From Haloplanus sp. HW8-1 (GTDB lineage Archaea; Halobacteriota; Halobacteria; Halobacteriales; Haloferacaceae): a stretch of 64,000 bases of DNA. The notes below the pieces were generated by a model. The model had not been told where the DNA came from. It saw nothing but the letters and a program-made list of their open reading frames with translations, and did not search any database. Shown piece by piece: positions 1 to 64,000 of this stretch. Both the position numbers and the translations under genes were made by a program. The stretch is from the NCBI RefSeq assembly GCF_023703795.1, contig NZ_CP098518.1, forward strand, positions 124,001 through 188,000, read 5' to 3'. Every line of letters begins with the position of its first letter. Within the stretch, counting starts at the first letter, position 1.

Positions 1-1558
1 CTCCTCCCGTTCGGGGGAGGATCGCGTCGGTGCGGAGCACCGACGACGCGAACTCCGTCGCGGTGTCGAGCGCGAGCCGTTTGATGCCGATGGGCTCGAT
101 GATCCCGGTCTCGTATGCCGACGTGACCTCGCCGGTGTCGACGTCGAGCGCGGCGTCGCGCTCGCCCGCGTCGTGGTCGCTTCGCAGACGGGGGAGTACG
201 TCGAGCGGGTCGTACCCCGAGTTCCGTATCAACTGTGCGACCGGTGTCTCCAGCGCCTCGGCGAACGCGTCGACGGCCAGTTGCTTCTTGCCGGCCGTCT
301 CGGCCGCCGACGCCCGGACGCCACTGGCGGCGACGAGTTCCGCCGCGCCGCCGCCGGGGATCGCACGCGGATCGGCGGACACGGATGCCAGCGCCCCGAT
401 CCCCTGCTTGAGGATGCGTTCGGTCAGATCGCCGCCGGTCGCCGTCCCCGCGTTGACGACGACCGACGCGATGTCGGTATCGGCGCAGTCGGCAAACAGG
501 GTACCCTTGATCGATCCCGAGCCGAGTTCCGTCACCGTCACCCGCCCCGAGTGACCGAGCGTCGCGTCCGCGATACCGCCCGGTGCGGCGACGTCCCCTC
601 CTACCGCCGCACGGACGCGGTCGAACTTCTCGTCCGTGAGTTGGTGGAACGCGAGGATCCCGGCGTCCGCGAGGGCGGCGAGGGTCTCACCGTTGAGGTG
701 TCCCGCACAGACGACCACGTCCGCTCCGCTGTCACAGAGCGTTCCGAGAGCCGCCTCGTACTGCTCGTCGCGGGAGTCACTGATCGCGCTCATCGCTTCC
801 GGTCCGGAGACGTCGACCCCGTCGATCGCGCTCAGATCCTCGACGTCGAGTCGGGAGACCGGGTCGGAAAGCAGGAGGACGTCCGCATCGACGACGTCCT
901 GTGGCATCCCGTCGTGGGGTACGTCGCTGCGCAGGATCGTCCCCTGGATGACCCGCGACTGGTCGATCCCGAGTCGGATGTCTTGTTCGAAGTGGACGTC
1001 GTCGAGCGAGAAGTCCGGAGCCAGGACGCTGGCGACGTCGATGGACACCTGCCGGAGGTGATCGATCTGCGAGTCGACGAACCGGCCGTTGATCGCGGTG
1101 GTGACGAGTGCGTATCGCTCCCGATCGGTCCGTTCGAGTTGGAGCGCCACGTCGTCGAGGGCTTCGACCGCGGTCGTCGCCGCCCGTTCGTACCCCCGTG
1201 CGACCGTGACGGGAGATACCCCTCGTTCGACGAGTTCCTCGGCCTCGTCGATCAGTGCCGCGGCGAGCAGGACCCCGAAGGTCGACCCATCGGGGAGGCG
1301 GTCGGCGTCCCCACACGCGTCCACGAGCATTCCACCGACCGGATCGCGAACGTCGAGGCGATGGAGGATGTCGGAGCCCTGATTCGAGACGAAGCCGTCG
1401 CCGTGCGGGTCGACCATCAGTTTGTCCCGTCCGTGTGGCCCGTAGGTTGCCCGGACGATGTCCCCGAGGGAACGGACGGCTCCGAACGCTGCCTCCTGGA
1501 AGTCGTCGGCCTCGATGCGTTCCGCCGACGAGATCCGATTTACCTCTCGTTCACTCAT
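1..1558 (-). CDS. Divergent group II chaperonin (thermosome-like) subunit, cut by left edge
   Basis: The minus-strand frame opens with ATG at 1558 and stays open to base 1, giving about 519 residues; the C-terminal end lies outside the window. Thermosome landmarks are present: VRATYGPHGRDKLMVD near the N-terminus (family LGPKGMDK), DPVGGMLVDAC, and IPGGGAAELVAA then GKKQLAVDAFAEALE toward the end. ATP-site motifs are altered. The family NDGATIL is SNQGSDIL here and GDGTTT is PDGSTFG, so the aspartate of the first motif is missing. Known family members are ATP-driven folding complexes in the cytosol; this one looks like a specialised paralogue rather than a main subunit. A TATA-like stretch near 1590 fits a leaderless start. 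It lies 129 bp downstream of the dehydrogenase in the same direction. Confidence 0.88.
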   Translation of the reverse strand, partial: MSEREVNRISSAERIEADDFQEAAFGAVRSLGDIVRATYGPHGRDKLMVDPHGDGFVSNQGSDILHRLDVRDPVGGMLVDACGDADRLPDGSTFGVLLAAALIDEAEELVERGVSPVTVARGYERAATTAVEALDDVALQLERTDRERYALVTTAINGRFVDSQIDHLRQVSIDVASVLAPDFSLDDVHFEQDIRLGIDQSRVIQGTILRSDVPHDGMPQDVVDADVLLLSDPVSRLDVEDLSAIDGVDVSGPEAMSAISDSRDEQYEAALGTLCDSGADVVVCAGHLNGETLAALADAGILAFHQLTDEKFDRVRAAVGGDVAAPGGIADATLGHSGRVTVTELGSGSIKGTLFADCADTDIASVVVNAGTATGGDLTERILKQGIGALASVSADPRAIPGGGAAELVAASGVRASAAETAGKKQLAVDAFAEALETPVAQLIRNSGYDPLDVLPRLRSDHDAGERDAALDVDTGEVTSAYETGIIEPIGIKRLALDTATEFASSVLRTDAILPRTGG

Positions 1559-1687
1559 CGTCCGGGCCGAGGACACCGAACCATTTGTATGTTCGGACAC
1601 GCCGAGCGCCGGGCCGGCGCGTGTCGGGTCCGAGACTGGAGCGGCGAGGGGACGACTCGACCGGCGGCCGACCGCTCGTCCCCCCGA

Positions 1688-2782
1688 TCAGGTTTCCGGG
1701 GTGAGCACCGCGTGGGTGATATCCGGCGTGAACTCGTCGCCGGGGAGTTGTTGTTTGATCGCCGTCTCGGCGTCGCTGACCGCGAACTCGTGGGTGTTGA
1801 TCGCCGCGATGTCCTCGCCCCGTCTGGCGACGATGTCCATCGCGCGTTCGACGTTGAGTGCCTGCCCCCGACCGCCGATGAGCATGACTTCGTCGTGGAC
1901 GAGGCTGTCGGTGTCTATCTCCGTCGTCTCCCCGACCAGTCCCGGCAGCACGACCCGTCCCTTGGGCTCGACGACCGACAGGCCGAGCTGGATGGCCTGC
2001 GAGGACGGGGCCGTCACCACGACGACCGACGCGCCGTCACCCCCGGTGAGGTCGTCGATCCGCTCTTCGGTGTTCGGTTCGTCGACGAACACGGTGTCCG
2101 TCGCGCCGAGCGACGTGCCGACGTCGAACCGATGGCCGTCCGTCGAGAGGCCGGCGAGGACGATCGGGTCCGCGCCCGCCTCGTCCGCGACGACGACGGA
2201 CGCGAGCCCCTGAGCGCCCGGGCCGATGATCACCACGTCGTCTCCCGGATCCACGTCGCCTTTCTCGACGACCCATCGGACGCCGTTGCCGATCACCGAG
2301 CCGAGACAGGCGGCCTTCGCCGGCGTCGCCTCGTCGACCGCGTGGACGCGGGTGTTCGGCGGGAGATACATGTACTCGCCGTACCCGCCCCAGAGGTGTG
2401 GCGGTTCCGAACAGCTGATCGAGACGCCGAAACACCGGTTCTCCTCGCACATGTGGTAGTCCCCGGATTGGCAGTACTCACAGTCGTAACACGGAACGTA
2501 CGGCTCGGGCATCACGCGGTCACCGACCTCGACGCCCATCTTCGCGAGGCTCTCCTCGGCCCCGTCGACGACGCGGCCGACGACCTCGTGACCCATGACG
2601 AGCGGCAGGTTGGAGAAGTGCTCCTGTCCGGAGTAGAGGCCGATGTCGGTCCCACAGACCGACGTCATCTCGACGTCGAGGAGCGCGCCCTCCGCCGAGA
2701 CGTCCGGGACCTCGAACTCGCGAAGTTCGAGCGTTTCCGCGTCGGACAGCACCATCGACTCAGTCGTCTCGTTCGCTGGCAT
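1688..2782 (-). CDS. Zinc-dependent medium-chain alcohol/polyol dehydrogenase
   Basis: A 364-residue MDR-family oxidoreductase. The catalytic zinc site is visible as TSVCGTDIG and MGHEVVGR. The structural zinc loop has four cysteines in CYDCEYCQSGDYHMC, and the NAD(P)-binding turn is IIGPGAQGLA. The family oxidises alcohols, polyols or sugar acids with NAD(P). The substrate cannot be read from sequence, but the neighbouring SDR, aldehyde dehydrogenase and sugar-acid genes point to polyol or sugar metabolism. The frame can start at GTG 2797, but ATG 2782 lies about 27 bp after a TAATAAAT box, so the ATG is preferred. Confidence 0.9.
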   Translation of the reverse strand: MPANETTESMVLSDAETLELREFEVPDVSAEGALLDVEMTSVCGTDIGLYSGQEHFSNLPLVMGHEVVGRVVDGAEESLAKMGVEVGDRVMPEPYVPCYDCEYCQSGDYHMCEENRCFGVSISCSEPPHLWGGYGEYMYLPPNTRVHAVDEATPAKAACLGSVIGNGVRWVVEKGDVDPGDDVVIIGPGAQGLASVVVADEAGADPIVLAGLSTDGHRFDVGTSLGATDTVFVDEPNTEERIDDLTGGDGASVVVVTAPSSQAIQLGLSVVEPKGRVVLPGLVGETTEIDTDSLVHDEVMLIGGRGQALNVERAMDIVARRGEDIAAINTHEFAVSDAETAIKQQLPGDEFTPDITHAVLTPET

Positions 2783-2839
2783 GTATGCCCGTGACACGCC
2801 CTCTGTAATAAATCCCTCCGCGGGGGACTTCGATTACAG

Positions 2840-3104
2840 CATTTCGAGGCGAAAGCCCCCCTTCAGGGGTGGGATGAAGCCGACAGCCGGCGAAACGTTG
2901 ATTATGTCGGCGCTCGTCGGTCGTGGCGCCGAGTCCGAGGTAAGGATACGCACCCTTCGCGGGGGTAGATGAAGCCCGCTATCTCGGTCGGGGGCCGTAC
3001 TGGCACGGCCCACAACCCCACCGCGTACGAGTGGGGAACCTCCCGCCGTGGACTGCCCGGCCTGTGGTCGGGAACCCCACGCCTTTAGCCGTGGGAGGAT
3101 GTCA
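2840..3104. mobile_element. Probable tnpB-less relic of an IS200/IS605-type element (omega-RNA-like end)
   Basis: This gap carries no credible gene. At about 2855-2880 there is a hairpin-like GCCCCC-CTTC-AGGGG stretch followed by GGGATGAAGCC. At 3076-3096 there is a stem CCCACG/CGTGGG enclosing CCTTTAGC, and the block ends in GGAGGATGTCA. Such hairpins and this terminal sequence resemble the ends of haloarchaeal IS200/IS605 elements, where the right end also encodes the TnpB guide-RNA scaffold. No tnpA or tnpB frame survives. The terminal TCA overlaps the stop codon of the SDR gene on the minus strand. The assignment rests on remembered resemblance. Confidence 0.45.
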
Positions 3105-3872
3105 GACTTCGTGGCGGATGCCGAGGGTGAGGCCACCGTCGACGGTCAGCGTCGTCCCGGTGATGTACGACGATCGGTCGGAGACGAGAAACAGCGCCGC
3201 GTCGGCGTGGTCCTCGGGTTCCGCCCAGCGATCGAGCGGGATCTTCTCTCGCGTCTCGCTGCGCTCCTCCGGCGTCGTCAACTCCTCGATGAGCGGCGTG
3301 AGCGTCCCGCCGGGACAGAGCGCGTTGACGCGGATGCCGTACTCGGCGAGGTCCCACGCCATGTGTTTCGTGAGGCCGATGACACCCCACTTCGAGGCGG
3401 TGTAGTTCGCCGGCCCCTCGTAGCTGATGTTCTGGCCCGCGATCGAGGAGATGTTGAGGATCCGCCCGCCGTCCGCCTCGGCCATCTCCGGAGCCGCTTG
3501 GACCGAGCAGTTGTACACGCCGTTCAGGTTGACGTCCATGACCTGTTGCCACTCCTCGGGCGTGATGTCCTGGAAGCGCTCGCCACGCGAGATGCCGGCG
3601 TTGTTGACCAGGATGTCGAGGCTTCCGAACTCCTCGACCGTCCGCTCGACGAGTCGCTCCGCGTCCGCCATCGACGAGACGTCACACTCGACCGCGGTGG
3701 CCGTGATCCCCGACGATTCGAACTCGTCGGCGGTGTCGGCCGCCGCCGCGGCGTCGATGTCCGCGACGATCACGTCGGCCCCTTCGGTCCCGAGTTCCTC
3801 GGCGATCCGCCGACCGATTCCCTGCGCTGCACCGGTGACGATAGCCGTCCGTCCGGCCAATCGAGAACCCAT
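3102..3872 (-). CDS. Short-chain dehydrogenase/reductase (SDR)
   Basis: A 256-residue classical SDR. It shows the nucleotide-binding TGAAQGIG near residue 14, NNAG near residue 90, the catalytic serine in ISSIAG and the YTASK Tyr-x3-Lys pair. The acidic residue after the second strand (VADID) suggests NAD preference. It would oxidise or reduce a sugar, polyol or hydroxy acid; the substrate is not evident. ATG 3872 lies about 26 bp from GGTATTAATT, supporting a leaderless start. It is transcribed away from the aldehyde dehydrogenase at 4029, so the two genes share a divergent promoter region. Confidence 0.92.
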   Translation of the reverse strand: MGSRLAGRTAIVTGAAQGIGRRIAEELGTEGADVIVADIDAAAAADTADEFESSGITATAVECDVSSMADAERLVERTVEEFGSLDILVNNAGISRGERFQDITPEEWQQVMDVNLNGVYNCSVQAAPEMAEADGGRILNISSIAGQNISYEGPANYTASKWGVIGLTKHMAWDLAEYGIRVNALCPGGTLTPLIEELTTPEERSETREKIPLDRWAEPEDHADAALFLVSDRSSYITGTTLTVDGGLTLGIRHEV

Positions 3873-3992
3873 ACCCGCAGTGGCGTGTGACGTGGTATTA
3901 ATTGTGGGGGTCTCGCGGCGACGGGCGTCCGGCCTCCGCGACGTCGTCGGCCCGCCCCGCGGACGGTCGACCGGTGGCGTGGCGTGTCATGG

Positions 3993-4003
3993 CAAACTAT
4001 ATT
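3993..4003 (+). promoter_or_regulatory. TATA box deciding the start of the AldA-like gene
   Basis: ACTATATTAG is centred about 30 bp before ATG 4029. It lies inside the longer open frame that begins at 3984, so the first possible ATG would be upstream of transcription. The spacing indicates a leaderless transcript starting at the second ATG. Confidence 0.6.
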
Positions 4004-4028
4004 AGAGAGGCTGCTCCCCATTTGGACG

Positions 4029-5483
4029 ATGTCAGCCGAACATCCCCAACCCGGAGGGCACTATATCGCCGGCCAGTGGCGAGACTCCGCCGGCACCGAC
4101 TACACTGCCGTTCGCAATCCAGCGACCGAAGAGGTGCTCGAGGAGTATCCGAACGCGACCCCAGCGGAGGTTCGGGAGGCGATCGACGCCGCCAACCAGG
4201 CACAGGTCGACTGGGGGCGACGTCCGGCGAAGGAGCGTGGGGATCTCGTCCGCGAGGTTGCGGACCTACTGCTCGCCCACCAGGACGAACTCGCGAGTCT
4301 CCTCGTCGAGGAGCAGGGGAAGCCCCGCTCGGTCGCCGAGGGCGAAATCGCAGCCTCGGCCGATCTCGCGGAGTACATGGCCGAGTGGGATCGACGGATC
4401 GAGGGAGACATCCTCCCCGGCGACAGCCGGGACGAGAGCATCCACCTGCAGCGACAACCCGTCGGCGTCGTCGCTGGCATCATCCCGTGGAACTACCCCA
4501 TCGCGGTCTTCATTCGGAAGTTCGCGCCGGCGCTGACCGCCGGGAACGCGCTGGTGGCGAAGCCGAGCGAGGTCACCCCGATGGCGACGATCCGCCTCGC
4601 CGAACTCATCGACGAACACGTCGACCTCCCGGACGGGGTGTTCAACCTCGTCCTCGGCGCCGGCGAGACCGGCGAGGAACTGGTGACCTCGCCGGACGTC
4701 GACATGATCTCGATGACCGGCAACGTCGAGACCGGGAAGCAGATTATGCGTCAGGCCGCCGACAACCTCACCGAGGTATCGCTCGAACTCGGCGGGAAGG
4801 CCCCCGCTATCGTCTGGAAGGATGCCGACATCGACGCGGCCGTTGAGGACGTCCTGACCGCCCGCATCACGAACACCGGACAGGTGTGTACGTGCGCGGA
4901 GCGCGTGTACGTCCACTCTAGCGTCCGCGAGGAGTTCGAGGAGAAGTACCTCGACGCGGCCCGGGAGATCAGCGTCGGCCCGCCCGAGGACGACCCCGAT
5001 ATGGGTCCACAGGTCAACGAACGCGAGTTCGAGAAGACCGAGGCGGCCGTCCAGCGTGCCCGGGAACAGGGTGCCGAGGTCCGTCTCGGCGGGAGCGAAC
5101 CCTCGGGTGAGGCGTTCGAGCGGGGATACTGGTACGAGCCGACCGTCGTCACCGGCGTCGAACAGGACATGGACATCATGCAACAGGAGGTCTTCGGCCC
5201 GGTGACCCCGATCATGGAGATCGACTCCCTCGACCAGGCCATCGAGTACGCCAACGACTCCCGGTACGGGCTGTCCGCGTACCTCTTCACCAACGACTAC
5301 CGGGTCGCGATGCGTGCCGCCGAGGACCTCGAGTTCGGCGAGACGTACATCAACCGGACGCTGGGGGAGTCCTGGCAGGCCCACCACATCGGCTGGAACG
5401 AGTCCGGCATGGGCGGCGAGGACGGCAAGTACGGCTTCCTCAAGTACACCCAACTGAAGACCGTCTACCACAACTACTCGTGA
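4029..5483 (+). CDS. Aldehyde dehydrogenase, AldA-like (lactaldehyde/glycolaldehyde type)
   Basis: A 484-residue NAD(P)-dependent aldehyde dehydrogenase. The conserved glutamate lies in SLELGGKAPAIV, the nucleophilic cysteine in NTGQVCTCAERVYV, and EVFGPV follows. The C-terminal segments FGETYINR and ESGMGGEDGKYG strongly resemble E. coli AldA, which oxidises lactaldehyde and glycolaldehyde. With the HpcH aldolase at 27249 and LutABC at 23139-25860, a role turning an aldolase-derived aldehyde into lactate or glycolate is plausible. That link is inference. The start was chosen from the TATA box at 3993. Confidence 0.9.
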   Translation: MSAEHPQPGGHYIAGQWRDSAGTDYTAVRNPATEEVLEEYPNATPAEVREAIDAANQAQVDWGRRPAKERGDLVREVADLLLAHQDELASLLVEEQGKPRSVAEGEIAASADLAEYMAEWDRRIEGDILPGDSRDESIHLQRQPVGVVAGIIPWNYPIAVFIRKFAPALTAGNALVAKPSEVTPMATIRLAELIDEHVDLPDGVFNLVLGAGETGEELVTSPDVDMISMTGNVETGKQIMRQAADNLTEVSLELGGKAPAIVWKDADIDAAVEDVLTARITNTGQVCTCAERVYVHSSVREEFEEKYLDAAREISVGPPEDDPDMGPQVNEREFEKTEAAVQRAREQGAEVRLGGSEPSGEAFERGYWYEPTVVTGVEQDMDIMQQEVFGPVTPIMEIDSLDQAIEYANDSRYGLSAYLFTNDYRVAMRAAEDLEFGETYINRTLGESWQAHHIGWNESGMGGEDGKYGFLKYTQLKTVYHNYS

Positions 5484-5553
5484 GCGCGCGAGCCAACCGC
5501 ACCGACCGACGACCACGACCGACCGACAGCGAACCTATCCACGACACGACAAC

Positions 5554-5976
5554 ATGATCGGAACATCCCACCACTACGGCGTTACCGTATCGGACATGGA
5601 CGAAGCGCTCGAGTTCTACCGGGACACGCTCGGTATGGAACAGATGGACAGCCTCTCCTTTGCGAGCGAGGAGTTCAGCAAGTTCGTCGGCGTCGAGGGC
5701 GTCGACGTCGACCTGACGTTCCTCGACGCGGACGGCTGTGCCGTCGAACTGCTCGAATACCACGAACCCCCGGGCGGCGACGCGAACGAAGGCGTCTCCA
5801 ACAACGACGTCGGGGCCGCACACTTCTGTCTCGAAGTCGACGATATCGACGCCGTCTACGAGGACCTCTCGGACGAGGTCGAGTTCGTCAATCCGCCCCA
5901 GACGCTCGCGAACGGCGCGGAAGTCGCCTACATGCACGATCCCGACGGTAACATCGTCGAACTGCTCTCCGAGTAA
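5554..5976 (+). CDS. VOC-superfamily (glyoxalase/dioxygenase-like) protein
   Basis: A 140-residue protein with two beta-alpha-beta-beta-beta modules typical of vicinal-oxygen-chelate enzymes. The first begins SHHYGVTVSDMDEALEFYRD and the second GAAHFCLEVDDIDAVYED, ending in YMHDPDGNIVELL. Histidine and glutamate at the usual metal-ligand places are present. The family includes glyoxalase I, methylmalonyl-CoA epimerase and extradiol dioxygenases; the reaction here is not evident. It follows the aldehyde dehydrogenase by 70 bp without a clear TATA box, so the two may be cotranscribed. Confidence 0.85.
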   Translation: MIGTSHHYGVTVSDMDEALEFYRDTLGMEQMDSLSFASEEFSKFVGVEGVDVDLTFLDADGCAVELLEYHEPPGGDANEGVSNNDVGAAHFCLEVDDIDAVYEDLSDEVEFVNPPQTLANGAEVAYMHDPDGNIVELLSE

Positions 5977-5980
5977 CTCC

Positions 5981-6041
5981 TCCGGCCGCTGCGCCGGACA
6001 CGGCGCCGTGTCGCCGTGATTCCACCCCGCCACCATTTTTT
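5981..6041 (+). terminator. Possible transcription terminator after the first VOC gene
   Basis: GC-rich inverted repeats (TCCGGC/GCCGGA, then CACGGCGCCGTG) follow the VOC stop codon and are followed by a run of six T at 6036-6041. Archaeal termination mainly needs the T run, so this is a reasonable but unproven terminator. Confidence 0.35.
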
Positions 6042-6135
6042 CGACCGCTCTCCCGCCGCCGCGGCGTCCCGTCTCCCGATCGTGAGGCGTGTCAGTCCGG
6101 TAGCTTGATTAGACGAGATACAGACAGTGGGAGTG

Positions 6136-6561
6136 ATGTTCGAGCAAGTGCACCACGTAGCTTATACCGTGGACGACCTCGACTCGTATCAGACGTTCTT
6201 CGGTGACGTCCTCGAGATGGAGAAGGTGGACTACCGGGAGATGCCCGACGACGGATACAAGGCGGCGGTGTACGATGTCGGCGGCGTCTACATCGAGGTT
6301 CAAGAACCGATGGGTGAGGACACCGACATCAAAGCCGAGATGGACGAGTTCCTCGAAGAGCAGGGGAACGGCCTCAACCACGTCGCCTACGAAGTCGACG
6401 ACATCGAGGCCGCCGTCGAGCGGTGCGAATCCGAGAAGGGGATCCAGCGCGAGTGGGACGAGCCCATCGTGGCCCCCACGTTCCCCGACTGCAAGCTGAT
6501 CGACATGGATCCCGACACCAGTCGCGGCATCTACCTGCAACTCGTCGAGGAGATGGACTGA
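6136..6561 (+). CDS. VOC-superfamily protein, methylmalonyl-CoA-epimerase-like
   Basis: A 141-residue VOC protein beginning MFEQVHHVAYTVDDLDSY, with the second module starting NGLNHVAYEVDDIEAAVE. The two HVAY motifs and the late LQLVEE carry the usual His and Glu metal ligands. The pattern resembles methylmalonyl-CoA epimerase and glyoxalase-like enzymes, but the substrate is unknown. A GTG at 6127 is in frame; the ATG at 6136 is preferred by position relative to an AT-rich box near 6107. The next gene follows by 6 bp, so they probably form an operon. Confidence 0.85.
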   Translation: MFEQVHHVAYTVDDLDSYQTFFGDVLEMEKVDYREMPDDGYKAAVYDVGGVYIEVQEPMGEDTDIKAEMDEFLEEQGNGLNHVAYEVDDIEAAVERCESEKGIQREWDEPIVAPTFPDCKLIDMDPDTSRGIYLQLVEEMD

Positions 6562-6567
6562 CCGGCG

Positions 6568-7911
6568 ATGCTCAACCTCCCACCGCAGCTTCAGGACCGA
6601 GACGAACCGATCGACGTCGGCGTCATCGGCGCCGGCCTGTTCGGGACGAAACTCGTCGACCAGATCGAGCGGGTCACCGGTATGCGGACGGCCGCCATCG
6701 CCGACCTCGACCTCGACAAGGCCCAGCAGGCGTACCGGGAGTCCGGCGTTCCCGTCGCCGACGTGACCGAGACCGACGGCCTCGCCGGGCTGAACGCGGC
6801 CATCGCCGACGGGCAACAGGCCCTGATCGACGACGGTCCCACCCTCGCCCGAAGCGACGTCGACGTGATCGTCGAGTCGACCGGCATCCCCGAGGTCGGT
6901 GCACACCACGCCTACACCGCCATCATGGAGGAGACCCACGTCGTGATGGTGAACGTCGAAGCCGACACGGTGGTCGGCCCCACTCTGGCCGACCTCGCGG
7001 AGAAAGCCGGCGTCACCTACTCGATGGCGTACGGCGATCAGCCGTCGCTGCTCGCCGAACTGTACGACTGGGCCCAGACCGTCGGCCTCGACGTCGTCGC
7101 CGCCGGAAAGGGCAACCCGTTCGTCGAGGAGTACCGGTACGGGACGCCGGACGACGTCTTCGACCGATGGGGGTTCGACGAGGATTTCGTCGAGGAACAC
7201 GACCTCAACCCCTGGATGTACAACTCCTTCCTCGACGGTACCAAGGTGGCCGTCGAGATGTGTGCCGTCGCCAACGCGACCGGGCTGACTCCCGACGTAC
7301 AGGGGATGCACCTCCCCGACGCGTCGATCGAGGAGATACCCGAGAAACTCCGCCCGAAGGAGGAGGGCGGCGTCCTGAACGACACCGGCGTCGTCGACAC
7401 CGTCAGTTCGCTCCGTCCCGACGGCACGGAGATCGACGACAACATCAGCTTCGGCGTCTTCATCGTGACGACGACGCCCAACGAGCGGGTTCAGGAGTAT
7501 CTCGAACAGAGCAGCGGCTCCGGTATGTACGTGGCCAGCGACGGGAAGTATCAGGTGTTCCACCGTCCCTACCACCTCCCCGGCACCGAGACGTCCGTCA
7601 GCGTCGCCAACGCAGCCATCCGGAACGAACCGACCGGCGTCCCGCGGTCGCGCGAGGCCGAGGTGGTCGGCGGCGCCAAACGGACGCTGGAACCGGGCGA
7701 CGAACTCGACGGCGGCGGCGGCTACACCGTCTACGGACTGCTCGAAGACGCCGACGTGGCGGAGGACCGAAACCACGTACCGTTCGAACTCCTCGACGGT
7801 GCCGAGGTGGTCTCGGAGATCGAACGAGACGAGATCGTTACCTACGACGACGTCCGCCTCGACGAGGACTCGTTCATCTACCGGCTTCGTCGACTGCAGG
7901 ACGTCGTCTGA
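6568..7911 (+). CDS. NAD(P)-dependent oxidoreductase with homoserine-dehydrogenase-like and SAF domains
   Basis: A 447-residue protein. The Rossmann motif GVIGAGLFGTKLVDQIE is near residue 18. A homoserine-dehydrogenase-like middle includes VIVESTGIPEVG and MVNVEADTVVG. The C-terminal part (from about residue 360, SREAEVVGGAKRTLEPGDEL) resembles an SAF domain. Proteins of this architecture are common in bacterial sugar-acid clusters, but I cannot name the reaction with certainty. The position directly after the VOC gene suggests a joint operon feeding the same pathway. Confidence 0.82.
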   Translation: MLNLPPQLQDRDEPIDVGVIGAGLFGTKLVDQIERVTGMRTAAIADLDLDKAQQAYRESGVPVADVTETDGLAGLNAAIADGQQALIDDGPTLARSDVDVIVESTGIPEVGAHHAYTAIMEETHVVMVNVEADTVVGPTLADLAEKAGVTYSMAYGDQPSLLAELYDWAQTVGLDVVAAGKGNPFVEEYRYGTPDDVFDRWGFDEDFVEEHDLNPWMYNSFLDGTKVAVEMCAVANATGLTPDVQGMHLPDASIEEIPEKLRPKEEGGVLNDTGVVDTVSSLRPDGTEIDDNISFGVFIVTTTPNERVQEYLEQSSGSGMYVASDGKYQVFHRPYHLPGTETSVSVANAAIRNEPTGVPRSREAEVVGGAKRTLEPGDELDGGGGYTVYGLLEDADVAEDRNHVPFELLDGAEVVSEIERDEIVTYDDVRLDEDSFIYRLRRLQDVV

Positions 7912-7989
7912 GCGGTTTCCGTTCGATCGGGCCGCGTCCGTCGCCAGTCGGGCGGTCCCGACCGGCCTGACCGCCGGTCCGGGCTCCGA

Positions 7990-8832
7990 TCACCCGCCCG
8001 ATTCGGCTCGGTCCACCAGCGCTCGAAGCTGATCGACGACCGGTTTGTCGACCGCCGCCCCCTCGATCACGGCCACGCCCTCCTCGGTCGCCTCGAAGGC
8101 CTCGATGACCCGCTTTGCGCGGGCCACCTCCTCGGCCGACGGCGTGAAGACGTCGTTGATGACCGCCGCCTGCTCGGTCGTCATCGCCGCCTTCCCGTCG
8201 AAGCCGACGGCCTTGGCCGCCCGCGCCTCGGCCCGCGTTCGCTCCTCGTCGTGGACTGCGGCGAGGTTGGGTTTGTCGACGGCGTGGATTCCCGCGCCGT
8301 TTGCCGCCATCGACAGCAGGAACCGCGGGACCGAGAGGTCGGTCTCGTCGAGGATCGACATCCCCATGTTCATCTGGAAGTCGATCGCCGCGAACATCAG
8401 GCCGTGGAGCCGTTCGCTCACCCGGGCGATCCCCTGGGCGTCGAACAGTGCGCTCGGCTTCTCGATCAGCGGATGGAGGCCGACCCCGGCGTCGTACTCG
8501 TTCAGTACGTCGTCGACGAGACGGACCTCGCTCGCGTCCCGCACGTCGGGGAGCAAGAGCAGATCCGGGCGGACGTCGGCGGTCGCGATGGCCCGGACGT
8601 CCTCGATTCCGCGCTCGGTGTCGACGCCGTTGACGCGGACGGCGAGGCGCTGTGACCGCTCGTCGTGGTCGGTGAGCGTTTCGAGCGTCCGCGTCCGTGC
8701 CGCCGCCTTCGCGTCGGGGCTGACGGTGTCTTCGAGGTCGACGATCACGACGTCGGCGACCGAGCCGATGGCCTCGGCGACGCCGTCGGCGTCGGAGCCG
8801 GGAACGAACAGGTAACTGCGATCGACGGACAT
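7990..8832 (-). CDS. CitE-like CoA-ester lyase (HpcH/HpaI/citrate lyase beta family)
   Basis: A 280-residue TIM-barrel lyase. It opens MSVDRSYLFVPGSDADGV, and VIVDLEDTVSP supplies the conserved aspartate/glutamate of the family. RVNGVDTERG, LLLPDVRDASEV and AIDFQMNMGM follow. Known relatives cleave citramalyl-, malyl- or citryl-CoA with magnesium. A longer frame begins at 8910, but a GTTTACTA box about 30 bp before ATG 8832 and the family N-terminus favour the shorter start. It runs convergent with the SAF oxidoreductase and could act on a CoA ester made by the acyl-CoA synthetase at 19116. Confidence 0.88.
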   Translation of the reverse strand: MSVDRSYLFVPGSDADGVAEAIGSVADVVIVDLEDTVSPDAKAAARTRTLETLTDHDERSQRLAVRVNGVDTERGIEDVRAIATADVRPDLLLLPDVRDASEVRLVDDVLNEYDAGVGLHPLIEKPSALFDAQGIARVSERLHGLMFAAIDFQMNMGMSILDETDLSVPRFLLSMAANGAGIHAVDKPNLAAVHDEERTRAEARAAKAVGFDGKAAMTTEQAAVINDVFTPSAEEVARAKRVIEAFEATEEGVAVIEGAAVDKPVVDQLRALVDRAESGG

Positions 8833-8906
8833 GACGACGCTCGCTACGGCCGCCGGGTAGTAAACGTTGGGTACCCGGTCGAGGGGATCGGCCGGGACCC
8901 GGCGGG

Positions 8907-10004
8907 TCACTCGGGGACGAGCGACGCCCGGGCGACGTCGCGCTCGTCGGACCGGCGGATGGCGGCGTCGACTTCGTCGAGCGGATAGCCCTCGCCGACC
9001 AGTTCCTCGAACGGGTAGTCGTCGCCCGTCTCGTGCAGGAACTCGAGGGCGGTCCGGAGATACCAGGGGTCGTACCGCATCACGGACCGCACGTCGATCG
9101 ACTTGCGGGTCATCGCGCCGGGGTCGAACTCGGTCGTGTGGCCGGGAACGACGTTCCCCATCTCGAGGTAGCGCCCGCCGGCTCTGAGGAGTTCGATCCC
9201 CTCGGCGAACGCCTCGGGAACGCCGGCGACTTCGACGCCGACGTCCGCCCCGTCGCCCCCGGTCAACTCACGGACCCTCTCGGCCCGTTGCTCGACCGAG
9301 TCGTACGTTCGGAGGTCGACGGTGTGATCCGCACCGAAGCGTTCGGCCAGGTCGAGGCGGTCCGCCACCCCGTCGATCACGATGGTCTCGGCGCCGCGCT
9401 CGCTCGCCGCCGCGACGGTGTTGAGTCCGAGGCCGCCGGCCCCCTGGACGACGACCGTATCCCCCCACCCCACGTCGACCGCGTCGAGGCCGCCGAGTAC
9501 CTGCGCGAGCGCACAGTTCGCGCTCGCGGCCGGGCCCTCGTCGAGTTCCGGGGGTACCTTGTAGAAGAACTGGTCGGGGTAGACGTAGTAGTGGGACGCG
9601 AACGTGCCGTGGAAGTGCGGCGGTACGTCCGCGGACTGGGACCAGTGGTCGTAGGCGTGTTCACAGAGGCGGAACTCGCCGGCGCCACACCGAGTACACG
9701 ACTCACAGATCGCGAAGTACGTCGGGACGATGAGGTCGCCCTCCTCGACCGGCCGCCCCGCGTTGTCGGTCGTGACGTTCTCACCGAGTTCGACGATGCG
9801 GCAGAGTCCCTCGTGGCCGAGGGGGCCGTCGTCGATCTTCGGGTGACCGCCCCGCCACATGTGCAGTTCCGACCCACAGACGTTGGCACGGACGATTTCG
9901 GTCACGATGGCGTCCGGCCCCGGCGAGGGAACGTCGAACTCCTTCAGCTCGACGTTTTTCGTTCCGTTCAGACAGGCGATGCGTCCGCGAGTGTTCGATG
10001 CCAT
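8907..10004 (-). CDS. Zinc-dependent medium-chain dehydrogenase (sorbitol/threonine dehydrogenase-like)
   Basis: A 365-residue MDR protein. ANVCGSELHMW and PLGHEGLCR give the catalytic zinc ligands. A structural zinc loop is present as CESCTRCGAGEFRLC, and VVQGAGGLGLNTV is the NAD(P) motif. It probably oxidises a secondary alcohol of a polyol or sugar acid. The open frame runs upstream to 10730, but that part overlaps the phosphatase gene on the same strand and is noise; ATG 10004 follows a GTTTTAGG box by about 30 bp. Confidence 0.9.
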   Translation of the reverse strand: MASNTRGRIACLNGTKNVELKEFDVPSPGPDAIVTEIVRANVCGSELHMWRGGHPKIDDGPLGHEGLCRIVELGENVTTDNAGRPVEEGDLIVPTYFAICESCTRCGAGEFRLCEHAYDHWSQSADVPPHFHGTFASHYYVYPDQFFYKVPPELDEGPAASANCALAQVLGGLDAVDVGWGDTVVVQGAGGLGLNTVAAASERGAETIVIDGVADRLDLAERFGADHTVDLRTYDSVEQRAERVRELTGGDGADVGVEVAGVPEAFAEGIELLRAGGRYLEMGNVVPGHTTEFDPGAMTRKSIDVRSVMRYDPWYLRTALEFLHETGDDYPFEELVGEGYPLDEVDAAIRRSDERDVARASLVPE

Positions 10005-10035
10005 GACCGTACGTGCACGAGGGGCGAGCCTAAAA

Positions 10036-10806
10036 CTATCGCCGGGGGTCGGGATCGACGAGGTCGAGCGGCGTCTCGATCCGGACGTCAGGCGACGGAT
10101 CGACGTCGTGGCCCGCCCGGCAGTGCAGCGAGACGAGGATGCTGTCGATCCCCGCGCGGTTGGCGCCCGCAACGTCCGCACTCGGCGTGTCTCCGACCAT
10201 CGCGACGGGCCGTGTCGAGATCCGGCCGAGCGCCCGGTCGAACAGCGGGGCGTTCGGCTTCCCCACGACCGTCGCTTCCGTGTCGCTCGCGGCTTCGATC
10301 GCCCGGAGGATCGCACCCGTCCCCGGTGCGACCCCGTCGCCGGACGGGTAGGAGGTGTCTCCGCTCGTCGCGACCAGCGGCAGGTCCCGGTCGTAGACGA
10401 GGCTGGTCGCCGTCGCGATGTCGTCGTACGTGACCGTCGGATCGAACCCCACCACGACGGCGTCGGCGTCGCGTTCACGGTCGGCGATCCCCCGCTGGCG
10501 CAACTCCGCCCGAAGGCCGTCCATTCCCACGAGGTAGACGCTCTCGACGCCCCGATCCGCGAGATACTCGGCCGTCGCCGACGCAGCGCTCGTGATCTCG
10601 ACCGGCCGGGCGTCGATTCCGAACGCCGCGAGCTTCTCGGCGAACTCCCGGCGCGTGTGCTGTGAGTTGTTGGTGACGAACTGGATCTCCTTGCCGGCGT
10701 CCCGGAGTCGTCGGAGCGTCTCGACGGCACCCCTGACCGGTTCGTCGCCGACGAAGACGACGCCGTCGAGGTCGAAGAGAAGCGCCTCGTACTCGTCTGC
10801 GAGCAT
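10036..10806 (-). CDS. HAD-superfamily IIA phosphatase (NagD / phosphoglycolate-phosphatase-like)
   Basis: A 256-residue HAD hydrolase. Motif I is LLFDLDGVVFVGDE, motif II FVTNNSQHTR, the lysine of motif III lies in VVGKPNAPLF, and motif IV is MVGDTPSADV. The cap-domain layout is that of subfamily IIA, whose members dephosphorylate phosphoglycolate, sugar phosphates or nitrophenyl phosphate. It lies between the zinc dehydrogenase and the divergent RuBisCO-like gene, so removing a phosphate from a small product of that pathway is a reasonable inference. No specific substrate can be assigned. Confidence 0.9.
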   Translation of the reverse strand: MLADEYEALLFDLDGVVFVGDEPVRGAVETLRRLRDAGKEIQFVTNNSQHTRREFAEKLAAFGIDARPVEITSAASATAEYLADRGVESVYLVGMDGLRAELRQRGIADRERDADAVVVGFDPTVTYDDIATATSLVYDRDLPLVATSGDTSYPSGDGVAPGTGAILRAIEAASDTEATVVGKPNAPLFDRALGRISTRPVAMVGDTPSADVAGANRAGIDSILVSLHCRAGHDVDPSPDVRIETPLDLVDPDPRR

Positions 10807-10907
10807 CGACGATGGCTACGACGACGGCGGCCTTGACTCTTGTGCGCTCCCGACGTCCGGTGACGCGGCGACCACCCGTGCCTTCGTCGGTCCGGCTCCG
10901 GGGGCAG

Positions 10908-10916
10908 GATTAATAG
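10908..10916 (+). promoter_or_regulatory. TATA box of the RuBisCO-like gene
   Basis: GATTAATAG is centred 28 bp before ATG 10940. This sets the start inside an open frame that otherwise extends up to 10592 and overlaps the divergent phosphatase gene. Confidence 0.6.
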
Positions 10917-10939
10917 CCGACGCCACGCGTGTCTTCCCC

Positions 10940-12190
10940 ATGGCGGAGCGCTTCACTGCGACCTACCGGATCGAGACCCCGGAGTCGCCCCAGGCGGCGG
11001 CCGAGGCGATGGCCGGCGAGCAGTCGGCGAGCACGTTCGTCGACGTTCCGGGCCAGACGGATGACCTACAGCGGCGCCACGGCGCGACGGTCGTCGACGT
11101 GACCGAACTGGAGACGACGACGGAGCCGACGCTTCCGGGCGTCGACGCCGACGCCGACGAGTACACCCGCGCCACGGTGCAGATCGGATACCCCCTCGAC
11201 AATCTCGGGGTTTCGGTACCCCAACTCCGCACGACGGTCGCCGGCAACGTCTTCGAGATGCAACCGCTCTCCGGGGTGCGACTGATGGACATCGACGTGC
11301 CGGCGGCGTACGGGTCGGCGTGTCCGACCCCGCAGTTCGGGATCTCGGGGACCCGCGACCTGATCGACGTCCACGACCGCCCGATCGTCGGAACGATCGT
11401 CAAGCCGAGCGTGGGGCTGTCGCCGGGGGAGACGGCATCGCTCGTCGAGACGCTCGTCGAGGCTGGCGTCGACTTCATCAAGGACGACGAACTCATCGCC
11501 GATCCGCCCTACTCCCGGTTCGAGGAGCGGGTCGAGGCGGTCATGTCGGTCATCAACGAGCACGAATCGGAGACGGGCAAACGGGTGATGTACGCGTTCA
11601 ACGTCACCGGCGACGTCGACGAGATGCGGCGCCGCCACGACGTGGTCCGCGACGCCGGCGGGAGCTGTGTCATGGTCAGCCTCAACAGCGTCGGCCTCGC
11701 GGGCGTCCTAGCGCTGCGCCGGCACAGCGACCTGCCCATCCACGGACACCGGAACGGCTGGGGGGCGCTCTCGCGGTGTCCCTCCCTCGGCTTCGAGTAT
11801 ACGGCCTACCAGAAGCTCTGGCGCCTCGCCGGCGTCGACCACCTCCACGTCAACGGCATCCGGAACAAGTTCACCGAGTCCGACGAGTCGGTCGTCGCCT
11901 CCGCGCGGGCGGTCCAGCGACCGATCCCGGGGGACGACGGCGCCCTCCCCGTGTTCTCCTCCGGCCAGTGGGCCGGACAGGCCCACGACACCTACGAGGC
12001 GCTGGGCAACGTGGACCTGATGTATCTCGCCGGGGGCGGGATCATGGGGCACCCGGACGGCCCGGCCGGGGGCGTCGACGCGCTGAAGCAGGGCTGGGAG
12101 GCCGCCATGGCCGGCGTCTCGCTCGCGGAGTACGCGACCGATCACGCGGCGCTCCGCCGCTCGATGGAGGCGTTCGGGGACGATGAGTGA
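10940..12190 (+). CDS. RuBisCO-like protein (candidate 3-oxo-isoapionate-4-phosphate decarboxylase/transcarboxylase type)
   Basis: A 416-residue RuBisCO large-chain homologue. GTIVKPSVGL carries Lys155. DFIKDDE carries the carbamylation-type lysine Lys181 with Asp183 and Glu184. GHRNGWGALSR (His270) and HVNGIRNKF (His303) follow, then FSSGQW and GGGIMGHPDGPAGG. The metal-binding triad is intact, but loop-6 and phosphate-binding regions differ from carboxylating RuBisCO, so it is classed as RuBisCO-like. It overlaps a DUF1537 kinase by 8 bp. Known RLPs beside DUF1537 kinases act on 3-oxo-isoapionate 4-phosphate (OiaC/OiaX in D-apionate catabolism). The same role here is inferred from that pairing. 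Confidence 0.85.
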   Translation: MAERFTATYRIETPESPQAAAEAMAGEQSASTFVDVPGQTDDLQRRHGATVVDVTELETTTEPTLPGVDADADEYTRATVQIGYPLDNLGVSVPQLRTTVAGNVFEMQPLSGVRLMDIDVPAAYGSACPTPQFGISGTRDLIDVHDRPIVGTIVKPSVGLSPGETASLVETLVEAGVDFIKDDELIADPPYSRFEERVEAVMSVINEHESETGKRVMYAFNVTGDVDEMRRRHDVVRDAGGSCVMVSLNSVGLAGVLALRRHSDLPIHGHRNGWGALSRCPSLGFEYTAYQKLWRLAGVDHLHVNGIRNKFTESDESVVASARAVQRPIPGDDGALPVFSSGQWAGQAHDTYEALGNVDLMYLAGGGIMGHPDGPAGGVDALKQGWEAAMAGVSLAEYATDHAALRRSMEAFGDDE

Positions 12191-13592
12191 CGACGACCTC
12201 CTCCTCGCGTACTACGGGGACGACCTGACGGGATCGACGGACGCGATGGAGGCGCTCGGTCTCGGCGGCGTGCGCACGGCGCTGTTTCTCGAACCGCCGA
12301 CGGAGTCGGAGCTGACGGGGCGGTTCGCGGACCTCGATGCGGTCGGCGTCGCCGGCCGGAGTCGGTCGATGTCGCCCGACGAGATGGACGAGGTGTTGCC
12401 GGACCACTTCGAACGACTCGCGGACCTCGACCCGGCGTTCGTCCAGTACAAGGTCTGTTCGACCTTCGACTCGGCGCCCGACGTCGGGAGCATCGGCCAC
12501 GCCGTCGACATCGGCCAGGACGTGTTCGACTCTCCCTTCGTCCCCGTGGTGGTCGGGGTGCCGGCCCTGGAGCGGTACGTCGTCTTCGGGAACCTGTTTG
12601 CGACCGTCGACGACCGCACCTACCGCATCGACCGCCACCCGACGATGAGCGACCACCCGGTGACGCCGATGACCGAGGGCGACCTCTGTCGACACCTCGG
12701 CGACCAGACGGACCGGCGGACGGACCGTTTCGACGTGCTCGCCCTCGAGAGCGGGGGGGTCGACGCCGCGTTCGCACGTCTCGTGGCCTCGGACCCGGAG
12801 GTCGTCCTCTTCGATACGCTCGACGACTCACACTTACAGCGGATCGGTCGTCTGCTCTGGGCGTATGCGCTCGAACTCGCGGGCGGGGACGCGGACACGA
12901 ACACGGACGACGACGGTCCTCTCTTCGCGGTCGGTTCCTCGGGACTGGGGTACGCCCTGACCGCGTACTGGGCCGAGACAGGTGCCGTCTCGCCGCCCGA
13001 ATCGATTCCGACGGCGGACCCCGTCGACCGCATCGCCGTCATGTCCGGGAGCGCGTCGCCAGAGACGGCCGCACAGATCGACGCCGCTCTCGCCCGCGAG
13101 GACTTCACGGGCGTCAGACTCGACACCCCCGCGCTCGTCGACCCCGAGCGCGTGGCGACAGAGCGCGACCGGGTCGTCGACGCGGCGACCGACGCGCTCG
13201 CCGCCGGCGACAGCGTCGTCATGTACGCGGCCCGGGGGCCGGACGACCCGGCGATCGAGCGGACCCGTGCGGCCGCCGAGCGCCAGGGGATCGACGACGT
13301 TGGCGGCCGGATCGGTCGCGAGCAGGGTGCCATCTTCGAGGCCGTCCTCTCCGAGTCGGACGTCTCGCGGGCGTGTATCGCCGGTGGCGACACCAGCGGC
13401 TACGTCGCGCCGGCGCTCGACATCTACGCGCTGGAGTTCCACAGTCCGATCGCCCCCGGCTGTCCGCTCTGTATCGCGAGTTCCGACACCGAGGAGTTCG
13501 ACCGCCTGCAACTGTCGCTCAAGGGCGGACAGACGGGCGGGGAACGGTATTTCGAGAACGTCCGACGCGGCCAGTCCGACCACTGGCCCTGA
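12183..13592 (+). CDS. DUF1537 four-carbon acid-sugar kinase family protein (OiaK/OtnK-like)
   Basis: A 469-residue protein with the DUF1537 signature GDDLTGSTDA at residues 12-21 and a C-terminal nucleotide-binding half. That half contains IAGGDTSGYV and SLKGGQTGGERYF. Family members phosphorylate 3-oxo- or 2-oxo-acid sugars such as 3-oxo-tetronates and 3-oxo-isoapionate. The start codon overlaps the end of the RuBisCO-like gene by 8 bp, so the two are translationally coupled and probably act in sequence. The exact substrate is not readable from the sequence. Confidence 0.9.
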   Translation: MSDDDLLLAYYGDDLTGSTDAMEALGLGGVRTALFLEPPTESELTGRFADLDAVGVAGRSRSMSPDEMDEVLPDHFERLADLDPAFVQYKVCSTFDSAPDVGSIGHAVDIGQDVFDSPFVPVVVGVPALERYVVFGNLFATVDDRTYRIDRHPTMSDHPVTPMTEGDLCRHLGDQTDRRTDRFDVLALESGGVDAAFARLVASDPEVVLFDTLDDSHLQRIGRLLWAYALELAGGDADTNTDDDGPLFAVGSSGLGYALTAYWAETGAVSPPESIPTADPVDRIAVMSGSASPETAAQIDAALAREDFTGVRLDTPALVDPERVATERDRVVDAATDALAAGDSVVMYAARGPDDPAIERTRAAAERQGIDDVGGRIGREQGAIFEAVLSESDVSRACIAGGDTSGYVAPALDIYALEFHSPIAPGCPLCIASSDTEEFDRLQLSLKGGQTGGERYFENVRRGQSDHWP

Positions 13593-13601
13593 GCGGGCGG
13601 G

Positions 13602-14054
13602 TCAGTCCTCCTCTTCGGGCATGACGACCGTCACCGGCCGGTCAGCCTGCAGGAGGATCGACTGGGTCGTACTGCCGAAGATCGCCTTCCCGACCGGCGA
13701 CTGCTTCCGACCGCCGATGACGAGGTACTCCGCGTCGACGTCGCGGGCGAACTTGAGGATCTCCTTGGCAGCCCCCCCCACGCGCCCGGCCGTTTCGACG
13801 TCTTGCAGCGATCCGAGGGCTGCCTCGGCGACCTCGGCGGCCACCTCCGCGGCGTCGTCTTCCCCGTCGTTGAGCGTGTAGGTCGCGTCGGTCGACGGCT
13901 GGCTCGCGATGTTCGTCTGGCGCTCCTTGAACAGGTCCTGGGGGAGGACGTTGAGAACCATCAGTCGCGTGTCGTACTTCTCCGCGAGGTCCTTTGCGAC
14001 CGTCAGCGTCCGACTGTTGTCGCCGTCGTCGTCGACGGCAGCTACGATTGCCAT
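13602..14054 (-). CDS. Universal stress protein (UspA family)
   Basis: A 150-residue USP domain beginning MAIVAAVDDDGDNSR. The late segment VIGGRKQSPVGKAIFGSTTQ matches the ATP-binding G-2X-G-9X-G(S/T) motif of the family, followed by RPVTVVMP. It is a cytosolic nucleotide-binding stress protein of unspecific role. An upstream in-frame ATG exists at 14066, but the AATAAAC box at 14081-14087 lies 30 bp from ATG 14054 and only 18 bp from 14066, favouring the shorter form. It is convergent with the kinase gene, 9 bp away. Confidence 0.92.
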   Translation of the reverse strand: MAIVAAVDDDGDNSRTLTVAKDLAEKYDTRLMVLNVLPQDLFKERQTNIASQPSTDATYTLNDGEDDAAEVAAEVAEAALGSLQDVETAGRVGGAAKEILKFARDVDAEYLVIGGRKQSPVGKAIFGSTTQSILLQADRPVTVVMPEEED

Positions 14055-14140
14055 ACGCGCAGTCATTCAGTTCATCGCACAATAAACGTGGCGACGCGGC
14101 GGACGGTAGCTTTTTTCGACGACCAGCGGTACGTCACACC

Positions 14141-14353
14141 ATGGCATCCCAACCGACCGATCGGAGGTCCGTCTTCGTTCCGAGCACCGACCCCGACGCC
14201 GTCCTCGATGCGACGCGACCGCTCGACGCGGTGTCGTTCCCGAACGTCCGTACGCCGGTCGACGTCGATCGGATCGTCGACCGCCTCGCCGACGCCGTCG
14301 GCCACGGCGACTTCGAGCATCACCTCGGAACGCTCGCGGAGTCGGCGCGATGA
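14141..14353 (+). CDS. Hypothetical 70-residue protein coupled to asparaginase
   Basis: A small acidic frame beginning MASQPTDRRSVFVPSTDPDA. It is rich in Asp and Arg with no cysteine, membrane segment or recognised domain. Support for a real gene is positional: its TGA stop overlaps the ATG of the asparaginase gene (ATGA), and a T-rich box lies about 30 bp before its ATG. It may be a small partner or a leader peptide whose translation drives asparaginase synthesis. I do not recognise a family. Confidence 0.55.
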   Translation: MASQPTDRRSVFVPSTDPDAVLDATRPLDAVSFPNVRTPVDVDRIVDRLADAVGHGDFEHHLGTLAESAR

Positions 14354-15303
14354 GGGTCACGCTCCTCGCCACCGGCGGAACGATCGCCTCGACCGGGGAC
14401 GACGGCGACGGGGCGACACCGGAACTCGACGCGGCGGCGATCGAGCGTCGCGTCCCCGAGGTCGACGGGGTGGACGACGTCGCCGTCGAGACGTTCGCGA
14501 CCATCCCGAGCCCGCACATGACGGTCGAGCGGCTGTGGGCGTTGACCGAGCGGCTCCGCGACCTCGAACCCGAGACGGACGCCGTCGTCGTGACCCACGG
14601 CACGGATACCCTCGAGGAGACCGCCTACTTCCTGGACCTGTGTTACGACGGCCCGCTCCCCGTGGCGATCACGGGCGCGATGCGGACCGCGTCCGATCCG
14701 ACCCCGGACGGCCCGATGAACGTCGAGGCGGGGCTCCGGGCGGTCGCGAGCGACGGCGCCCCGGCGGGGCGGGTCGTCGTCGCCTTCGCCGGCTCCCTCT
14801 ATGCGGCCCGCGACGCGAGCAAGACGCATACGACGGCCATCGACGCGTTCGAATCGAGGGAGTTCGGTCCCCTGGGCACCGTCGATTACTCGGGCGTCAC
14901 GTGGCGGCGTCGCGAGACCGGTGTGGAGACCTACACCCCCGATCCCGACGCCCTCTCGAACGACGTCTTCGGGATGACCGTGACCGCGGATCTGCCGCCT
15001 TCGCATCTCGAACCCGGCACCGAGAGCGACGCCGTCTGTCTGGCGTCGCTGGGCGCCGGGCACGTCCCGCCGGCCGTCGTCCCGGCCGTCGCTGAGATCC
15101 GGGACGCGGGCGTCCCCGTCGTGGTCACCTCCCGGTGTGGCGCCGGACGGCTCGCCAGCACCACCTACGACTACTCCGGGAGCGAGCGGTTCCTCGCCGA
15201 ACTCGGCTGTCACGTGACCGACCTCCAGCTCCCGAAAGCGCGGATCAAAACAGTCGTCGCGCTGGCCGCCGACCGACTCGACGACGCGTTCGAGCGTCGG
15301 TGA
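14350..15303 (+). CDS. L-asparaginase (type I/II asparaginase family)
   Basis: A 317-residue asparaginase. The first active-site threonine lies in LLATGGTIAST and the second in VVVTHGTDTLEET; the catalytic lysine is in ASKTHTT. ITGAMRTASDPTPDGPMN is also typical. It hydrolyses asparagine to aspartate and ammonia in the cytosol. Related enzymes include glutamyl-tRNA amidotransferase subunit D, but length and the absence of an N-terminal extension favour a free asparaginase. It is translationally coupled to the 70-residue frame before it. Confidence 0.93.
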   Translation: MRVTLLATGGTIASTGDDGDGATPELDAAAIERRVPEVDGVDDVAVETFATIPSPHMTVERLWALTERLRDLEPETDAVVVTHGTDTLEETAYFLDLCYDGPLPVAITGAMRTASDPTPDGPMNVEAGLRAVASDGAPAGRVVVAFAGSLYAARDASKTHTTAIDAFESREFGPLGTVDYSGVTWRRRETGVETYTPDPDALSNDVFGMTVTADLPPSHLEPGTESDAVCLASLGAGHVPPAVVPAVAEIRDAGVPVVVTSRCGAGRLASTTYDYSGSERFLAELGCHVTDLQLPKARIKTVVALAADRLDDAFERR

Positions 15304-15377
15304 GTCCGGTCCGCGCGGCGGGCCGAGTTGCCACTCACAACACTTTTGTACTGGTTGCTTGTGCAACACCATGCACG

Positions 15378-16334
15378 ATGTCAATCGGAGTCATCGGACT
15401 CGGTAAGGTAGGCAGGGGTATCGCCAAAAACCTCGTCGCGGCCGGCTACGACGTCGTCGGGTTCGACCTCGACGAGGACGCCTGCGCGAAGGCGAGCGAG
15501 CACGGCGTCGACGTCGCCGAGAACAATCCCGAGGTGGCGCGGCGCTGTTCGACGATCATCCTGTCGCTGCCCCACCCCGACGCGAGCCAGGCGGCCGTGG
15601 AGGCCATCGTCGAACACGGGGAGCCCGGGACCGACGTGTTCGATACGAGCACGCTCTCGGCGCTCCGGGCACAGGAACTCGCCGCCCTCGCGGACGAGGG
15701 TGGCGTCCACTACTTCGACTGCCCGATCACCGGCGGCGAGGTGGGGGCACAGGCCGGCGAACTCACGATCATGGCAGGCGGGGATCCGGACCGCATCGAG
15801 GCGAACGCCGAGGTTCTCTCGGTCATCTCGACGGACGTCTACCACATCGGCGAGGTCGGCGACGCGCAGTTCGTGAAACTGATCCACAACCACGTCGGCC
15901 AGACGACCCTCGTCATCTTCATCGAGGGGCTGTTGCTCGCCGACGAGTTCGGCGTCGATCCGACCGTTCTCTACCGGACGCTGCGCCACTACACGCAGAT
16001 CTACGACGACAAACTCGACAGTTTCTTCTCCAACAACTTCGGCGAGGAGTTCGAGGCGCACTTCCGCCCCGAGGGCGAGGAGGGCATCTACCGGAACCGG
16101 TTCAACCTCGACGTCGCCCACAAGGACCTGGTCGAACTGAAGAGCCTCGCCGACAAGTACGAGACGTATCTCCCGCTCGGTAACTTCGTCGAGCAGTTCC
16201 ACCGCGAGGGGATGAACGCGGGGTACGGCGACAAGCCCCACCCGCTCCTGCTCGAGTACTTCGAGGAGAACTTCGACACCGAAATCGAAACGACCGAGCA
16301 GGGCCGCGAGAAGAGCCACGGCAAGATCGTCTGA
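15378..16334 (+). CDS. NAD(P)-dependent 2-hydroxyacid dehydrogenase, HIBADH family (LtnD/GarR-like)
   Basis: A 318-residue beta-hydroxyacid dehydrogenase. GVIGLGKVGRGIAKNLV is the N-terminal Rossmann motif, CPITGGEVGAQAGELTIM the substrate-binding motif, and QFVKLIHNHV carries the catalytic lysine position. The family includes 3-hydroxyisobutyrate, tartronate-semialdehyde and L-threonate dehydrogenases. Next to a DUF1537 kinase and UxaA-type dehydratase genes, a sugar-acid (tetronate-like) substrate is likely. The open frame extends upstream to 15135 over the asparaginase 3' end; ATG 15378 begins the conserved Rossmann fold directly. Confidence 0.9.
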   Translation: MSIGVIGLGKVGRGIAKNLVAAGYDVVGFDLDEDACAKASEHGVDVAENNPEVARRCSTIILSLPHPDASQAAVEAIVEHGEPGTDVFDTSTLSALRAQELAALADEGGVHYFDCPITGGEVGAQAGELTIMAGGDPDRIEANAEVLSVISTDVYHIGEVGDAQFVKLIHNHVGQTTLVIFIEGLLLADEFGVDPTVLYRTLRHYTQIYDDKLDSFFSNNFGEEFEAHFRPEGEEGIYRNRFNLDVAHKDLVELKSLADKYETYLPLGNFVEQFHREGMNAGYGDKPHPLLLEYFEENFDTEIETTEQGREKSHGKIV

Positions 16335-16425
16335 GCGCGCCGGCGACCCACTCGAACCGTTCCGTAACGTCGGGCCCCGCCGGGGTGAAACACTTAACAC
16401 CCCGAGCCTCGTTACTCAGCGGGTA

Positions 16426-17616
16426 ATGGAAGCCACGTTCTCCGGATTCAGACGAGACGACGGCCGCATCGGCGTCCGAAACCACGTCGCAATCGTTCCG
16501 ACGTCCGTCTCGGTCAGTTCCATCGCGAGTACGATCGCCGACGAGGCCGGCGAGTGGGCGCGCGCGACGCCCCACCAGATGGGGACGTCCCAACCGAAGG
16601 GTACGCGCGAACAGACCCGACGAACGCTGGCCGGCATCGGTACGAACCCGAACGTGGGCGGCACGCTCGTCGTCGAACTCGGGACCGAGGACCTCGACGC
16701 CGAGGGGTTGGCCGACGACATCGCGCGGGCGGGTACCCCGGTCAGCACGCTCACCGTCCGCGAGGTCGGCGGGACCCGCGCGGCGCTCGACGAGGGGGAA
16801 CGCCTCGCGGCGGCGCTCTACGACGAGGCCCGGAACGCCCGCCGCGAGGAGGCGGACGTGAGCGAACTCGTCTTCGGCGTCGAGTGTGGGGGCAGCGACG
16901 CGACCAGCGGGATCGCGGCGAACCCGGCGGTCGGTCACGCCTGTGATCGCCTCGTCGAGGCCGGGGGGACGGTCTCGTTCAGCGAGACGCCGGAGTTCAT
17001 CGGGGCCGAACACACGCTGGCCGAACGCTGTACCGACGAGGAGACGCGCCGCCGCCTGCTCGATCGGGTCGACCAGCGGGAGAGCCAGGCCGAACTCATG
17101 GGCGTCGACCTGCGGGGCGCTCAGCCCACCCCCGGCAACAAGGAGGGCGGACTCACCACCGTCGAGGAGAAGAGCCTGGGTGCGATCGCGAAAGGTGGGA
17201 CCACACCCGTCGAGGGGATGGTCGACTACGCCGAGCGACTCCCGACGGGCGCCGGCCTCGTCCTGATGGATACACCCGGCTACGACGTCGAGAGCGTCGT
17301 CGGAAAAGTGAGCGGCGGTGCGCAGGTGGTTGCCTTTACCACCGGCCGCGGGAGCACGACCGGGAACCCGATCGCCCCCGTGATCAAGGTGACCGGCAAC
17401 CCGAACACCTGGGAGGAGATGTCGAGCAACATCGACGTGAACGCCAGTACCGTCGTCGACGGGGCGCCGATATCGGCGGCCGGCGACCGCGTCTACGAGA
17501 CGCTCGTCGCGGTGGCCGACGGCCGGCGGACGGCCGCCGAGCGGCGTCACCTCGAGGAGTTCGCGATCAACGAGATCCAGCCCAACGAACTCGCCTCGAC
17601 GGAGGTGGACGTATGA
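16426..17616 (+). CDS. UxaA/GarD-family dehydratase large subunit, paralogue 1 (keeps CGGSD and PGNKEGG motifs)
   Basis: A 396-residue homologue of the altronate/galactarate dehydratase large domain. It has RDDGRIGVRNH, then GVECGGSDATSGIAANPAVG (Cys154), then PGNKEGGLTTVEEKSLGA and TTGRGSTTGNPIAPVIKV. The family positions that should read HxxGC and LGCE are altered: TPHQMGTSQ at 48-56 and ELGTED at 85-90, so both cysteines are threonine. The next gene is the SAF subunit (ATGA overlap) and then a second large paralogue that keeps exactly those cysteines. The complex probably dehydrates a sugar acid to a 2-keto-3-deoxy acid. Confidence 0.9.
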   Translation: MEATFSGFRRDDGRIGVRNHVAIVPTSVSVSSIASTIADEAGEWARATPHQMGTSQPKGTREQTRRTLAGIGTNPNVGGTLVVELGTEDLDAEGLADDIARAGTPVSTLTVREVGGTRAALDEGERLAAALYDEARNARREEADVSELVFGVECGGSDATSGIAANPAVGHACDRLVEAGGTVSFSETPEFIGAEHTLAERCTDEETRRRLLDRVDQRESQAELMGVDLRGAQPTPGNKEGGLTTVEEKSLGAIAKGGTTPVEGMVDYAERLPTGAGLVLMDTPGYDVESVVGKVSGGAQVVAFTTGRGSTTGNPIAPVIKVTGNPNTWEEMSSNIDVNASTVVDGAPISAAGDRVYETLVAVADGRRTAAERRHLEEFAINEIQPNELASTEVDV

Positions 17617-17924
17617 AAGGCGAGACCTTCGAGGACGTCGCCCTGCGGATGGACGACCGGGACGACGTCGCGACCGCGCTGGCGGATCTCTCGGCCGGCC
17701 GCAATCTCGATGTCGGCGAGAACACGGTCACGCTCGCAGAGGACGTCCCCTTCGGCCACAAACTGGCGCTGCGACCGCTCGGCGCCGGCGACGAGATCGT
17801 CAAGTACGGCGAAGTGATCGGCGTCGCGAGCGCCGACATCGACGCCGGCGAGTGGGTCCACACGCACAACTGCGAGAGCATGCGCGGTCGCGGCGACAAG
17901 GCCGCCACGGAGGGATCGGCGTGA
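17613..17924 (+). CDS. UxaA-family SAF-domain small subunit
   Basis: A 103-residue SAF domain: DVPFGHKLALRPLGAGDEIV then KYGEVIGVASADIDAGEWVHTHN. In one-piece altronate dehydratases this domain is the N-terminus; in split systems (for example SuyA/SuyB sulfolactate lyase) it is a separate small protein. It overlaps the gene before by ATGA and the gene after by GTGA, so all three are translationally coupled and presumably form one enzyme. Confidence 0.9.
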   Translation: MKGETFEDVALRMDDRDDVATALADLSAGRNLDVGENTVTLAEDVPFGHKLALRPLGAGDEIVKYGEVIGVASADIDAGEWVHTHNCESMRGRGDKAATEGSA

Positions 17925-19039
17925 CCGACGCCGGATCCGTCGGGTCGCCACAGGGGTCGGTCGTCCGCGACGACGGGGCGGTCGGCGTCCGGGACCGGGT
18001 GCTCGTCCTCCCGTCGGTGATCTGTTCACACGTTGTCGCCGAGCGCATCGCCGAGCGGGTCCCGGGTGCGGTCGCCACGCCCCACGACCACGGCTGTGCA
18101 CAGCTCGGAGCCGACATCGACCAGACCACCCGGACGTTCCGCAACCTCGCGAGGAACCCGAACGTCGCCGGCACGCTCGTCGTGGGGCTGGGCTGTGAGG
18201 GCGTCCAGAGCGACGACGTGGCCGCCGACCTCGACGCCCGGTCGGTGCCGGTTCGCGAGGTGGCGATCCAGGACGTCGGCGGCACCGACGCCTGTATCGA
18301 CGCCGGGACGACGCTGGCGCGTGACCTGGTCGACGGCGGATCGGCGTCGAGCCCCTCCGGGCGCGTCTCCCTCGGCGACCTCACCGTCGGCGTCGTCGTA
18401 GGCGCCCCACACGCGTCGAACGTCGACGTCGCCGAACCGGTCGTCGGCGAGTTCGTCGCCGACCTGGTCGACGCCGGGGGGCGGGCGATCCTCGCGGGCG
18501 CCGAACGGTTCGTCGCCCATCCCGAGGCCGCACGCGAACGGGCGACGCCCGCGGCGGCCGACGACGTGACTGCGCTCGTCGAGCGCCACCGCGACCGCCC
18601 GGCGAAGGTGCGGCGGTTGCAGCGCATGGCGGAGAGCGAACCCTTCGACGAACTGACCCGGGCCATCCCGGACCGGCCGATCGAGGAGATCGTCGAGTAC
18701 GGTGCTCGGGCTGCGACGCCCGCGGGCGTCGCGTTGCTCGACTCGCCGTCGGAGTTCGCCGAAGCGGCGACCGGCCTCGTCGCCGCCGGCGCACAGTTGA
18801 TCGTCCACGTCACCGCCGACGGCGTGACGACCGGCCACCCGCTGGCGCCCGTGGTCAAGGTAAGCGGCGACGGGACGACCGTCGACGCGCTGCCGGACGA
18901 CATCGACGTGGACGCGCGGTCCGTAACGGCCGCCGACCTCCGCGAGCGCGTGCTAGCGATCGCCGACGGCGAGCCCTGTCGTGCCGAGCGACACGGCGTG
19001 ACGTCGTTCGCGATCACGCGCGTCGGACCGTCGATGTAG
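17921..19039 (+). CDS. UxaA/GarD-family large subunit, paralogue 2 (keeps HxHGC and GLGCE motifs)
   Basis: A 372-residue paralogue of the large subunit at 16426, started at GTG 17921 because it overlaps the SAF gene stop. It keeps TPHDHGCAQLG (His55, His57, Cys59) and GLGCEG (Cys92), the family's early metal-binding-type motifs. It has lost others: where paralogue 1 has ECGGSDATSG this protein has VGAPHASN (about 160-167), and PGNKEGG is absent. The C-terminal PLAPVVKVSGD remains. The pattern suggests an obligate partner of paralogue 1. Confidence 0.85.
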   Translation: MTDAGSVGSPQGSVVRDDGAVGVRDRVLVLPSVICSHVVAERIAERVPGAVATPHDHGCAQLGADIDQTTRTFRNLARNPNVAGTLVVGLGCEGVQSDDVAADLDARSVPVREVAIQDVGGTDACIDAGTTLARDLVDGGSASSPSGRVSLGDLTVGVVVGAPHASNVDVAEPVVGEFVADLVDAGGRAILAGAERFVAHPEAARERATPAAADDVTALVERHRDRPAKVRRLQRMAESEPFDELTRAIPDRPIEEIVEYGARAATPAGVALLDSPSEFAEAATGLVAAGAQLIVHVTADGVTTGHPLAPVVKVSGDGTTVDALPDDIDVDARSVTAADLRERVLAIADGEPCRAERHGVTSFAITRVGPSM

Positions 19040-19115
19040 CTCGCTCGGGGTCGCGGTCCGGCCACGGACCGGCGGGTAGCACAACAACTAAACCGCTATC
19101 AGTTCACCTCGGCGT

Positions 19116-21230
19116 ATGCCACTGGATCCGCCGAATCTCGATCCGTTGCTCTCCCCAGAATCGGTCGCCGTCGTCGGGGCGAGCCCCGATTCGTGGTACT
19201 CGTCGCGGCTGCTCGACAACCTCCTCGAGTACGGCTTCGACGGGACCGTCTACCCGGTCAACCCGAACCGCGACGAGGCGTGGGGCCGAACGTGTTACGA
19301 CGACCTGTCCGCGGTGCCCGAACCGGTCGATCTAGCGGTCGTCAGCGTGCCACGGGAGTACGTCGTCGAGACGGTCGCCGAGGCCGGCCGAGAGGGAATC
19401 CCCGCCGCGCTCGTCATCACGGCGGGATTCGGCGAGGCCGACGACCGAGGGGCGGAACTCGAAGCCGACCTGGCCGAGGTGGCGAGCGACCACGGCGTCC
19501 GCCTCGCCGGGCCGAACTGCATCGGCCTCGCGAACGCCGTCGAGGGGACCGTCCTGACGAGCACCTGTTCGCGACGGCCGGAGCCGGGACGGATCGGGCT
19601 GGTGAGCCAGTCCGGCGCGCTGGCGTTCACGACGTTCTTCGAGCGCGGCGCCGACGAGGACACCGACTTCGCGTACGTCGTCTCGACCGGGAACGAGGTC
19701 GACCTCTCGGTGACGGAGTACGTCGAGTATATGGCCGCCGATCCGGACGTCGACGTGATCTGTGCGTACGTCGAGGGGATCGACGACCCGCAGGCGTTCA
19801 TGCGCGTCGCCGACGAGGCGGTTCGCGCCGGAACCCCCGTCCTGACGGTCAAGGTCGGCCGCTCGGGCGTCGCGGAGGCGGCGACGCTCTCTCATACGGG
19901 ATCGCTGACCGGGAGCGACGACGCCTGGAACGCCGCCTTCGAACAGACGGGGGTCGAACGGGTGCCGGACATCCCCGACCTGCTGGCTCGGGCGAGCGCC
20001 CACACCGAGTTCGAGCCGCCGTCGTCGGATCGGCTCTGTATCGCCTCGACCAGCGGCGGCCTCGCGAGCCTGCTCGCTGACATGGCCGCCGAGCGCGGCC
20101 TCTCCTTGCCCGCCATCGACGGCGCCACCGAGCAGCGACTGCTCGATATGGACGACCTCCTGACGTTCGGCGAGATGCACAACCCCGCGGACATCCGCGG
20201 CTACGGGGCGGACGCCATCCCCGAAATCGCGGCGGCGCTGTTCGACGACGACGGCTTCGACGTCTACGTGTTCGCAATCGCGCTCTCGGCCGTCGACGCG
20301 GACGCCGCGGACATCGCGACCGATCTCCTGAGAGTCCGGGAGATGGCCGACGATCCCGTCCTCTTTCTCTGGACCGGGCGAAAGGAGCCGGCCGACCTCG
20401 ACGACCCACAGCCGTACGAGCGGGTCAGCGAGGCGGTCCCGCTGTACTACGATCCGTCGCGGTGTCTCGACGCCGTCGAGTCGCTGGTGGCGGCCGGCGA
20501 GGCCCAGCGCCGATCTTCGCCCTCGCGGGCCACCCTCCGGAGTGAGAGTGACGGGAACCGGGCGGGTGAGCTTCCGGCCGACCGCGTCCTCACGTGGACC
20601 GAGGCCGCGTCGTTGCTCGACGCGTACGACATCGACGTGCTGGAAACGCGGGTGGCGACGTCGCCGGCCAAGGCCGTCGAGTACGCGTCGGCGTTCGGCT
20701 ATCCGGTCGCGATGAAAGTCGACTCCGTCGACGTCCCCCACCGGACCGACGCCGACGCCGTCCGGGTCGGCCTCGAGGACGACGCGGCCGTCAGGGAGGC
20801 GTACGCGGCGATCCTCGAGAACGTCGCCGACTACGATCCGGCGGCCGACGTCGAGGGTGTCCTCGTCCAGCCACAGGTCGACGAGGGCGTCGAGGCGCTC
20901 GTCGGCGTCGCCGACGAGCCCGGCTTTGGCTCCGTCGTGACGGTCGGTCCCGGCGGCACGCGCGTCGAAGTGCTCGACGACGTGACGGTCCGTGTCCCAC
21001 CGCTCTCGGCGGCCGACGCGCGAAGCGCCGTGGCGGGGACGGCGCTGTCGGATCTCCTCGCGGCCCACCGGGGCCGGGCGGCGGCGGACGCGGAGGCGCT
21101 CGTCTCGCTCGTCCGGCGCGTCGGCCGACTCGCCGCCGACGTCGACGACCTGGCGGCGCTCGACCTCAACCCCGTCGTCGTCCACGAGGACGGTATCAGT
21201 GTCGTCGACGTGCTGGCTCGGACCGAATAG
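19116..21230 (+). CDS. ADP-forming acyl-CoA (acetyl-CoA) synthetase, fused alpha-beta
   Basis: A 704-residue NDP-forming acyl-CoA synthetase. The N-terminal CoA-binding domain contains SVAVVGASPDSWYSSRLL. The succinyl-CoA-ligase-like domain has GLVSQSGALAFTTFF, and the phosphohistidine site is SHTGSLTG (His260). From about residue 500 there is an ATP-grasp domain with YPVAMKVDSVDVPHRTD. The enzyme interconverts an acyl-CoA plus ADP and phosphate with the free acid, CoA and ATP. In haloarchaea acetate is usual, but here a hydroxy-acid or pathway intermediate is possible. Confidence 0.93.
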   Translation: MPLDPPNLDPLLSPESVAVVGASPDSWYSSRLLDNLLEYGFDGTVYPVNPNRDEAWGRTCYDDLSAVPEPVDLAVVSVPREYVVETVAEAGREGIPAALVITAGFGEADDRGAELEADLAEVASDHGVRLAGPNCIGLANAVEGTVLTSTCSRRPEPGRIGLVSQSGALAFTTFFERGADEDTDFAYVVSTGNEVDLSVTEYVEYMAADPDVDVICAYVEGIDDPQAFMRVADEAVRAGTPVLTVKVGRSGVAEAATLSHTGSLTGSDDAWNAAFEQTGVERVPDIPDLLARASAHTEFEPPSSDRLCIASTSGGLASLLADMAAERGLSLPAIDGATEQRLLDMDDLLTFGEMHNPADIRGYGADAIPEIAAALFDDDGFDVYVFAIALSAVDADAADIATDLLRVREMADDPVLFLWTGRKEPADLDDPQPYERVSEAVPLYYDPSRCLDAVESLVAAGEAQRRSSPSRATLRSESDGNRAGELPADRVLTWTEAASLLDAYDIDVLETRVATSPAKAVEYASAFGYPVAMKVDSVDVPHRTDADAVRVGLEDDAAVREAYAAILENVADYDPAADVEGVLVQPQVDEGVEALVGVADEPGFGSVVTVGPGGTRVEVLDDVTVRVPPLSAADARSAVAGTALSDLLAAHRGRAAADAEALVSLVRRVGRLAADVDDLAALDLNPVVVHEDGISVVDVLARTE

Positions 21231-21309
21231 CGGGCGACGATGGCGGGGCCGGGCGTGTGACCGAACCCCGCACGCTGATGTGTGTCGCCACGATAGGTGA
21301 CCACGTCGC

Positions 21310-22623
21310 ATGATCGATCCACCGAATCCGGACCGACTCGCGGAGATCAACGATGCGTCGATCGGCGAGTTCCCCGATCTGGTTCTGCTCGAACGGACGC
21401 GCGACCAGCCACAGGTCGACGACGTCGAGGCAGCGACCCGAGCGGCCGTCGACGACGTCCTCGACGCGTCGGCACTCGACGACGGCGCAGAGGTTGGCAT
21501 CACCGCCGGCTCCCGTGGCATCCACGACATGCCGGCGATCCTCGCGGCCGCCGTCGAGCATCTGCAGGGGAACGGCTACGAACCGTTCGTCCTGCCCGCG
21601 ATGGGCAGTCACGGGGGTGCGACCGCGCAGGGGCAGCGCGACGTCCTCGAGAGCCTCGGTATCACCGAGGCGTCGGTCGGGTGTGAGATCCGCTCTTCCA
21701 TGACGGTCGAGACGGTAGGGCGGGACGCGGCCGGGCGGCCGGTGTACGCCGCCACCGACGCCCTCGACGCCGACGCCGTGTTGCTGGCCAACCGCGTCAA
21801 ACTCCACACGGACTTCCACGGCGACGTCGAGAGCGGCCTGAGCAAGATGGCGGTCATCGGTCTCGGCAAGCAGCGCGGCGCCGACGTGACCCACCGGGCG
21901 GGGCTGGACGAGGGTCTCGACGTCGCCATCCCGGAGCGGGCGGCCATCCTCTTCGAGGAGACGCCCATCGTCGGCGGGATCGCCATGTACGAGAACGCGG
22001 CCGACCGCGCGGCCCACGTCGAGGGCATCCCAGTCGACGCGATCCCGGACCGGGAGCCGGAACTACTGGCGGCGTCAGAGGAACTGTTCCCGCGTCTGCC
22101 GGTCGACGACCTCGACCTGTTGATCGTCGACGAGATCGGCAAGAACGTCTCGGGCACGGGCATGGACACGAACGTGATCGGGCGGATGAACTACCACGGC
22201 CAGCCGGAGCCGGACACGCCGAACTACGACCGCATCTACGTCCGCGGACTCACTCCGGAGTCACACCACAACGCCATCGGAATGGGGCTCGCGGACTTCG
22301 TCCACGGCGACGTCGTCCCGGAGATCGATCTGACAGATACGTACATCAACGGCGTGACCGGTGGTGAACCGTCCCGGAGCAGCCTGCCGGTGATCGCGCC
22401 CTCCGACGAGGTGGCGCTCCTGTTGGCTTACTCGTCGGTCGGCCGTGGCTCGCCGGCCGACCTCCGGATCGGCTACGTCGAGAACACGCTGGAACCGGAC
22501 CGGATCGCCGTGTCGGCGCCAGTCGCCGCGGAGGTAACCGACCGGAACGATATCGAGGCGGTGAACGAGGTTCCACTCCGGGTGCACGACGGCGACTTCG
22601 CGTTCGATCCCTTCCGGTCGTAG
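21310..22623 (+). CDS. LarA-like (nickel-dependent racemase/epimerase superfamily, DUF2088-type) protein
   Basis: A 437-residue protein related to lactate racemase. A histidine in PAMGSHGGAT (His101) and a His/Lys-rich stretch VKLHTDFHGDVESGLSKM (His166, His170, Lys179) correspond in position to the catalytic His/Lys region of LarA. FVHGDVVPEIDL and NGVTGGEP follow. LarA homologues racemise or epimerise 2-hydroxy acids using a nickel-pincer cofactor. No LarB, LarC or LarE maturation genes are in this window. It is 80 bp after the acyl-CoA synthetase and precedes LutABC, consistent with interconverting lactate-like isomers. Confidence 0.78.
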   Translation: MIDPPNPDRLAEINDASIGEFPDLVLLERTRDQPQVDDVEAATRAAVDDVLDASALDDGAEVGITAGSRGIHDMPAILAAAVEHLQGNGYEPFVLPAMGSHGGATAQGQRDVLESLGITEASVGCEIRSSMTVETVGRDAAGRPVYAATDALDADAVLLANRVKLHTDFHGDVESGLSKMAVIGLGKQRGADVTHRAGLDEGLDVAIPERAAILFEETPIVGGIAMYENAADRAAHVEGIPVDAIPDREPELLAASEELFPRLPVDDLDLLIVDEIGKNVSGTGMDTNVIGRMNYHGQPEPDTPNYDRIYVRGLTPESHHNAIGMGLADFVHGDVVPEIDLTDTYINGVTGGEPSRSSLPVIAPSDEVALLLAYSSVGRGSPADLRIGYVENTLEPDRIAVSAPVAAEVTDRNDIEAVNEVPLRVHDGDFAFDPFRS

Positions 22624-22694
22624 GCCGTCGGCGTCGGGACCCGCCGTCCCGTCGACGCGATGGCTATTTGAACGGTGGTCGCGAAGCCTCGCGC

Positions 22695-23072
22695 ATGCCG
22701 GACTCGACCCAGGCGGAGGTCAGATCGAACTGGTGGATGGCGAACGCGGCGACCGTCGTCTGGTTACTGCTCCTGTACGTACTCGTCGTCCTCCAGGCGT
22801 TCGTCTTCGAGGCCTCACGGGCCGCGGCGCTGCTCGCAGTCCAGGGGTGGCTCTTCGTCTACCTCGTGTTCTCCATCGCGGCACTGTTCGGGTTCTACTA
22901 CGACGCAGCCGAAATCGTCGACGCGGGCCGGGATTGGCACCCGTACTGGTGGCTCTACGTCGTTGCGTCGTTTCTCTTTACTCCGTCGTTTACCTCCTTC
23001 GTCTACCTCGTCCAGCGTGGGCGTCACATCGGGCTCTACGTCAGCGGGCGCAAGTTCGGCCCGACGGTCTGA
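22695..23072 (+). CDS. Small membrane protein, three to four TM segments
   Basis: A 125-residue protein with hydrophobic spans around residues 16-35 (ATVVWLLLLYVLVVLQAFV), 44-65 and 80-100, and a basic C-terminus. It resembles haloarchaeal DUF4112/DUF4870-style small membrane proteins, but I cannot assign a family. A CTATTTGA box about 30 bp before ATG 22695 decides the start over an upstream in-frame ATG at 22668. It is convergent with the LutAB gene. Confidence 0.75.
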   Translation: MPDSTQAEVRSNWWMANAATVVWLLLLYVLVVLQAFVFEASRAAALLAVQGWLFVYLVFSIAALFGFYYDAAEIVDAGRDWHPYWWLYVVASFLFTPSFTSFVYLVQRGRHIGLYVSGRKFGPTV

Positions 23073-23138
23073 TCCCCGCCTTCCGGTTCCGAGGGGAGGA
23101 GTGCGTGACTTCCGAGTCGATGACCCGGCGCCTGCTGT

Positions 23139-25361
23139 TCAGGCCGCCGGATCGATGAGTTCGACCGGGTGTCGCGGCGTCGGTCCGAGCAGGTCGTCGA
23201 GTTGCTCCATACAGGACGTGCCGCTCGCGACGACCGTCCGGTTCTCGGCGGCGTCCGCGAACTGGTCGGCGAGTCGCTCGCCGACGTCCATGCTCAGTTC
23301 GTAGAACTCCGTCTTGTACCCGAAGCTCCCGGCCATGCCACAGCACTCCACGTCGGACGTCAGCACGTCGTACCCCAGGCGATCGAGGACCGCCTCGGTG
23401 TAGGGTTCGAGACCGAGCGTCCGCTGTTGACAGTGACTGTGGTAGGCGACGCCGTCGGCGTCGCCCCCGCCGGCAGTCAGGGGGGACGGATCGGCCCCGT
23501 TCTCCAGCAGGCCGTAGACGTACTCCAGCAGTTCGAAACTGTTCGACGACAGCGTCGCGTGGTCGTCCGCGTCGACGAGGCGTTCGTACTCCCGGTCGAA
23601 CATCGCGAGGTCGCTCGGCTCGACGACGACGACGTCGTACCCGCGGTCGACGTAGGGATCGAGCGTCTCGCAGACGGACGCCGCCTTTTGCTCGGCCGTC
23701 GCGATCATCCCCTGTGACAGCGGGGCGCGGCCGGAGCCACACACGTCCGGCACCACCACCTCACAGCCGAGGGCTTCGAGCACCCGGACCGCGGCCTTGC
23801 CGCGGTCGGTCTGGACGTAGTTGGTGTAGACATCGGGGTAGAGGGCGACCCGCCGACGCGGGTCGACGACCGGATCGCCGGCGTCGCGAGCGCTCGCCCA
23901 GTCGCGGAGCGTGGTTCGCTCGAAGGTCGGGAGGTCACGCCGGGCGTCGATGCCGAAAAGCGACTCCATGACGCCGCGGACCGGCCCCGCCGAGGCCACC
24001 GCGTTCGAGAGGGGGGCGGTCGCACTGCCCAGTTTGGCGGCGGTCTCGAAGTTCCCGAAGAAGCGCTTCCTGAGCGGCGTTCCTGCCGTCTCCTCGTCCG
24101 GGACGAGGCCGTCGACCAGTAGGTCGTCGAAGCCGGGATCCGTCCCGCGGTTCACCCGGTCCCGGACGACGGTGTTGATCCACGGGATGTCGATCTTCAC
24201 CGGACAGGCGTTGACACACCGGGAACAGCCGGTACAGAGGTCGTTGAACTCGGCGGCCGTGTCGAGGGACTCGACCCCGGCCTCCCAGCCGGTAGCGATG
24301 CCGCCGGTGTACGTCTCGCCACCGAAGGCGTGGCCGCCGACGGACTGGAAGTTGCCACAGGAGTTCGCACACGCCCCACACCGGATACAGTACAGCGTCT
24401 CCCGCAGGTCGTCGTCCTCGCGCATCGCCATCCGACCGTTATCGATCAGGACGAGGTGAAAGTCGCGGTCGGCGTCGTTCCCGCCGAAGTTCGGGTCCGT
24501 GGCCGCCTCGAAGTCGACCGTCGGCGTCTCGACCGGCGGCGTCAGGATCGAGAGATACTGCGGGATGTGTTGGCCCGTCGCGGCCCGGGAGATGAGTTCC
24601 GCGAACGGGTGGAGGTCGCCGATCCCCGGGATGATCTTCTCGATGCCGGCCACGGCGACGTGTGTGTCGGGAACCGACGCGCATTTTCGGGCGTTGCCCT
24701 CGTTGGTCACGAGTGCGATGGAGCCGCTATCGGCCAGCACGAAGTTCGCCCCGGTGATCCCGACGTCGGCGGCCTCGATCCGCTCGCCGAGGTAGTCCCT
24801 GGCGAACGCGGTCAGTTTCTCGGCCGTATCGAGCGGTTCGTCGTGGTCGAACTCGCGTTCGAACAGCGCCGTGACGTCCTCGCGGCTCCGGTGAAGCGAC
24901 GGCCCGACGATGTGCGAGGGCGCCTCCTCCGCGACCTGGACGACGAACTCGCCGAGGTCGGTCTCCCAGACGTCGGTTCCCGCCGCTTCGAGCGCCTCGT
25001 TCAGTTCGATCTCCTCCGTGGTCATGGACTTGGACTTCACGACGCTCTCGGCCCCGTTGCCCTCCACGACCTCGGTGACGTAGCGGTTCGCGTCGTCGGC
25101 GTCGTCGGCGACGTACACCGTCCCGCCGTTGGCCTCGACGGCTTCCCTCGTGCGCTCGATCAGTTCCGGCAGTCGGTCGATCGCGTCCTCCTTGATGCGT
25201 CGGGCTTCGGACCGGTACTGCTCGTGGGTGTCGGCGCCGACCTCGTCGATCCTGTCGTAGCGTTCCGCGTTGAAGTGGCGGGTGTTCTCCTTGATCCCCT
25301 CGCCCTCCGAGCGGAGGAGCGCACGGATGGCGTCGGCGTCGAGTCCTTCCGGCTTACTCAT
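23139..25361 (-). CDS. LutB-LutA fusion: iron-sulfur lactate-oxidation protein
   Basis: A 740-residue fusion. Residues about 50-310 form the LUD domain typical of LutB (GITGANFVLADSGSIAL, NEGNARKC). Two ferredoxin-like clusters follow, CIRCGACANSCGN and CTGCSRCVNACPV. The C-terminal third is LutA-like with two cysteine-rich CCG modules, DVCGSGRAPLSQGM and SHCQQRT...ECCGMAGSFGYK. In bacteria LutA, LutB and LutC together oxidise lactate to pyruvate. The stop codon of this gene is downstream and its start overlaps the LutC stop by 8 bp, so the pair forms one operon. Confidence 0.92.
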   Translation of the reverse strand: MSKPEGLDADAIRALLRSEGEGIKENTRHFNAERYDRIDEVGADTHEQYRSEARRIKEDAIDRLPELIERTREAVEANGGTVYVADDADDANRYVTEVVEGNGAESVVKSKSMTTEEIELNEALEAAGTDVWETDLGEFVVQVAEEAPSHIVGPSLHRSREDVTALFEREFDHDEPLDTAEKLTAFARDYLGERIEAADVGITGANFVLADSGSIALVTNEGNARKCASVPDTHVAVAGIEKIIPGIGDLHPFAELISRAATGQHIPQYLSILTPPVETPTVDFEAATDPNFGGNDADRDFHLVLIDNGRMAMREDDDLRETLYCIRCGACANSCGNFQSVGGHAFGGETYTGGIATGWEAGVESLDTAAEFNDLCTGCSRCVNACPVKIDIPWINTVVRDRVNRGTDPGFDDLLVDGLVPDEETAGTPLRKRFFGNFETAAKLGSATAPLSNAVASAGPVRGVMESLFGIDARRDLPTFERTTLRDWASARDAGDPVVDPRRRVALYPDVYTNYVQTDRGKAAVRVLEALGCEVVVPDVCGSGRAPLSQGMIATAEQKAASVCETLDPYVDRGYDVVVVEPSDLAMFDREYERLVDADDHATLSSNSFELLEYVYGLLENGADPSPLTAGGGDADGVAYHSHCQQRTLGLEPYTEAVLDRLGYDVLTSDVECCGMAGSFGYKTEFYELSMDVGERLADQFADAAENRTVVASGTSCMEQLDDLLGPTPRHPVELIDPAA

Positions 25362-25860
25362 CGTCGGCGAGCACCATCACGTGGACGTCTTCCGGCCCGT
25401 GGACTCCCTCGACGAGGGCGCCCATGTCGCCGGTCGCGCTCGCGCCGGTCGCGAGGACGAACGACCGCTCGCCCTCGTCGAACCGGCCTTCGAGCCAGTC
25501 GAACGCGGCGTCGAGGTCGGGGCACAGGTCCCGTTCCCGAACGACGACGACGTGGGTTTCGGGGTGGATGGAGACGAGTTCGTCCCCCGCCGCTCTCGAC
25601 TGGATCGCGACGGTTCCGAGCGACGCGACGCCGAGCCCTGCGGCCGTCACCCCGGTTTTCGCCTCACGGAGCTGTGCCGGCGTTGGGTTCAGCGTCACGG
25701 GCGCGTCCGCGAGGTCGACGTCCTCGAACGGAAGCGCGGCCCCGACTGCGGGGCGGTCGACGACCGCCGCGAGGGTCTCGGCGAACGTCTCGGGCGTGGT
25801 CACCGTCGACTCCGTGTTCGACTGTGAGAGTGACTGCTGGAACTCCGCTACGGAACTCAT
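25354..25860 (-). CDS. lutC: LutC (LUD-domain lactate utilisation protein)
   Basis: A 168-residue LUD-domain protein with GVTAAGLGVASLGTVAIQS, then LVSIHPETHVVVV and the late TGASATGDM-type segment that matches LutC. It is the first gene of a two-gene operon with the LutB-LutA fusion, overlapping it by 8 bp. The complex oxidises lactate in the cytosol with electrons passed through the iron-sulfur protein. The LarA-like gene nearby could supply the right lactate isomer. Confidence 0.9.
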   Translation of the reverse strand: MSSVAEFQQSLSQSNTESTVTTPETFAETLAAVVDRPAVGAALPFEDVDLADAPVTLNPTPAQLREAKTGVTAAGLGVASLGTVAIQSRAAGDELVSIHPETHVVVVRERDLCPDLDAAFDWLEGRFDEGERSFVLATGASATGDMGALVEGVHGPEDVHVMVLADDE

Positions 25861-25998
25861 ACCCGGATCAACGGCGAGGAGTCGAATAAAACTGTGTGAT
25901 TCCGCGTCACCCTCGGTTCCGGCGTGCTGTCTGCCGGTCCTCCGTACCCGTCGGCGACGGGCGGGGTGGCGGCCGATGTACGGATTGGACGGTACCGT

Positions 25999-26985
25999 TC
26001 AGCCGTCAGTCCAGGGGGTTTTGGCCATGTCGAATCGCTCGTACAGGTCGTGCAACGCGAGCAACGCCTCGTCTCGCTGTTCGTACACAGCCTCGGGATC
26101 GGCGTCGGACCAGTCGTAGACTCCCTCGCCGGATTTCAGGCCGTACGCCTCCTCCTCGATCCGCTCGGCGAGCGATCGGTTCGGGGTGGTCCCGCGGTCG
26201 AGTTCGGGCAGGAGATACTCCACCACGTCGTGGTGGACGTCGAGTCCGGAGTGGTCCGCCTTCTCGAACATCCCCAGCAAGGGGAGCCGGAACCCGAAGC
26301 CGGCCTTGATCGCCCTGTCGATCGCCTCCGGGCTGGCGACCCCGCGATCGAGCAGCGAGAAGGCCTCGTAGGCCATCGCCATCTGGAGTCGGTTGCCGAT
26401 GAAGCCCGGGACGTCCTTCTCGACTCGAACCGGCGTCTTCCCGAGGCGTTCGAGGAGCGCGTAGGTGGCGTCGACGACGGCGTCGCTCGTCTCCGCCCCG
26501 CGGACGACTTCGACGAGCGGGACGACGTACGGCGGGTTGAACCAGTGGGTGCCGACGACCCGCTCCGGGCGGTCGGTCGCCGACGCGAGTTCCGTTATCG
26601 ACAGACCGGACGTGTTCGACGCGAGCACCGCCTCGGGATCGGCGTGTGTCGACAGGGCCTCGAAGACCTCCCGCTTGATGTCGGGGTCCTCCACGACCGC
26701 CTCGGTGACGAACGTCGCGTCCTCGACTGCGGCCGGCAGCGAGGTGGTCCGGTCGATCCGAGCAGCCGCGTCGTCGGCCGTCCCGACGTCCACCTTGCCG
26801 GCCGCCACGAACGTATCGAGCACCGACCGAACGCGGGACTCGCTCTCGGCGAGCGTCGCCTCGTCGACGTCGTAGAGGCTGACGGACCGCCCGTCGAGTG
26901 CGAACGTGAGCGCGATGCCGTGACCCATGAGTCCCGCGCCGACGACGGCCACTTGGTCGAAGTCCTCGGGGACGTCCCGGGTCAT
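25999..26985 (-). CDS. 3-hydroxyacyl-CoA dehydrogenase family protein
   Basis: A 328-residue protein. VAVVGAGLMGHGIALTFAL is the NAD-binding motif. EAVVEDPDIKREVF, SNTSGLSITEL and VGTHWFNPPYVVPLVEVV carry the catalytic His/Glu context, and DVPGFIGNRLQMAM begins the C-terminal helical domain. It oxidises a 3-hydroxyacyl-CoA, or as in the L-gulonate dehydrogenase branch a free 3-hydroxy acid. In a sugar-acid island the latter is possible. A strong TATA-like ATATATAA lies at 27152-27159, about 140 bp upstream, implying a leader if it serves this gene. Confidence 0.92.
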   Translation of the reverse strand: MTRDVPEDFDQVAVVGAGLMGHGIALTFALDGRSVSLYDVDEATLAESESRVRSVLDTFVAAGKVDVGTADDAAARIDRTTSLPAAVEDATFVTEAVVEDPDIKREVFEALSTHADPEAVLASNTSGLSITELASATDRPERVVGTHWFNPPYVVPLVEVVRGAETSDAVVDATYALLERLGKTPVRVEKDVPGFIGNRLQMAMAYEAFSLLDRGVASPEAIDRAIKAGFGFRLPLLGMFEKADHSGLDVHHDVVEYLLPELDRGTTPNRSLAERIEEEAYGLKSGEGVYDWSDADPEAVYEQRDEALLALHDLYERFDMAKTPWTDG

Positions 26986-27248
26986 GGGCGGCCGGTTCCC
27001 CGTCGCCGCGTTGCCCCGGAAACTCCCCGGGGGTCGCTGGCCGACGTTTCGTCACGGTTCGGCTCCGGACCGGACCCACCGACGGTCCGGACACGTTCAC
27101 GATCCGCGATCGGTCTCGTTCGTGTCATACGCCGACCGACGAAGCCCGGTGATATATAACTGGGCGTCGTCACCTCGTCGGGGCCGCGAGGGGGCAAACC
27201 GTCGGGTGTGCCCCAGTCTTTTTGTTTCGTGACGGCAACGAGGTGGGC

Positions 27249-28043
27249 ATGGATTCCGACGCCGATGCCGATAACGACGCGTACGGTATCGAACGGCTCC
27301 GCGCGGGAAAACCGGTCGCGGCCAACTGGATCACGATGATGTCGCCGGCGGTCGCCGAAATCACGGCCGACATCGGCTACCAGATCGCGTTCGTCGACAC
27401 CGAGCATACCACGGCGTCGCTGTCGGACGTCGAGACCATGGTCAGAAGTCTCGAAGCCGGCGGCGACACCGACGCCATCGTTCGGGTTCCCTCCGACGAT
27501 CCGACGTACCTGAAGCGGGTGCTCGACGTCGGCGCCGACGGGGTGATGGTTCCCATGATCGAGACGGCGTCCCAGGCCGAGGCGGTGGTCGACGCGACTC
27601 GGTATCCGCCGGCGGGCATCCGCGGAACCGGCGCCGGCCGGGCACAATCCTACGGGGCCGACATGGCCGACTACGTCGACTCGATCGACGATCGGCTACT
27701 CCGAATCGCCCAGATCGAGACGCCGACGGCCGTCGAGAACGTCGCCGAGATCGCGGCGGTCGACGGTATCGACGCGCTGTTCGTCGGTCCAGTCGATCTC
27801 TCGACGGGACTCGGCGACCTCGGTAACACGGAGAGCGACGCATTCGTCGACGCGGTCGAGACCGTCTTCGACGCTGCCGCGACCGCGGACAAACCGGTCG
27901 GAACGCTCGCCACCAGTGAGGCGGATATCGAGTACTACGAGCGACTGGGGTTCGACTGGCAGATCGTCGGCGTCGACGTCCTGTTGCTCCGTGAACGGAC
28001 GAGCGAGGTCCGTTCGACCTACGCGGACCTCGTGAGCGAGTGA
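27249..28043 (+). CDS. HpcH/HpaI-family aldolase (2-keto-3-deoxy acid aldolase)
   Basis: A 264-residue class II aldolase. AFVDTEHTTASLSDVE holds the metal/substrate motif, MVPMIETASQAEAVV and RIAQIETPTAVENV follow, and GPVDLSTGLG supplies the aspartate ligand. Relatives (HpcH, RhmA, GarL) cleave 2-keto-3-deoxy acids to pyruvate plus an aldehyde such as lactaldehyde, tartronate or succinate semialdehyde. This is the logical step after a UxaA-type dehydratase and before the AldA-like dehydrogenase. ATG 27249 is preferred over 27222 because of a T-rich box near 27217. Confidence 0.88.
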   Translation: MDSDADADNDAYGIERLRAGKPVAANWITMMSPAVAEITADIGYQIAFVDTEHTTASLSDVETMVRSLEAGGDTDAIVRVPSDDPTYLKRVLDVGADGVMVPMIETASQAEAVVDATRYPPAGIRGTGAGRAQSYGADMADYVDSIDDRLLRIAQIETPTAVENVAEIAAVDGIDALFVGPVDLSTGLGDLGNTESDAFVDAVETVFDAAATADKPVGTLATSEADIEYYERLGFDWQIVGVDVLLLRERTSEVRSTYADLVSE

Positions 28044-28064
28044 CGCCGCCCCGGTCGGGGCGAC

Positions 28065-28149
28065 TCATACGGATTATTGTACCTGTTTACCGGTGGTTCG
28101 CCGAGACGGTCCGGCGACCCACCGGAATGACTTACAATACTCCGTATCA
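28065..28149. repeat. Dispersed 85-bp palindromic repeat, copy A
   Basis: An imperfect double palindrome. The outer arms are TCATACGGATTATTGTA and, read on the other strand from 28149, TGATACGGAGTATTGTA. The inner arms are CCGGTGGTTCGCCG and CCGGTGGGTCGCCG around a short loop. A second copy lies at 59048-59133. The right end provides the TGA stop of the aldehyde dehydrogenase gene on the minus strand. It sits between two convergent genes and could also act as a bidirectional terminator. Confidence 0.85.
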
Positions 28150-29658
28150 GCCCAGGCTGAACGGGTCCGAGACCTCGCCCGACTGGTCGTACCAGACCGA
28201 CTTGGTCTGGAGATACTCCTCTAGGGCCTCCCTGCCGTTCTCGCGGCCGAGGCCGCTGTCCTTGTAGCCGCCGAACGGCACCTTGTGGGAGACCGCGCGG
28301 TACTCGTTGACCCACACCATCCCGGCCTCGATCCGTTCGACCAGCCGGTTTGCCTGCCGCATGTCCTCCGTCCAGACGCCCGCCGCCAGTCCGTAGTCGG
28401 TGTCGTTCGCGAGGTCAATCACCTCCGCCTCGTCGGCGAAGGGGATCACGCTGGCGACGGGACCGAAGATCTCCTCCTGTGCGACGGTCATGTCGTTGTC
28501 CACGTCGACCAGGATCGTCGGCTCGATGAAACACTCGCCGGGGAGGTCGTTCGGGCGGTCGCCACCGAACGCGACCGTCGCGCCCTCCTCCGCACCGCGG
28601 TCGACGTAGGACGCGACCGTCTCCCACTGCTCGGGGAACGCGATCGGTCCCATCTGGGTGTCGGGATCGAGCGGATTTCCGAGGCTGATCTCCGATGCGC
28701 GGTCGGTGAAGGCGTCGACGAACTCGTCGTGGATCGTCTCGTGGACGAACACCCGCGATCCGGCAACGCAGGTCTGGCCCGTCGCCGCGAAGATGCCCTT
28801 GATGACGCCGTTGACCGCGTTTTCGAGGTTCGCACTCTCGAAGACGATGTTCGGGCTCTTCCCCCCGAGTTCGAGCGTGACGGGGATCAACTGCTCCCCG
28901 GCCACCTTCGCGATCTCACGGCCCACGGTCGAACTTCCGGTGAACGCGAGTTTGTCGACGTCGTCGTGATCGACCAGCGCCTCGCCGGCTTCGGGTCCGT
29001 ACCCCGGGACGACGTTGTAGACGCCGTCCGGTAGATCCGTGCGTTCGGCGACGAGTTCGGCAAAGCGCAGGGCACTCACCGGCGTCTCCTCGCTGGGTTT
29101 GTGGACGAAGGTGTTGCCCGCCGCGAGGGCGGGCGCGAGCTTCCACGTGGTGAGCATCAGCGGGGAGTTCCACGGGGTGATCGCCCCGACGACGCCGAGC
29201 GGTTCCTCCCGGGTGTGGACCGTCATCCCGCCCGTCTCCGCCTTGTTCTCGACGGGGATCGATCGGCCGCCCAGATCCTCCGCCAACCCGCCGTAGTAGC
29301 GGTACCACTCGCCCAGACTCTCCATCTGCCCCCGCATCTCGCGTATGAGCTTGCCGTTCTGTCGGGTTTCGAGTTCGGCGAGTTCGTCGGTGTGGGCCTC
29401 GATCACGTCCGCGATCTGATCGAGGACGCGCCGGCGCTCGCTCCCGCCGAACGTCCCCCACTCCCCCTCGAACGCGTCACGGGCAGCCGCGACCGCCTGG
29501 TCGACGTCGGCCGCGGTGCCGCGGGGCACCGTCGCCCACACGCTCCCGTCGTAGGGAAACGTCACGTCGATCCGGTCCCCGCTCGTACCGGATCGGAACG
29601 CTCCATCGACGAACAGGCCGTACTCGTCGTCGCCGTCGGCTCCGTGGTGTTGACTCAT
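28147..29658 (-). CDS. Aldehyde dehydrogenase (betaine/hydroxymuconic-semialdehyde dehydrogenase-like)
   Basis: A 503-residue NAD(P)-dependent aldehyde dehydrogenase. The conserved glutamate lies in VTLELGGKSPNIVF, the catalytic cysteine in ATGQTCVAGSRV, and EEIFGPV and VNEYRAVSHKVPFGGYKDSG follow. The last motif is typical of the substrate-specific branch with semialdehyde substrates. It is not close to the AldA-like enzyme at 4029. A TATTTATG box about 29 bp before ATG 29658 rules against the longer frame from 29694. Its stop codon is provided by the palindromic repeat. Confidence 0.92.
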   Translation of the reverse strand: MSQHHGADGDDEYGLFVDGAFRSGTSGDRIDVTFPYDGSVWATVPRGTAADVDQAVAAARDAFEGEWGTFGGSERRRVLDQIADVIEAHTDELAELETRQNGKLIREMRGQMESLGEWYRYYGGLAEDLGGRSIPVENKAETGGMTVHTREEPLGVVGAITPWNSPLMLTTWKLAPALAAGNTFVHKPSEETPVSALRFAELVAERTDLPDGVYNVVPGYGPEAGEALVDHDDVDKLAFTGSSTVGREIAKVAGEQLIPVTLELGGKSPNIVFESANLENAVNGVIKGIFAATGQTCVAGSRVFVHETIHDEFVDAFTDRASEISLGNPLDPDTQMGPIAFPEQWETVASYVDRGAEEGATVAFGGDRPNDLPGECFIEPTILVDVDNDMTVAQEEIFGPVASVIPFADEAEVIDLANDTDYGLAAGVWTEDMRQANRLVERIEAGMVWVNEYRAVSHKVPFGGYKDSGLGRENGREALEEYLQTKSVWYDQSGEVSDPFSLG

Positions 29659-30344
29659 CGACGAGAGGTTGGCTTGCCGACAGCATAAATACACCGCCGA
29701 CGGCGGCAGCGCCGTAATGATCCGCGATTCGGGAGTGCGTCCCGTAATACGGGAAGCGTAATGTACTCGGTATATAACGGACCGAAAGTGCGGGAACGTG
29801 GCTGCCCTCGCGCCGAAGAACCCGGACTACGGCGTCAATACCCGGTTTCGACGCGTTGCCGCCGCCAGATCAGTAACGTACGATTCTTTAGATAAGTTCG
29901 AATATATCCGTCCGTCGATCAGCGCGCTGTCCCCGACTGTGTCAACGACGTCGCGACACCCTCTACAAATAACAAAATTAAGGCCGTTATGTCGGGTCGG
30001 ATCTGTCGTGTCTCCATCCGAACGGGTTGCGATCGGTCGCCGTCACCGTGCGTCCGGGGTGGTCTGAATACTCGTTCATCTCTACAGAACGGATCGTACT
30101 CCGCGAGTCGACGGCGCCGAACCGGTCGCAGAGCGGTTGCCCGCCGCCCCGCGAACGCCCGAAAATCCCCTCCAGGACCCACGTACACCCGATATACTGC
30201 CGACCAGTGTCGCGGTGACTCATCGACCGGTCGGCCGAAGGACCCCGTCGCTCACCAACACTGCTCGTCGATTGCGTTCACTATCGGTGAAATCGCGTCG
30301 TGTGGGTGCGTGTCTCGGAACGATTCGGTTCACATATCGGCGCT
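29659..30344. other. Gene-free region with a small perfect palindrome and a TATA box
   Basis: I see no credible gene here. CCCGTAATACGGG at 29743-29755 (arms CCCGT/ACGGG) lies about 85 bp before the aldehyde dehydrogenase start. TATATAA at 29771-29777 is a good TATA-like box, but the frame that follows from 29798 is basic and low in acidic residues, unlike neighbouring proteins. AT-rich stretches at 29880-29990 suggest decayed or imported sequence. Confidence 0.5.
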
Positions 30345-30382
30345 GTTCGATATTACTGGACCACAGTTCAGTCTTGATGAAC
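30345..30382. promoter_or_regulatory. Tandem 5-N7-5 palindromes before iclR (candidate operators)
   Basis: GTTCGATATTACTGGAC at 30345-30361 and GTTCAGTCTTGATGAAC at 30366-30382 are 17-bp palindromes of the same design. Their starts are 21 bp apart, two helical turns. The second ends 6 bp before the CTTAATTACC TATA box of the IclR gene at 30423. The same design recurs at 47437 and 47649 before the second E2 gene. Likely binding sites for one of the IclR proteins; this is inference. Confidence 0.6.
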
Positions 30383-30422
30383 GCGAATCTTAATTACCGT
30401 GGCCGGTGAAGCGAGGGTACGG

Positions 30423-31184
30423 ATGACGACCGAATCCCCGAACGCCGTGAAAGCCACCGAGACGAGCCTCCTCATACTCGAGACGCTGAAGGATCTCGAC
30501 GGTGCAGGCGTCACGGAGGTTGCTACGGAACTCGACATCCCCAAGAGTACGGTTCACAATCACCTGTCGACTCTCCACAACGCGCAGTATATCATCAAGA
30601 GGGACGGGAAATACTACGTCGGCCTCCGGTTTCTGGAGTTCGGCGAGCACACGCGGAACCGCAAGCGCATCTACGAGGCTGCACGTCCCGAAATCGAGAA
30701 CCTCGCGGAGAAGACGGGCGAACTGGCGAATCTCGCCGTCGAGGAACACGGACAGGGTGTCTATCTCTATCAGTCGGAGGGACAGCGGTCCGTGAGCACG
30801 GACGTGTACGCGGGGATGCGTTCCAACCTCCACTGTACCGCCCTCGGGAAGGTGATCCTCTCGGCGTACCCCCGTGAGCGCGTCGACGACATTCTCGACC
30901 GACACGGGCTCCCGAGACGGACGAAAAACACGATCTGTGATCGCGACGCCCTTTACGAGGAACTCGAAGAGGTCTCCGAACGGGGATACGCCTACGACGT
31001 CGAAGAGCGACTCCGTGGCCTTCGGTGCGTGGCTGCGCCGATCACCACGAACGACCAGGTGTACGGGGCCATCAGCGTCTCCGGTCCGACGAACCGCATG
31101 CAGAAAGAGCGGTTTCACGAGGAGATTCCGGAGATGCTACTCAACGCCGAGAACGTCATCGAACTCGACGTCACGTTCTCGTAA
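30423..31184 (+). CDS. IclR-family transcription regulator
   Basis: A 253-residue regulator. The N-terminal winged helix runs through VTEVATELDIPKSTVHNHLSTL (about 30-50). The C-terminal effector domain has GMRSNLHCTALGKVILSAY and RGLRCVAAPITTNDQVYGAISV. IclR proteins bind palindromes and respond to small acids. It is divergent-adjacent to the E1beta-E1alpha genes of the first 2-oxoacid dehydrogenase locus. Tandem palindromes lie just before its TATA box, suggesting self-regulation. ATG 30423 is favoured over 30399 because of the TATA box at 30389-30398. Confidence 0.93.
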   Translation: MTTESPNAVKATETSLLILETLKDLDGAGVTEVATELDIPKSTVHNHLSTLHNAQYIIKRDGKYYVGLRFLEFGEHTRNRKRIYEAARPEIENLAEKTGELANLAVEEHGQGVYLYQSEGQRSVSTDVYAGMRSNLHCTALGKVILSAYPRERVDDILDRHGLPRRTKNTICDRDALYEELEEVSERGYAYDVEERLRGLRCVAAPITTNDQVYGAISVSGPTNRMQKERFHEEIPEMLLNAENVIELDVTFS

Positions 31185-31601
31185 GCGACGCCGGTGGGGC
31201 CACAGCGTGCCGACAGCCACCACTGCCGACCGAGGACGACCGTGGATCCGGGACGTGGCGCCGCATCGGAGCCGTTCCGCCCCCCGAAGAGAGTAAGATT
31301 TAATCTCCGACGCACGGTATCTACGCCCGCTCAGGTCCGGAAAATCCCACATCCACGGAGATCATCACGTCCACTTGGCCTAGCTACGCCACCGCGTTAC
31401 ACTCCCCACCCGAGTGCGGGTCGTCTGTTACCCGGACGGCTCCCCCCACGAGGGAGTCGTCCCCTCAGCCGTGGCCGGTGCACTCACCCGGCAGCGGACG
31501 CTCCGTGTGGTCGGGGCCGGTCGAGCAGTCGCCAGTGTTTTGACGGCCCCGAGGTGGTCAGTCGCGGGACCTCCGGGGGGCGCGAACTCGGCGAACGATC
31601 C
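31185..31601. other. Intergenic region with no recognised feature
   Basis: This 417-bp gap between the end of iclR and the end of E1beta holds no frame I can support. An AT-rich GATTTAATC lies near 31296. The rest is GC-rich with short frames lacking family resemblance. Confidence 0.5.
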
Positions 31602-32588
31602 TCACACGATGCGGTCGACGGCGAGATCGATCTCCTCGGCCGTCGGTAGGATCTCGTCCTCCAGGGGCGGGCTGAACGGAACGGGGGTGTCGGGTACGCC
31701 GACACGCTGGACCGGCACGTCGAGCGAGTAGAACTCGTTTTCGACCACGCGCGTCACCACCTCGGCGTGGAACCCGTAGGAGAGGGGGCTCTCGTCGGCG
31801 ACGATCAGCCGCCCGGTCTTCTCGACGCTCTCTGCGATCGTCGCGGTATCGAGCGGCGAGAGCGACTGTGGATCGATCACTTCGACGTCGACGTCGGTCC
31901 GCTCCTCGGCCACGGAGAGCGCCTCGGCGACGAGTTGCTGTGTGGCGACCACCGTCACGTCGGCACCCTCGCGGAGGACCGCCGCCTCACCGATGGGAAT
32001 GGTAAAGTCCTCGTCCTCGGGAACCGGTCCCGTCTGCTCGTAGATGTTCTTGTGTTCGAAGAAGACGACCGGATCGTCCGACCGGACGCAGGCCTTCATG
32101 AGCCCCTTCGACCCCCGGGGTGTCGCGGGTGCGACCGCCTTGAGTCCGGGCAGGTGAGAGACGAGCGTGTGGACGGTCCCGGAGTGCTGGGCCGCGGCGT
32201 TGAAGCCGGCCCCCTCGATGGCGCGGACGGTGAGCGGCATCGTCGTCGCCCCGGCGAACATGTACTGCATCTTCGCGGCCTGATTCATCAGCGGTTCGAA
32301 ACAGATGGCGATGAAATCGGAGTAGCTGACGTTGACGACGGGCCGAAGCCCCGTGGCCGCCGCGCCGACGCCGGAGCCGACTTGGGCGGTCTCGCTGATC
32401 GGCGTATCGCGCACCCTGTCCCGCCCGAACTCCTCGTAGAGGCCGGCCGTCACCTCGAAGGAGCCGCCGTCCTCCTCGTCTTGCCCCATCAGGAAGACGT
32501 CCCCGTCTTGGGCGAGTTCCTCGCGTAGCGCCGTCCGGAGCGCCTCCCGGACCGACAGTTCCTCGCCGGTCGCATCGAGCGCGCTCAT
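31602..32588 (-). CDS. 2-oxoacid (acetoin/pyruvate) dehydrogenase E1 beta subunit, locus 1
   Basis: A 328-residue transketolase-like beta subunit. It contains GQDEEDGGSFEVTAGLYEEF, PISETAQVGSGVGAA and the family QHSGTVHTLVSHLPGLK, then VIDPQSLSPLDTATI near the C-terminal domain. With E1alpha it performs thiamine-diphosphate-dependent decarboxylation or C-C cleavage. The sequence style is closest to acetoin dehydrogenase (AcoB), but pyruvate or branched-chain substrates are not excluded. It is downstream of and overlaps E1alpha by 4 bp. Confidence 0.92.
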   Translation of the reverse strand: MSALDATGEELSVREALRTALREELAQDGDVFLMGQDEEDGGSFEVTAGLYEEFGRDRVRDTPISETAQVGSGVGAAATGLRPVVNVSYSDFIAICFEPLMNQAAKMQYMFAGATTMPLTVRAIEGAGFNAAAQHSGTVHTLVSHLPGLKAVAPATPRGSKGLMKACVRSDDPVVFFEHKNIYEQTGPVPEDEDFTIPIGEAAVLREGADVTVVATQQLVAEALSVAEERTDVDVEVIDPQSLSPLDTATIAESVEKTGRLIVADESPLSYGFHAEVVTRVVENEFYSLDVPVQRVGVPDTPVPFSPPLEDEILPTAEEIDLAVDRIV

Positions 32589-33631
32589 CGGCCGGCACCT
32601 CCCGTCGATCCCGCGCCGTCGCGGCGCTCCCGGAAGTACTCCACGTCGGGATTGGGCTCGACGAACACGTCGTCGTACGCCTCCTCGGGGTCGGGGAAGG
32701 GGGCGTCGCGGGCGTACTCGATTGCGGCCTCGATGTCCGCCTTGACGGCCGCCTCCATCTCCTCGCGGTCCCCCTCGTCGATGATGTCCTCCTCACGGAG
32801 GCGTGCGGCGAAGGTGTCGATGGCGTCCCGGTTCTCTCGCCACTCGTCGACCTCGGCCTGTGTCCGGTACGGCTCCGGATCCCCCTCGTAGTGGCCGCGG
32901 TACCGATACGTCTTCGCCTCGATGAGCGTCGGGCCGTCGCCCCGGGCGGCGCGCTCCCGCGCCTCCGTGACCGCCTCGTAGACTGCCTCGACGTCCATCC
33001 CATCCACGACGACGCCCGGGATGCCGTACGCGGCGGCGCTGTCGGCGAGATCGTCGACGTTGTGCTGTTTCTCGAACGTCATCCCCTCCGAGTAGAGGTT
33101 GTTCTCGATGACGTAGATCGCGGGGAGATCCCAAGTGGCGGCGAGGTTGATCGACTCGTGGACCTGTCCCTCCGCGACCGCACCGTCGCCGAAAAAGGAG
33201 AGTCCCACCCAGTCGCGGTCGTGCAGCTGCGCGGTGAGTCCGGCTCCGGTCGCCAGCGGGACGCCCGCCCCGACGATCGGCTGGGCGCCCAGCATCCCCT
33301 CGTCGAGGTCGGCCGCGTGCATCGACCCGCCTTTCCCCCGACAGTACCCCTCGCTGCGTCCGTACAGCTCCGCCATCAGCCTCCGCTCGTCCATCCCCTT
33401 GGCGAGACAGTGGCCGTGTCCGCGGTGGGTGCTCGTCACGTAGTCGTCATCGGTCAGCGCGGCACAGGCGCCGACCGCGACGGCTTCCTGTCCGAGGTAG
33501 AGGTGGACGAATCCCGGTATCTCGCCGTCGGCGAAGTTGTCGCGTACTGCCCGTTCGAACTCGCGGATGAGTAGCATTCGTCGAAGCGCCTGCCGCCGAT
33601 CCGACGGTGCGGTCATGTCTAATGTTGCCAT
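32585..33631 (-). CDS. 2-oxoacid (acetoin/pyruvate) dehydrogenase E1 alpha subunit, locus 1
   Basis: A 348-residue E1 alpha. The thiamine diphosphate and magnesium motif is GDGAVAEG followed by VIENNLYSEGM. THRGHGHCLAKGMD and GKGGSMH are also typical, and the YSEG and HNVDDLA segments resemble AcoA. It forms an alpha2-beta2 E1 with the following gene. A second ATG at 33616 is possible. The gene is divergent from the duplicated-domain gene at 33735, and a palindrome lies between the two TATA boxes. Confidence 0.92.
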   Translation of the reverse strand: MATLDMTAPSDRRQALRRMLLIREFERAVRDNFADGEIPGFVHLYLGQEAVAVGACAALTDDDYVTSTHRGHGHCLAKGMDERRLMAELYGRSEGYCRGKGGSMHAADLDEGMLGAQPIVGAGVPLATGAGLTAQLHDRDWVGLSFFGDGAVAEGQVHESINLAATWDLPAIYVIENNLYSEGMTFEKQHNVDDLADSAAAYGIPGVVVDGMDVEAVYEAVTEARERAARGDGPTLIEAKTYRYRGHYEGDPEPYRTQAEVDEWRENRDAIDTFAARLREEDIIDEGDREEMEAAVKADIEAAIEYARDAPFPDPEEAYDDVFVEPNPDVEYFRERRDGAGSTGGAGR

Positions 33632-33675
33632 CAGTCGTTCCTACGCCGCACGTCGAAGACGAATAATGTTTCGGG

Positions 33676-33691
33676 GTCAGGGTGGGCTGAC
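33676..33691. promoter_or_regulatory. Palindrome GTCAG-N6-CTGAC in the divergent promoter
   Basis: GTCAGGGTGGGCTGAC is flanked by GGG and CCC, extending the symmetry. It lies between the minus-strand TATA-like ATTATTC (33661-33668) of E1alpha and the plus-strand ATATTTAT (33704-33711) of the gene at 33735, a good place for an operator controlling both directions. No binding protein is known. Confidence 0.4.
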
Positions 33692-33734
33692 ACCCCGCGC
33701 CGGATATTTATTTCACCGTCGCGTCGGTGTCGCC

Positions 33735-34532
33735 ATGGCGACCGTTCTCGATACCATCACGAGCGTCGACGGCGACCGACACGGCGGCGACGTCGTCGTC
33801 GCCGGCAGCCACGGCGGGACGTACGCCGGCTACCTCGCGCTGAAGGCCGGGGTTCGGGGCGTGATCCTCAACGACGCCGGGGTCGGCAAGGACGAGGCCG
33901 GCGTCGCGTCGCTCCCGCTCCTCGACGAACAGTCCGTTCCCGCCGCGACGGTGGCTCACCGGAGCGCACGCATCGGCGACGGCGAGGACATGCACCGTCG
34001 GGGGCGGATCAGCCGTGTCAACGATGCGGCAGCGGCGCTCGGGTGTGCGTCCGACCAGTCGACACGCGAGTGTGCGTCGCGCATGGCCGACGCCACCCTC
34101 GGCGAGGTGACGGTCCCCGAATACGGACAGGGCCGTCACGTCCTCCGGGACGACGGCGTCCGCGTCCTGGGGCTCGACTCCGTGTCCCTCCTCCGCGAGT
34201 CGGACGCCGGCGACGTGCTCGTCACCGGGAGTCACGGCTCCCGTCTCCCCGGCGAGGACGACCACGGGTCGTACGTCGCCGTCGACGTCGCCGGCATCAC
34301 GTTCAACGACGCCGGTCGGGGTGCGGACGGGGCGGGGACGACCCGCCTCCCCTATCTCGACGAGCGTGGCATCCCCGCCGTCGCCGTCGACTGCCGAACC
34401 GCCCGCATCGGCGACGCCCGCTCCGCCTGGGAGACGGGGGTCGTCAGCGTCGCGAACGACGCCGCGGCCGCCCTCGGCGTCGACGCCGGAGACGCCTGCC
34501 GTGCCTTCGTCGCGGCCGTGGTGGATCGCTGA
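33735..34532 (+). CDS. Protein of unknown function with two tandem copies of one domain
   Basis: A 265-residue acidic protein made of two homologous halves. Residues about 18-103 and 159-248 both run GDVxVxGSHG, then (I/F)NDAGxGxDxAG, LPxLDE, ARIGD and end NDAAAALG. I do not recognise a family. The conserved SHGG/SHGS, NDAG and ARIGD motifs suggest small-molecule binding or catalysis, with one site per half. It has no signal peptide or membrane span. It is divergent from E1alpha and 93 bp before the E2-OsmC gene in the same direction, so a role with that complex is likely. ATATTTAT 27 bp before the ATG sets the start. Confidence 0.8.
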   Translation: MATVLDTITSVDGDRHGGDVVVAGSHGGTYAGYLALKAGVRGVILNDAGVGKDEAGVASLPLLDEQSVPAATVAHRSARIGDGEDMHRRGRISRVNDAAAALGCASDQSTRECASRMADATLGEVTVPEYGQGRHVLRDDGVRVLGLDSVSLLRESDAGDVLVTGSHGSRLPGEDDHGSYVAVDVAGITFNDAGRGADGAGTTRLPYLDERGIPAVAVDCRTARIGDARSAWETGVVSVANDAAAALGVDAGDACRAFVAAVVDR

Positions 34533-34625
34533 CCACGCGGGACAGTCGCCCCGGCGGGGCCCGTGCCGGGGGTCTCCCCGGTGTGGCGGGGTCACGCTTT
34601 TGGTTCCCCCCGCTCCGGTGATACC

Positions 34626-36308
34626 ATGGGCTACGCAGTACGGATGCCGAAGATGGGGATGACGATGGAAGAAGGGACGGTGGTCGAGTGGCACGCCGAC
34701 GTCGACGGCGACGTCGAGGCCGAGGCCCCACTCGTCGACGTCGAGAGCGAGAAGTCGATCAACGAGGTGGTCGCGCGGGAGGACGGCACGCTCCTCGCTC
34801 GGTTCGTCGACGCCGGCGAAACCGTGGTTCCGGGCGACCCGATCGGGTACGTCGGCGCGGCCGGTGCAGACGTCCCCGAAGACGTCCGCCGCGAGGTCGA
34901 GGACACGGCCGAGGAGGGGACGGCCGACGCCGAGGCGTCGGCACCGACGCCCACCCCGAGCGCCGACGGCCCGGTGTCCGTTCACGAACTCGACTCGGAC
35001 GTCTCGCCGCGGGCCAGGGCGTACGCCACCGAGGCCGGCGTCGGCGCGAGCGACCTGGACGCCATCGCGGGCTCCGGGCCGGACGGGGCCGTCATCGAGC
35101 GGGACGTGATCGAGGCGGTCCGAACGGGGGATACCGGCGACGCGGCGAACGGGTCGCCGGCGACGACCGACGACGGACCGACGATCCGGGAAGTCCGGGA
35201 GCTGACCGGCCTGCGCCGGTCCGTCGCCGATCGGATGACTGCGTCGGCCCGCGAGGCACCGCAGGTCACGCTGAACCGTCGGGTGGACGTCGGGGCGACG
35301 CTGGATACGGTGGACCGCCTCGCCGCCGACCGGGGCGTCGAGGTGTCGATCACGGACTTCCTGCTCGCCGCGGTCGCCAGCGCCGCCGAGGAGTATCCGG
35401 CGCTGAACGCCCGCTTCGTCGACGGTGAGCACCGCATCGCCCGGGACGTGAACGTCAGCGTCGCGGTCGACGTTGAGGACGGCCTCGTCACCCCCGTCGT
35501 CGAGCGCGTCCAGGACCGACCCGTCGAGGGGATCGCACGGGAGCGGGCGTCGCTCACCGACGCGGTCCGTTCGGGGGCGTACGATGCCGACGACCTGCAG
35601 GGTGGAACGTTCACCGTCACGAACCTCGGCATGTTCGACGTCGACAGCTTCGATCCGCTGTTGAACCCGCCGCAGGTCGCGATCCTCGGCGTCGGCCGCC
35701 TTCGCACCGACGACGACAGCGCGGAACTCCCCCTCTCGCTCACGTTCGACCACCGCGTGGCCGACGGCGCGGACGCCGCTCGGTTCCTCTCCGCGATCGC
35801 GGACGCGCTTGCCCGGCCGCTCGACCTGATCGGCGGTCCCGGCGACGCCGAGTCCGCGACGGCCGCCTCACCCGACGAGGGGGAGGCACCCGCTCCGCCG
35901 GAGGGCACGGTCCGTGCCCGCTCGACCGAGGGACTGGCGGCCACCGTCCGCGCCCGCGAGTTCGAGTGGCAGGTGGACGAACCCGAGGAGCGGGGAGGGA
36001 CCGACAGCGCCGCGACGCCGGTCGAGCAGTTCCTCGGCAGCCTCTCGTCGTGTCTGGCCCTGACGACGCGGCTGATGGCCGAGCGACGCGAGGTCCCCCT
36101 CGACGACATCACCGTCGACGTGACGCCCGAACCCTCGATCCACGAGATCGACGCGCTCGACGTGCGGGTCGCGGTGCGTTCGGCGGCGGCGCCGGCGGAC
36201 GTCGAACGGGTCGTCACGGTCGCGGAGCGTGCCTGTCCGGTCAACGGGATCGTCTCCGACGACGTCGCCCGATCGATCGAGGTCTCCGTCTCGGAGCCGT
36301 CCGGGTAG
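34626..36308 (+). CDS. Dihydrolipoamide acyltransferase (E2) fused to a C-terminal OsmC domain
   Basis: A 560-residue fusion. Residues 1-78 are a lipoyl domain with the modified lysine in VESEKSI (Lys43). Residues about 127-162 are an E1/E3-binding domain (SPRARAYATEAGV). Residues about 186-400 are the catalytic domain with TFDHRVADGADAARF (His376). After a linker, residues about 428-558 match OsmC/Ohr: SLSSCLALTTRLMAE (Cys476) and AERACPVNGIV (Cys537), the two redox cysteines. OsmC enzymes reduce organic hydroperoxides using lipoylated proteins. Fusing one to a lipoyl-bearing E2 suggests direct use of the complex's dihydrolipoamide. Confidence 0.92.
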   Translation: MGYAVRMPKMGMTMEEGTVVEWHADVDGDVEAEAPLVDVESEKSINEVVAREDGTLLARFVDAGETVVPGDPIGYVGAAGADVPEDVRREVEDTAEEGTADAEASAPTPTPSADGPVSVHELDSDVSPRARAYATEAGVGASDLDAIAGSGPDGAVIERDVIEAVRTGDTGDAANGSPATTDDGPTIREVRELTGLRRSVADRMTASAREAPQVTLNRRVDVGATLDTVDRLAADRGVEVSITDFLLAAVASAAEEYPALNARFVDGEHRIARDVNVSVAVDVEDGLVTPVVERVQDRPVEGIARERASLTDAVRSGAYDADDLQGGTFTVTNLGMFDVDSFDPLLNPPQVAILGVGRLRTDDDSAELPLSLTFDHRVADGADAARFLSAIADALARPLDLIGGPGDAESATAASPDEGEAPAPPEGTVRARSTEGLAATVRAREFEWQVDEPEERGGTDSAATPVEQFLGSLSSCLALTTRLMAERREVPLDDITVDVTPEPSIHEIDALDVRVAVRSAAAPADVERVVTVAERACPVNGIVSDDVARSIEVSVSEPSG

Positions 36309-36396
36309 GCGACGCCCGACCCCGCGTGGCCGACGCAGTCCCGGGATCGGCCGATGGACGGGGTGAAGTTATACCGTCCCCGCCGCAAGGGAGGGT

Positions 36397-37308
36397 ATGC
36401 TATCCGATAGCGTGCTGATCCTCACGGGTGCGGGGCGAGGCATCGGTCGGGCGGTCGCAATCGAACTGGCGGGGGAGGGAGCGACGGTCGTCGTCAACGA
36501 CCTCGGGACGTCGGTCGACGGCGAGGGAACGGCGGCGGATCCGGCGACGGAGACCGCGGCGGCGATCGAGGAGGCGGGCGGGACGGCTACGGCCCACGTC
36601 GGCGACGTGACCGATCCGACGTACACGGAGTCGCTTCTCGCGGACACGGTGGACGCCCACGGCCGCATCGACGGCGTCGCCAACTTCGCGGGCATCGTCG
36701 ATCCGGCGCCGATCCACGAGATGTCCGTCGACCAGTGGGAGCGGGTCCTCGACGTCCACCTGCGGGGGCACTTCTGCCTGCTCAAGAGTGCTGCACGGCA
36801 GTGGATCGACACCGAAACCGACCGCCAGCGGTCGTTCCTCTGTGTCTCCAGCCAGTCTTCTCTCGGTCACTCCGCGATGGCGAACTACGCCGCCGCGAAG
36901 GCCGGCATCCTCGGTCTGATGCGCACCGCTGCGAACGAACTGGTCGAACACGGCGTTCGGGTGAACGCGCTCTTTCCGAGTGCGACGACGCGGATCTCCG
37001 ACGCGTTGACCGACGACGCCTACCGGGACCCCGTCCCGCCCGAACGGGTCGCACCGATGGTGGCGTACCTGTTGAGCGACGCCGCGGCCGACGTCACCGG
37101 GTGTACGCTCCGGGCCGGCGGCGAGGAGATCGGATTCGTCAGCGACCCGGAGATGTCCCGTCTCGCCTACCGCGAGGGCGGGTGGACGACGGCGACCGTC
37201 GCCGAGCAGTTCCCCGATTCGATCACCGCCGGGATCGACCTCGATCGGTCAGCGACGCTCGTGAGCGAGCGGTACGGCCTCGACGCCGACGGGATGGGGA
37301 GCACGTAG
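36397..37308 (+). CDS. SDR oxidoreductase (MFE-2 / 3-hydroxyacyl dehydrogenase-like)
   Basis: A 303-residue SDR with LTGAGRGIGRAVAIEL and VVNDLGTSVDGEG, the latter typical of multifunctional-enzyme-2 dehydrogenases. NFAGIVDPAP and the catalytic SSQSSLGHSAMANYAAAKAG segment (Ser, Tyr-x3-Lys) follow. About 50 residues extend past the usual SDR end. The substrate is unknown. It lies 88 bp after the E2-OsmC gene in the same direction and may belong to the same transcription unit. Confidence 0.88.
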   Translation: MLSDSVLILTGAGRGIGRAVAIELAGEGATVVVNDLGTSVDGEGTAADPATETAAAIEEAGGTATAHVGDVTDPTYTESLLADTVDAHGRIDGVANFAGIVDPAPIHEMSVDQWERVLDVHLRGHFCLLKSAARQWIDTETDRQRSFLCVSSQSSLGHSAMANYAAAKAGILGLMRTAANELVEHGVRVNALFPSATTRISDALTDDAYRDPVPPERVAPMVAYLLSDAAADVTGCTLRAGGEEIGFVSDPEMSRLAYREGGWTTATVAEQFPDSITAGIDLDRSATLVSERYGLDADGMGST

Positions 37309-37383
37309 CGATCGGGTCGTCGACCGACGGGCGCGGCCCCTGCGCCCCCGCATCTTTATATCCTCCCCGCCGTCCCTGCGCAC

Positions 37384-38169
37384 ATGGCGAACGTCACGTA
37401 CGACTTCGACGACGAGACGGTGATCGTGACCGGCGGGAGCTCCGGCATCGGCCGGGCCATCGCCGTGGCCTTCGGCCGGGCGGGGGCGACGGTGATCAAC
37501 GCGGACCTGCGAGCGGGACACCACGGCGACGAAGAGATGGTTCCGACCCACGAGGTCGTCGACGCCGAGGGCGGCCGCGCCACGTTCGTGGAGACGGACG
37601 TCTCCGACCGCGAGGCGATCGAGTCGGTCGTCGAGGCCGCACGCGAGTTCGGCGGCGTGGACGTGATGGTCAACAACGCCGGCGCGCACGTCTACGGCTC
37701 CGTCCTCGACGTCACGGACGAGGAGTACGACCTGATGGAGTCGGTCAACGTCGGCGGCGTGCTGTTCGGCTGTCAGGCGGCCGCGAGCGACATGCTCGAC
37801 CGCGGCGTCGAGGGATCGATCGTCAACACCGCCTCGATCCGGACCGACACGGCGCTGGCCGATCAGGTCCTCTACAACCTGACGAAAGGTGCGGTGAAGA
37901 TGATCACCCGAACCGCCGCGGTCGAACTCGCCGATCGGGGCATCCGCGTCAACGGCATCTCGCCCGGACGGACGGTGACTCCGCTGGCCGAGGGATCACG
38001 GAAGGCCGAGGAGTGGTCCGAGGGGGACGACCTCGCCAAGCCGATCCCGATCGGGCGCCCGGCGACGCCCGACGAAATCGCGCCGGGCGCGCTGTTTCTG
38101 GCCAGCGACGCGGCCAGTTACGTCACCGGCGAACTCCTGACGATCGACGGCGCCTGGTCGGTCTACTGA
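37384..38169 (+). CDS. SDR-family dehydrogenase
   Basis: A 261-residue SDR with VTGGSSGIGRAIAVAFG, MVNNAGAHVYG, TASIRTD and YNLTKGA for the catalytic Ser, Tyr and Lys. The end YVTGELLTIDGAWSVY is typical. A TCTTTATATC box is centred about 26 bp before the ATG, so the gene can be transcribed on its own. It may reduce or oxidise a diketone or diol such as acetoin/butanediol, which would fit an acetoin-type dehydrogenase locus, but that is inference. Confidence 0.92.
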   Translation: MANVTYDFDDETVIVTGGSSGIGRAIAVAFGRAGATVINADLRAGHHGDEEMVPTHEVVDAEGGRATFVETDVSDREAIESVVEAAREFGGVDVMVNNAGAHVYGSVLDVTDEEYDLMESVNVGGVLFGCQAAASDMLDRGVEGSIVNTASIRTDTALADQVLYNLTKGAVKMITRTAAVELADRGIRVNGISPGRTVTPLAEGSRKAEEWSEGDDLAKPIPIGRPATPDEIAPGALFLASDAASYVTGELLTIDGAWSVY

Positions 38170-38173
38170 CCGC

Positions 38174-39235
38174 TCAGGGGATGATCAGCGTCTTCAGCGA
38201 CTCCTGTTCGTCGGCACACTCCGTCTCCCCTTCGAACACCGACGGGAGTTCGTCGAGCGAGTAGCGCGCCGAGTTGTCGAGGATCGTCTGGACGTCGAAG
38301 ACGTCGCGTTCGACCGCGCGGTAGGCCTCCCGGGCGTACTCCACCGCCTGCAGTTCGGTGTAGTGCATCGCGTTGAGGTTCTGGACCTCCAGTCCGTCCT
38401 CGTGGAAGCGGTGGAAACAGAACTCCTCGATCGGCTCGTAGTTGTCGCCGTACAGGGCGAGGACGCCGTTGTGGGCCACCATGCCGAGCGCCTGCTTGAT
38501 CCCGATGCCCGTGCCGCCGACGGCCTCGACGGCCACGTCGACGCCCTCGTCGTCGGTCAGTTCGTCCACCCGTTCGACGGGGTCTTCCTCGCTCGCGTCG
38601 ATGGTCACGTCGGCGCCCATCTCCTCGGCGATGGACAGTTTCTCGTCGACGACGTCGACGGCGATGACCTGGGACGCGCCCGACTCGATCGCTCCCTGCA
38701 GCATGATGTTCCCCGCGAAGCCGACGCCGTTGACCGCCACGGTGTCGCCGAGTTTGACGTCCATGCGCCGGGCGGCCCAGGCCGCACACGCCAGCGCCTC
38801 GTACAGACAGCCGACTTCGAAGTCGACGCCGTCGGGAATCGGCTGGACGTTCGAGACGTCGGTCACCCAGGAGTCGGTGTAGGTCGGATAGTAGAGGCTG
38901 CCGACCCGGTCGCCGACCGACACCGCGCCACCGCCCAGATACTCGTCGACCGCGGAGCCGACGGCCTCGATGGTCCCCCCGCCCTCGTGGCCGAGTGGCC
39001 CCATCGGGTAGGAGTGGCGACGCCCCTCGCCGCCGTGGTACTCCCCGCCCTCGGTGGGTCGCCCGCGCGCCTCGTCCTCCTCGCGCACGGTGATCCCCCG
39101 GTAAAAGTACCGTTCGGACCCACACACCGACGCCTGCTGTGTGTCGATCAGTACGTCGTTGGGGCCGAGTTCGGGCAGTTCGACCGTCTCCATGGTGATC
39201 TCTCCGACGTCGAGATACGCAACTCTCGTCTCCAT
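38174..39235 (-). CDS. Medium-chain dehydrogenase (butanediol/threonine-dehydrogenase-like)
   Basis: A 353-residue MDR protein. QASVCGSERYF and PLGHEGGGTIEAVG provide the catalytic zinc ligands, but the four-cysteine structural zinc loop is missing. VNGVGFAGNIMLQGA is the nucleotide-binding motif. The frame extends to 39304 into the neighbouring insertion sequence; ATG 39235 follows a T-rich box and begins the conserved fold. It is convergent with the SDR at 37384, 4 bp away. The IS end lies 47 bp upstream. Confidence 0.88.
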   Translation of the reverse strand: METRVAYLDVGEITMETVELPELGPNDVLIDTQQASVCGSERYFYRGITVREEDEARGRPTEGGEYHGGEGRRHSYPMGPLGHEGGGTIEAVGSAVDEYLGGGAVSVGDRVGSLYYPTYTDSWVTDVSNVQPIPDGVDFEVGCLYEALACAAWAARRMDVKLGDTVAVNGVGFAGNIMLQGAIESGASQVIAVDVVDEKLSIAEEMGADVTIDASEEDPVERVDELTDDEGVDVAVEAVGGTGIGIKQALGMVAHNGVLALYGDNYEPIEEFCFHRFHEDGLEVQNLNAMHYTELQAVEYAREAYRAVERDVFDVQTILDNSARYSLDELPSVFEGETECADEQESLKTLIIP

Positions 39236-39282
39236 GGCCGTGGCACGCGGGTCCGATAGAAAAAACCTCGCCTGACGCGGGG

Positions 39283-39978
39283 GGCGGTGTTTAGTTTGGG
39301 GCATTGTGCCAGCGAGCGAAACTCTGCAACCAGTTTTCAGCGGTCTCCGGTTCGACGTGGCTGAAACAGTTTGAAAACGAAGAGGTTCGTCGTTTTACTT
39401 CTCTAAATATACGTTCAATGGCATTCCGATTTCCGTGACGTTCTGTCTGAAATCGGAGCCCTGATCGGCGGAGTGCTGTTTGGAGATGTTTGGCACCATC
39501 GACGAGGAACATGGCGGATTCGACATCGTGTTTCTCCCGTAGTTCGTTGAGAAAGAATCAGTGAGAGCGGTTGTAGTGGTCGAAAACAGCCGTAGATACA
39601 GTAATTCGTTCGTCTGTGGATCCGCGGCGGCGTACAGCCAGAACGGCTGGTCGTTGATGCGAATCACGGTTTCGTCAACCGCAACCTGATTCGGAGCCTT
39701 CCCGCTGAGCGGCTGTAGATCGGCTTTCTGTACCCAATCGTGAACCGCTTTTCGAGAACGTTCGACACCCAAACTATAAAGAGCAGAGACAGTACTCGAA
39801 AGTGATAATCCAGCCAGATGCATCTGAATACCGAGCTTCATCGCCGGCACGGGTGTCCGCTCTCGCTCCACAAAATCCAAATCAATCCAGTCGCTATGTC
39901 CGCTGAGGCGGGCGATTTCTGGCATAGAGTACCAAGAAATTCTCCCGCCTCGCTTTTCACGCTTAACTAAACACCGCC
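39283..39978 (-). mobile_element. IS6-family insertion sequence, broken copy 1
   Basis: A 696-bp element bounded by perfect 14-bp inverted repeats, GGCGGTGTTTAGTT at 39283-39296 and its complement at 39965-39978. It contains one frameshifted IS6-type transposase on the minus strand. The 8 bp on each side do not match, so no target duplication remains. It belongs to a different sub-group from the two copies at 40879 and 47799. Confidence 0.88.
39291..39925 (-). pseudogene. IS6-family transposase, frameshifted
   Basis: The N-terminal part (frame starting 39925) reads to DETVIRINDQPFWLYAAADP with the first catalytic Asp. Near 39545 it shifts frame: the expected FLNELREKHDVE is found only in the next frame, which continues MFLVDGAKHLQ (second Asp) and ERIFREVKRRT (Glu) to 39291. 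One C appears to be missing in a TTTC-CTC context, so the protein cannot be made intact. Confidence 0.88.
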
Positions 39979-40025
39979 CGACGACCGTCGATAACCGTTA
40001 TGCGCGTCCAGCCCCGTCATTCGTT

Positions 40026-40820
40026 ATGGCAGGAGACCGGGCACGGCAGAACCTGAAGACGCTCGAGACGGCCTACGAGGTGCTCGATTTCGTTCGGGCC
40101 AGCGACGACGTGACTTTCTCGGACGTCAGGGCCGAGTTCGACCTCGCCAAGAGCACGGCACACGGGTATCTGGCGACTCTTGAGGACCTGGGATTGATCA
40201 CCAAACGCGACACGAGATACAGGCTGGGGATCGAATTCCTGAACTTCGCCAAGGAGGCTAGGAATCGAGAGGAGGAGTTCCGATTCGTCGAACCGAAGGT
40301 CAACGAACTGGTCGCGGAACTGGGGGAGGGTGCGGACTTCATGGTCTTCGAGAACGACCAGCTCGTCACCCTGTACCACAACGTGCCGAACGACCGCGAC
40401 CCGAACTTCCAGGACGGGAAGCTCTTCGACGTACACAACTCGGCCGGTGGCAAAGCCGTCCTGGCCGAACTACCGGACGACGAAATCAACGCGTTGCTCG
40501 ACGAGCGGGGTCTCCATCGCGTGACGGAGAACACCATCACGGACCGGGATGAACTGTTCGAGGGAATCGAACGCATCCGCGACAGGGGATACGCGGTGTG
40601 CGACGAAGAGTACATGAACGGCGTTCGGTCGGTGGGTGCCGTCGTTGAGTACCCTGACGGGAGCATCTTCGGTGCACTCGGGGTCGGCGGCCCCACGTAC
40701 CGACTGACCGACGAGCGGTTGTCGGACGAGATTCCGACGACGTTACTGCGAGTCGCCGACGAACTAGAGCGAGAACTAGAGGAACACTCTCGAAATAGCA
40801 CTCCTCCGACCCAGATATAA
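40026..40820 (+). CDS. IclR-family transcription regulator
   Basis: A 264-residue regulator with the winged helix VTFSDVRAEFDLAKSTAHGYLATL (about 30-53) and an effector domain containing LFDVHNSAGGKAVLAELP and GVRSVGAVVEYPDGSIFGAL. It sits alone between two IS6 copies. The nearest operon is the E2-E1-E3 locus at 42283-47308, which it may control. The effector is probably a small acid, as usual for the family. Confidence 0.93.
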   Translation: MAGDRARQNLKTLETAYEVLDFVRASDDVTFSDVRAEFDLAKSTAHGYLATLEDLGLITKRDTRYRLGIEFLNFAKEARNREEEFRFVEPKVNELVAELGEGADFMVFENDQLVTLYHNVPNDRDPNFQDGKLFDVHNSAGGKAVLAELPDDEINALLDERGLHRVTENTITDRDELFEGIERIRDRGYAVCDEEYMNGVRSVGAVVEYPDGSIFGALGVGGPTYRLTDERLSDEIPTTLLRVADELERELEEHSRNSTPPTQI

Positions 40821-40878
40821 TCATTCACGTCGACAACGGACGAACATTCCGACATCTTATCTATAGAATTCTACCTAA

Positions 40879-41569
40879 GGTCGTGTTCAGATGAGCTGAT
40901 TCCATGCGAAGGCAAACGCTTGTAACCAATTTTCAGCGGTGCTCGGTTCGACATGGCTGAACATATTTGAAAACTGGTTAGTTCGTCGTTTTACTTTACG
41001 AAAGACATGTTCGACGGCATTCCGATTCCCATGTGTAATATGCTGGAATCGGAGTCCGTGACGGTGGCAAGCCGCCTGCAGCCACGGTGCACCGTCGACG
41101 AGAAAGACTGCGTCGCCAACCTGATGTTTCTCACGTAATTCCGAGAGAAACATCGAGGTGATTGCGGTGTTTCTCGTCGGATAGAGCCGAACATGGAGCA
41201 GGCGGTTGGTATCGGGATCGACAGCAGCGTACAGCCAATATCGTTCATCATTCGGTTGAATCATGGTTTCGTCGACCGCAACGTGATTCGGATCAGCACC
41301 GTCTGTCGGCTGTAAATCGGCCTTCTGTACCCATCGATGCACGATGCTTCGGTGACGGCCGACACCCAACATTTCAAGAATAGATATTGTATCCAAAAGT
41401 GATACTCATGCCAAATGGAGTCGGATCCCGAGCTTCATCACTGGCTCGGGTGTCGCCTCTCGCTCCAGAGATTCTAACTCGATACAACCGCTATCGCTGC
41501 TGAGGCGATCGAACGAGAGCATAAGCCACTCAAGTCTTCGACCGTCTCGTTCCTTATCGCAACGCTACC
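40879..41569 (-). mobile_element. IS6-family insertion sequence, broken copy 2
   Basis: A 691-bp element with degraded ends, GGTCGTGTTCAGATGAGC at 40879 and, on the minus strand, GGTAGCGTTGCGATAAGG at 41569. It is related to the intact copy at 47799 but in opposite orientation. No target duplication is visible. The transposase gene is disrupted. Confidence 0.82.
40887..41522 (-). pseudogene. IS6-family transposase with nonsense codon and N-terminal frameshift
   Basis: Compared with the intact copy at 47817, the frame carries a TGA after MKLGIRLHLA, where the intact gene reads MKLGIRLRLVV. The first residues also lie in a different frame. Downstream, DETMIQPND, FLVDGAPWLQ and EHVFRKVKRRT keep the DDE residues, and the end AWNQLI matches copy 3. 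Confidence 0.85.
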
Positions 41570-41612
41570 CTGGAGGGGCGGAGGGCACACCAGAACGTGC
41601 CTCCGAGCACCA

Positions 41613-41708
41613 ATGTCAGAGGAACGTACCCTCACGGCCTGTGAACGGCTTCGCATTAACCTCCGCGAAGCCCGCCGCAGGACCGACTCGCCAATCGTGG
41701 AAGCATAG
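41613..41708 (+). pseudogene. Possible relic of a small haloarchaeal gene
   Basis: ATG 41613 opens MSEERTLTACERLRINLREA, ends at TAG 41706, and the reading continues in frame as LDAALDAWNDLPPGS before decaying. The composition is haloarchaeal, but I recognise no family. It may be the broken 5' end of a gene truncated by the neighbouring IS element. Confidence 0.3.
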
Positions 41709-42282
41709 TTAGACGCTGCGCTGGACGCCTGGAACGACCTGCCGCCCGGTTCGCATCGTGGGGAGCGGAGGCGGTCACCGGAACGGTCCGGGCGGCATGG
41801 GGAGTTGGCGCGTCGGCGCCGTCCGTGAACCCGGCGTCCCCTCGACGCCCCGGACCCCGTCGTGTTCGCGGACATCGGGAGCTCCGCGTCTTCGCAGTTC
41901 GACCGATCGCGGTCCACCCGTCGCATCGGCGCTGACGGTGCGCGGGGATGCGACTCCACCGTGGAGCGAGGACTCGTACATTCATTCCGACGATACATAC
42001 ACGGATACTGCCGTTCTGCCAATCCCCCCCGAGACTGTCTAATTATACTCCCGATTTAGGTTCCACTTTCACTAATGCGATGTCCTGTTTGCCGAATTCG
42101 AAATCGTAATCTGGAGATATTGATATCGAAAGAGGATTTTACGCGTAGATCGAGTGGCCCGGCGGTTCGGAGCGCGTTGCCGAGAGACTGCCGGGACCCG
42201 GCGGTGACGACCGGACGGCACGGCGTCGGTCGGGACGGAGCGGCCGGGCCGGTGGAAGCGTCGTCTCGCGCCCGAGCGACGA
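41709..42282. other. Gene-free region
   Basis: This stretch between the IS relic and lpdA contains only short unsupported frames. An AT-rich patch at 42030-42140 may hold a terminator or promoter, but I see nothing definite. Confidence 0.45.
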
Positions 42283-43686
42283 CTACGGGACGTGAATCGC
42301 CTCGTCGATCGCGTCCTCGCAGGCCTCCAGCACGGCTTCCGAGAGGGTCGGGTGAGCGTGAATCGTACCGCCGACATCCCGGGCGGTGAGACGGGCGTCG
42401 AGTGCGACCGCGAGTTCGCCGACGAGTTCGGAGGCGTGTCGGCCGACGACCTGTGCGCCGAGAACGGCCTCCGACTGCTCGTCGACGACGACGCGGACGA
42501 AGCCGTCGGGTTGACCCGCAGAAAGCGCACGTCCGTTGTTGCTGAACGCCATCCGTCCCACGACCGGGTCGTGGCCTGACTGGCGAGCCTCCGCCTCCGA
42601 CAGTCCGACGGTCGCGACTTCGGGGTCGGTGAAGACGACCGCCGGAACGTGACGGTCGCTCATCGATACCTCCCTGCCAGCGATGGTCTCGGCGGCGACG
42701 ACGCCCTCAGCGCTGGCCTTGTGTGCGAGCATCGGTTCGCCTGCCACGTCGCCCACCGCGAACACGTGTTCGCGGGAGGTCCGGCACTGCTCGTCGACGT
42801 CGACGAACCCGCGTTCGGTCAGTTCGATCCCCATCGCGTCGACGTCGACCGTGTCCGTCACCGGTCGGCGACCGACGGCGACCGCGACCCGGTCCGCCTC
42901 GCGACGGGTCTCGGCACCGTCCTCCGACTCCGTCGTGACCTGAACGCCGCCGGCCGTCGGGGTGCAGGCTGTCGCGCGTTCGCCGAAAGCGAACTCGACG
43001 CCGAGCGACTCGAGGTGGTCGCGGATCGTTCGCCGCAGTACGCCGTCCCAACCGGGGAGCACGCCGCCCTCGAGTTCGACGACGGTCACTCTCGTCCCGA
43101 GCTTCGAGAACAGCGTCGCCAGTTCGAGACCGATGTAGCCCGCACCGACGACGAGCAGACGCCCGGGGATGTCGGACAGTGAGAAGACGTCGCGGGACGT
43201 GAGCACGGCGTCGTCGTCGAACGGGAACGCGCCGGGTTCGACGGGACGACTCCCGGTCGCGATGACGGCGCGTTCGAAAGCGAGCGTCCGCTCCGTCCCG
43301 TCGGGGGCCGCGACGACGGCCTCGTGGTCGGCGACGAAGCGGGCACGGCCCGTTACGAGTTCGACACCGACGTCGCGACACAGGTGAGCGACGCCGTCAG
43401 TGAGCGTGGACACGACCCCCGACTGCCACTCCAGAAGTTCGTCCCAGTCGACGTAGGGGTCGGCATAAATACCCATCGACTCGCGGTGGCCCGCGTCGTG
43501 GACTGTCTCGGCGGCCGAGAGCAGCGCCTTCGAGGGGATACACCCGTAGTTCAGACAGGTCCCACCGAGAGCGTCGGCGTCGACGAGCGTCACGTCGAGT
43601 CCGAGTTGTCCGGCGCGAACGGCGGCCACGTAGCCGCCCGGTCCTGCACCCACGACTAGTACCTCCGTCTCGGATGATGCGGACAT
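42283..43686 (-). CDS. lpdA: Dihydrolipoyl dehydrogenase (E3)
   Basis: A 467-residue flavoprotein. VLVVGAGPGGYVAAVRAGQ binds FAD, GGTCLNYGCIPSK holds the redox disulfide, VVGAGYIGLELATLFSKLG binds NAD, and GTIHAHPTLSEAV carries the catalytic histidine. It reoxidises dihydrolipoamide on E2. It is the last gene of the locus-2 operon, after E1beta, and is the only E3 in the window, so it may also serve the E2-OsmC complex of locus 1. Confidence 0.95.
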   Translation of the reverse strand: MSASSETEVLVVGAGPGGYVAAVRAGQLGLDVTLVDADALGGTCLNYGCIPSKALLSAAETVHDAGHRESMGIYADPYVDWDELLEWQSGVVSTLTDGVAHLCRDVGVELVTGRARFVADHEAVVAAPDGTERTLAFERAVIATGSRPVEPGAFPFDDDAVLTSRDVFSLSDIPGRLLVVGAGYIGLELATLFSKLGTRVTVVELEGGVLPGWDGVLRRTIRDHLESLGVEFAFGERATACTPTAGGVQVTTESEDGAETRREADRVAVAVGRRPVTDTVDVDAMGIELTERGFVDVDEQCRTSREHVFAVGDVAGEPMLAHKASAEGVVAAETIAGREVSMSDRHVPAVVFTDPEVATVGLSEAEARQSGHDPVVGRMAFSNNGRALSAGQPDGFVRVVVDEQSEAVLGAQVVGRHASELVGELAVALDARLTARDVGGTIHAHPTLSEAVLEACEDAIDEAIHVP

Positions 43687-43758
43687 ACTCGTTTGCGGGT
43701 TCCGTTCCGGACGGCATATGAGTTGTGGTTCGACGGGCCGGGAAATCGGGGCGGGCGG

Positions 43759-44760
43759 TCAGAGGACCCGCTTCACCGCGCGCTCGACGTCCGGCGCGTC
43801 GGGGAGGACCTCCCCTTCGAGGTCGGGTGCGAACGGAATAGGCGTGTCGGGGACGCCGACGCGTTGCGGGGGCGCGTCCAGCGTGAAGAAACCGTCCTCT
43901 ACCACCCGGGCCATCACTTCCGCGTGGAAGCCGTAGGACATCGGACTCTCGTCGGCGATCACCAGCGCCCCCGTCTTCTCGACACTCTCCAGGATGGTCT
44001 CCGTGTCCAGCGGGTAGATCGTCCGCGGGTCGATGACCTCGACGCTGGCCTCGCCCGCGAGGCCGTCCGCGACAGACAACGCTTCGCCCAGGAGCCGCTG
44101 GGTGGCCACGACCGTGACGTCCTCGCCCACGCGTTCGACGCTGGCCTCGCCCAGGGGGACCGTGTAGCTCTCGTCGGTCGGGACCGGTCCTCGTTCGTTG
44201 TAAATCGTCTTGTTCTCGAAGAACATCACGGGGTCGTCGGAACGGATACTCGCCTTGATCAGGCCCTTGGAGGCCGCAGGCGTGCCCGGAGCGACCACCT
44301 TGAGACCAGGCAGGTGGGCGACGAGCGTGTGGACAGTGCCCGAGTGCTGGGCCGCCGCGCTCTTCCCGCCGCCCTCGGTGGCGCGCATGACGACCGGGAC
44401 TCGGCTCTCCCCCCCGAACATGTAGCGCGTCTTGCCCGCCTGGTTCATGAGCTGGTCGAAGCAGACGCCGATGAAGTCGGAGAAGCTCACCTCGACCACG
44501 GGCCGGAGACCGGTCGCCGCCGCGCCGACTGCCCCGCCGACCTGCGCCGCTTCGCTGATGGGCGTGTTCCGGACGCGTCGCTGACCGAACTCCTCGTACA
44601 GGCCGTCTGTCACCTCGAAGGACTCCCCACTCTCTTCGTCTTGGCCGTACAGCATGACCATCTCGTCCGCCTGCATCTCCTCGCGGAGGCCCTCGCGAAT
44701 CGCCTCCCGCACGCTCATCGTCTCTGTTCCGTTCTCGTTCGTGGACTGGGTTCGTGACAT
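43759..44760 (-). CDS. 2-oxoacid dehydrogenase E1 beta subunit, locus 2
   Basis: A 333-residue transketolase-type subunit, paralogous to the gene at 31602. It shares GQDEESGESFEVTDGLYEEF, PISEAAQVGGAVGAA and QHSGTVHTLVAHLPGLK. It differs at several surface loops and has a 14-residue N-terminal extension. Its start overlaps the E1alpha stop by one base, so translation is coupled. It forms the thiamine-dependent E1 with E1alpha. Confidence 0.93.
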   Translation of the reverse strand: MSRTQSTNENGTETMSVREAIREGLREEMQADEMVMLYGQDEESGESFEVTDGLYEEFGQRRVRNTPISEAAQVGGAVGAAATGLRPVVEVSFSDFIGVCFDQLMNQAGKTRYMFGGESRVPVVMRATEGGGKSAAAQHSGTVHTLVAHLPGLKVVAPGTPAASKGLIKASIRSDDPVMFFENKTIYNERGPVPTDESYTVPLGEASVERVGEDVTVVATQRLLGEALSVADGLAGEASVEVIDPRTIYPLDTETILESVEKTGALVIADESPMSYGFHAEVMARVVEDGFFTLDAPPQRVGVPDTPIPFAPDLEGEVLPDAPDVERAVKRVL

Positions 44761-45824
44761 CAGTATACGCTCCAGTTGGGTTCTCGACGTGCGACGCGTT
44801 CCCGGTGTGCCGCTATCTCCGGCGCGGGTTCGACGAACACGTCGTCGAAGGCGACGTCCTTGCTCGCCGTCTCACTCTCGCGGGCGAACTCGACGGCGTC
44901 GGCCAGTTCAGACTCGACCGACCGCTCGAGGTCGGCCACGTCGTCCTCGGTCAGGACGCCCGTCTCGAGCAGTTCGTCGACGTAGTTGTCGATGGGGTCG
45001 CGTTCGGTCCGCCACTCGTCGACCTCCTCGGCGGTCCGATACGGCTCCTGGTCCCCCTCGAAGTGGCCGCGGTAGCGGTAGGTCTTGGCCTCGACCAGCG
45101 TGGGCCCCTCACCATCCAGCGCCCGTTCGCGGGCCTGCGAGACCGCGGCGTTGACGGTCTCAACGTCCTGTCCGTCGACGGTCTCACCGGGGACGCCGTA
45201 CGACGCCGCCATGTCCGCGAGGTCCTCGATGTTGTGTTGGTCGTCGAACGGCATCCCCTCGGAGTAGAGGTTGTTCTCGATGACGAAGACGACCGGCAGT
45301 TCCCAGGTGGCGGCGAGGTTGAACGCCTCGTGGACCTGTCCCTCGGCAACCGCACCGTCGCCGAGAAACGTGAGGGACATCCAATCTGCATCGGTGTACT
45401 GGGCGGTGATGGCCGCGCCGGTTCCCAGTGGAACGCTCGCGCCGACGATGGGCTGGGCGCCGAGCATGCCGACCTCCAGGCTGGCGACGTGCATCGAACC
45501 GCCCTTCCCGTCACAGTACCCCGTCTCTTTCCCGTAGAGTTCGGCCAGCAGGCGGTCAGGGTCGAGCCCCTTCGCGAGGCTGTGGCCGTGGGCGCGGTGG
45601 GTGCTCGTGACGTAGTCGTCCTCGGTGAGCGCGCCGACCGCGCCCACGGCGACGCCCTCCTGTCCCTGGGAGAGGTGGACGAAACCCGGAATCTCGCCGT
45701 CGGCGAACCGGTCCCCGACCGCGTCTTCGAACTCCCGAATGAGCATCATGCGGCGCAATGCCTCTGTCCGTTCCCGTGGCTCGTTGAAGTCGATCTGAGC
45801 CATCGATGCTACGTTGATGTGCAC
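44760..45824 (-). CDS. 2-oxoacid dehydrogenase E1 alpha subunit, locus 2
   Basis: A 354-residue E1 alpha with GDGAVAEGQVHEAFN and VIENNLYSEGMPFDDQHN as thiamine diphosphate motifs, plus THRAHGHSLAKGLD. It is close to the locus-1 E1alpha throughout and AcoA-like in style. ATG 45803 is an alternative start that gives MAQIDFNEPRER. It follows E2 by 53 bp in a four-gene operon with E1beta and E3. Confidence 0.93.
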   Translation of the reverse strand: MHINVASMAQIDFNEPRERTEALRRMMLIREFEDAVGDRFADGEIPGFVHLSQGQEGVAVGAVGALTEDDYVTSTHRAHGHSLAKGLDPDRLLAELYGKETGYCDGKGGSMHVASLEVGMLGAQPIVGASVPLGTGAAITAQYTDADWMSLTFLGDGAVAEGQVHEAFNLAATWELPVVFVIENNLYSEGMPFDDQHNIEDLADMAASYGVPGETVDGQDVETVNAAVSQARERALDGEGPTLVEAKTYRYRGHFEGDQEPYRTAEEVDEWRTERDPIDNYVDELLETGVLTEDDVADLERSVESELADAVEFARESETASKDVAFDDVFVEPAPEIAAHRERVARREPNWSVY

Positions 45825-45877
45825 GTGTATTGAGTGTTTGGGTCGAACTGGCTAGTGCTGTCGACTGCGCGTCCGGG

Positions 45878-47308
45878 TCAACCCTCGACCAACTCGTCCA
45901 CGCGGTCGAGCGCGGACGCCAGCGTCTCCAGGAACCGTGCGGCGTCGGCGCCGTCGACGACCCGGTGGTCGAAGGAGAGGCTGAACGTCATCGTCTTGCG
46001 GAATTCGATTCCCCGATCCGTCTGGCGTGGCTCCTCGTCGGCGGTGCCGACGCCGAGGATGGCGACCTGCGGCGGGTTGATTATCGGGGTGAACGAGTCG
46101 ACACCGAACGGGCCGAGGTTGGAGACAGTGAACGTTCCCCCGCGCAGGTCGGCGGGGTCGTGTCGACGGTTCCGGACCCTGTCAGTCAGGACCCCGCGCT
46201 CGTGTGCGAGCTCGGTCACGGGGGTGTCCCGAACGTCGCGGAGCACCGGTGTGACCAGTCCGTCTTCGAGGTCGACGGCGATACCGACGTTGTGCTCCTC
46301 GTAGACGCAGTGGACGCCATCCTCGAAGGTTGCGTTGAACTCCGGGTGCTCGGCCAGGGTCTCGCTCACCGCCAGTAGCAACACGTCGGTGACGGACACG
46401 ACGTCATCCGCGTCGGCGGCGGCCGCAAAGACGGATTCGACCTCGACGGTCCGGTCGACGGTGACGTGGGGTGCCTCCCAACTCTCGCCGAGGCGACGGG
46501 CTATCGTCGACCGCATCCCGGAGAGGGACCGTTCCTCGCGGACGGTACGTCCCGCTCCGTCGTCGCTCACGGGCGTCTCTCCCCCCTCGACTCCGTCGGT
46601 GCCGGGCGTGGTAGCGCCGTCCACGTCGTCGGCGCGAATCGAACCGTGCGGTCCCGTCCCCCGAACGTCCCCGAGGGTGACGCCACGTTTGTGTGCCAGC
46701 TTCCGCGCTCGCGGCGTCGCCAGTACCTCGCCGTCCGCCCCCGCGGCCGACGTTCCGTCGTTCGCGGGCCGGTCGCGCACCGCATTCTCGACGTCCGCGA
46801 CGGTCACTGCGCTCTTCGGACCGGTGCCACGGACCGACGCGAGAGAGACGCCCGTCTCGTCGGCGCGACGGCGCGCCTTCGGCGTCGCCCGGACCGTGTC
46901 GGACTCGCCGCGGCGGGCCGTCCCGTCTGCGCCCCGGGGCCCCGGTCCCGGTTCAGACGCCGCGTCCGCGGTCCAGTCGGCGTCGTCCGGCGCGGCGTCG
47001 GTGCCCGTCCGGTCGTCGGTCTCGACACCCTCGTCCTCGACGGTCGCGAGGAGATCGTCCACGTCGGCGTCCGCCGGGGCCACGATGGCCATCGCGGTCC
47101 CGGGAGCGACTTCCGCACCCTCGTCGAGGAGCGTCCGCCGGACCACGCCCGACTTGCGGGCGGTGACCTCGGCGGTCGTCTTCTCCGACTCTATCTCCGC
47201 GATGACGTTCCCCTCGTCCACCGATTCACCCTCCACCGCGACCCAATCGAGGAGGACGCCAGTCTCCATCTCGACCCCCATCTTGGGCATGCGTACAACG
47301 TACGCCAT
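45878..47308 (-). CDS. Dihydrolipoamide acyltransferase (E2) with two subunit-binding domains, locus 2
   Basis: A 476-residue E2. The lipoyl domain begins MAYVVRMPKMGVEMETG with the lipoyl lysine in ESEKTTAEV (Lys43). Two peripheral-subunit-binding domains follow in series, ATPKARRRADETGVSLASV and ATPRARKLAHKRGVTLGDV, each ending GTGPxxxxxxxDV. The catalytic domain ends with SFDHRVVDGADAARF. The locus-1 E2 has only one such binding domain, and this one has no OsmC extension. It is the first gene of the operon; a T-rich box lies near 47335. Confidence 0.93.
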   Translation of the reverse strand: MAYVVRMPKMGVEMETGVLLDWVAVEGESVDEGNVIAEIESEKTTAEVTARKSGVVRRTLLDEGAEVAPGTAMAIVAPADADVDDLLATVEDEGVETDDRTGTDAAPDDADWTADAASEPGPGPRGADGTARRGESDTVRATPKARRRADETGVSLASVRGTGPKSAVTVADVENAVRDRPANDGTSAAGADGEVLATPRARKLAHKRGVTLGDVRGTGPHGSIRADDVDGATTPGTDGVEGGETPVSDDGAGRTVREERSLSGMRSTIARRLGESWEAPHVTVDRTVEVESVFAAAADADDVVSVTDVLLLAVSETLAEHPEFNATFEDGVHCVYEEHNVGIAVDLEDGLVTPVLRDVRDTPVTELAHERGVLTDRVRNRRHDPADLRGGTFTVSNLGPFGVDSFTPIINPPQVAILGVGTADEEPRQTDRGIEFRKTMTFSLSFDHRVVDGADAARFLETLASALDRVDELVEG

Positions 47309-47436
47309 CTACCGTTAGCCTCCGGGGTGTCGTACAAAAATCCTCCGCTCCGACCCGCCCCGTCACCGCGATGATGGCGTGACGGTCGAGTCACCGACCG
47401 ACCACTCGGACGCCGCCGACGGCCACCTATCGGCGA

Positions 47437-47453
47437 GTTCAATATATGTGAAC
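47437..47453. promoter_or_regulatory. Palindrome GTTCA-N7-TGAAC, site 1 upstream of E2
   Basis: GTTCAATATATGTGAAC is a perfect 5-N7-5 palindrome, 129 bp before the E2 start. It has the same arms and spacing as 30366-30382 before the iclR gene. Confidence 0.55.
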
Positions 47454-47648
47454 TACCAGGAGTGGAGGGCGGCGCGCAAACGCGTCTTCGCTCGCCACGG
47501 GGATTACAGACCTATTGATGTAAACCTCAGGAGCACACGTCGCGAGTTCACGGTCACCGGTGTCGCTGACTCGCCGTCCCCCTCCCCGTTCGGCAGGATT
47601 CTGCGGTGGACTGCTCAGCCACCTCACTGCCGGTGCGCGCGCCACGTC

Positions 47649-47665
47649 GTTCGATATATGTGAAC
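47649..47665. promoter_or_regulatory. Palindrome GTTCG-N7-TGAAC, site 2 upstream of E2
   Basis: GTTCGATATATGTGAAC differs from site 1 (47437) at one position and shares the central ATATATG. The two sites are 212 bp apart, almost exactly 20 turns of DNA, compatible with looping by a tetrameric IclR protein. Confidence 0.55.
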
Positions 47666-47798
47666 TGCCCGGACGTCGATGCGTCAGTGAGTCGACGACC
47701 GCCGAGTTCCAGACCGTCGTTTCGGCCAGTCGGTCCGAGCATTGGGAGGCGAAGAGCCATTTGTTTCCAATATTACAAAATCTAACTCTATTAGGCAG

Positions 47799-48493
47799 GG
47801 CGGTGTTCAGATAAGGATGAAGGATGAGGCGGTGCGATTTTTGAGTGCCTATGCTCGAAACCGCCCGCCCCACGGTGGTAGCGACCGCTTCGAGTTAGGC
47901 TCTGTGGAGCGAGAGGTGACACCCGAGCCAGCGATGAAGCTCGGGATCCGACTCCGTTTGGTTGTAATATCAATTTCCAATACAATTCTAATTCTTGATA
48001 GTTTGGGTATCGAACGGTGTCGGCCCACCGTTCATAACTGGGTACAGAAGGCCGATTTACAGCCCACAGATGGTGCCAACCTGGATCACGTTGCGGTCGA
48101 TGAAACCGTGATCCAGCTCAATACCGAGCGATATTGGCTGTACGCCGTGATCGATCCGGATATCAATCGCCTGCTCCATGTACGGCTATTTTCGACGAGA
48201 AAACAGGGATTGACCGAGATGTTCCTGTCTGAACTCCGTGACAAACATCTCGTCGACGACGTGATCTTTCTCGTCGACGGTACTCCGTGGTGTCAGGCGG
48301 CCTGCCATCGTCTCGGGCTGCGATTCCAGCATGTTACACGTGGGAATCGGTATGCCGTCGAACGTATCTTTCGAGAATCAAAACGACAAAAACACCAGTT
48401 CTCAAATGTTTTCAGTCACGTCGACCCGAGTACCGCCGAAAATTGGTTGCAAGCGTTCGCCTTCGCATGGAACCAGCTTATCTAGACACTACC
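47799..48493 (+). mobile_element. IS6-family insertion sequence, intact copy
   Basis: A 695-bp element with ends GGCGGTGTTCAGATAAG at 47799 and, from the other strand at 48493, GGTAGTGTCTAGATAAG. It encodes a complete transposase. No 8-bp target duplication is visible. Its right end lies 18 bp before the TATA box of the hyuA-like gene. Confidence 0.9.
47817..48485 (+). CDS. IS6-family DDE transposase, apparently intact
   Basis: A 222-residue transposase. The catalytic residues are visible in HVAVDETVIQ (Asp), VIFLVDGTPWCQ (Asp) and VERIFRESKRQ (Glu), and the end is AWNQLI. ATG 47817 is placed just inside the left repeat; an open frame extends further left outside the element and is not used. 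IS6 enzymes move by replicative cointegration, so pairs of copies can mobilise DNA between them. Confidence 0.92.
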   Translation: MKDEAVRFLSAYARNRPPHGGSDRFELGSVEREVTPEPAMKLGIRLRLVVISISNTILILDSLGIERCRPTVHNWVQKADLQPTDGANLDHVAVDETVIQLNTERYWLYAVIDPDINRLLHVRLFSTRKQGLTEMFLSELRDKHLVDDVIFLVDGTPWCQAACHRLGLRFQHVTRGNRYAVERIFRESKRQKHQFSNVFSHVDPSTAENWLQAFAFAWNQLI

Positions 48494-48510
48494 ACCCGGG
48501 GGGCACAAAG

Positions 48511-48518
48511 TATAATTA
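48511..48518 (+). promoter_or_regulatory. TATA box of the hyuA-like gene
   Basis: TATAATTA is centred 27 bp before ATG 48541. The open frame extends left to 48331 through the IS element, so this box is what fixes the start. Confidence 0.65.
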
Positions 48519-48540
48519 TCGGGACAGTGACCCCTCGGTG

Positions 48541-50625
48541 ATGGTAGATTACGAGATAGGTACTGACATCGGGGGGACCCACACCGACACGGTCGTCCTG
48601 ACGTCGGGGGGCGAGCAGTACATCGCCAAAGCCCCGTCGACGCCGGACGACTTCAGCGTCGGTGTCCTCGACAGTCTCCGGGTGGTCTGTTCGGAACTGG
48701 GCGTCGATCTCGAGGAGTTGCTCGCGAACACCACGCGGTTCGTCAACGGGTCGACGGTCGCGACCAACACGATCGCCGAACTCCAGGGAGCCGAGACGGG
48801 ACTGATCACTACCAAGGGCTTCGAGGACACGCTCAAGATCGCCCGGTCGCCCCGGGAGGTGAACGTCTTCGACCTGCACGAGCAGACCGGGCCGCCGGAG
48901 ATCGTCGAGAAACCGAACATCGTCGGCGTCCCGGAGCGCATCGACTACACCGGCGACGTCGTCGTTCCGCTTGACCGCGAGGCGGCCGAGGCTGCGGTCG
49001 ACGAACTCGTCGCGGCGGACGTCGATACGATCGCGGTCTGTCTGCTCTGGTCGTTCGAGAACAGCGCTCACGAGGAACTGATCGGGGAGATCATCGAGAC
49101 GAAGTACCCGGAGATGCACTACTCGCTGTCCCACCAGATCTTCCCCGTCATCCGAGAGTACGAACGGATGACGACGACGGTGTTCAACTCCTACGCCGGA
49201 CCGAGCGTGGTCCAGTACACGGAGAACCTCCGGGAACGCCTCGGCGAGCACGGCCTGTCGGTGCCGATCCTCATTATGCACTCCGAGGGGGGGTACACGT
49301 CGGTCGAGGAGGCGAAAGAACGCCCGGTGTCTCTGGTCTCCTCGGGGCCGGCAGCCGGCGTCATCGGCGCCAACGAACTCGGGAAGCAACTGGGCGTCGA
49401 GAACATCATCACCGCAGATATGGGCGGAACGAGCTTCGACACCTCGCTCATCCACGACAACGAAATCCGGATGCGGACACGGGCGAGAATCGGTGACTTC
49501 GACACCGGACTGCACCTGGTCGACGTCGAGGCGATCGGCAGCGGTGGGGGGTCGATCGCCTGGATCGACGAGCGGGGACAGCCGAACGTCGGTCCACGAT
49601 CCGCCGGAGCGGACCCAGGGCCAGTCTGCTACGGTCGCGGCGGCACGGACCCGACGGTCACCGACGCGGCGCTCGCGCTCGGCTATCTGAACCCGGAGTA
49701 CTTCCTCGGCGGTCGGGACACACTCGATTTCGACGCAGCGCGGACGGCGATCGCGGAACGAATCGCCGAACCGCTCGACCAGAGCGTCGAGCAGGCCGCT
49801 GTGGGCATCTTGACGCTGACGGTCGCGAAGATGAGCAACGCGGCGCGTTCGGTCTCCATCGAGAAGGGATACGACCCACGCAACTTCTCGATGATGGCCT
49901 TCGGGGGAACCAGTCCGCTGTTTGCCACGTGGATCTGTGAGGAACTCGACATCGACCGGATCGTGATCCCGGACGACGCGGCCAGTTTTTCGGCACACGG
50001 TCTCCTCGAGGCCGACCACAAGCGAAGTTACGTCGAGACCTATCACTCGGTAATCGACGAGGAGACCATCGCCGACCTGGCGACGCTCTACGAGTCGATG
50101 GAAGCCCAGGCCCGGGAGGACTTCGAGACGGAGGGCCAACGCCCGGAGGATGTCGAGTTCGATCGCGAAATCGACCTGCGGTTCGCCGGCCAGGCGTCCG
50201 AACTGACGATCTCGCTGCCCCAGCGAGATCTGAGCGGGGTCGATCCGGCGAGCCTCGAGTCGCAGTTCGTCGACGAGTACGAGACGCTCTACGGGGAGGG
50301 GACCGCCTGGGAGGACGCTCCCGTCGAGGTTCAAAACGTGCGCCTCGACGCGGTGGTGCCCATCGAGACGCACGACCTCAGACGTGCGGACACGAGGACG
50401 GGGACCGATCGGACGGAGCCGACCCAGAGAGAACGCAGAACGATCCACCTCCCGATGCGAGACGAGACCCGAGAGGTCCCGGTGTACGACGGACGGACCC
50501 TCGCCCCGGGGTTCGAACTCGAGGAGACCGCGATCATCGAGAAGCCGTACACGACGGTCTTCTTGCCCCCGGCGGCACGACTGCACGTCGACGACCGCGA
50601 GAACATCGTCATCGAGAGGAACTGA
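48541..50625 (+). CDS. Hydantoinase A / acetone-carboxylase beta-like subunit
   Basis: A 694-residue member of the HyuA/oxoprolinase family. It begins YEIGTDIGGTHTDTVVL (ATP-binding acetate-kinase-like fold) and has RFVNGSTVATNTIAEL, LVSSGPAAGVIGANEL, TADMGGTSFDTSLI and GSGGGSIAWID. Relatives are ATP-dependent hydantoinases, oxoprolinases and the beta subunits of acetone/acetophenone carboxylases. The zinc-ribbon partner at 50792 favours the carboxylase branch. The start follows a clear TATA box. Confidence 0.92.
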   Translation: MVDYEIGTDIGGTHTDTVVLTSGGEQYIAKAPSTPDDFSVGVLDSLRVVCSELGVDLEELLANTTRFVNGSTVATNTIAELQGAETGLITTKGFEDTLKIARSPREVNVFDLHEQTGPPEIVEKPNIVGVPERIDYTGDVVVPLDREAAEAAVDELVAADVDTIAVCLLWSFENSAHEELIGEIIETKYPEMHYSLSHQIFPVIREYERMTTTVFNSYAGPSVVQYTENLRERLGEHGLSVPILIMHSEGGYTSVEEAKERPVSLVSSGPAAGVIGANELGKQLGVENIITADMGGTSFDTSLIHDNEIRMRTRARIGDFDTGLHLVDVEAIGSGGGSIAWIDERGQPNVGPRSAGADPGPVCYGRGGTDPTVTDAALALGYLNPEYFLGGRDTLDFDAARTAIAERIAEPLDQSVEQAAVGILTLTVAKMSNAARSVSIEKGYDPRNFSMMAFGGTSPLFATWICEELDIDRIVIPDDAASFSAHGLLEADHKRSYVETYHSVIDEETIADLATLYESMEAQAREDFETEGQRPEDVEFDREIDLRFAGQASELTISLPQRDLSGVDPASLESQFVDEYETLYGEGTAWEDAPVEVQNVRLDAVVPIETHDLRRADTRTGTDRTEPTQRERRTIHLPMRDETREVPVYDGRTLAPGFELEETAIIEKPYTTVFLPPAARLHVDDRENIVIERN

Positions 50626-50627
50626 CC

Positions 50628-50795
50628 GTGGTCGAGATGGAACTCGACGTCGATCGTGAAACCGTACTCGACTCGATGCCCGGAGAGCGGAGGCGAAACG
50701 ACGACGCCCTCGACGAGGACGCCACCGAACGCCGGCGCGACCGCATCAGGACCGAACGGCTTGCGAACGCGACAACCAGCGGTGATTCACAATGA
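50628..50795 (+). CDS. Small ORF between hyuA and gamma-like subunit, carrying a copy of the hyuB C-terminus
   Basis: A 55-codon frame from GTG 50628 (or ATG 50637), 2 bp after hyuA and overlapping the next gene by ATGA. Its second half, DALDEDATERRRDRIRTERL, is almost identical to the C-terminal tail of HyuB at 52950-53006, and the DNA matches 56 of 57 bases. It may be a remnant of a duplicated hyuB end that now bridges the operon. Whether a functional peptide is made is unclear. Confidence 0.5.
   Translation: MVEMELDVDRETVLDSMPGERRRNDDALDEDATERRRDRIRTERLANATTSGDSQ
50705..50761 (+). repeat. 57-bp direct repeat, copy 1 (of hyuB 3' end)
   Basis: It begins CGCCCTCGACGAGGACGCCA and matches 52950-53006 at 56 of 57 bases; the only difference is G here and A there near CATCAG. 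The two copies are in the same orientation, 2245 bp apart. Confidence 0.9.
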
Positions 50796-51115
50796 CCACG
50801 AACGAGATCGAGACGAGACGCATCGACATGTACCTGAACCTCGTTGACGAGAACGGCGACCGGCGCATCGAGTGCCGGGAGTGCGGTGCGAGGATCTGTG
50901 ACGGGAGCGAGGAGTGGCTCGAGAACGTCCCGATTCGCAAACGCGAGATCTCCGGACGCCTAGAGGAGTTCGGTATCTGGGTGAAAGAGCGCGAAGCCGA
51001 CGAACGGATCGAACTCCACGAGCGCTACTGCCCGAACTGCGCGATCCAGCTCGGGGCACAGGTAACCGTCGCGGGAGAGGACCGACCGCTTCAGGTCGAT
51101 CCCGACTTCCTCTGA
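50792..51115 (+). CDS. Zinc-ribbon protein, acetone-carboxylase gamma-like subunit
   Basis: A 107-residue protein with two CxxC-type pairs, IECRECGARIC and YCPNCAIQLG, forming a zinc ribbon. The size and place between HyuA-like and HyuB-like subunits match the small subunits of acetone and acetophenone carboxylases (about 15 kDa). It begins by overlapping the small ORF before it. A structural or metal-binding role in an ATP-dependent carboxylase is inferred. Confidence 0.78.
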   Translation: MTTNEIETRRIDMYLNLVDENGDRRIECRECGARICDGSEEWLENVPIRKREISGRLEEFGIWVKEREADERIELHERYCPNCAIQLGAQVTVAGEDRPLQVDPDFL

Positions 51116-51144
51116 ACGACCGAACACACGACAGCCGACTACCA

Positions 51145-53025
51145 ATGACACACGAAACGAACTCCGACGCCGAATCGGCCTACGACCCAACGACGGTGGA
51201 GGTGCTCCGGATGCGGTTCGACAACACCGTCCAAGAGATGGGAGCGACGCTGAAGAACACGTCCGGGTCGCCGATCCTCACCGAAGCCCAGGACTTCTCG
51301 GTGGCGTTGCTCGACCACGAGGCACAACTCACCTCGTACGTCGGCTACGTCGTCGCCCACATCGGCCCGTCGCGGGTCTCGCTGGAACGCATCCTCGAGA
51401 AGTACTCGAAAGCGGAGATACAGCCGGGAGACGCGTTCATCGACAACGACCCACACGACAGTGGCGCGCTCCACAAGAGCGACGTCGGGGTGTTGACCCC
51501 CGTGTTCTACGACGGCGAGATCGTCAACTGGCTCTGGTCCGAGGCACACGTCTTCGACGTTGGCGGCATCGCCCCGGGGAGTTTCTCCCCACAGGTCATC
51601 GACACCTACGGTGAGGGGTTCAAGATACCCGCGCTGAAGATCCTCGAGGAGGGCGAGATCAACGAGATGGTAAAGCAGATGATTCAGAGCAACTCCCGGT
51701 TGCCCGTCCGGGTGTTCAACGACATCAAGAGCCTCATCGCCGGAAACAACGTCGCACGCGAGCGCATCCACGACATCATCGACGACTACGGCATCGAGAC
51801 GTATCGCGACTACGCCGGACACATCCAGTCGCTCTCCGAGCGCGCCGTCCGTCGCCGAATCGAGGACATCGCCGACGGCACCTACACCGTGGTCGACTGG
51901 TCCCAGCACGACGGCCACGAGAACCGCCTCTATCGCATCCAGTGCGAACTCCGTGTCGACGGCGACGAGTTGACCGTCGACTTCTCGGGGACCGATCCGG
52001 AGGCACCGGGGGTCATCAACGCCGGCCAGGGGGCGCTGATCGGCTGTGTCTGGTCGGTCCTCACCCAGTTGCTCTGCTGGGACATTTACTTCAACTCGGG
52101 CTGTATGGAGCCGGTGACCATCACTGCCCCGGAGGGGTCTGTGGTGAATGCGAGCCGGACGGCTGGCGTCGGGTACGCCCACATGGATGCCGGTATCAAG
52201 GCTGCAGACGCGCTCACGACGGCGTTCTCGCAGGCGCTCCGGGCCAGCGAGGACGAGGCACTCCAGGAGCGGGCGATGGGCGAGATGAACGACACGTGGT
52301 CCATCGAGACCTGGGGCGGGACCGACCAGTACGGGGCGCCGTTCGCCTGGCTCAACATGGACGGCGGCGGCATGGGCGGTGGTGCACAGACGTCCGTCGA
52401 CGGCCTCGACGTCGCGGGACTGATCACGCAGGTCGGCAACGCGATTCCGGACATCGAGTGGAAAGAGCAATCGTATCCCGCCTTGCACCTCTGGCGCCGT
52501 CTCGAACCCAACAGCGGCGGTCCCGGGAAACGACGGGGGGGACGCGGTCTCGACTTCGCTTGGACCATGTGGGATACCCCCGACGACGAGTTCACCGGCG
52601 CGATCTGCTACACCTCGAACGAGATCCCGAATCGAGGTCACGGTGGCGGGATGCCAGGGACCCCTGCCCGCATCTACCTCGAGCGAGACACGAACGTCGC
52701 CGAGCGACTGGCCGACGACGTGTATCCGACCCCGGAGACGATCGAGGGGGAGACGGAGTTCCCGGCCCCCAAGGAGGCGCCGGTGAGCCTCGAGACGGGC
52801 GACGTGGTCCGTCACTACACCGGCGGTGGGGCCGGCCTCGGCGACCCCATCACGCGCGACCCCGACCTCGTCGCCAAGGAGGTCCGCGACGGTTGGCTCG
52901 ACCCCGACGTCGCCGAACGGGCCTACGGCGTCGTCCTCGACGAGGACGGCGCCCTCGACGAGGACGCCACCGAACGCCGGCGCGACCGCATCAGAACCGA
53001 ACGGCTCGAAGAGGCCGAGGACTGA
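51145..53025 (+). CDS. Hydantoinase B / acetone-carboxylase alpha-like subunit
   Basis: A 626-residue HyuB-family protein. YDPTTVEVLRMRFDN opens it, then FIDNDPHDSGALHKSDVGVL, VFDVGGIAPGSFSP and NRGHGGGMPGTPARIYLER. The C-terminal YGVVLDEDGALDEDATE is the family end. It forms the second large subunit with HyuA. The open frame extends left to 50914 over the gamma gene; ATG 51145 begins the family homology, 29 bp after the gamma stop. The substrate (ketone, hydantoin or oxoproline) is not decided by sequence. Confidence 0.92.
   Translation: MTHETNSDAESAYDPTTVEVLRMRFDNTVQEMGATLKNTSGSPILTEAQDFSVALLDHEAQLTSYVGYVVAHIGPSRVSLERILEKYSKAEIQPGDAFIDNDPHDSGALHKSDVGVLTPVFYDGEIVNWLWSEAHVFDVGGIAPGSFSPQVIDTYGEGFKIPALKILEEGEINEMVKQMIQSNSRLPVRVFNDIKSLIAGNNVARERIHDIIDDYGIETYRDYAGHIQSLSERAVRRRIEDIADGTYTVVDWSQHDGHENRLYRIQCELRVDGDELTVDFSGTDPEAPGVINAGQGALIGCVWSVLTQLLCWDIYFNSGCMEPVTITAPEGSVVNASRTAGVGYAHMDAGIKAADALTTAFSQALRASEDEALQERAMGEMNDTWSIETWGGTDQYGAPFAWLNMDGGGMGGGAQTSVDGLDVAGLITQVGNAIPDIEWKEQSYPALHLWRRLEPNSGGPGKRRGGRGLDFAWTMWDTPDDEFTGAICYTSNEIPNRGHGGGMPGTPARIYLERDTNVAERLADDVYPTPETIEGETEFPAPKEAPVSLETGDVVRHYTGGGAGLGDPITRDPDLVAKEVRDGWLDPDVAERAYGVVLDEDGALDEDATERRRDRIRTERLEEAED
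52950..53006 (+). repeat. 57-bp direct repeat, copy 2 (inside hyuB)
   Basis: This is the native copy at the 3' end of hyuB, encoding ALDEDATERRRDRIRTERL. It matches 50705-50761 at 56 of 57 bases. Confidence 0.9.
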
Positions 53026-53315
53026 TCGTCGACGCTCACGCTCACCCGTACTTCGGCGACTGGTTCCCGGGCGAGACTGAGCCCGGGGCGAATCACGATC
53101 CCCCGCCGTCCTGGGATCGCACCTGTGAACGGATGCACGGCCGCTCGGTGACGCTTTCTCGCCTGGCGCTACGAGAACGTCTACGTCGACCTCTCGTTCA
53201 TGCCCGAGACGTATCTCGACCGGCTTCCGTGGGAGTACTACGCAGAGACCATCGGTGACTCGATACTGCTCGGGAGCGACTACCCGCTGGTCGACCCGGC
53301 CGACCTGCTCTCGCT
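53022..53315 (+). pseudogene. Relic of an amidohydrolase (amidohydrolase-2 family)
   Basis: Directly after hyuB the frame reads LIVDAHAHPYFGDWF, the metal-binding start of an amidohydrolase, with CTG where ATG would be expected. After about 45 codons the reading must shift frame to give ENVYVDLSFMPETYLDRL and DSILLGSDYPLVDPADLL, the family C-terminal half. Most of the middle and the end are missing. In a complete operon such a gene would follow the HyuAB carboxylase. Confidence 0.78.
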
Positions 53316-53325
53316 GTCGACAGCG

Positions 53326-54399
53326 TCACTGCTTCGTCCGGTCGTTCCTTCCGAACCGGTAGAACGGCCGCTTCGTGTGTCCCATGTAGGACATGTCGAG
53401 TTCGCGTTCGGGCCCGTCGTCGGGGACGAAGAGGCCCTCCGCGTCGGCCATCTGCCAGTAGAGGACGTTGTAGCCCGTGTTCAGGTAGTCCCAGAGGTAG
53501 TACGCCCGCGCGTAGGCGCTGGCGGTGTAGTCGACGACGGCCCGGTCGGACTGCATGTTCACGTGCCACTCGACGGGGATGCGGATGCCGCTTCGCGGGT
53601 CGTCCCAGTAGGCGACGTCGTGGAACGTGACGTCGTCGTAGCCGAAGCTGTACACCTCGCCGTCGGCGAGGACGCGACCGATGGCGCTCTCCGAGTTCGG
53701 TTCGATGGTGAGAAAGACCTGAATGTCGTCCTGGAATCCGGTGTGCCAGCGCCACCACTCGCCGCCCACCCAGTCCCCGCGCCCAAACGAGTCCTCGAGC
53801 ATGTCCGGGTCGACGAAGTGGAACTTCTCGTGCTGACCGAACCCCTCCGGAGAGTACGTCTCACCGTCTACCGCGATCGTGCCCTCGGCGGTCGCCGTCT
53901 GCTCGAAGCCGTTGATCTGTTCGAGGTCCTCGTCGGCCCAGAACGCCGGACCGGTCGCCTCGAAGGTCAAGTCCACGTCGACGCCGGCCTGCTCGCCGGT
54001 GTTGTGCCAGACCGGCGGTCGGCTGACGTGCTCGCGGTCGCCGATGCGCCAGCGGACCTCTTCGTCGCTCTCTTCGGTCTCCATGGCCTCGGGCGAGAAG
54101 TACTCGTGGAAGTGTGTGCCGGCGACGGTGAAGTCGTTGTCGTGCATCCGATCGCGTTCGTCCGGCGGAAACTCCCCGTGAACGAAGATCGTCTGCGGAA
54201 AACAGACCTCGTCGACCGCGAACTGTCCGCCGGGTGCGCCTTTGAGGAGGTAGAGCGCGTCCCAGAGCATGAACTCGTGGTCGCCGTCGGCGCCCCGGAA
54301 CAGCCAGCCGTGGTTCTCCCACAGTTCCTCCTCGTCGGCGACGGAATCGCGGTGCACGCGGTCGTCGTCGGGATCGACGTTGTACTCTCCATCGGACAT
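53326..54399 (-). CDS. Uncharacterised beta-rich protein (possibly calycin/AttH-CrtC-like)
   Basis: A 357-residue acidic, tryptophan- and tyrosine-rich protein without signal peptide. Segments GFGQHEKFHFVDPDML, GGEWWRWHTGFQDD and SFGYDDVTFHDVAYW alternate as expected for a beta-barrel of the AttH/CrtC (hydroxyneurosporene synthase-like) type. That assignment is tentative. It is convergent with hyuB and separated by the amidohydrolase relic. A T-rich stretch 25-30 bp before ATG 54399 may be its promoter. Confidence 0.75.
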   Translation of the reverse strand: MSDGEYNVDPDDDRVHRDSVADEEELWENHGWLFRGADGDHEFMLWDALYLLKGAPGGQFAVDEVCFPQTIFVHGEFPPDERDRMHDNDFTVAGTHFHEYFSPEAMETEESDEEVRWRIGDREHVSRPPVWHNTGEQAGVDVDLTFEATGPAFWADEDLEQINGFEQTATAEGTIAVDGETYSPEGFGQHEKFHFVDPDMLEDSFGRGDWVGGEWWRWHTGFQDDIQVFLTIEPNSESAIGRVLADGEVYSFGYDDVTFHDVAYWDDPRSGIRIPVEWHVNMQSDRAVVDYTASAYARAYYLWDYLNTGYNVLYWQMADAEGLFVPDDGPERELDMSYMGHTKRPFYRFGRNDRTKQ

Positions 54400-54448
54400 G
54401 GTGTGTGTGAGCGACGACCGATCGGCTCAAAAACTTCCCGGTGACAGC

Positions 54449-55081
54449 TCACTCGTCCGTTCTCGCGAATTCGCGCAACAACGCCGGGCGCTGGGAGGCG
54501 ACGGCGGCTCCGGGGGAGTCACAGCCCTGGGCGCGTGCAAGTTCCAGCACGAGCTGGAGGTCCTTGCTCACGATGTCGGCGGCGCCCTCGTATCCGGTCG
54601 GGTGCGTGTCGCCCCACTCCTCGCTGATGAACGCCCAGTTGTCTACCACCCAGCTATCGGCCGTGTTCTCTCGGAACAACGCCAGCAGTGTCTCGCGGTC
54701 GATGCCGTAGGCCGCGCCCAGACGGACCCCCTCGGCGGTCGTCATGACGTTCGAGAGGCTGACGAGGTTGTTCGAGCGTTTCCCCGCCCGTCCGGCGCCG
54801 AGTGCCCCCACGTGGAACACCGCGTTCCCCATCGTCTCGAAGGCCGGCCGGCAGTGCTCGACGAGGTCGGTCTCGCCCCCAACGATCAACGAGAGGTCAC
54901 CGGTGACTGCGTCGACGCGCATCCCGCTGACGAGGGCGTCGACGACTTGCGTAGCCGCGGGCGCATCCTCGGCGGCCTCGAGACACGTCTCCGGTCGGAC
55001 GGTGCTGTGGACGACGACGAGCGTCGGTCGCTCTCCAACGCCGGCGAACACTCCCCGTTCCCTCCGGAGCACGTCGTTCAC
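54449..55081 (-). pseudogene. N-terminally truncated HIBADH-type dehydrogenase
   Basis: The frame starts inside the family fold: VVVHSTVRPETC, DALVSGMRVDAVTGDLSLI (family DAPVSGG) and GKRSNNLVSLSNV with the catalytic lysine region. The N-terminal Rossmann motif is absent. Reading upstream gives about 15 further codons, then a TAA near 55145 and no homology. About 70 residues are missing, so NAD cannot bind normally. GTG 55081 is only the first possible start. Confidence 0.78.
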
Positions 55082-56156
55082 CTGGTCGTCGTCGCGCGCG
55101 GCGACGTGGTTCGTGTTGATATCATCTTTGAATACTTCATTGATTATTTAGAAGATGGGCAATCTCCGCCATCGACTCACGGTCCATCGGTGACTGCGGA
55201 CCGCCGAGTGCAGCCCCCGTGGTGGCATCACGGCTCACGCTGTGCCCGACGGCCCGTGATTCGACCCGCCGCCGAGCGATATTGGCCGTACACCGCCGGT
55301 ACAGGGATCGAATCTCCGTTCCACGTCCCCTTGATTCCACGGGACCCACCGCGATTCCTCGACGGTTCTCGCTGAACGTCGGAGAGCCGTCGAGTTACCC
55401 ACGCGATCCGCTCGCGACGGCACACCCCGATTGTGGACGGTCTGACGGCGATCGAAAGCCGACTTCAGCCCGTTCCACGGGGCCTCGGATCGTCGTCGGT
55501 GGGACCGTCGCCACACTCGCCGAGGCGGCTGGGAGATCGCTCGACCTCGTCGACATCCGCTCCGACCGGCACCGGCGAGAATTATTTATCATATATATTG
55601 TAGAATATGTGTAATATCAAGAAACAATTACTTTTAGTCCTGTGGAACGCAGCCTCGCTGGTGGACACCATCGGTCAGGGTTCCGCGTCGGTTCCGAACG
55701 GACCCCTCGTCGGTCCCGCGCCGACGCGACGGCCGGCGGCCGCTGCCCGGATTCCTCGGTCACGGCCCGTTGCGGCCGCCCGTCTACGTCTCGGCGTCGC
55801 ACCGTCACGCATCCCTCCCGGGGCAGGACCGCTACGATCCTAACATAGCTACTGTTGTTATTTATTCTGTCGGCGGGCGGAACGAGTCCATTTCACGGGA
55901 CGAAACGAAGTCGGCGACCCACCGACGGCGAGGAGCAGAGCGCCCGGCGTGACGGGCGAATCGCGGGGACGTACTCCCGGGTCGTCGCCCGGGTCACACG
56001 GTTCCGCGTTTCGAACGGTGAAACGCCCGTCCCTCCCGGTCGTCGTCCCCTCGTCCCGCCGCCGTCGGCGGACGACACAGTGTTTAATACGTCCCGTCGA
56101 GAACCATCGGTCGACAGCATGACGATAGACACACGTACGCGTGACAGTAGAACGGT
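55082..56156. other. Gene-free, partly AT-rich region
   Basis: About 1.1 kb without a supported gene. Its left end adjoins the truncated dehydrogenase. AT-rich patches at 55580-55640 and 55850-55870 stand out against the GC-rich background. A GTGTTTAATACG box near 56086 is too far from ATG 56157 for a leaderless start but may give a short-leader transcript. Confidence 0.5.
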
Positions 56157-57125
56157 ATGACGCGCCCGGCTGACGTGGTCGTCTTTCGGCGGGGCACGGA
56201 GGGTCTCCTGCCGGCGGCGTACGCCGAGGAGATTCGGGAGCGCCTTCCGGACTGGAACGTCGAACTCGCGCGAACTCCTCGCGAGGAGCGCGAGTTCCTC
56301 GCCGACGCGCGCGTCGCGACGGGCATATCGATCACCGAGGAACAGGTCGTCGGCGCCGATGACCTCGAGTTGTTCGTCGTCGCCTCGTCGGGGACGGATC
56401 ACCTCCCGGTCGACGCCCTCCGAGAGAACGACGTCCTCGTTGCGAACGCGTCCGGCATTCACGCACCGGGGATCGCCGAACAGGTCCTCGGCTATCTCCT
56501 CTCCTTTGCCCGTCGGATCCACCGCGGGATCCGCCAGCAGGCCGACAACGAGTGGCGCCACTACCAGGCGACGGAACTCAAGGGGTCGACCGTTACCGTC
56601 GTGGGTCTCGGGTCGATCGGACGGGCGGTCGTCGACCGCCTCGACGGGTTCGGCGTGGACACGATCGGCGTCCGCTACACGCCCGAGAAGGACGGGCCGA
56701 CCGACGAGGTCGTCGGGTTCGACGAGGACTCGCTCCACGCCGCGTTCGCGCGGACGGACTATCTCGTCCTCTGCTCGCCGCTCACCCCCGTGACGAGGCG
56801 GCTGATCGGCCGCGAGGAGATCGAGACGCTCGGCCCGGACGCAGTGGTTGTGAACGTGGGGCGCGGTCCCCTGATCGACACCGACGACCTCGTATACGCG
56901 CTGCAAGCGGGTGATATCGGCGGGGCCGCACTCGACGTGACCGATCCCGAACCGCTCCCGAACGACCACCCGCTCTGGGACCTCGATAACGTGATTCTGA
57001 CGCCGCACATGGGCGGACATACGCCACAGCACTGGCCCCGACTCGCCGAGGTTCTCGCCAGCAACGTGCGGAGCATGGACGCGGGTGCCGACAGGGACGA
57101 GTTCGTCAACCTCGTGCAGTGGTAG
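56157..57125 (+). CDS. D-2-hydroxyacid dehydrogenase (NAD-dependent)
   Basis: A 322-residue dehydrogenase. VVGLGSIGRAVVDRL is the NAD motif. NVGRGPLIDTDDL holds the catalytic arginine, DVTDPEPLPNDHPLW the glutamate, and ILTPHMGGHTP the histidine. It interconverts a 2-hydroxy acid and 2-keto acid (glyoxylate/hydroxypyruvate reductase or phosphoglycerate-dehydrogenase-like). The family in haloarchaea has many paralogues and the substrate cannot be fixed. It is isolated, with relics on both sides. Confidence 0.93.
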   Translation: MTRPADVVVFRRGTEGLLPAAYAEEIRERLPDWNVELARTPREEREFLADARVATGISITEEQVVGADDLELFVVASSGTDHLPVDALRENDVLVANASGIHAPGIAEQVLGYLLSFARRIHRGIRQQADNEWRHYQATELKGSTVTVVGLGSIGRAVVDRLDGFGVDTIGVRYTPEKDGPTDEVVGFDEDSLHAAFARTDYLVLCSPLTPVTRRLIGREEIETLGPDAVVVNVGRGPLIDTDDLVYALQAGDIGGAALDVTDPEPLPNDHPLWDLDNVILTPHMGGHTPQHWPRLAEVLASNVRSMDAGADRDEFVNLVQW

Positions 57126-57135
57126 ACGAGGACGA

Positions 57136-57320
57136 TCAGCCCTCGTAGGCGACGTTCTCGCCGAGGTAGGCCTCCCGGATCTCCGGGTCGTCGAGGGTCG
57201 AATCCGCGGGACCGTGGAAGCGGGTCCGGCCGTCGTCCATGACGGAGGCGTAGTCGCCGTATCGCAGTCCGGTCCTGACGTTCTGCTCGATCATGAAGAT
57301 CGTCACCCCGAGTTCGTTCG
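57136..57320 (-). pseudogene. C-terminal fragment of a LivF-type ABC ATPase
   Basis: The frame reads NELGVTIFMIEQNVRTGL, then DDGRTRFHGPADSTLDDP and EIREAYLGENVAYEG, the switch-histidine-region follow-on and end of a branched-chain amino-acid transporter ATPase. Walker A, the ABC signature and Walker B are absent. The frame continues left-to-right to 57408 without homology. It is a decayed remnant of a lost Liv transporter. Confidence 0.75.
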
Positions 57321-57496
57321 TCGCCTGGACATACCCGAAGAGGACGGCTCGACGTCGCTCGTACCGCCGGACACGACTGCACGCATCACCGCGTTCGGGA
57401 ACGTCCACATCACGCCGCAGCCCGCCGCGGGCGAGCCGGCGGTGTCCCGTCCGTCGGGGACCGAACGTTTATGTGAGTCGCCGGCGGACGGTCTCT
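57321..57496. other. Short gene-free segment with promoter of the cupin gene
   Basis: On the plus strand a haloarchaeal-looking fragment LDIPEEDGSTSLVPPDTTAR is readable near 57325-57385, but it has no start or recognisable family. CGTTTATGT at 57466-57474 is the probable TATA box of the cupin gene. Confidence 0.4.
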
Positions 57497-57853
57497 ATGG
57501 AAGTCGTAGATCACGACGATGCGGAGACGTACGAACCCGACGAGGGGTGGGAGCGCCGCGCCCTCGCCGGTAGCGAACAGTTCTCGTTCGAGTGGTTCAC
57601 GAAACCTCCGGGACACGCCTCCCCGATGCACGATCACGAGAACGAACAGGTGTGTATCGTCCTCGAGGGCGAACTCACCCTCCACGCCGAGGACGGGTCG
57701 TCGGTGACACTGGGACCGTACGATTCGGCCTGGCTCGAACCGTGGGAGTCCCACGCGGTCGAGAACACGGGCGACGAGATGGCGGTCGGCCTCGACGTGT
57801 TCGCACCCGGCCGATCGTTCGACTTCTGGACGGATCGGGAGGACGAGGAGTAG
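57497..57853 (+). CDS. Cupin-domain protein
   Basis: A 118-residue single cupin. Motif 1 is PMHDHENEQVCIVLEGELTL with its two histidines and glutamate; motif 2 is LEPWESHAVENTGD with the last histidine. A divalent metal site is therefore likely. The frame extends left to 57293; the TATA box at 57466 places the start at ATG 57497. Small cupins act as isomerases, dioxygenases or sensors; the role is unknown. Confidence 0.88.
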   Translation: MEVVDHDDAETYEPDEGWERRALAGSEQFSFEWFTKPPGHASPMHDHENEQVCIVLEGELTLHAEDGSSVTLGPYDSAWLEPWESHAVENTGDEMAVGLDVFAPGRSFDFWTDREDEE

Positions 57854-57961
57854 GAACCGACCGACGATACGTCGAACTGTTACGGGTACTGTTTTTCGAA
57901 CGTTGGTTACTTCGGCGACTAGCTGTTCGATACCCAAATATTCTTGCGGACCGCGCCGTAG

Positions 57962-59050
57962 ATGCCGCCGATGGCGAGTGAGCCAATCGAGCTGTTGAAA
58001 GCACTGGTCTGCATCGAGAGTCACGAGTCGGTCGACGAGATCCGCGACTACCTGGTCGACACCGTCGAGAACGCGTCGATCCACGAGGAATCGGGGTGTG
58101 TCGTGGCGCGGAAGGGGGCGACGGACGGCACGCCACACGTCTTCCTCAACTCGCATATGGACGTCGTGACGCCGCACGTTCCGCTCCGCGAGGAGGACGG
58201 CGTCGTCTACGGACGGGGGTCGTGTGACGCGAAGGCCAGTCTCGTGACGATGATCCGTGCGTTCGAACGCGTCGACCCCACGGACGGGACGGTCACGCTC
58301 GTCGTCTCGCCCGACGAGGAGACGTACTCTGAGGGACTCTACGACTTCCTCGCCCTCGAAGGCGAGCACGGGGATATGGCGATCAACGGCGAACCTACCG
58401 GGCTCGACGTCTGCAACGCCGCTCGCGGCAGTCTGAAGTACATCGCCGAGTTCTCGGGCAGCGCCGCCCACGCCGGAACGCGTGAGAGCGGCCAGTCGGC
58501 GGTATCCTGTGCCGCGGAGGCGGTCAGGCGGCTGGAGTCGATGGACCAGATGGAAGACGAGTATCTCGGGCGGACGAGTCAGACGGTGTCGTGGCTCACC
58601 GGCGGGCTGGTCGGCGAGCTGACGAGCCAGGTTCCGGAGCGCGTCCGCCTGTTCGTGAACCGCTGGAGCGTTCCGCCCGAGACGCCGGACGACTTCATGG
58701 CGAAGATGGAGGCGGAACTCGCCGACCTCGACTGTGAGACTACGGTTCGGTATCCGTACCGGCCGAATCGGTTCCTCGAGAGCTACCACCTCGACGCGGA
58801 CGAACCGGTGATCCAGGAGATGGTGTCCGCCGTGGAGACCGTGACCGGGTCGACGCCGGCGGTCAAGCCCTTCTCCGTCGCGGCCGAATCGTCGTTCTTC
58901 CAGCGGTACATGCCGGTCGCCGTGTTCGGTCCCGGCAGGATCGCCGACGAGGAGGGGCCGATCGCCCATTCGGAGCGCGAGTACATCGAGACCGACGAGG
59001 TCGAAACCGCGGTTGACGTCGTCGAACGGTTCCTCACCCGGACCGTCTGA
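57962..59050 (+). CDS. M20-family metallohydrolase (ArgE/DapE/carboxypeptidase-like)
   Basis: A 362-residue M20 amidohydrolase. NSHMDVVTPH and YGRGSCDAKAS hold the first metal ligands, SPDEETYSEG the catalytic glutamate pair, INGEPTGLDV the next ligand and IAHSEREYIE the last histidine. It removes an acyl or amino-acid group from an amide. ATG 57971 is an alternative start. The stop codon is formed by the left end of the palindromic repeat at 59048. Confidence 0.92.
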   Translation: MPPMASEPIELLKALVCIESHESVDEIRDYLVDTVENASIHEESGCVVARKGATDGTPHVFLNSHMDVVTPHVPLREEDGVVYGRGSCDAKASLVTMIRAFERVDPTDGTVTLVVSPDEETYSEGLYDFLALEGEHGDMAINGEPTGLDVCNAARGSLKYIAEFSGSAAHAGTRESGQSAVSCAAEAVRRLESMDQMEDEYLGRTSQTVSWLTGGLVGELTSQVPERVRLFVNRWSVPPETPDDFMAKMEAELADLDCETTVRYPYRPNRFLESYHLDADEPVIQEMVSAVETVTGSTPAVKPFSVAAESSFFQRYMPVAVFGPGRIADEEGPIAHSEREYIETDEVETAVDVVERFLTRTV

Positions 59051-59133
59051 TACGGTTTATCGTACGTCATCACCGGTGGTTCGCCGGACTGACTCGGCGA
59101 ACCACCGGTACACAGGGACAACGATCCGTATGA
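59048..59133. repeat. Dispersed 86-bp palindromic repeat, copy B
   Basis: This is the second copy of the repeat at 28065. Outer arms are TGATACGGTTTATCGTA and, from the other strand, TCATACGGATCGTTGT. Inner arms CCGGTGGTTCGCCG and CGGCGAACCACCGG are perfectly complementary. The left end supplies the TGA stop of the M20 hydrolase gene, as copy A does for the aldehyde dehydrogenase. Confidence 0.85.
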
Positions 59134-59268
59134 GCCGTCCGGCACGCGGCACAGCGGAGCCGCCGGGAGTCCCACCCGCGACGGCCCGGTTCGGCCTCCC
59201 CCGCCGACCGGTCGTCCGATGTGACCCACACGGAACCTATTAGTGCGGTCTGGCGTGAGAACGAACCG

Positions 59269-59934
59269 ATGGTAACCCTCAACGTGTACGGTGAAGTCGT
59301 GACGATCGCCGTCGATCGCGTGGTCAACGCGGGGTACAGCGGCCGGGACGAGGACGCGGTCCAGGCCCACATCGACGAACTCGTCGAGGACGGCATCCCC
59401 GCCCCCGAACGCGTGCCGACGACCTACGAACTCGCGCCGAACGTCCTCCGTTCCGACCCCGGAACGATCGGCGTGGTCGGGGACGACACCTCGGGCGAGA
59501 CCGAGTTCGGCCTGCTCGTCACCCGGGACGACGCCTACGTCGTCGCCGCCAGCGACCAGACCGATCGGACGCTGGAGCGAGAGAGCATCCAGAAGGCGAA
59601 ACGGATCGCCCCGAACGTGATTTCGGCGCGGGCCTGGCGACTCGCCGACGTCCGCGACCACTGGGACGACATCGAGATTCGGGCGTGGAACACCGTCGAC
59701 GGCGACCGGGAACTGTACCAGGAGTCGACGCTCGGCGCCATCCGCGAACCGGAGGCGCTGTGTGACGTCGTCCGCGAACGCTACGGGGACCCGCTCGACG
59801 GCACCGCGGTCCTCTCGGGGACCGTCGCGACGGTCGGTGGGGAACTCTCCCCCGGGTCGGCGTTCGAAGTGGAACTCGTCGATCCGATCGAGGAGCGGTC
59901 GCTGTCGGTGAGTTACGGCGTCGAGACGCTCTGA
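59269..59934 (+). CDS. DUF2848-like protein (fumarylacetoacetate-hydrolase-related)
   Basis: A 221-residue acidic protein with VPTTYELAPNVLRSD, GETEFGLLVTRDDAYVVAAS, the lysine-bearing SIQKAKRIAPNVISARAW and SGTVATVGGELSPGSAFE. The order and length match the DUF2848 family, often placed beside amidases and transporters. Its function is unknown. GTG 59221 is in frame, but ACCTATTAG about 30 bp before ATG 59269 supports the shorter start. It is convergent with the amidase, 8 bp away. Confidence 0.8.
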   Translation: MVTLNVYGEVVTIAVDRVVNAGYSGRDEDAVQAHIDELVEDGIPAPERVPTTYELAPNVLRSDPGTIGVVGDDTSGETEFGLLVTRDDAYVVAASDQTDRTLERESIQKAKRIAPNVISARAWRLADVRDHWDDIEIRAWNTVDGDRELYQESTLGAIREPEALCDVVRERYGDPLDGTAVLSGTVATVGGELSPGSAFEVELVDPIEERSLSVSYGVETL

Positions 59935-59942
59935 TCGCCGGA

Positions 59943-61421
59943 CTACGTCGCCGACTCGTACGCGGCAGCGACGTCGACGACCGTCGCGTCGTCGTACCAC
60001 GAGCCGACGAACTGCAGGCCGACCGGCAGGTCGTCGACGTCCGCACACGGGACGCTGATGCTCGGATGGCCGGTGAGGTTGGTCGGATGCGTATCCCAGT
60101 TGACCGGCGGCGTCGTTCCGCGGTCGAATCCGCCGATTTCGAGCGCGGTCGTCGGCGTCGTGGGCGTGACGAGGACGTCCACCGCCCCGAGGGCGGCGTC
60201 GAACTCCCGTTTGAGCGCGGCCCGGAGGTTCCGGCCACGAACGTAGTGGTATCCGTCGTGGGTCCGGTTGACGTGTCCGCCGAGCACGAGCATCTCCTTG
60301 ACGTTGGCGCCGAGGTCACGGCTGGCCGACCCCCGAATGCCGGCGACGCCCGCCACGACGCTCGGATCGACGGGGCCGGTCCGCCAGAGGCCGGACATGT
60401 TCGTCGCGTACGCCGCGGCGAACTCCGCCGGGGCGATGCCCCACCACGCCTCGCGGGAGTACTCCAGCGTCGGCACGTCGACGCTCCGTATCTCGGCCCC
60501 CGCAGCCGCCAGCGCGGCGATGGCGTCCCGGACGGCCCGCTCGACTTCGTCGGTGACGTACGTCTCGAAGAACCGCTCCTCGACGCCGACGACGAGTTCG
60601 GAGAGGTCGGTTCCGGGATCGTCGCCGAACGGGCCGTCGACGCTCGGGTGGGCGTCGGTGATGACGTCGAGCCCCCGGGCGGCAGTCTCGACGTCCCGCG
60701 CGAGCGGGCCGACGTGGTCCATGGAGTACGACATCTCCGCGACGCCGACGAGCGACGCGAGTCCGTAGGTCGGCTTGATGCCGACGATCCCACAGTAGCT
60801 CGCCGGAATCCGAACGCTCCCCCCCGTGTCCGAGCCGAGTGCGAGGTCGACCTCGCCGGCGGCGACGGCGGCCGCGCTCCCGCTGGAGGAACCGCCCGCC
60901 ACGTGGTCGGTGTCCACCGGATTCGCCGTCGGTCCGAACGCGCTCGTCTCCGAGGTGGGGCCGAACGCGAACTCGTCCATGTTCGTCTTGCCGACGACCG
61001 TCGCCCCCGCGTCGAGCAGGGCGTGCACCACGGCCGCGTGGTCGCCCGGAACGAACCCCTCGAGCGCGCGCGATCCACAGGTCATCTCCACCCCGCGAAC
61101 GCACATGTTGTCCTTCACCGCGACGTCGAGGTCGTCGAGCGGTCCCGCCGCGTCGGGTCGTTCCAGTCGGAACCGCGTGATCCACTCGTTGTAGGGGTTC
61201 TCGTCGGCCTCGGGACGCCACGGGGTCGTCTCGAACACCTCGCCGTCGGCCCCGTCACTCGCAACCCCCCCGCCCGGGGAGTTCTCGAGCGACGCGTAGA
61301 TGTCCGAGAGGGCGTCGATGCGGTCGACGGCGGCGAGCGCCTCCTCGGGCGTACAGCTGAGATCGAGTGACGCCGCGAGTTCCGTGACTTCCTGTTCCGA
61401 AACCGAACTGAATCGACTCAT
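59943..61421 (-). CDS. Amidase (amidase-signature family)
   Basis: A 492-residue amidase. The catalytic lysine lies in DVAVKDNMCVRG. The serine-rich signature is GGSSSGSAAAV followed by GSDTGGSVRIPASYCG, giving the Ser-cisSer-Lys triad. GKTNMDEFAFG is also typical. It hydrolyses a carboxamide to acid and ammonia, like AtzE or GatA relatives. GTG 61436 is in frame, but ATG 61421 fits the weak AT-rich box near 61449. It lies 78 bp downstream of the broken IclR gene in the same direction. Confidence 0.92.
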   Translation of the reverse strand: MSRFSSVSEQEVTELAASLDLSCTPEEALAAVDRIDALSDIYASLENSPGGGVASDGADGEVFETTPWRPEADENPYNEWITRFRLERPDAAGPLDDLDVAVKDNMCVRGVEMTCGSRALEGFVPGDHAAVVHALLDAGATVVGKTNMDEFAFGPTSETSAFGPTANPVDTDHVAGGSSSGSAAAVAAGEVDLALGSDTGGSVRIPASYCGIVGIKPTYGLASLVGVAEMSYSMDHVGPLARDVETAARGLDVITDAHPSVDGPFGDDPGTDLSELVVGVEERFFETYVTDEVERAVRDAIAALAAAGAEIRSVDVPTLEYSREAWWGIAPAEFAAAYATNMSGLWRTGPVDPSVVAGVAGIRGSASRDLGANVKEMLVLGGHVNRTHDGYHYVRGRNLRAALKREFDAALGAVDVLVTPTTPTTALEIGGFDRGTTPPVNWDTHPTNLTGHPSISVPCADVDDLPVGLQFVGSWYDDATVVDVAAAYESAT

Positions 61422-61499
61422 GACGGAGCCGTTCACCCGCCCGGCTCAACTAGCTTTCGCCCGAGAGCGTGCGGTCGCCGGTTCCGGGGACGAGCGTGG

Positions 61500-62264
61500 T
61501 CAGCGGTACGTGGCGTTCAGAGCGATCACGGTCGCGGTGTTTTCCACCTGATCGACGAGCGTGGACTCCAGGCGGTCGTCTTTCATCCGGCTCGCCGGTC
61601 CGGAGACGCTGACCGCGCCGAGGACGGTGCCCTCGTTCGTCGTGATCGGAGCCGCGACACAGCGGACGTTGGCGGCGCGTTCCTCCCCGTCGAACGCGAC
61701 GCCACGCTCCCTGACGTCCGCGAGGACGTCCTCGAGTCGATCCCGGTCGGTCACCGTTCGGGGCGTCTCCGCCGGCAGTTGCCACCGGTCGACGATTTCG
61801 TCACGCCGACTCGAGGGCAGGTGCGCGAGGATCGCCTTGCCGAGCGCGCACGTGTGGAGATACTGTTCGCTCCCGACCGACGTGTCGAGATTGATCGCCT
61901 CCGCTCCCTCTTCGATGGCGACGTAGATCCCCTTCCCGTTCTCTTCGACCATCAGATTCGCCACTTCGCCGGTCTCCTCCGCGAGTTCTCGGAGCGGGCC
62001 GGTTCCGGCCTGGTAGACGTCCTTGTGCTGGAGGATTCGCTGTCCGATTTCGAAAAACTGGAGGCTCGGCTCGTACGTCCCGTCGTCGGTGACGAGGTAG
62101 CCGTGGTCGGTCAGGGTACTCAGGTGGTGGTGGACGGTCGCCTTGCTCCGACCCACCTCCTCGGCGATCTCCGTCACGCCCGCCGAGCCGAGATCGACGA
62201 CGGCCTCGGCGATCTCGATCGACGTCTCGACTTATTTGACGGAATTTCTCGATTTCTCTTCCAT
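61500..62264 (-). pseudogene. IclR-family regulator with a premature stop at codon 11
   Basis: From ATG 62264 the frame reads MEEKSRNSVK, then TAA at 62232-62234, then VETSIEIAEAVVDLGSAG and a complete IclR protein (SKATVHHHLSTL, NVRCVAAPITTNEG, AVSVSGPASRM) to 61500. The IclR at 30423 reads NAVKATETSLLILE at the same place, so the stop replaces one residue of the normal N-terminus. A GATTAAGC box 29 bp before ATG 62264 is intact. Translation could restart at GTG 62177, but helix 1 of the DNA-binding domain would be lost. Confidence 0.82.
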
Positions 62265-62932
62265 TCGTTCACTAAAACTGGTTGGAAAGGCTTAATCGTT
62301 TGGCATGCGGGAACGTGAGCACCCGTATCAGCATCCCGGCGGAGCGACGCGAACGTTCGACCGATCCGTGGCACGCTCCGTCCCGTCGGGGTGCGTCGCT
62401 TCGGGGGTGGTCGGTGGGTGGTGCTATTCGCCCCGGCGACGACCCTCGGTATCCGTCCTCGGTCCACTACATATCATTTTTAGATATAATCTTTAGTTCT
62501 GACTATTCGAGGCGACGATGTCGAGTCCCGGACCGCCGGCAGCGTCGTCGGATTCACGCCGTGTTCGACGAGAACGTGCGCAAAATCGACTAAAACGGCA
62601 TTTTGTGGCAGCCTGGGGGATCGTCCCATCGTCACGTTCGACGGGGATGTGGGCGTTCGTCACGTGCGCCGTTGGAACTCGCGGAAAAACGCCCGGAGGC
62701 GGCACGTCGCCGCCGCGGACGAGGTCGAATCGCTCGGGATTCCGTTTCCAGCGCGAAACGCTCGGCCCCGACTCTGGATATATAATTCAAATTTGAATAC
62801 ACCAAAATGATAAATTTCAGATAACGTTTGACCACGTCGAACGAGTCCCGCCGAGACGGGGCTACGAGTTCCGGTAGGATCGGCTGCACGCGACGCCCCG
62901 ACGGTCGGTCCTGAGACGCCGCCCGTCGCCGG
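62265..62932. other. Gene-free region with AT-rich patches and a 14-bp palindrome
   Basis: No supported gene. AT-rich segments occur at 62465-62510 and 62775-62825. ATTCAAATTTGAAT at 62785-62798 is a perfect palindrome next to TGGATATATAA, an arrangement like an operator at a promoter, but no gene follows it closely. Confidence 0.5.
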
Positions 62933-64000
62933 CTACCGGCGAAGAAAGTCGGCGCCGTTCGACAGGCGTCCGATCCCGGTGCCAGTGCCGGTCGCCGCGC
63001 CGCCGGTCCGGATGATGTTGAACGCCGTCACCAGGTCGGAACGGGAGATGAGGCCGACGAGTTCGCCGGCGTCGTCGACGACGGGCAGGCGGCCGACGCC
63101 CTCCTGTTGCATCGTCGAGATGGCGTCCATGGCCTCGGTCTCCGGCGTGATCGTCACCAACTCCGTGGCCATCACGTCCTCGACGCGGTAGGCGTCGCGC
63201 TCCACCTCGCGCACCTCGCGGGCGTCGTCGAGGGTGACCATTCCGACGAGACGCCCCTGACGAAGGACCGGGTAGCCCGTGTGGCGTTCACGGAACATCC
63301 GGTCGGTGAGCGTCGCCAGTGAGGTGTCGGCGGTGACGGTGTCGAGTTCGCCCGCCGGCGTCATGATGTCGCCGACGGTCACGCCCTCGAACGCCGCCCG
63401 CATCACCGTCTGCTGGGCCTCGCTCGACGCGCCGATGTAGATAAAGAAGGCGAGTGCGACCAGAAACAGGTTGGCGAAGATACCGACGATGGCGAGGACG
63501 ACGGCGAACAGTTTACCCACTTCCGCGGCGATCTGTGTCGCCTGGGCGTGCGGGCGGGTTCGGGCGAGCAGCGCCCGGAGGACGCGGCCGCCGTCCATCG
63601 GGAAGCCCGGAAGCATGTTGAAGACGGCCAGCGCGACGTTCGTCAGGGCGAGGTAGGCGAGGACGAACTGGACGGCCGGGAGGCGTCCGGGCACGACGAG
63701 GAAGCCGACGTACGACACGACACCGAGGGCGACGCTGACCAGCGGGCCGGCGACGGCGATGGTGAACTCCTGTTTCCAGTCCTCGGGCATCTCCGTGAAT
63801 CGGGCGACGCCGCCGAACAGCCAGAGGGTGATCGAGTCGATCTGGTAGCCGTAGCGCATGGCGACCAGGGAGTGGCCGAACTCGTGGAGCAGGACACAGA
63901 CGAACAGGCCGGTGGCCGCCGCCGCTCCGAGGATCCACCGCAGCGATCCCGCGGTGAGGGCGTCGGCGGGCATCGCGGCGCCGAAGACACCGTTCAGGAC
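62933..64000 (-). CDS. Site-2 protease-type membrane metalloprotease with two CBS domains, cut by right edge
   Basis: The frame is open to the last base (VLNGVFGAA before Met at 63973), so the N-terminus lies outside the window. HEFGH in VLLHEFGHSLVAMRYG is the zinc motif and NMLPGFPMDGGRVLRAL holds the third ligand (NxxPxxPxDGG). Several hydrophobic spans surround these motifs. From about residue 205 of the 346 visible after Met, two CBS domains follow (VGDIMTPAGELDTV, VEDVMATELVTITPE). The family cleaves proteins in the membrane; CBS domains probably sense adenine nucleotides. Confidence 0.93.
   Translation of the reverse strand, partial: VLNGVFGAAMPADALTAGSLRWILGAAAATGLFVCVLLHEFGHSLVAMRYGYQIDSITLWLFGGVARFTEMPEDWKQEFTIAVAGPLVSVALGVVSYVGFLVVPGRLPAVQFVLAYLALTNVALAVFNMLPGFPMDGGRVLRALLARTRPHAQATQIAAEVGKLFAVVLAIVGIFANLFLVALAFFIYIGASSEAQQTVMRAAFEGVTVGDIMTPAGELDTVTADTSLATLTDRMFRERHTGYPVLRQGRLVGMVTLDDAREVREVERDAYRVEDVMATELVTITPETEAMDAISTMQQEGVGRLPVVDDAGELVGLISRSDLVTAFNIIRTGGAATGTGTGIGRLSNGADFLRR

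Follow-up and report, generated by a model that had tools for sequence, protein, structure and literature searches.

Division of a conserved four-cysteine set between paired UxaA/GarD-family paralogues in haloarchaea and actinobacteria

Introduction

The large subunits of UxaA/GarD-type dehydratases bear four conserved cysteines, equivalent to Cys134, 173, 208 and 276 of D-arabinonate dehydratase, which have been proposed to constitute the iron site of the superfamily, sulfolactate sulfo-lyase being the exception to their conservation (Watanabe et al. 2019, PMC6336799). The type of iron site is itself debated, between rubredoxin-type iron and a [3Fe-4S]-like signal (PMC6336799). The stretch of DNA analysed here (64,000 nucleotides, hereafter the window), from a haloarchaeal genome of 3.84 Mb, contains two large-subunit paralogues of this superfamily, P1 and P2, neither of which carries the full set of cysteines. 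The question raised by this locus is whether the two chains share one split active site, or whether one is catalytic and the other regulatory: the two options offered in the original prediction, which was made from sequence alone.

Results and discussion

Gene layout and division of the cysteines

The genes for P1, the small SAF subunit and P2 are all open and lie on the same strand, with the SAF gene in the middle and overlapping each of its neighbours by 4 nt (Table 1). P1 matches both the second (PF04295, 5e-32) and the C-terminal (PF20629, 1e-92) domains of the family, and the small subunit matches SAF (PF08666, 3e-10). P2 matches PF04295 over the complete domain (4e-34) and PF20629 only at profile positions 114–240, the later half, the first half of its C-domain being degenerate. 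The domains that define membership of the superfamily are accordingly all present: SAF, on a separate 103-aa subunit, and GD_AH_second and GD_AH_C, both in P1, with GD_AH_C only partial in P2. There is no further GD_AH_second protein in the source genome. Purifying selection acts on each of the three genes, with dN/dS values of about 0.12 for P1, 0.35 for SAF and 0.31 for P2 when compared with the nearest relative.

The four cysteine positions could be fixed in the alignment because their counterparts were identified in D-idonate dehydratase, a close relative of D-arabinonate dehydratase (C133, C172, C207 and C275). Three lie in domain 2 (Cys1 in SVxC, Cys2 in HxxGC, Cys3 in LGCE; together, the triad) and the fourth, Cys4, lies in ECGGSD in the C-domain. 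P1 has lost the whole triad, with S29, T54 and T87 at these positions, and has kept C154; P2 has retained C35, C59 and C92, and has V160 in place of Cys4. The known set is thus divided exactly 3+1 between P2 and P1. The surrounding motifs follow suit, P1 reading HQMGTSQ, LGTE, ECGGSD and PGNKEGG, and P2 reading HDHGCAQ and LGCE, with VVGAPHASN at the site of ECGGSDATSG and the PGN region deleted.

Complementary motif loss in tandem UxaA paralogues was the central claim of the original prediction, and it held, with the motifs as stated. The pattern is in fact stronger than was claimed: only three of the four cysteine positions had been seen, and the third lost cysteine, in SVxC (C35 in P2, S29 in P1), had been missed. 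The further claim that normal enzymes hold all the motifs together held for the four cysteines, which are present in all 94 canonical enzymes compared (ordinary one-large-subunit enzymes, including Escherichia coli UxaA and GarD, classed by their cysteines). Neither P1 nor P2 has all four in one large chain; only the two together do. The lost motifs may be taken as active-site residues in so far as the four cysteines have been assigned to the iron site (PMC6336799). If rows that are truncated and two lone Bacillota sequences that align poorly (L252, L253) are set aside, three sequence types were seen in all: four cysteines (the 94 canonical enzymes), Cys4 without the triad (P1, SuyB and other lone types), and the triad without Cys4 (P2, with a P1 beside it). 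No P2 with a partial triad was found among the sequences compared.

Table 1. Positions in the window of the trio, the four cysteine codons and selected neighbouring genes
Feature	Position	Strand	Description
P1	16426..17616	+	UxaA/GarD large subunit, 396 aa, GD_AH_second and complete GD_AH_C
SAF (beta-clip) small subunit	17613..17924	+	103 aa, ATGA overlap with P1
P2	17921..19039	+	UxaA/GarD large-subunit paralogue, 372 aa, GTG start overlapping SAF stop
P1 C154 codon, Cys4 (ECGGSD)	16885..16887	+	Aligns with UxaA C264, GarD C288; V160 in P2
P2 C35 codon, Cys1 (SVIC)	18023..18025	+	Aligns with UxaA C132, GarD C144, D-idonate dehydratase C133
P2 C59 codon, Cys2 (HDHGC)	18095..18097	+	Aligns with UxaA C166, GarD C179
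P2 C92 codon, Cys3 (LGCE)	18194..18196	+	Aligns with UxaA C199, GarD C215
RuBisCO-like protein	10940-12190		Best match OiaX (3-oxo-isoapionate-4-phosphate decarboxylase), below NCBIfam cut-off
DUF1537 kinase	12183-13592		Best match OiaK, below NCBIfam cut-off; directly after OiaX-like gene
Nickel-pincer-cofactor isomerase, LarA-like	21310-22623		NCBIfam group 22, above cut-off; two genes downstream of trio

Distribution in haloarchaea

Conserved co-occurrence of both forms in haloarchaeal genomes, for which the original prediction had recommended a search, was found: the 3+1 partition is invariant in 65 P1 and 65 P2 sequences. Given this invariance in 65 pairs, and the purifying selection on the genes, the pattern is far beyond chance. 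The lone apparent exception is a P2 (L005) in which a Cys falls by chance at the Cys4 position, the other C-domain residues being absent. A match was obtained in 38 of the 148 genomes of the same family that were searched, mostly arranged as P1, about 400 nt, then P2, and P2-type matches adjoin those of P1 type. More haloarchaeal loci, spread over many genera, came from a scan of GTDB contigs, and of 44 additional loci 43 have overlaps at both junctions (34 at -4/-4 nt, 9 at -4/-1). Frames are disrupted in P1 of Haloferax marisrubri (L028/L084) and in P2 of Haloferax denitrificans (L031/L079), either as pseudogenes or through assembly error. Separately, two canonical four-cysteine enzymes (L140, L141) are encoded by an archaeon (G287) with a genome of 1.5 Mb, from the same phylum as the window; they share 48% and 58% identity with the Priestia form and might serve as outgroups in dating the split in haloarchaea.

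Actinobacterial trios and fusions

The same contig scan revealed a second arrangement in freshwater actinobacteria, with the gene order SAF-P2-P1, in about 42 of the 251 genomes of the order concerned. P2 is here a short open frame of 258–283 aa that has kept the three cysteines and lost ECGGSD together with a large part of the C-domain, while P1 has kept ECGGSD and lost the triad. This partition is invariant in the 31 P2 and 31 P1 sequences compared, and P1 adjoins P2 at every actinobacterial P2 locus read. These loci (L093-L097, L108-L139) sit in small genomes of about 1.0–1.4 Mb whose record names conflict (a Bifidobacterium breve MAG, a Streptomycetaceae bacterium) even though the genes are 89–96% identical; the sources are probably mislabelled MAGs of one group.

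In a third arrangement, found in other actinobacteria, SAF, P1 and P2 are joined in that order in one chain of ~910 aa. A Pfam search of the actinobacterial phylum recovered these fusions as open frames of 899–940 aa with two GD_AH_second domains. The P1-type unit has QCGGSD and no triad, the P2-type unit has PTSLC, HTEGC and EHGCE and no ECGGSD, and the partition is unchanged in 8–9 fusions. The joining of exactly these parts in one chain supports joint working in the ratio 1:1:1, and it is strong evidence that P1, P2 and SAF probably do act together in this way, although there are no data on a complex. A sample of Bacillota and Pseudomonadota, in which reading was limited to the best loci or to selected ones, yielded 72 canonical and 11 triad-less sequences and none of the P2 type. 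A lone triad-less UxaA-like group in Bacillota (L250, L251, L254-L257), with the signature Y-R-R/K-C and G for the TGRG arginine, is neither clearly SuyB nor P1, and two copies of it occur in one 10-kb stretch (L256).

Reciprocal constraint and triad-linked residues

The two paralogues are constrained in opposite halves. At paired loci the mean identity of P1 is 78% in the C-domain against 61% in domain 2, the C-domain being the higher in all pairs; for P2 it is 53% in the C-domain against 60% in domain 2, and domain 2 is the higher in 97% of pairs. The constrained halves are therefore the P1 C-domain and P2 domain 2. The same reciprocity is repeated in the actinobacterial trios and the fusions, so in all three lineages. 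In canonical enzymes the C-domain is the more conserved in 95% of pairs.

Four C-domain columns are linked to the triad, namely the second G of ECGGSD, the D of TPGxD, and the first T and the R of FTTGRG (G156, D287, T305 and R308 in P1). In canonical enzymes they are conserved at 86–99% (G in 87, D in 93, T in 81 and R in 90 of 94), and in the 24 lone triad-less relatives (SuyB and similar) they are found in 0, 0, 1 and 0 sequences respectively, lost in 95 of 96 cases. Each is present in 65 of 65 haloarchaeal P1 sequences, and all are present in every actinobacterial P1; the fusions have three of the four, the TGRG arginine being N in 9 of 9. P2 has none. Judged by this sequence comparison, the P1 C-domain looks as if it still faces an iron triad, which only P2 could supply, and these residues are the best evidence here against P1 being simply a SuyB. 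The domain-2 histidine of HxxG, on the other hand, is retained in 104 of 104 P1 sequences, and in 22 of 24 lone triad-less relatives; P1 domain 2 is consequently not wholly free of constraint, which would not be expected of a fully dead half-site.

Predicted structures

AlphaFold2 models of P1 (pLDDT 92.6) and P2 (pLDDT 92.4) both have as their best PDB match GarD (6u7l), the only solved relative, with Z scores of 42.5 over 338 residues and 36.2 over 316 residues respectively, the next-best matches to either model having Z of about 8. The full GarD fold is thus predicted to be kept in both. In the P2 model each of the three cysteines comes after one of three consecutive domain-2 strands (26-31, 50-52, 82-89), as would be expected for a site at one edge of the sheet, a placement that was read from secondary structure, without distances. 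Weak similarities between domain 2 and Fe-S dehydratases (8epz, Z 7.6; 9evv, Z 6.9) fall within the range common to Rossmann-like folds and were discarded. The abstract of the GarD paper reportedly describes domain 2 as the dimer interface, which is compatible with a site between chains.

A proposed composite active site

The reading that we favour, as the likely one, is that the three genes specify one UxaA/GarD-type dehydratase, an obligate pseudo-dimer with a single composite site, although complex, metal, activity and substrate are all inferred. A homodimeric ancestor with two identical sites would have given rise to a P1:P2 heterodimer with one complete site. Domain 2 of P2 would supply the iron-binding cysteines C35, C59 and C92, and the facing C-terminal domain of P1 the ECGGSD cysteine and the putative acid/base and substrate residues E153, D158, E187, E190, N238, D287 and R308. 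The opposite half-sites, of P1 domain 2 and the P2 C-domain, would be dead and have drifted, and one SAF subunit would serve the single site, one for each P1/P2 pair. The heterodimer, the placement of iron at the P2 triad opposite the P1 C-domain, and the dehydration of a sugar acid are each inferred.

Between the two original options the comparative evidence favours the shared site, because of the complementary loss of cysteines, the recurrence of the partition in another phylum, where the genes are ordered differently, and in the fusion, and also because of the reciprocal conservation of domains and the retention of triad-linked residues in P1. Against it may be set the absence of complex, metal or activity data, the fact that the chain geometry in GarD remains unmeasured, and the lack of the TGRG arginine in the fusions. 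Since there are no such data, and whether the site forms in cis or in trans has not been checked, the catalytic-plus-regulatory option is still not excluded.

Alternative explanations

One form of that option, which we consider unlikely, is that P1 and SAF make up the whole enzyme, an iron-free lyase like SuyB, and that P2 is a paralogue that binds iron and regulates or stabilises this enzyme, akin to a prozyme. In its favour, SuyB, an accepted member of the superfamily, likewise lacks three of the four cysteines, the same three as P1, and keeps the fourth; its SAF and large subunits are encoded separately (PMC6336799), as in the window; haloarchaeal P1 lies beside SuyB in one tree (support 86, not starred); the domain-2 histidine is common to both; and dead activating paralogues are known elsewhere (PMC5201418). 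However, (3-)sulfolactate sulfo-lyase, SuyAB, has no triad-bearing partner, whereas P2 stands beside P1 in the window and at the other P1 loci read, and the SuyB C-domain is altered (CGES/CATS; G, A or S for D; Q for R) where P1 holds the four dehydratase-type residues that lone triad-less relatives have lost. Haloarchaeal SuyAB also forms a separate clade, in a desulfonation context, with sulfite/sulfate exporter and/or sulfolactate dehydrogenase (Ldh) genes, neither of which is among the identified neighbours in the window. A large subunit fully active with SAF alone would have counted against the original prediction; SuyAB does pair a triad-less large subunit with SAF and nothing else, but its C-domain differs from that of P1 at these four positions. 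Lone haloarchaeal relatives were considered as instances of P1 working alone, and were rejected on being recognised as SuyAB.

A second alternative, that P1 and P2 belong to separate homomeric proteins that share SAF and catalyse different reactions, could appeal to the complete GarD-like fold predicted for each. It is very unlikely, given that no catalytic motif of the C-domain survives in P2, which in actinobacteria has also lost a large part of that domain, and that P2 has been seen only beside P1 and in some genomes fused to it. That the genes are functionless, decaying duplicates, as the frame-disrupted copies at a few loci might suggest, is all but excluded by the purifying selection on all three and their intactness across many haloarchaeal genera.

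Comparison with known systems

The UxaA, GarD, D-arabinonate and D-idonate dehydratases (COG2721) share with the trio the SAF, second and C-terminal domains, the fold, the motifs and the sugar-acid context, but have the four cysteines in one chain where the trio has them split over two paralogues with one SAF. Bacterial two-gene dehydratases (Priestia, L038; a Salmonella plasmid, L039), like the two-gene L-fuconate dehydratase of Paraburkholderia (PMC6336799), encode SAF apart, as in the window, but dehydratases of this two-gene kind have one large subunit with all four cysteines and no second paralogue, a description that the window trio does not fit. The AdoMetDC-prozyme pair of trypanosomes (PMC5201418) similarly couples a functional enzyme with a degenerate paralogue; there, however, the prozyme activates by relieving autoinhibition, whereas the window paralogues have each kept a different half of one site. 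No description of a split enzyme of this form was found in the open-licence literature searched.

Neighbouring genes and possible substrates

At 51 haloarchaeal loci the neighbours include enolase-superfamily sugar-acid dehydratases (35), FAH-type hydrolases akin to 2,4-didehydro-3-deoxy-L-rhamnonate hydrolase (23), Gfo/Idh oxidoreductases (22), IclR regulators (21), SDRs (18) and lactate-oxidation (LUD/LdhH) proteins (13–15). They would suit an enzyme that dehydrates aldonates in the non-phosphorylative catabolism of sugars, which may be deoxysugars, a possibility in which both substrate and activity are inferred. In the window the neighbours are an OiaX-like and an OiaK-like protein, an asparaginase, a HIBADH-like dehydrogenase, an ADP-forming acyl-CoA ligase and a LarA-like isomerase; with such neighbours, OiaX and OiaK being proteins of apionate breakdown, the substrate of the window trio may be a different one. 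The OiaX-like and OiaK-like pair hints at an archaeal apionate-type pathway, and the isomerase suggests a step of alpha-hydroxy-acid epimerisation.

Origins of the split

In the trees each of six classes forms one clade. A single P1 clade gives p 0.055 in the AU test, and although the P2 classes group together at 97, the tree is small and its branches are long; whether the split had one origin or several is therefore not settled by the trees. It is tempting to go further and propose an iron or iron-sulfur dehydratase whose single site is assembled between two reciprocally degenerate paralogues. Haloarchaea would have arrived at it separately from actinobacteria, in which it would have arisen one or more times, and in one lineage the two paralogues would then have been merged into a single-chain pseudo-dimer. 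This bolder reading is offered tentatively, the balance of evidence falling short of it.

Significance

The locus represents a real and conserved subunit organisation of a known superfamily, apparently undescribed, for which activity remains inferred. It is a natural dissection of a superfamily whose iron site is debated, the catalytic C-domain lying on one polypeptide and most of the proposed ligands on another. Combining subunits that had been mutated separately could reveal which residues bind iron and whether the site forms between chains, and could also show why the sulfo-lyase relatives manage without it. If the shared-site reading is true, this would be a clean case of the passage from a homodimer to an obligate half-of-sites heterodimer, with the natural fusion as its end point, and dozens of genes whose sole present annotation is 'UxaA family hydrolase' could receive new names as subunits of a single enzyme.
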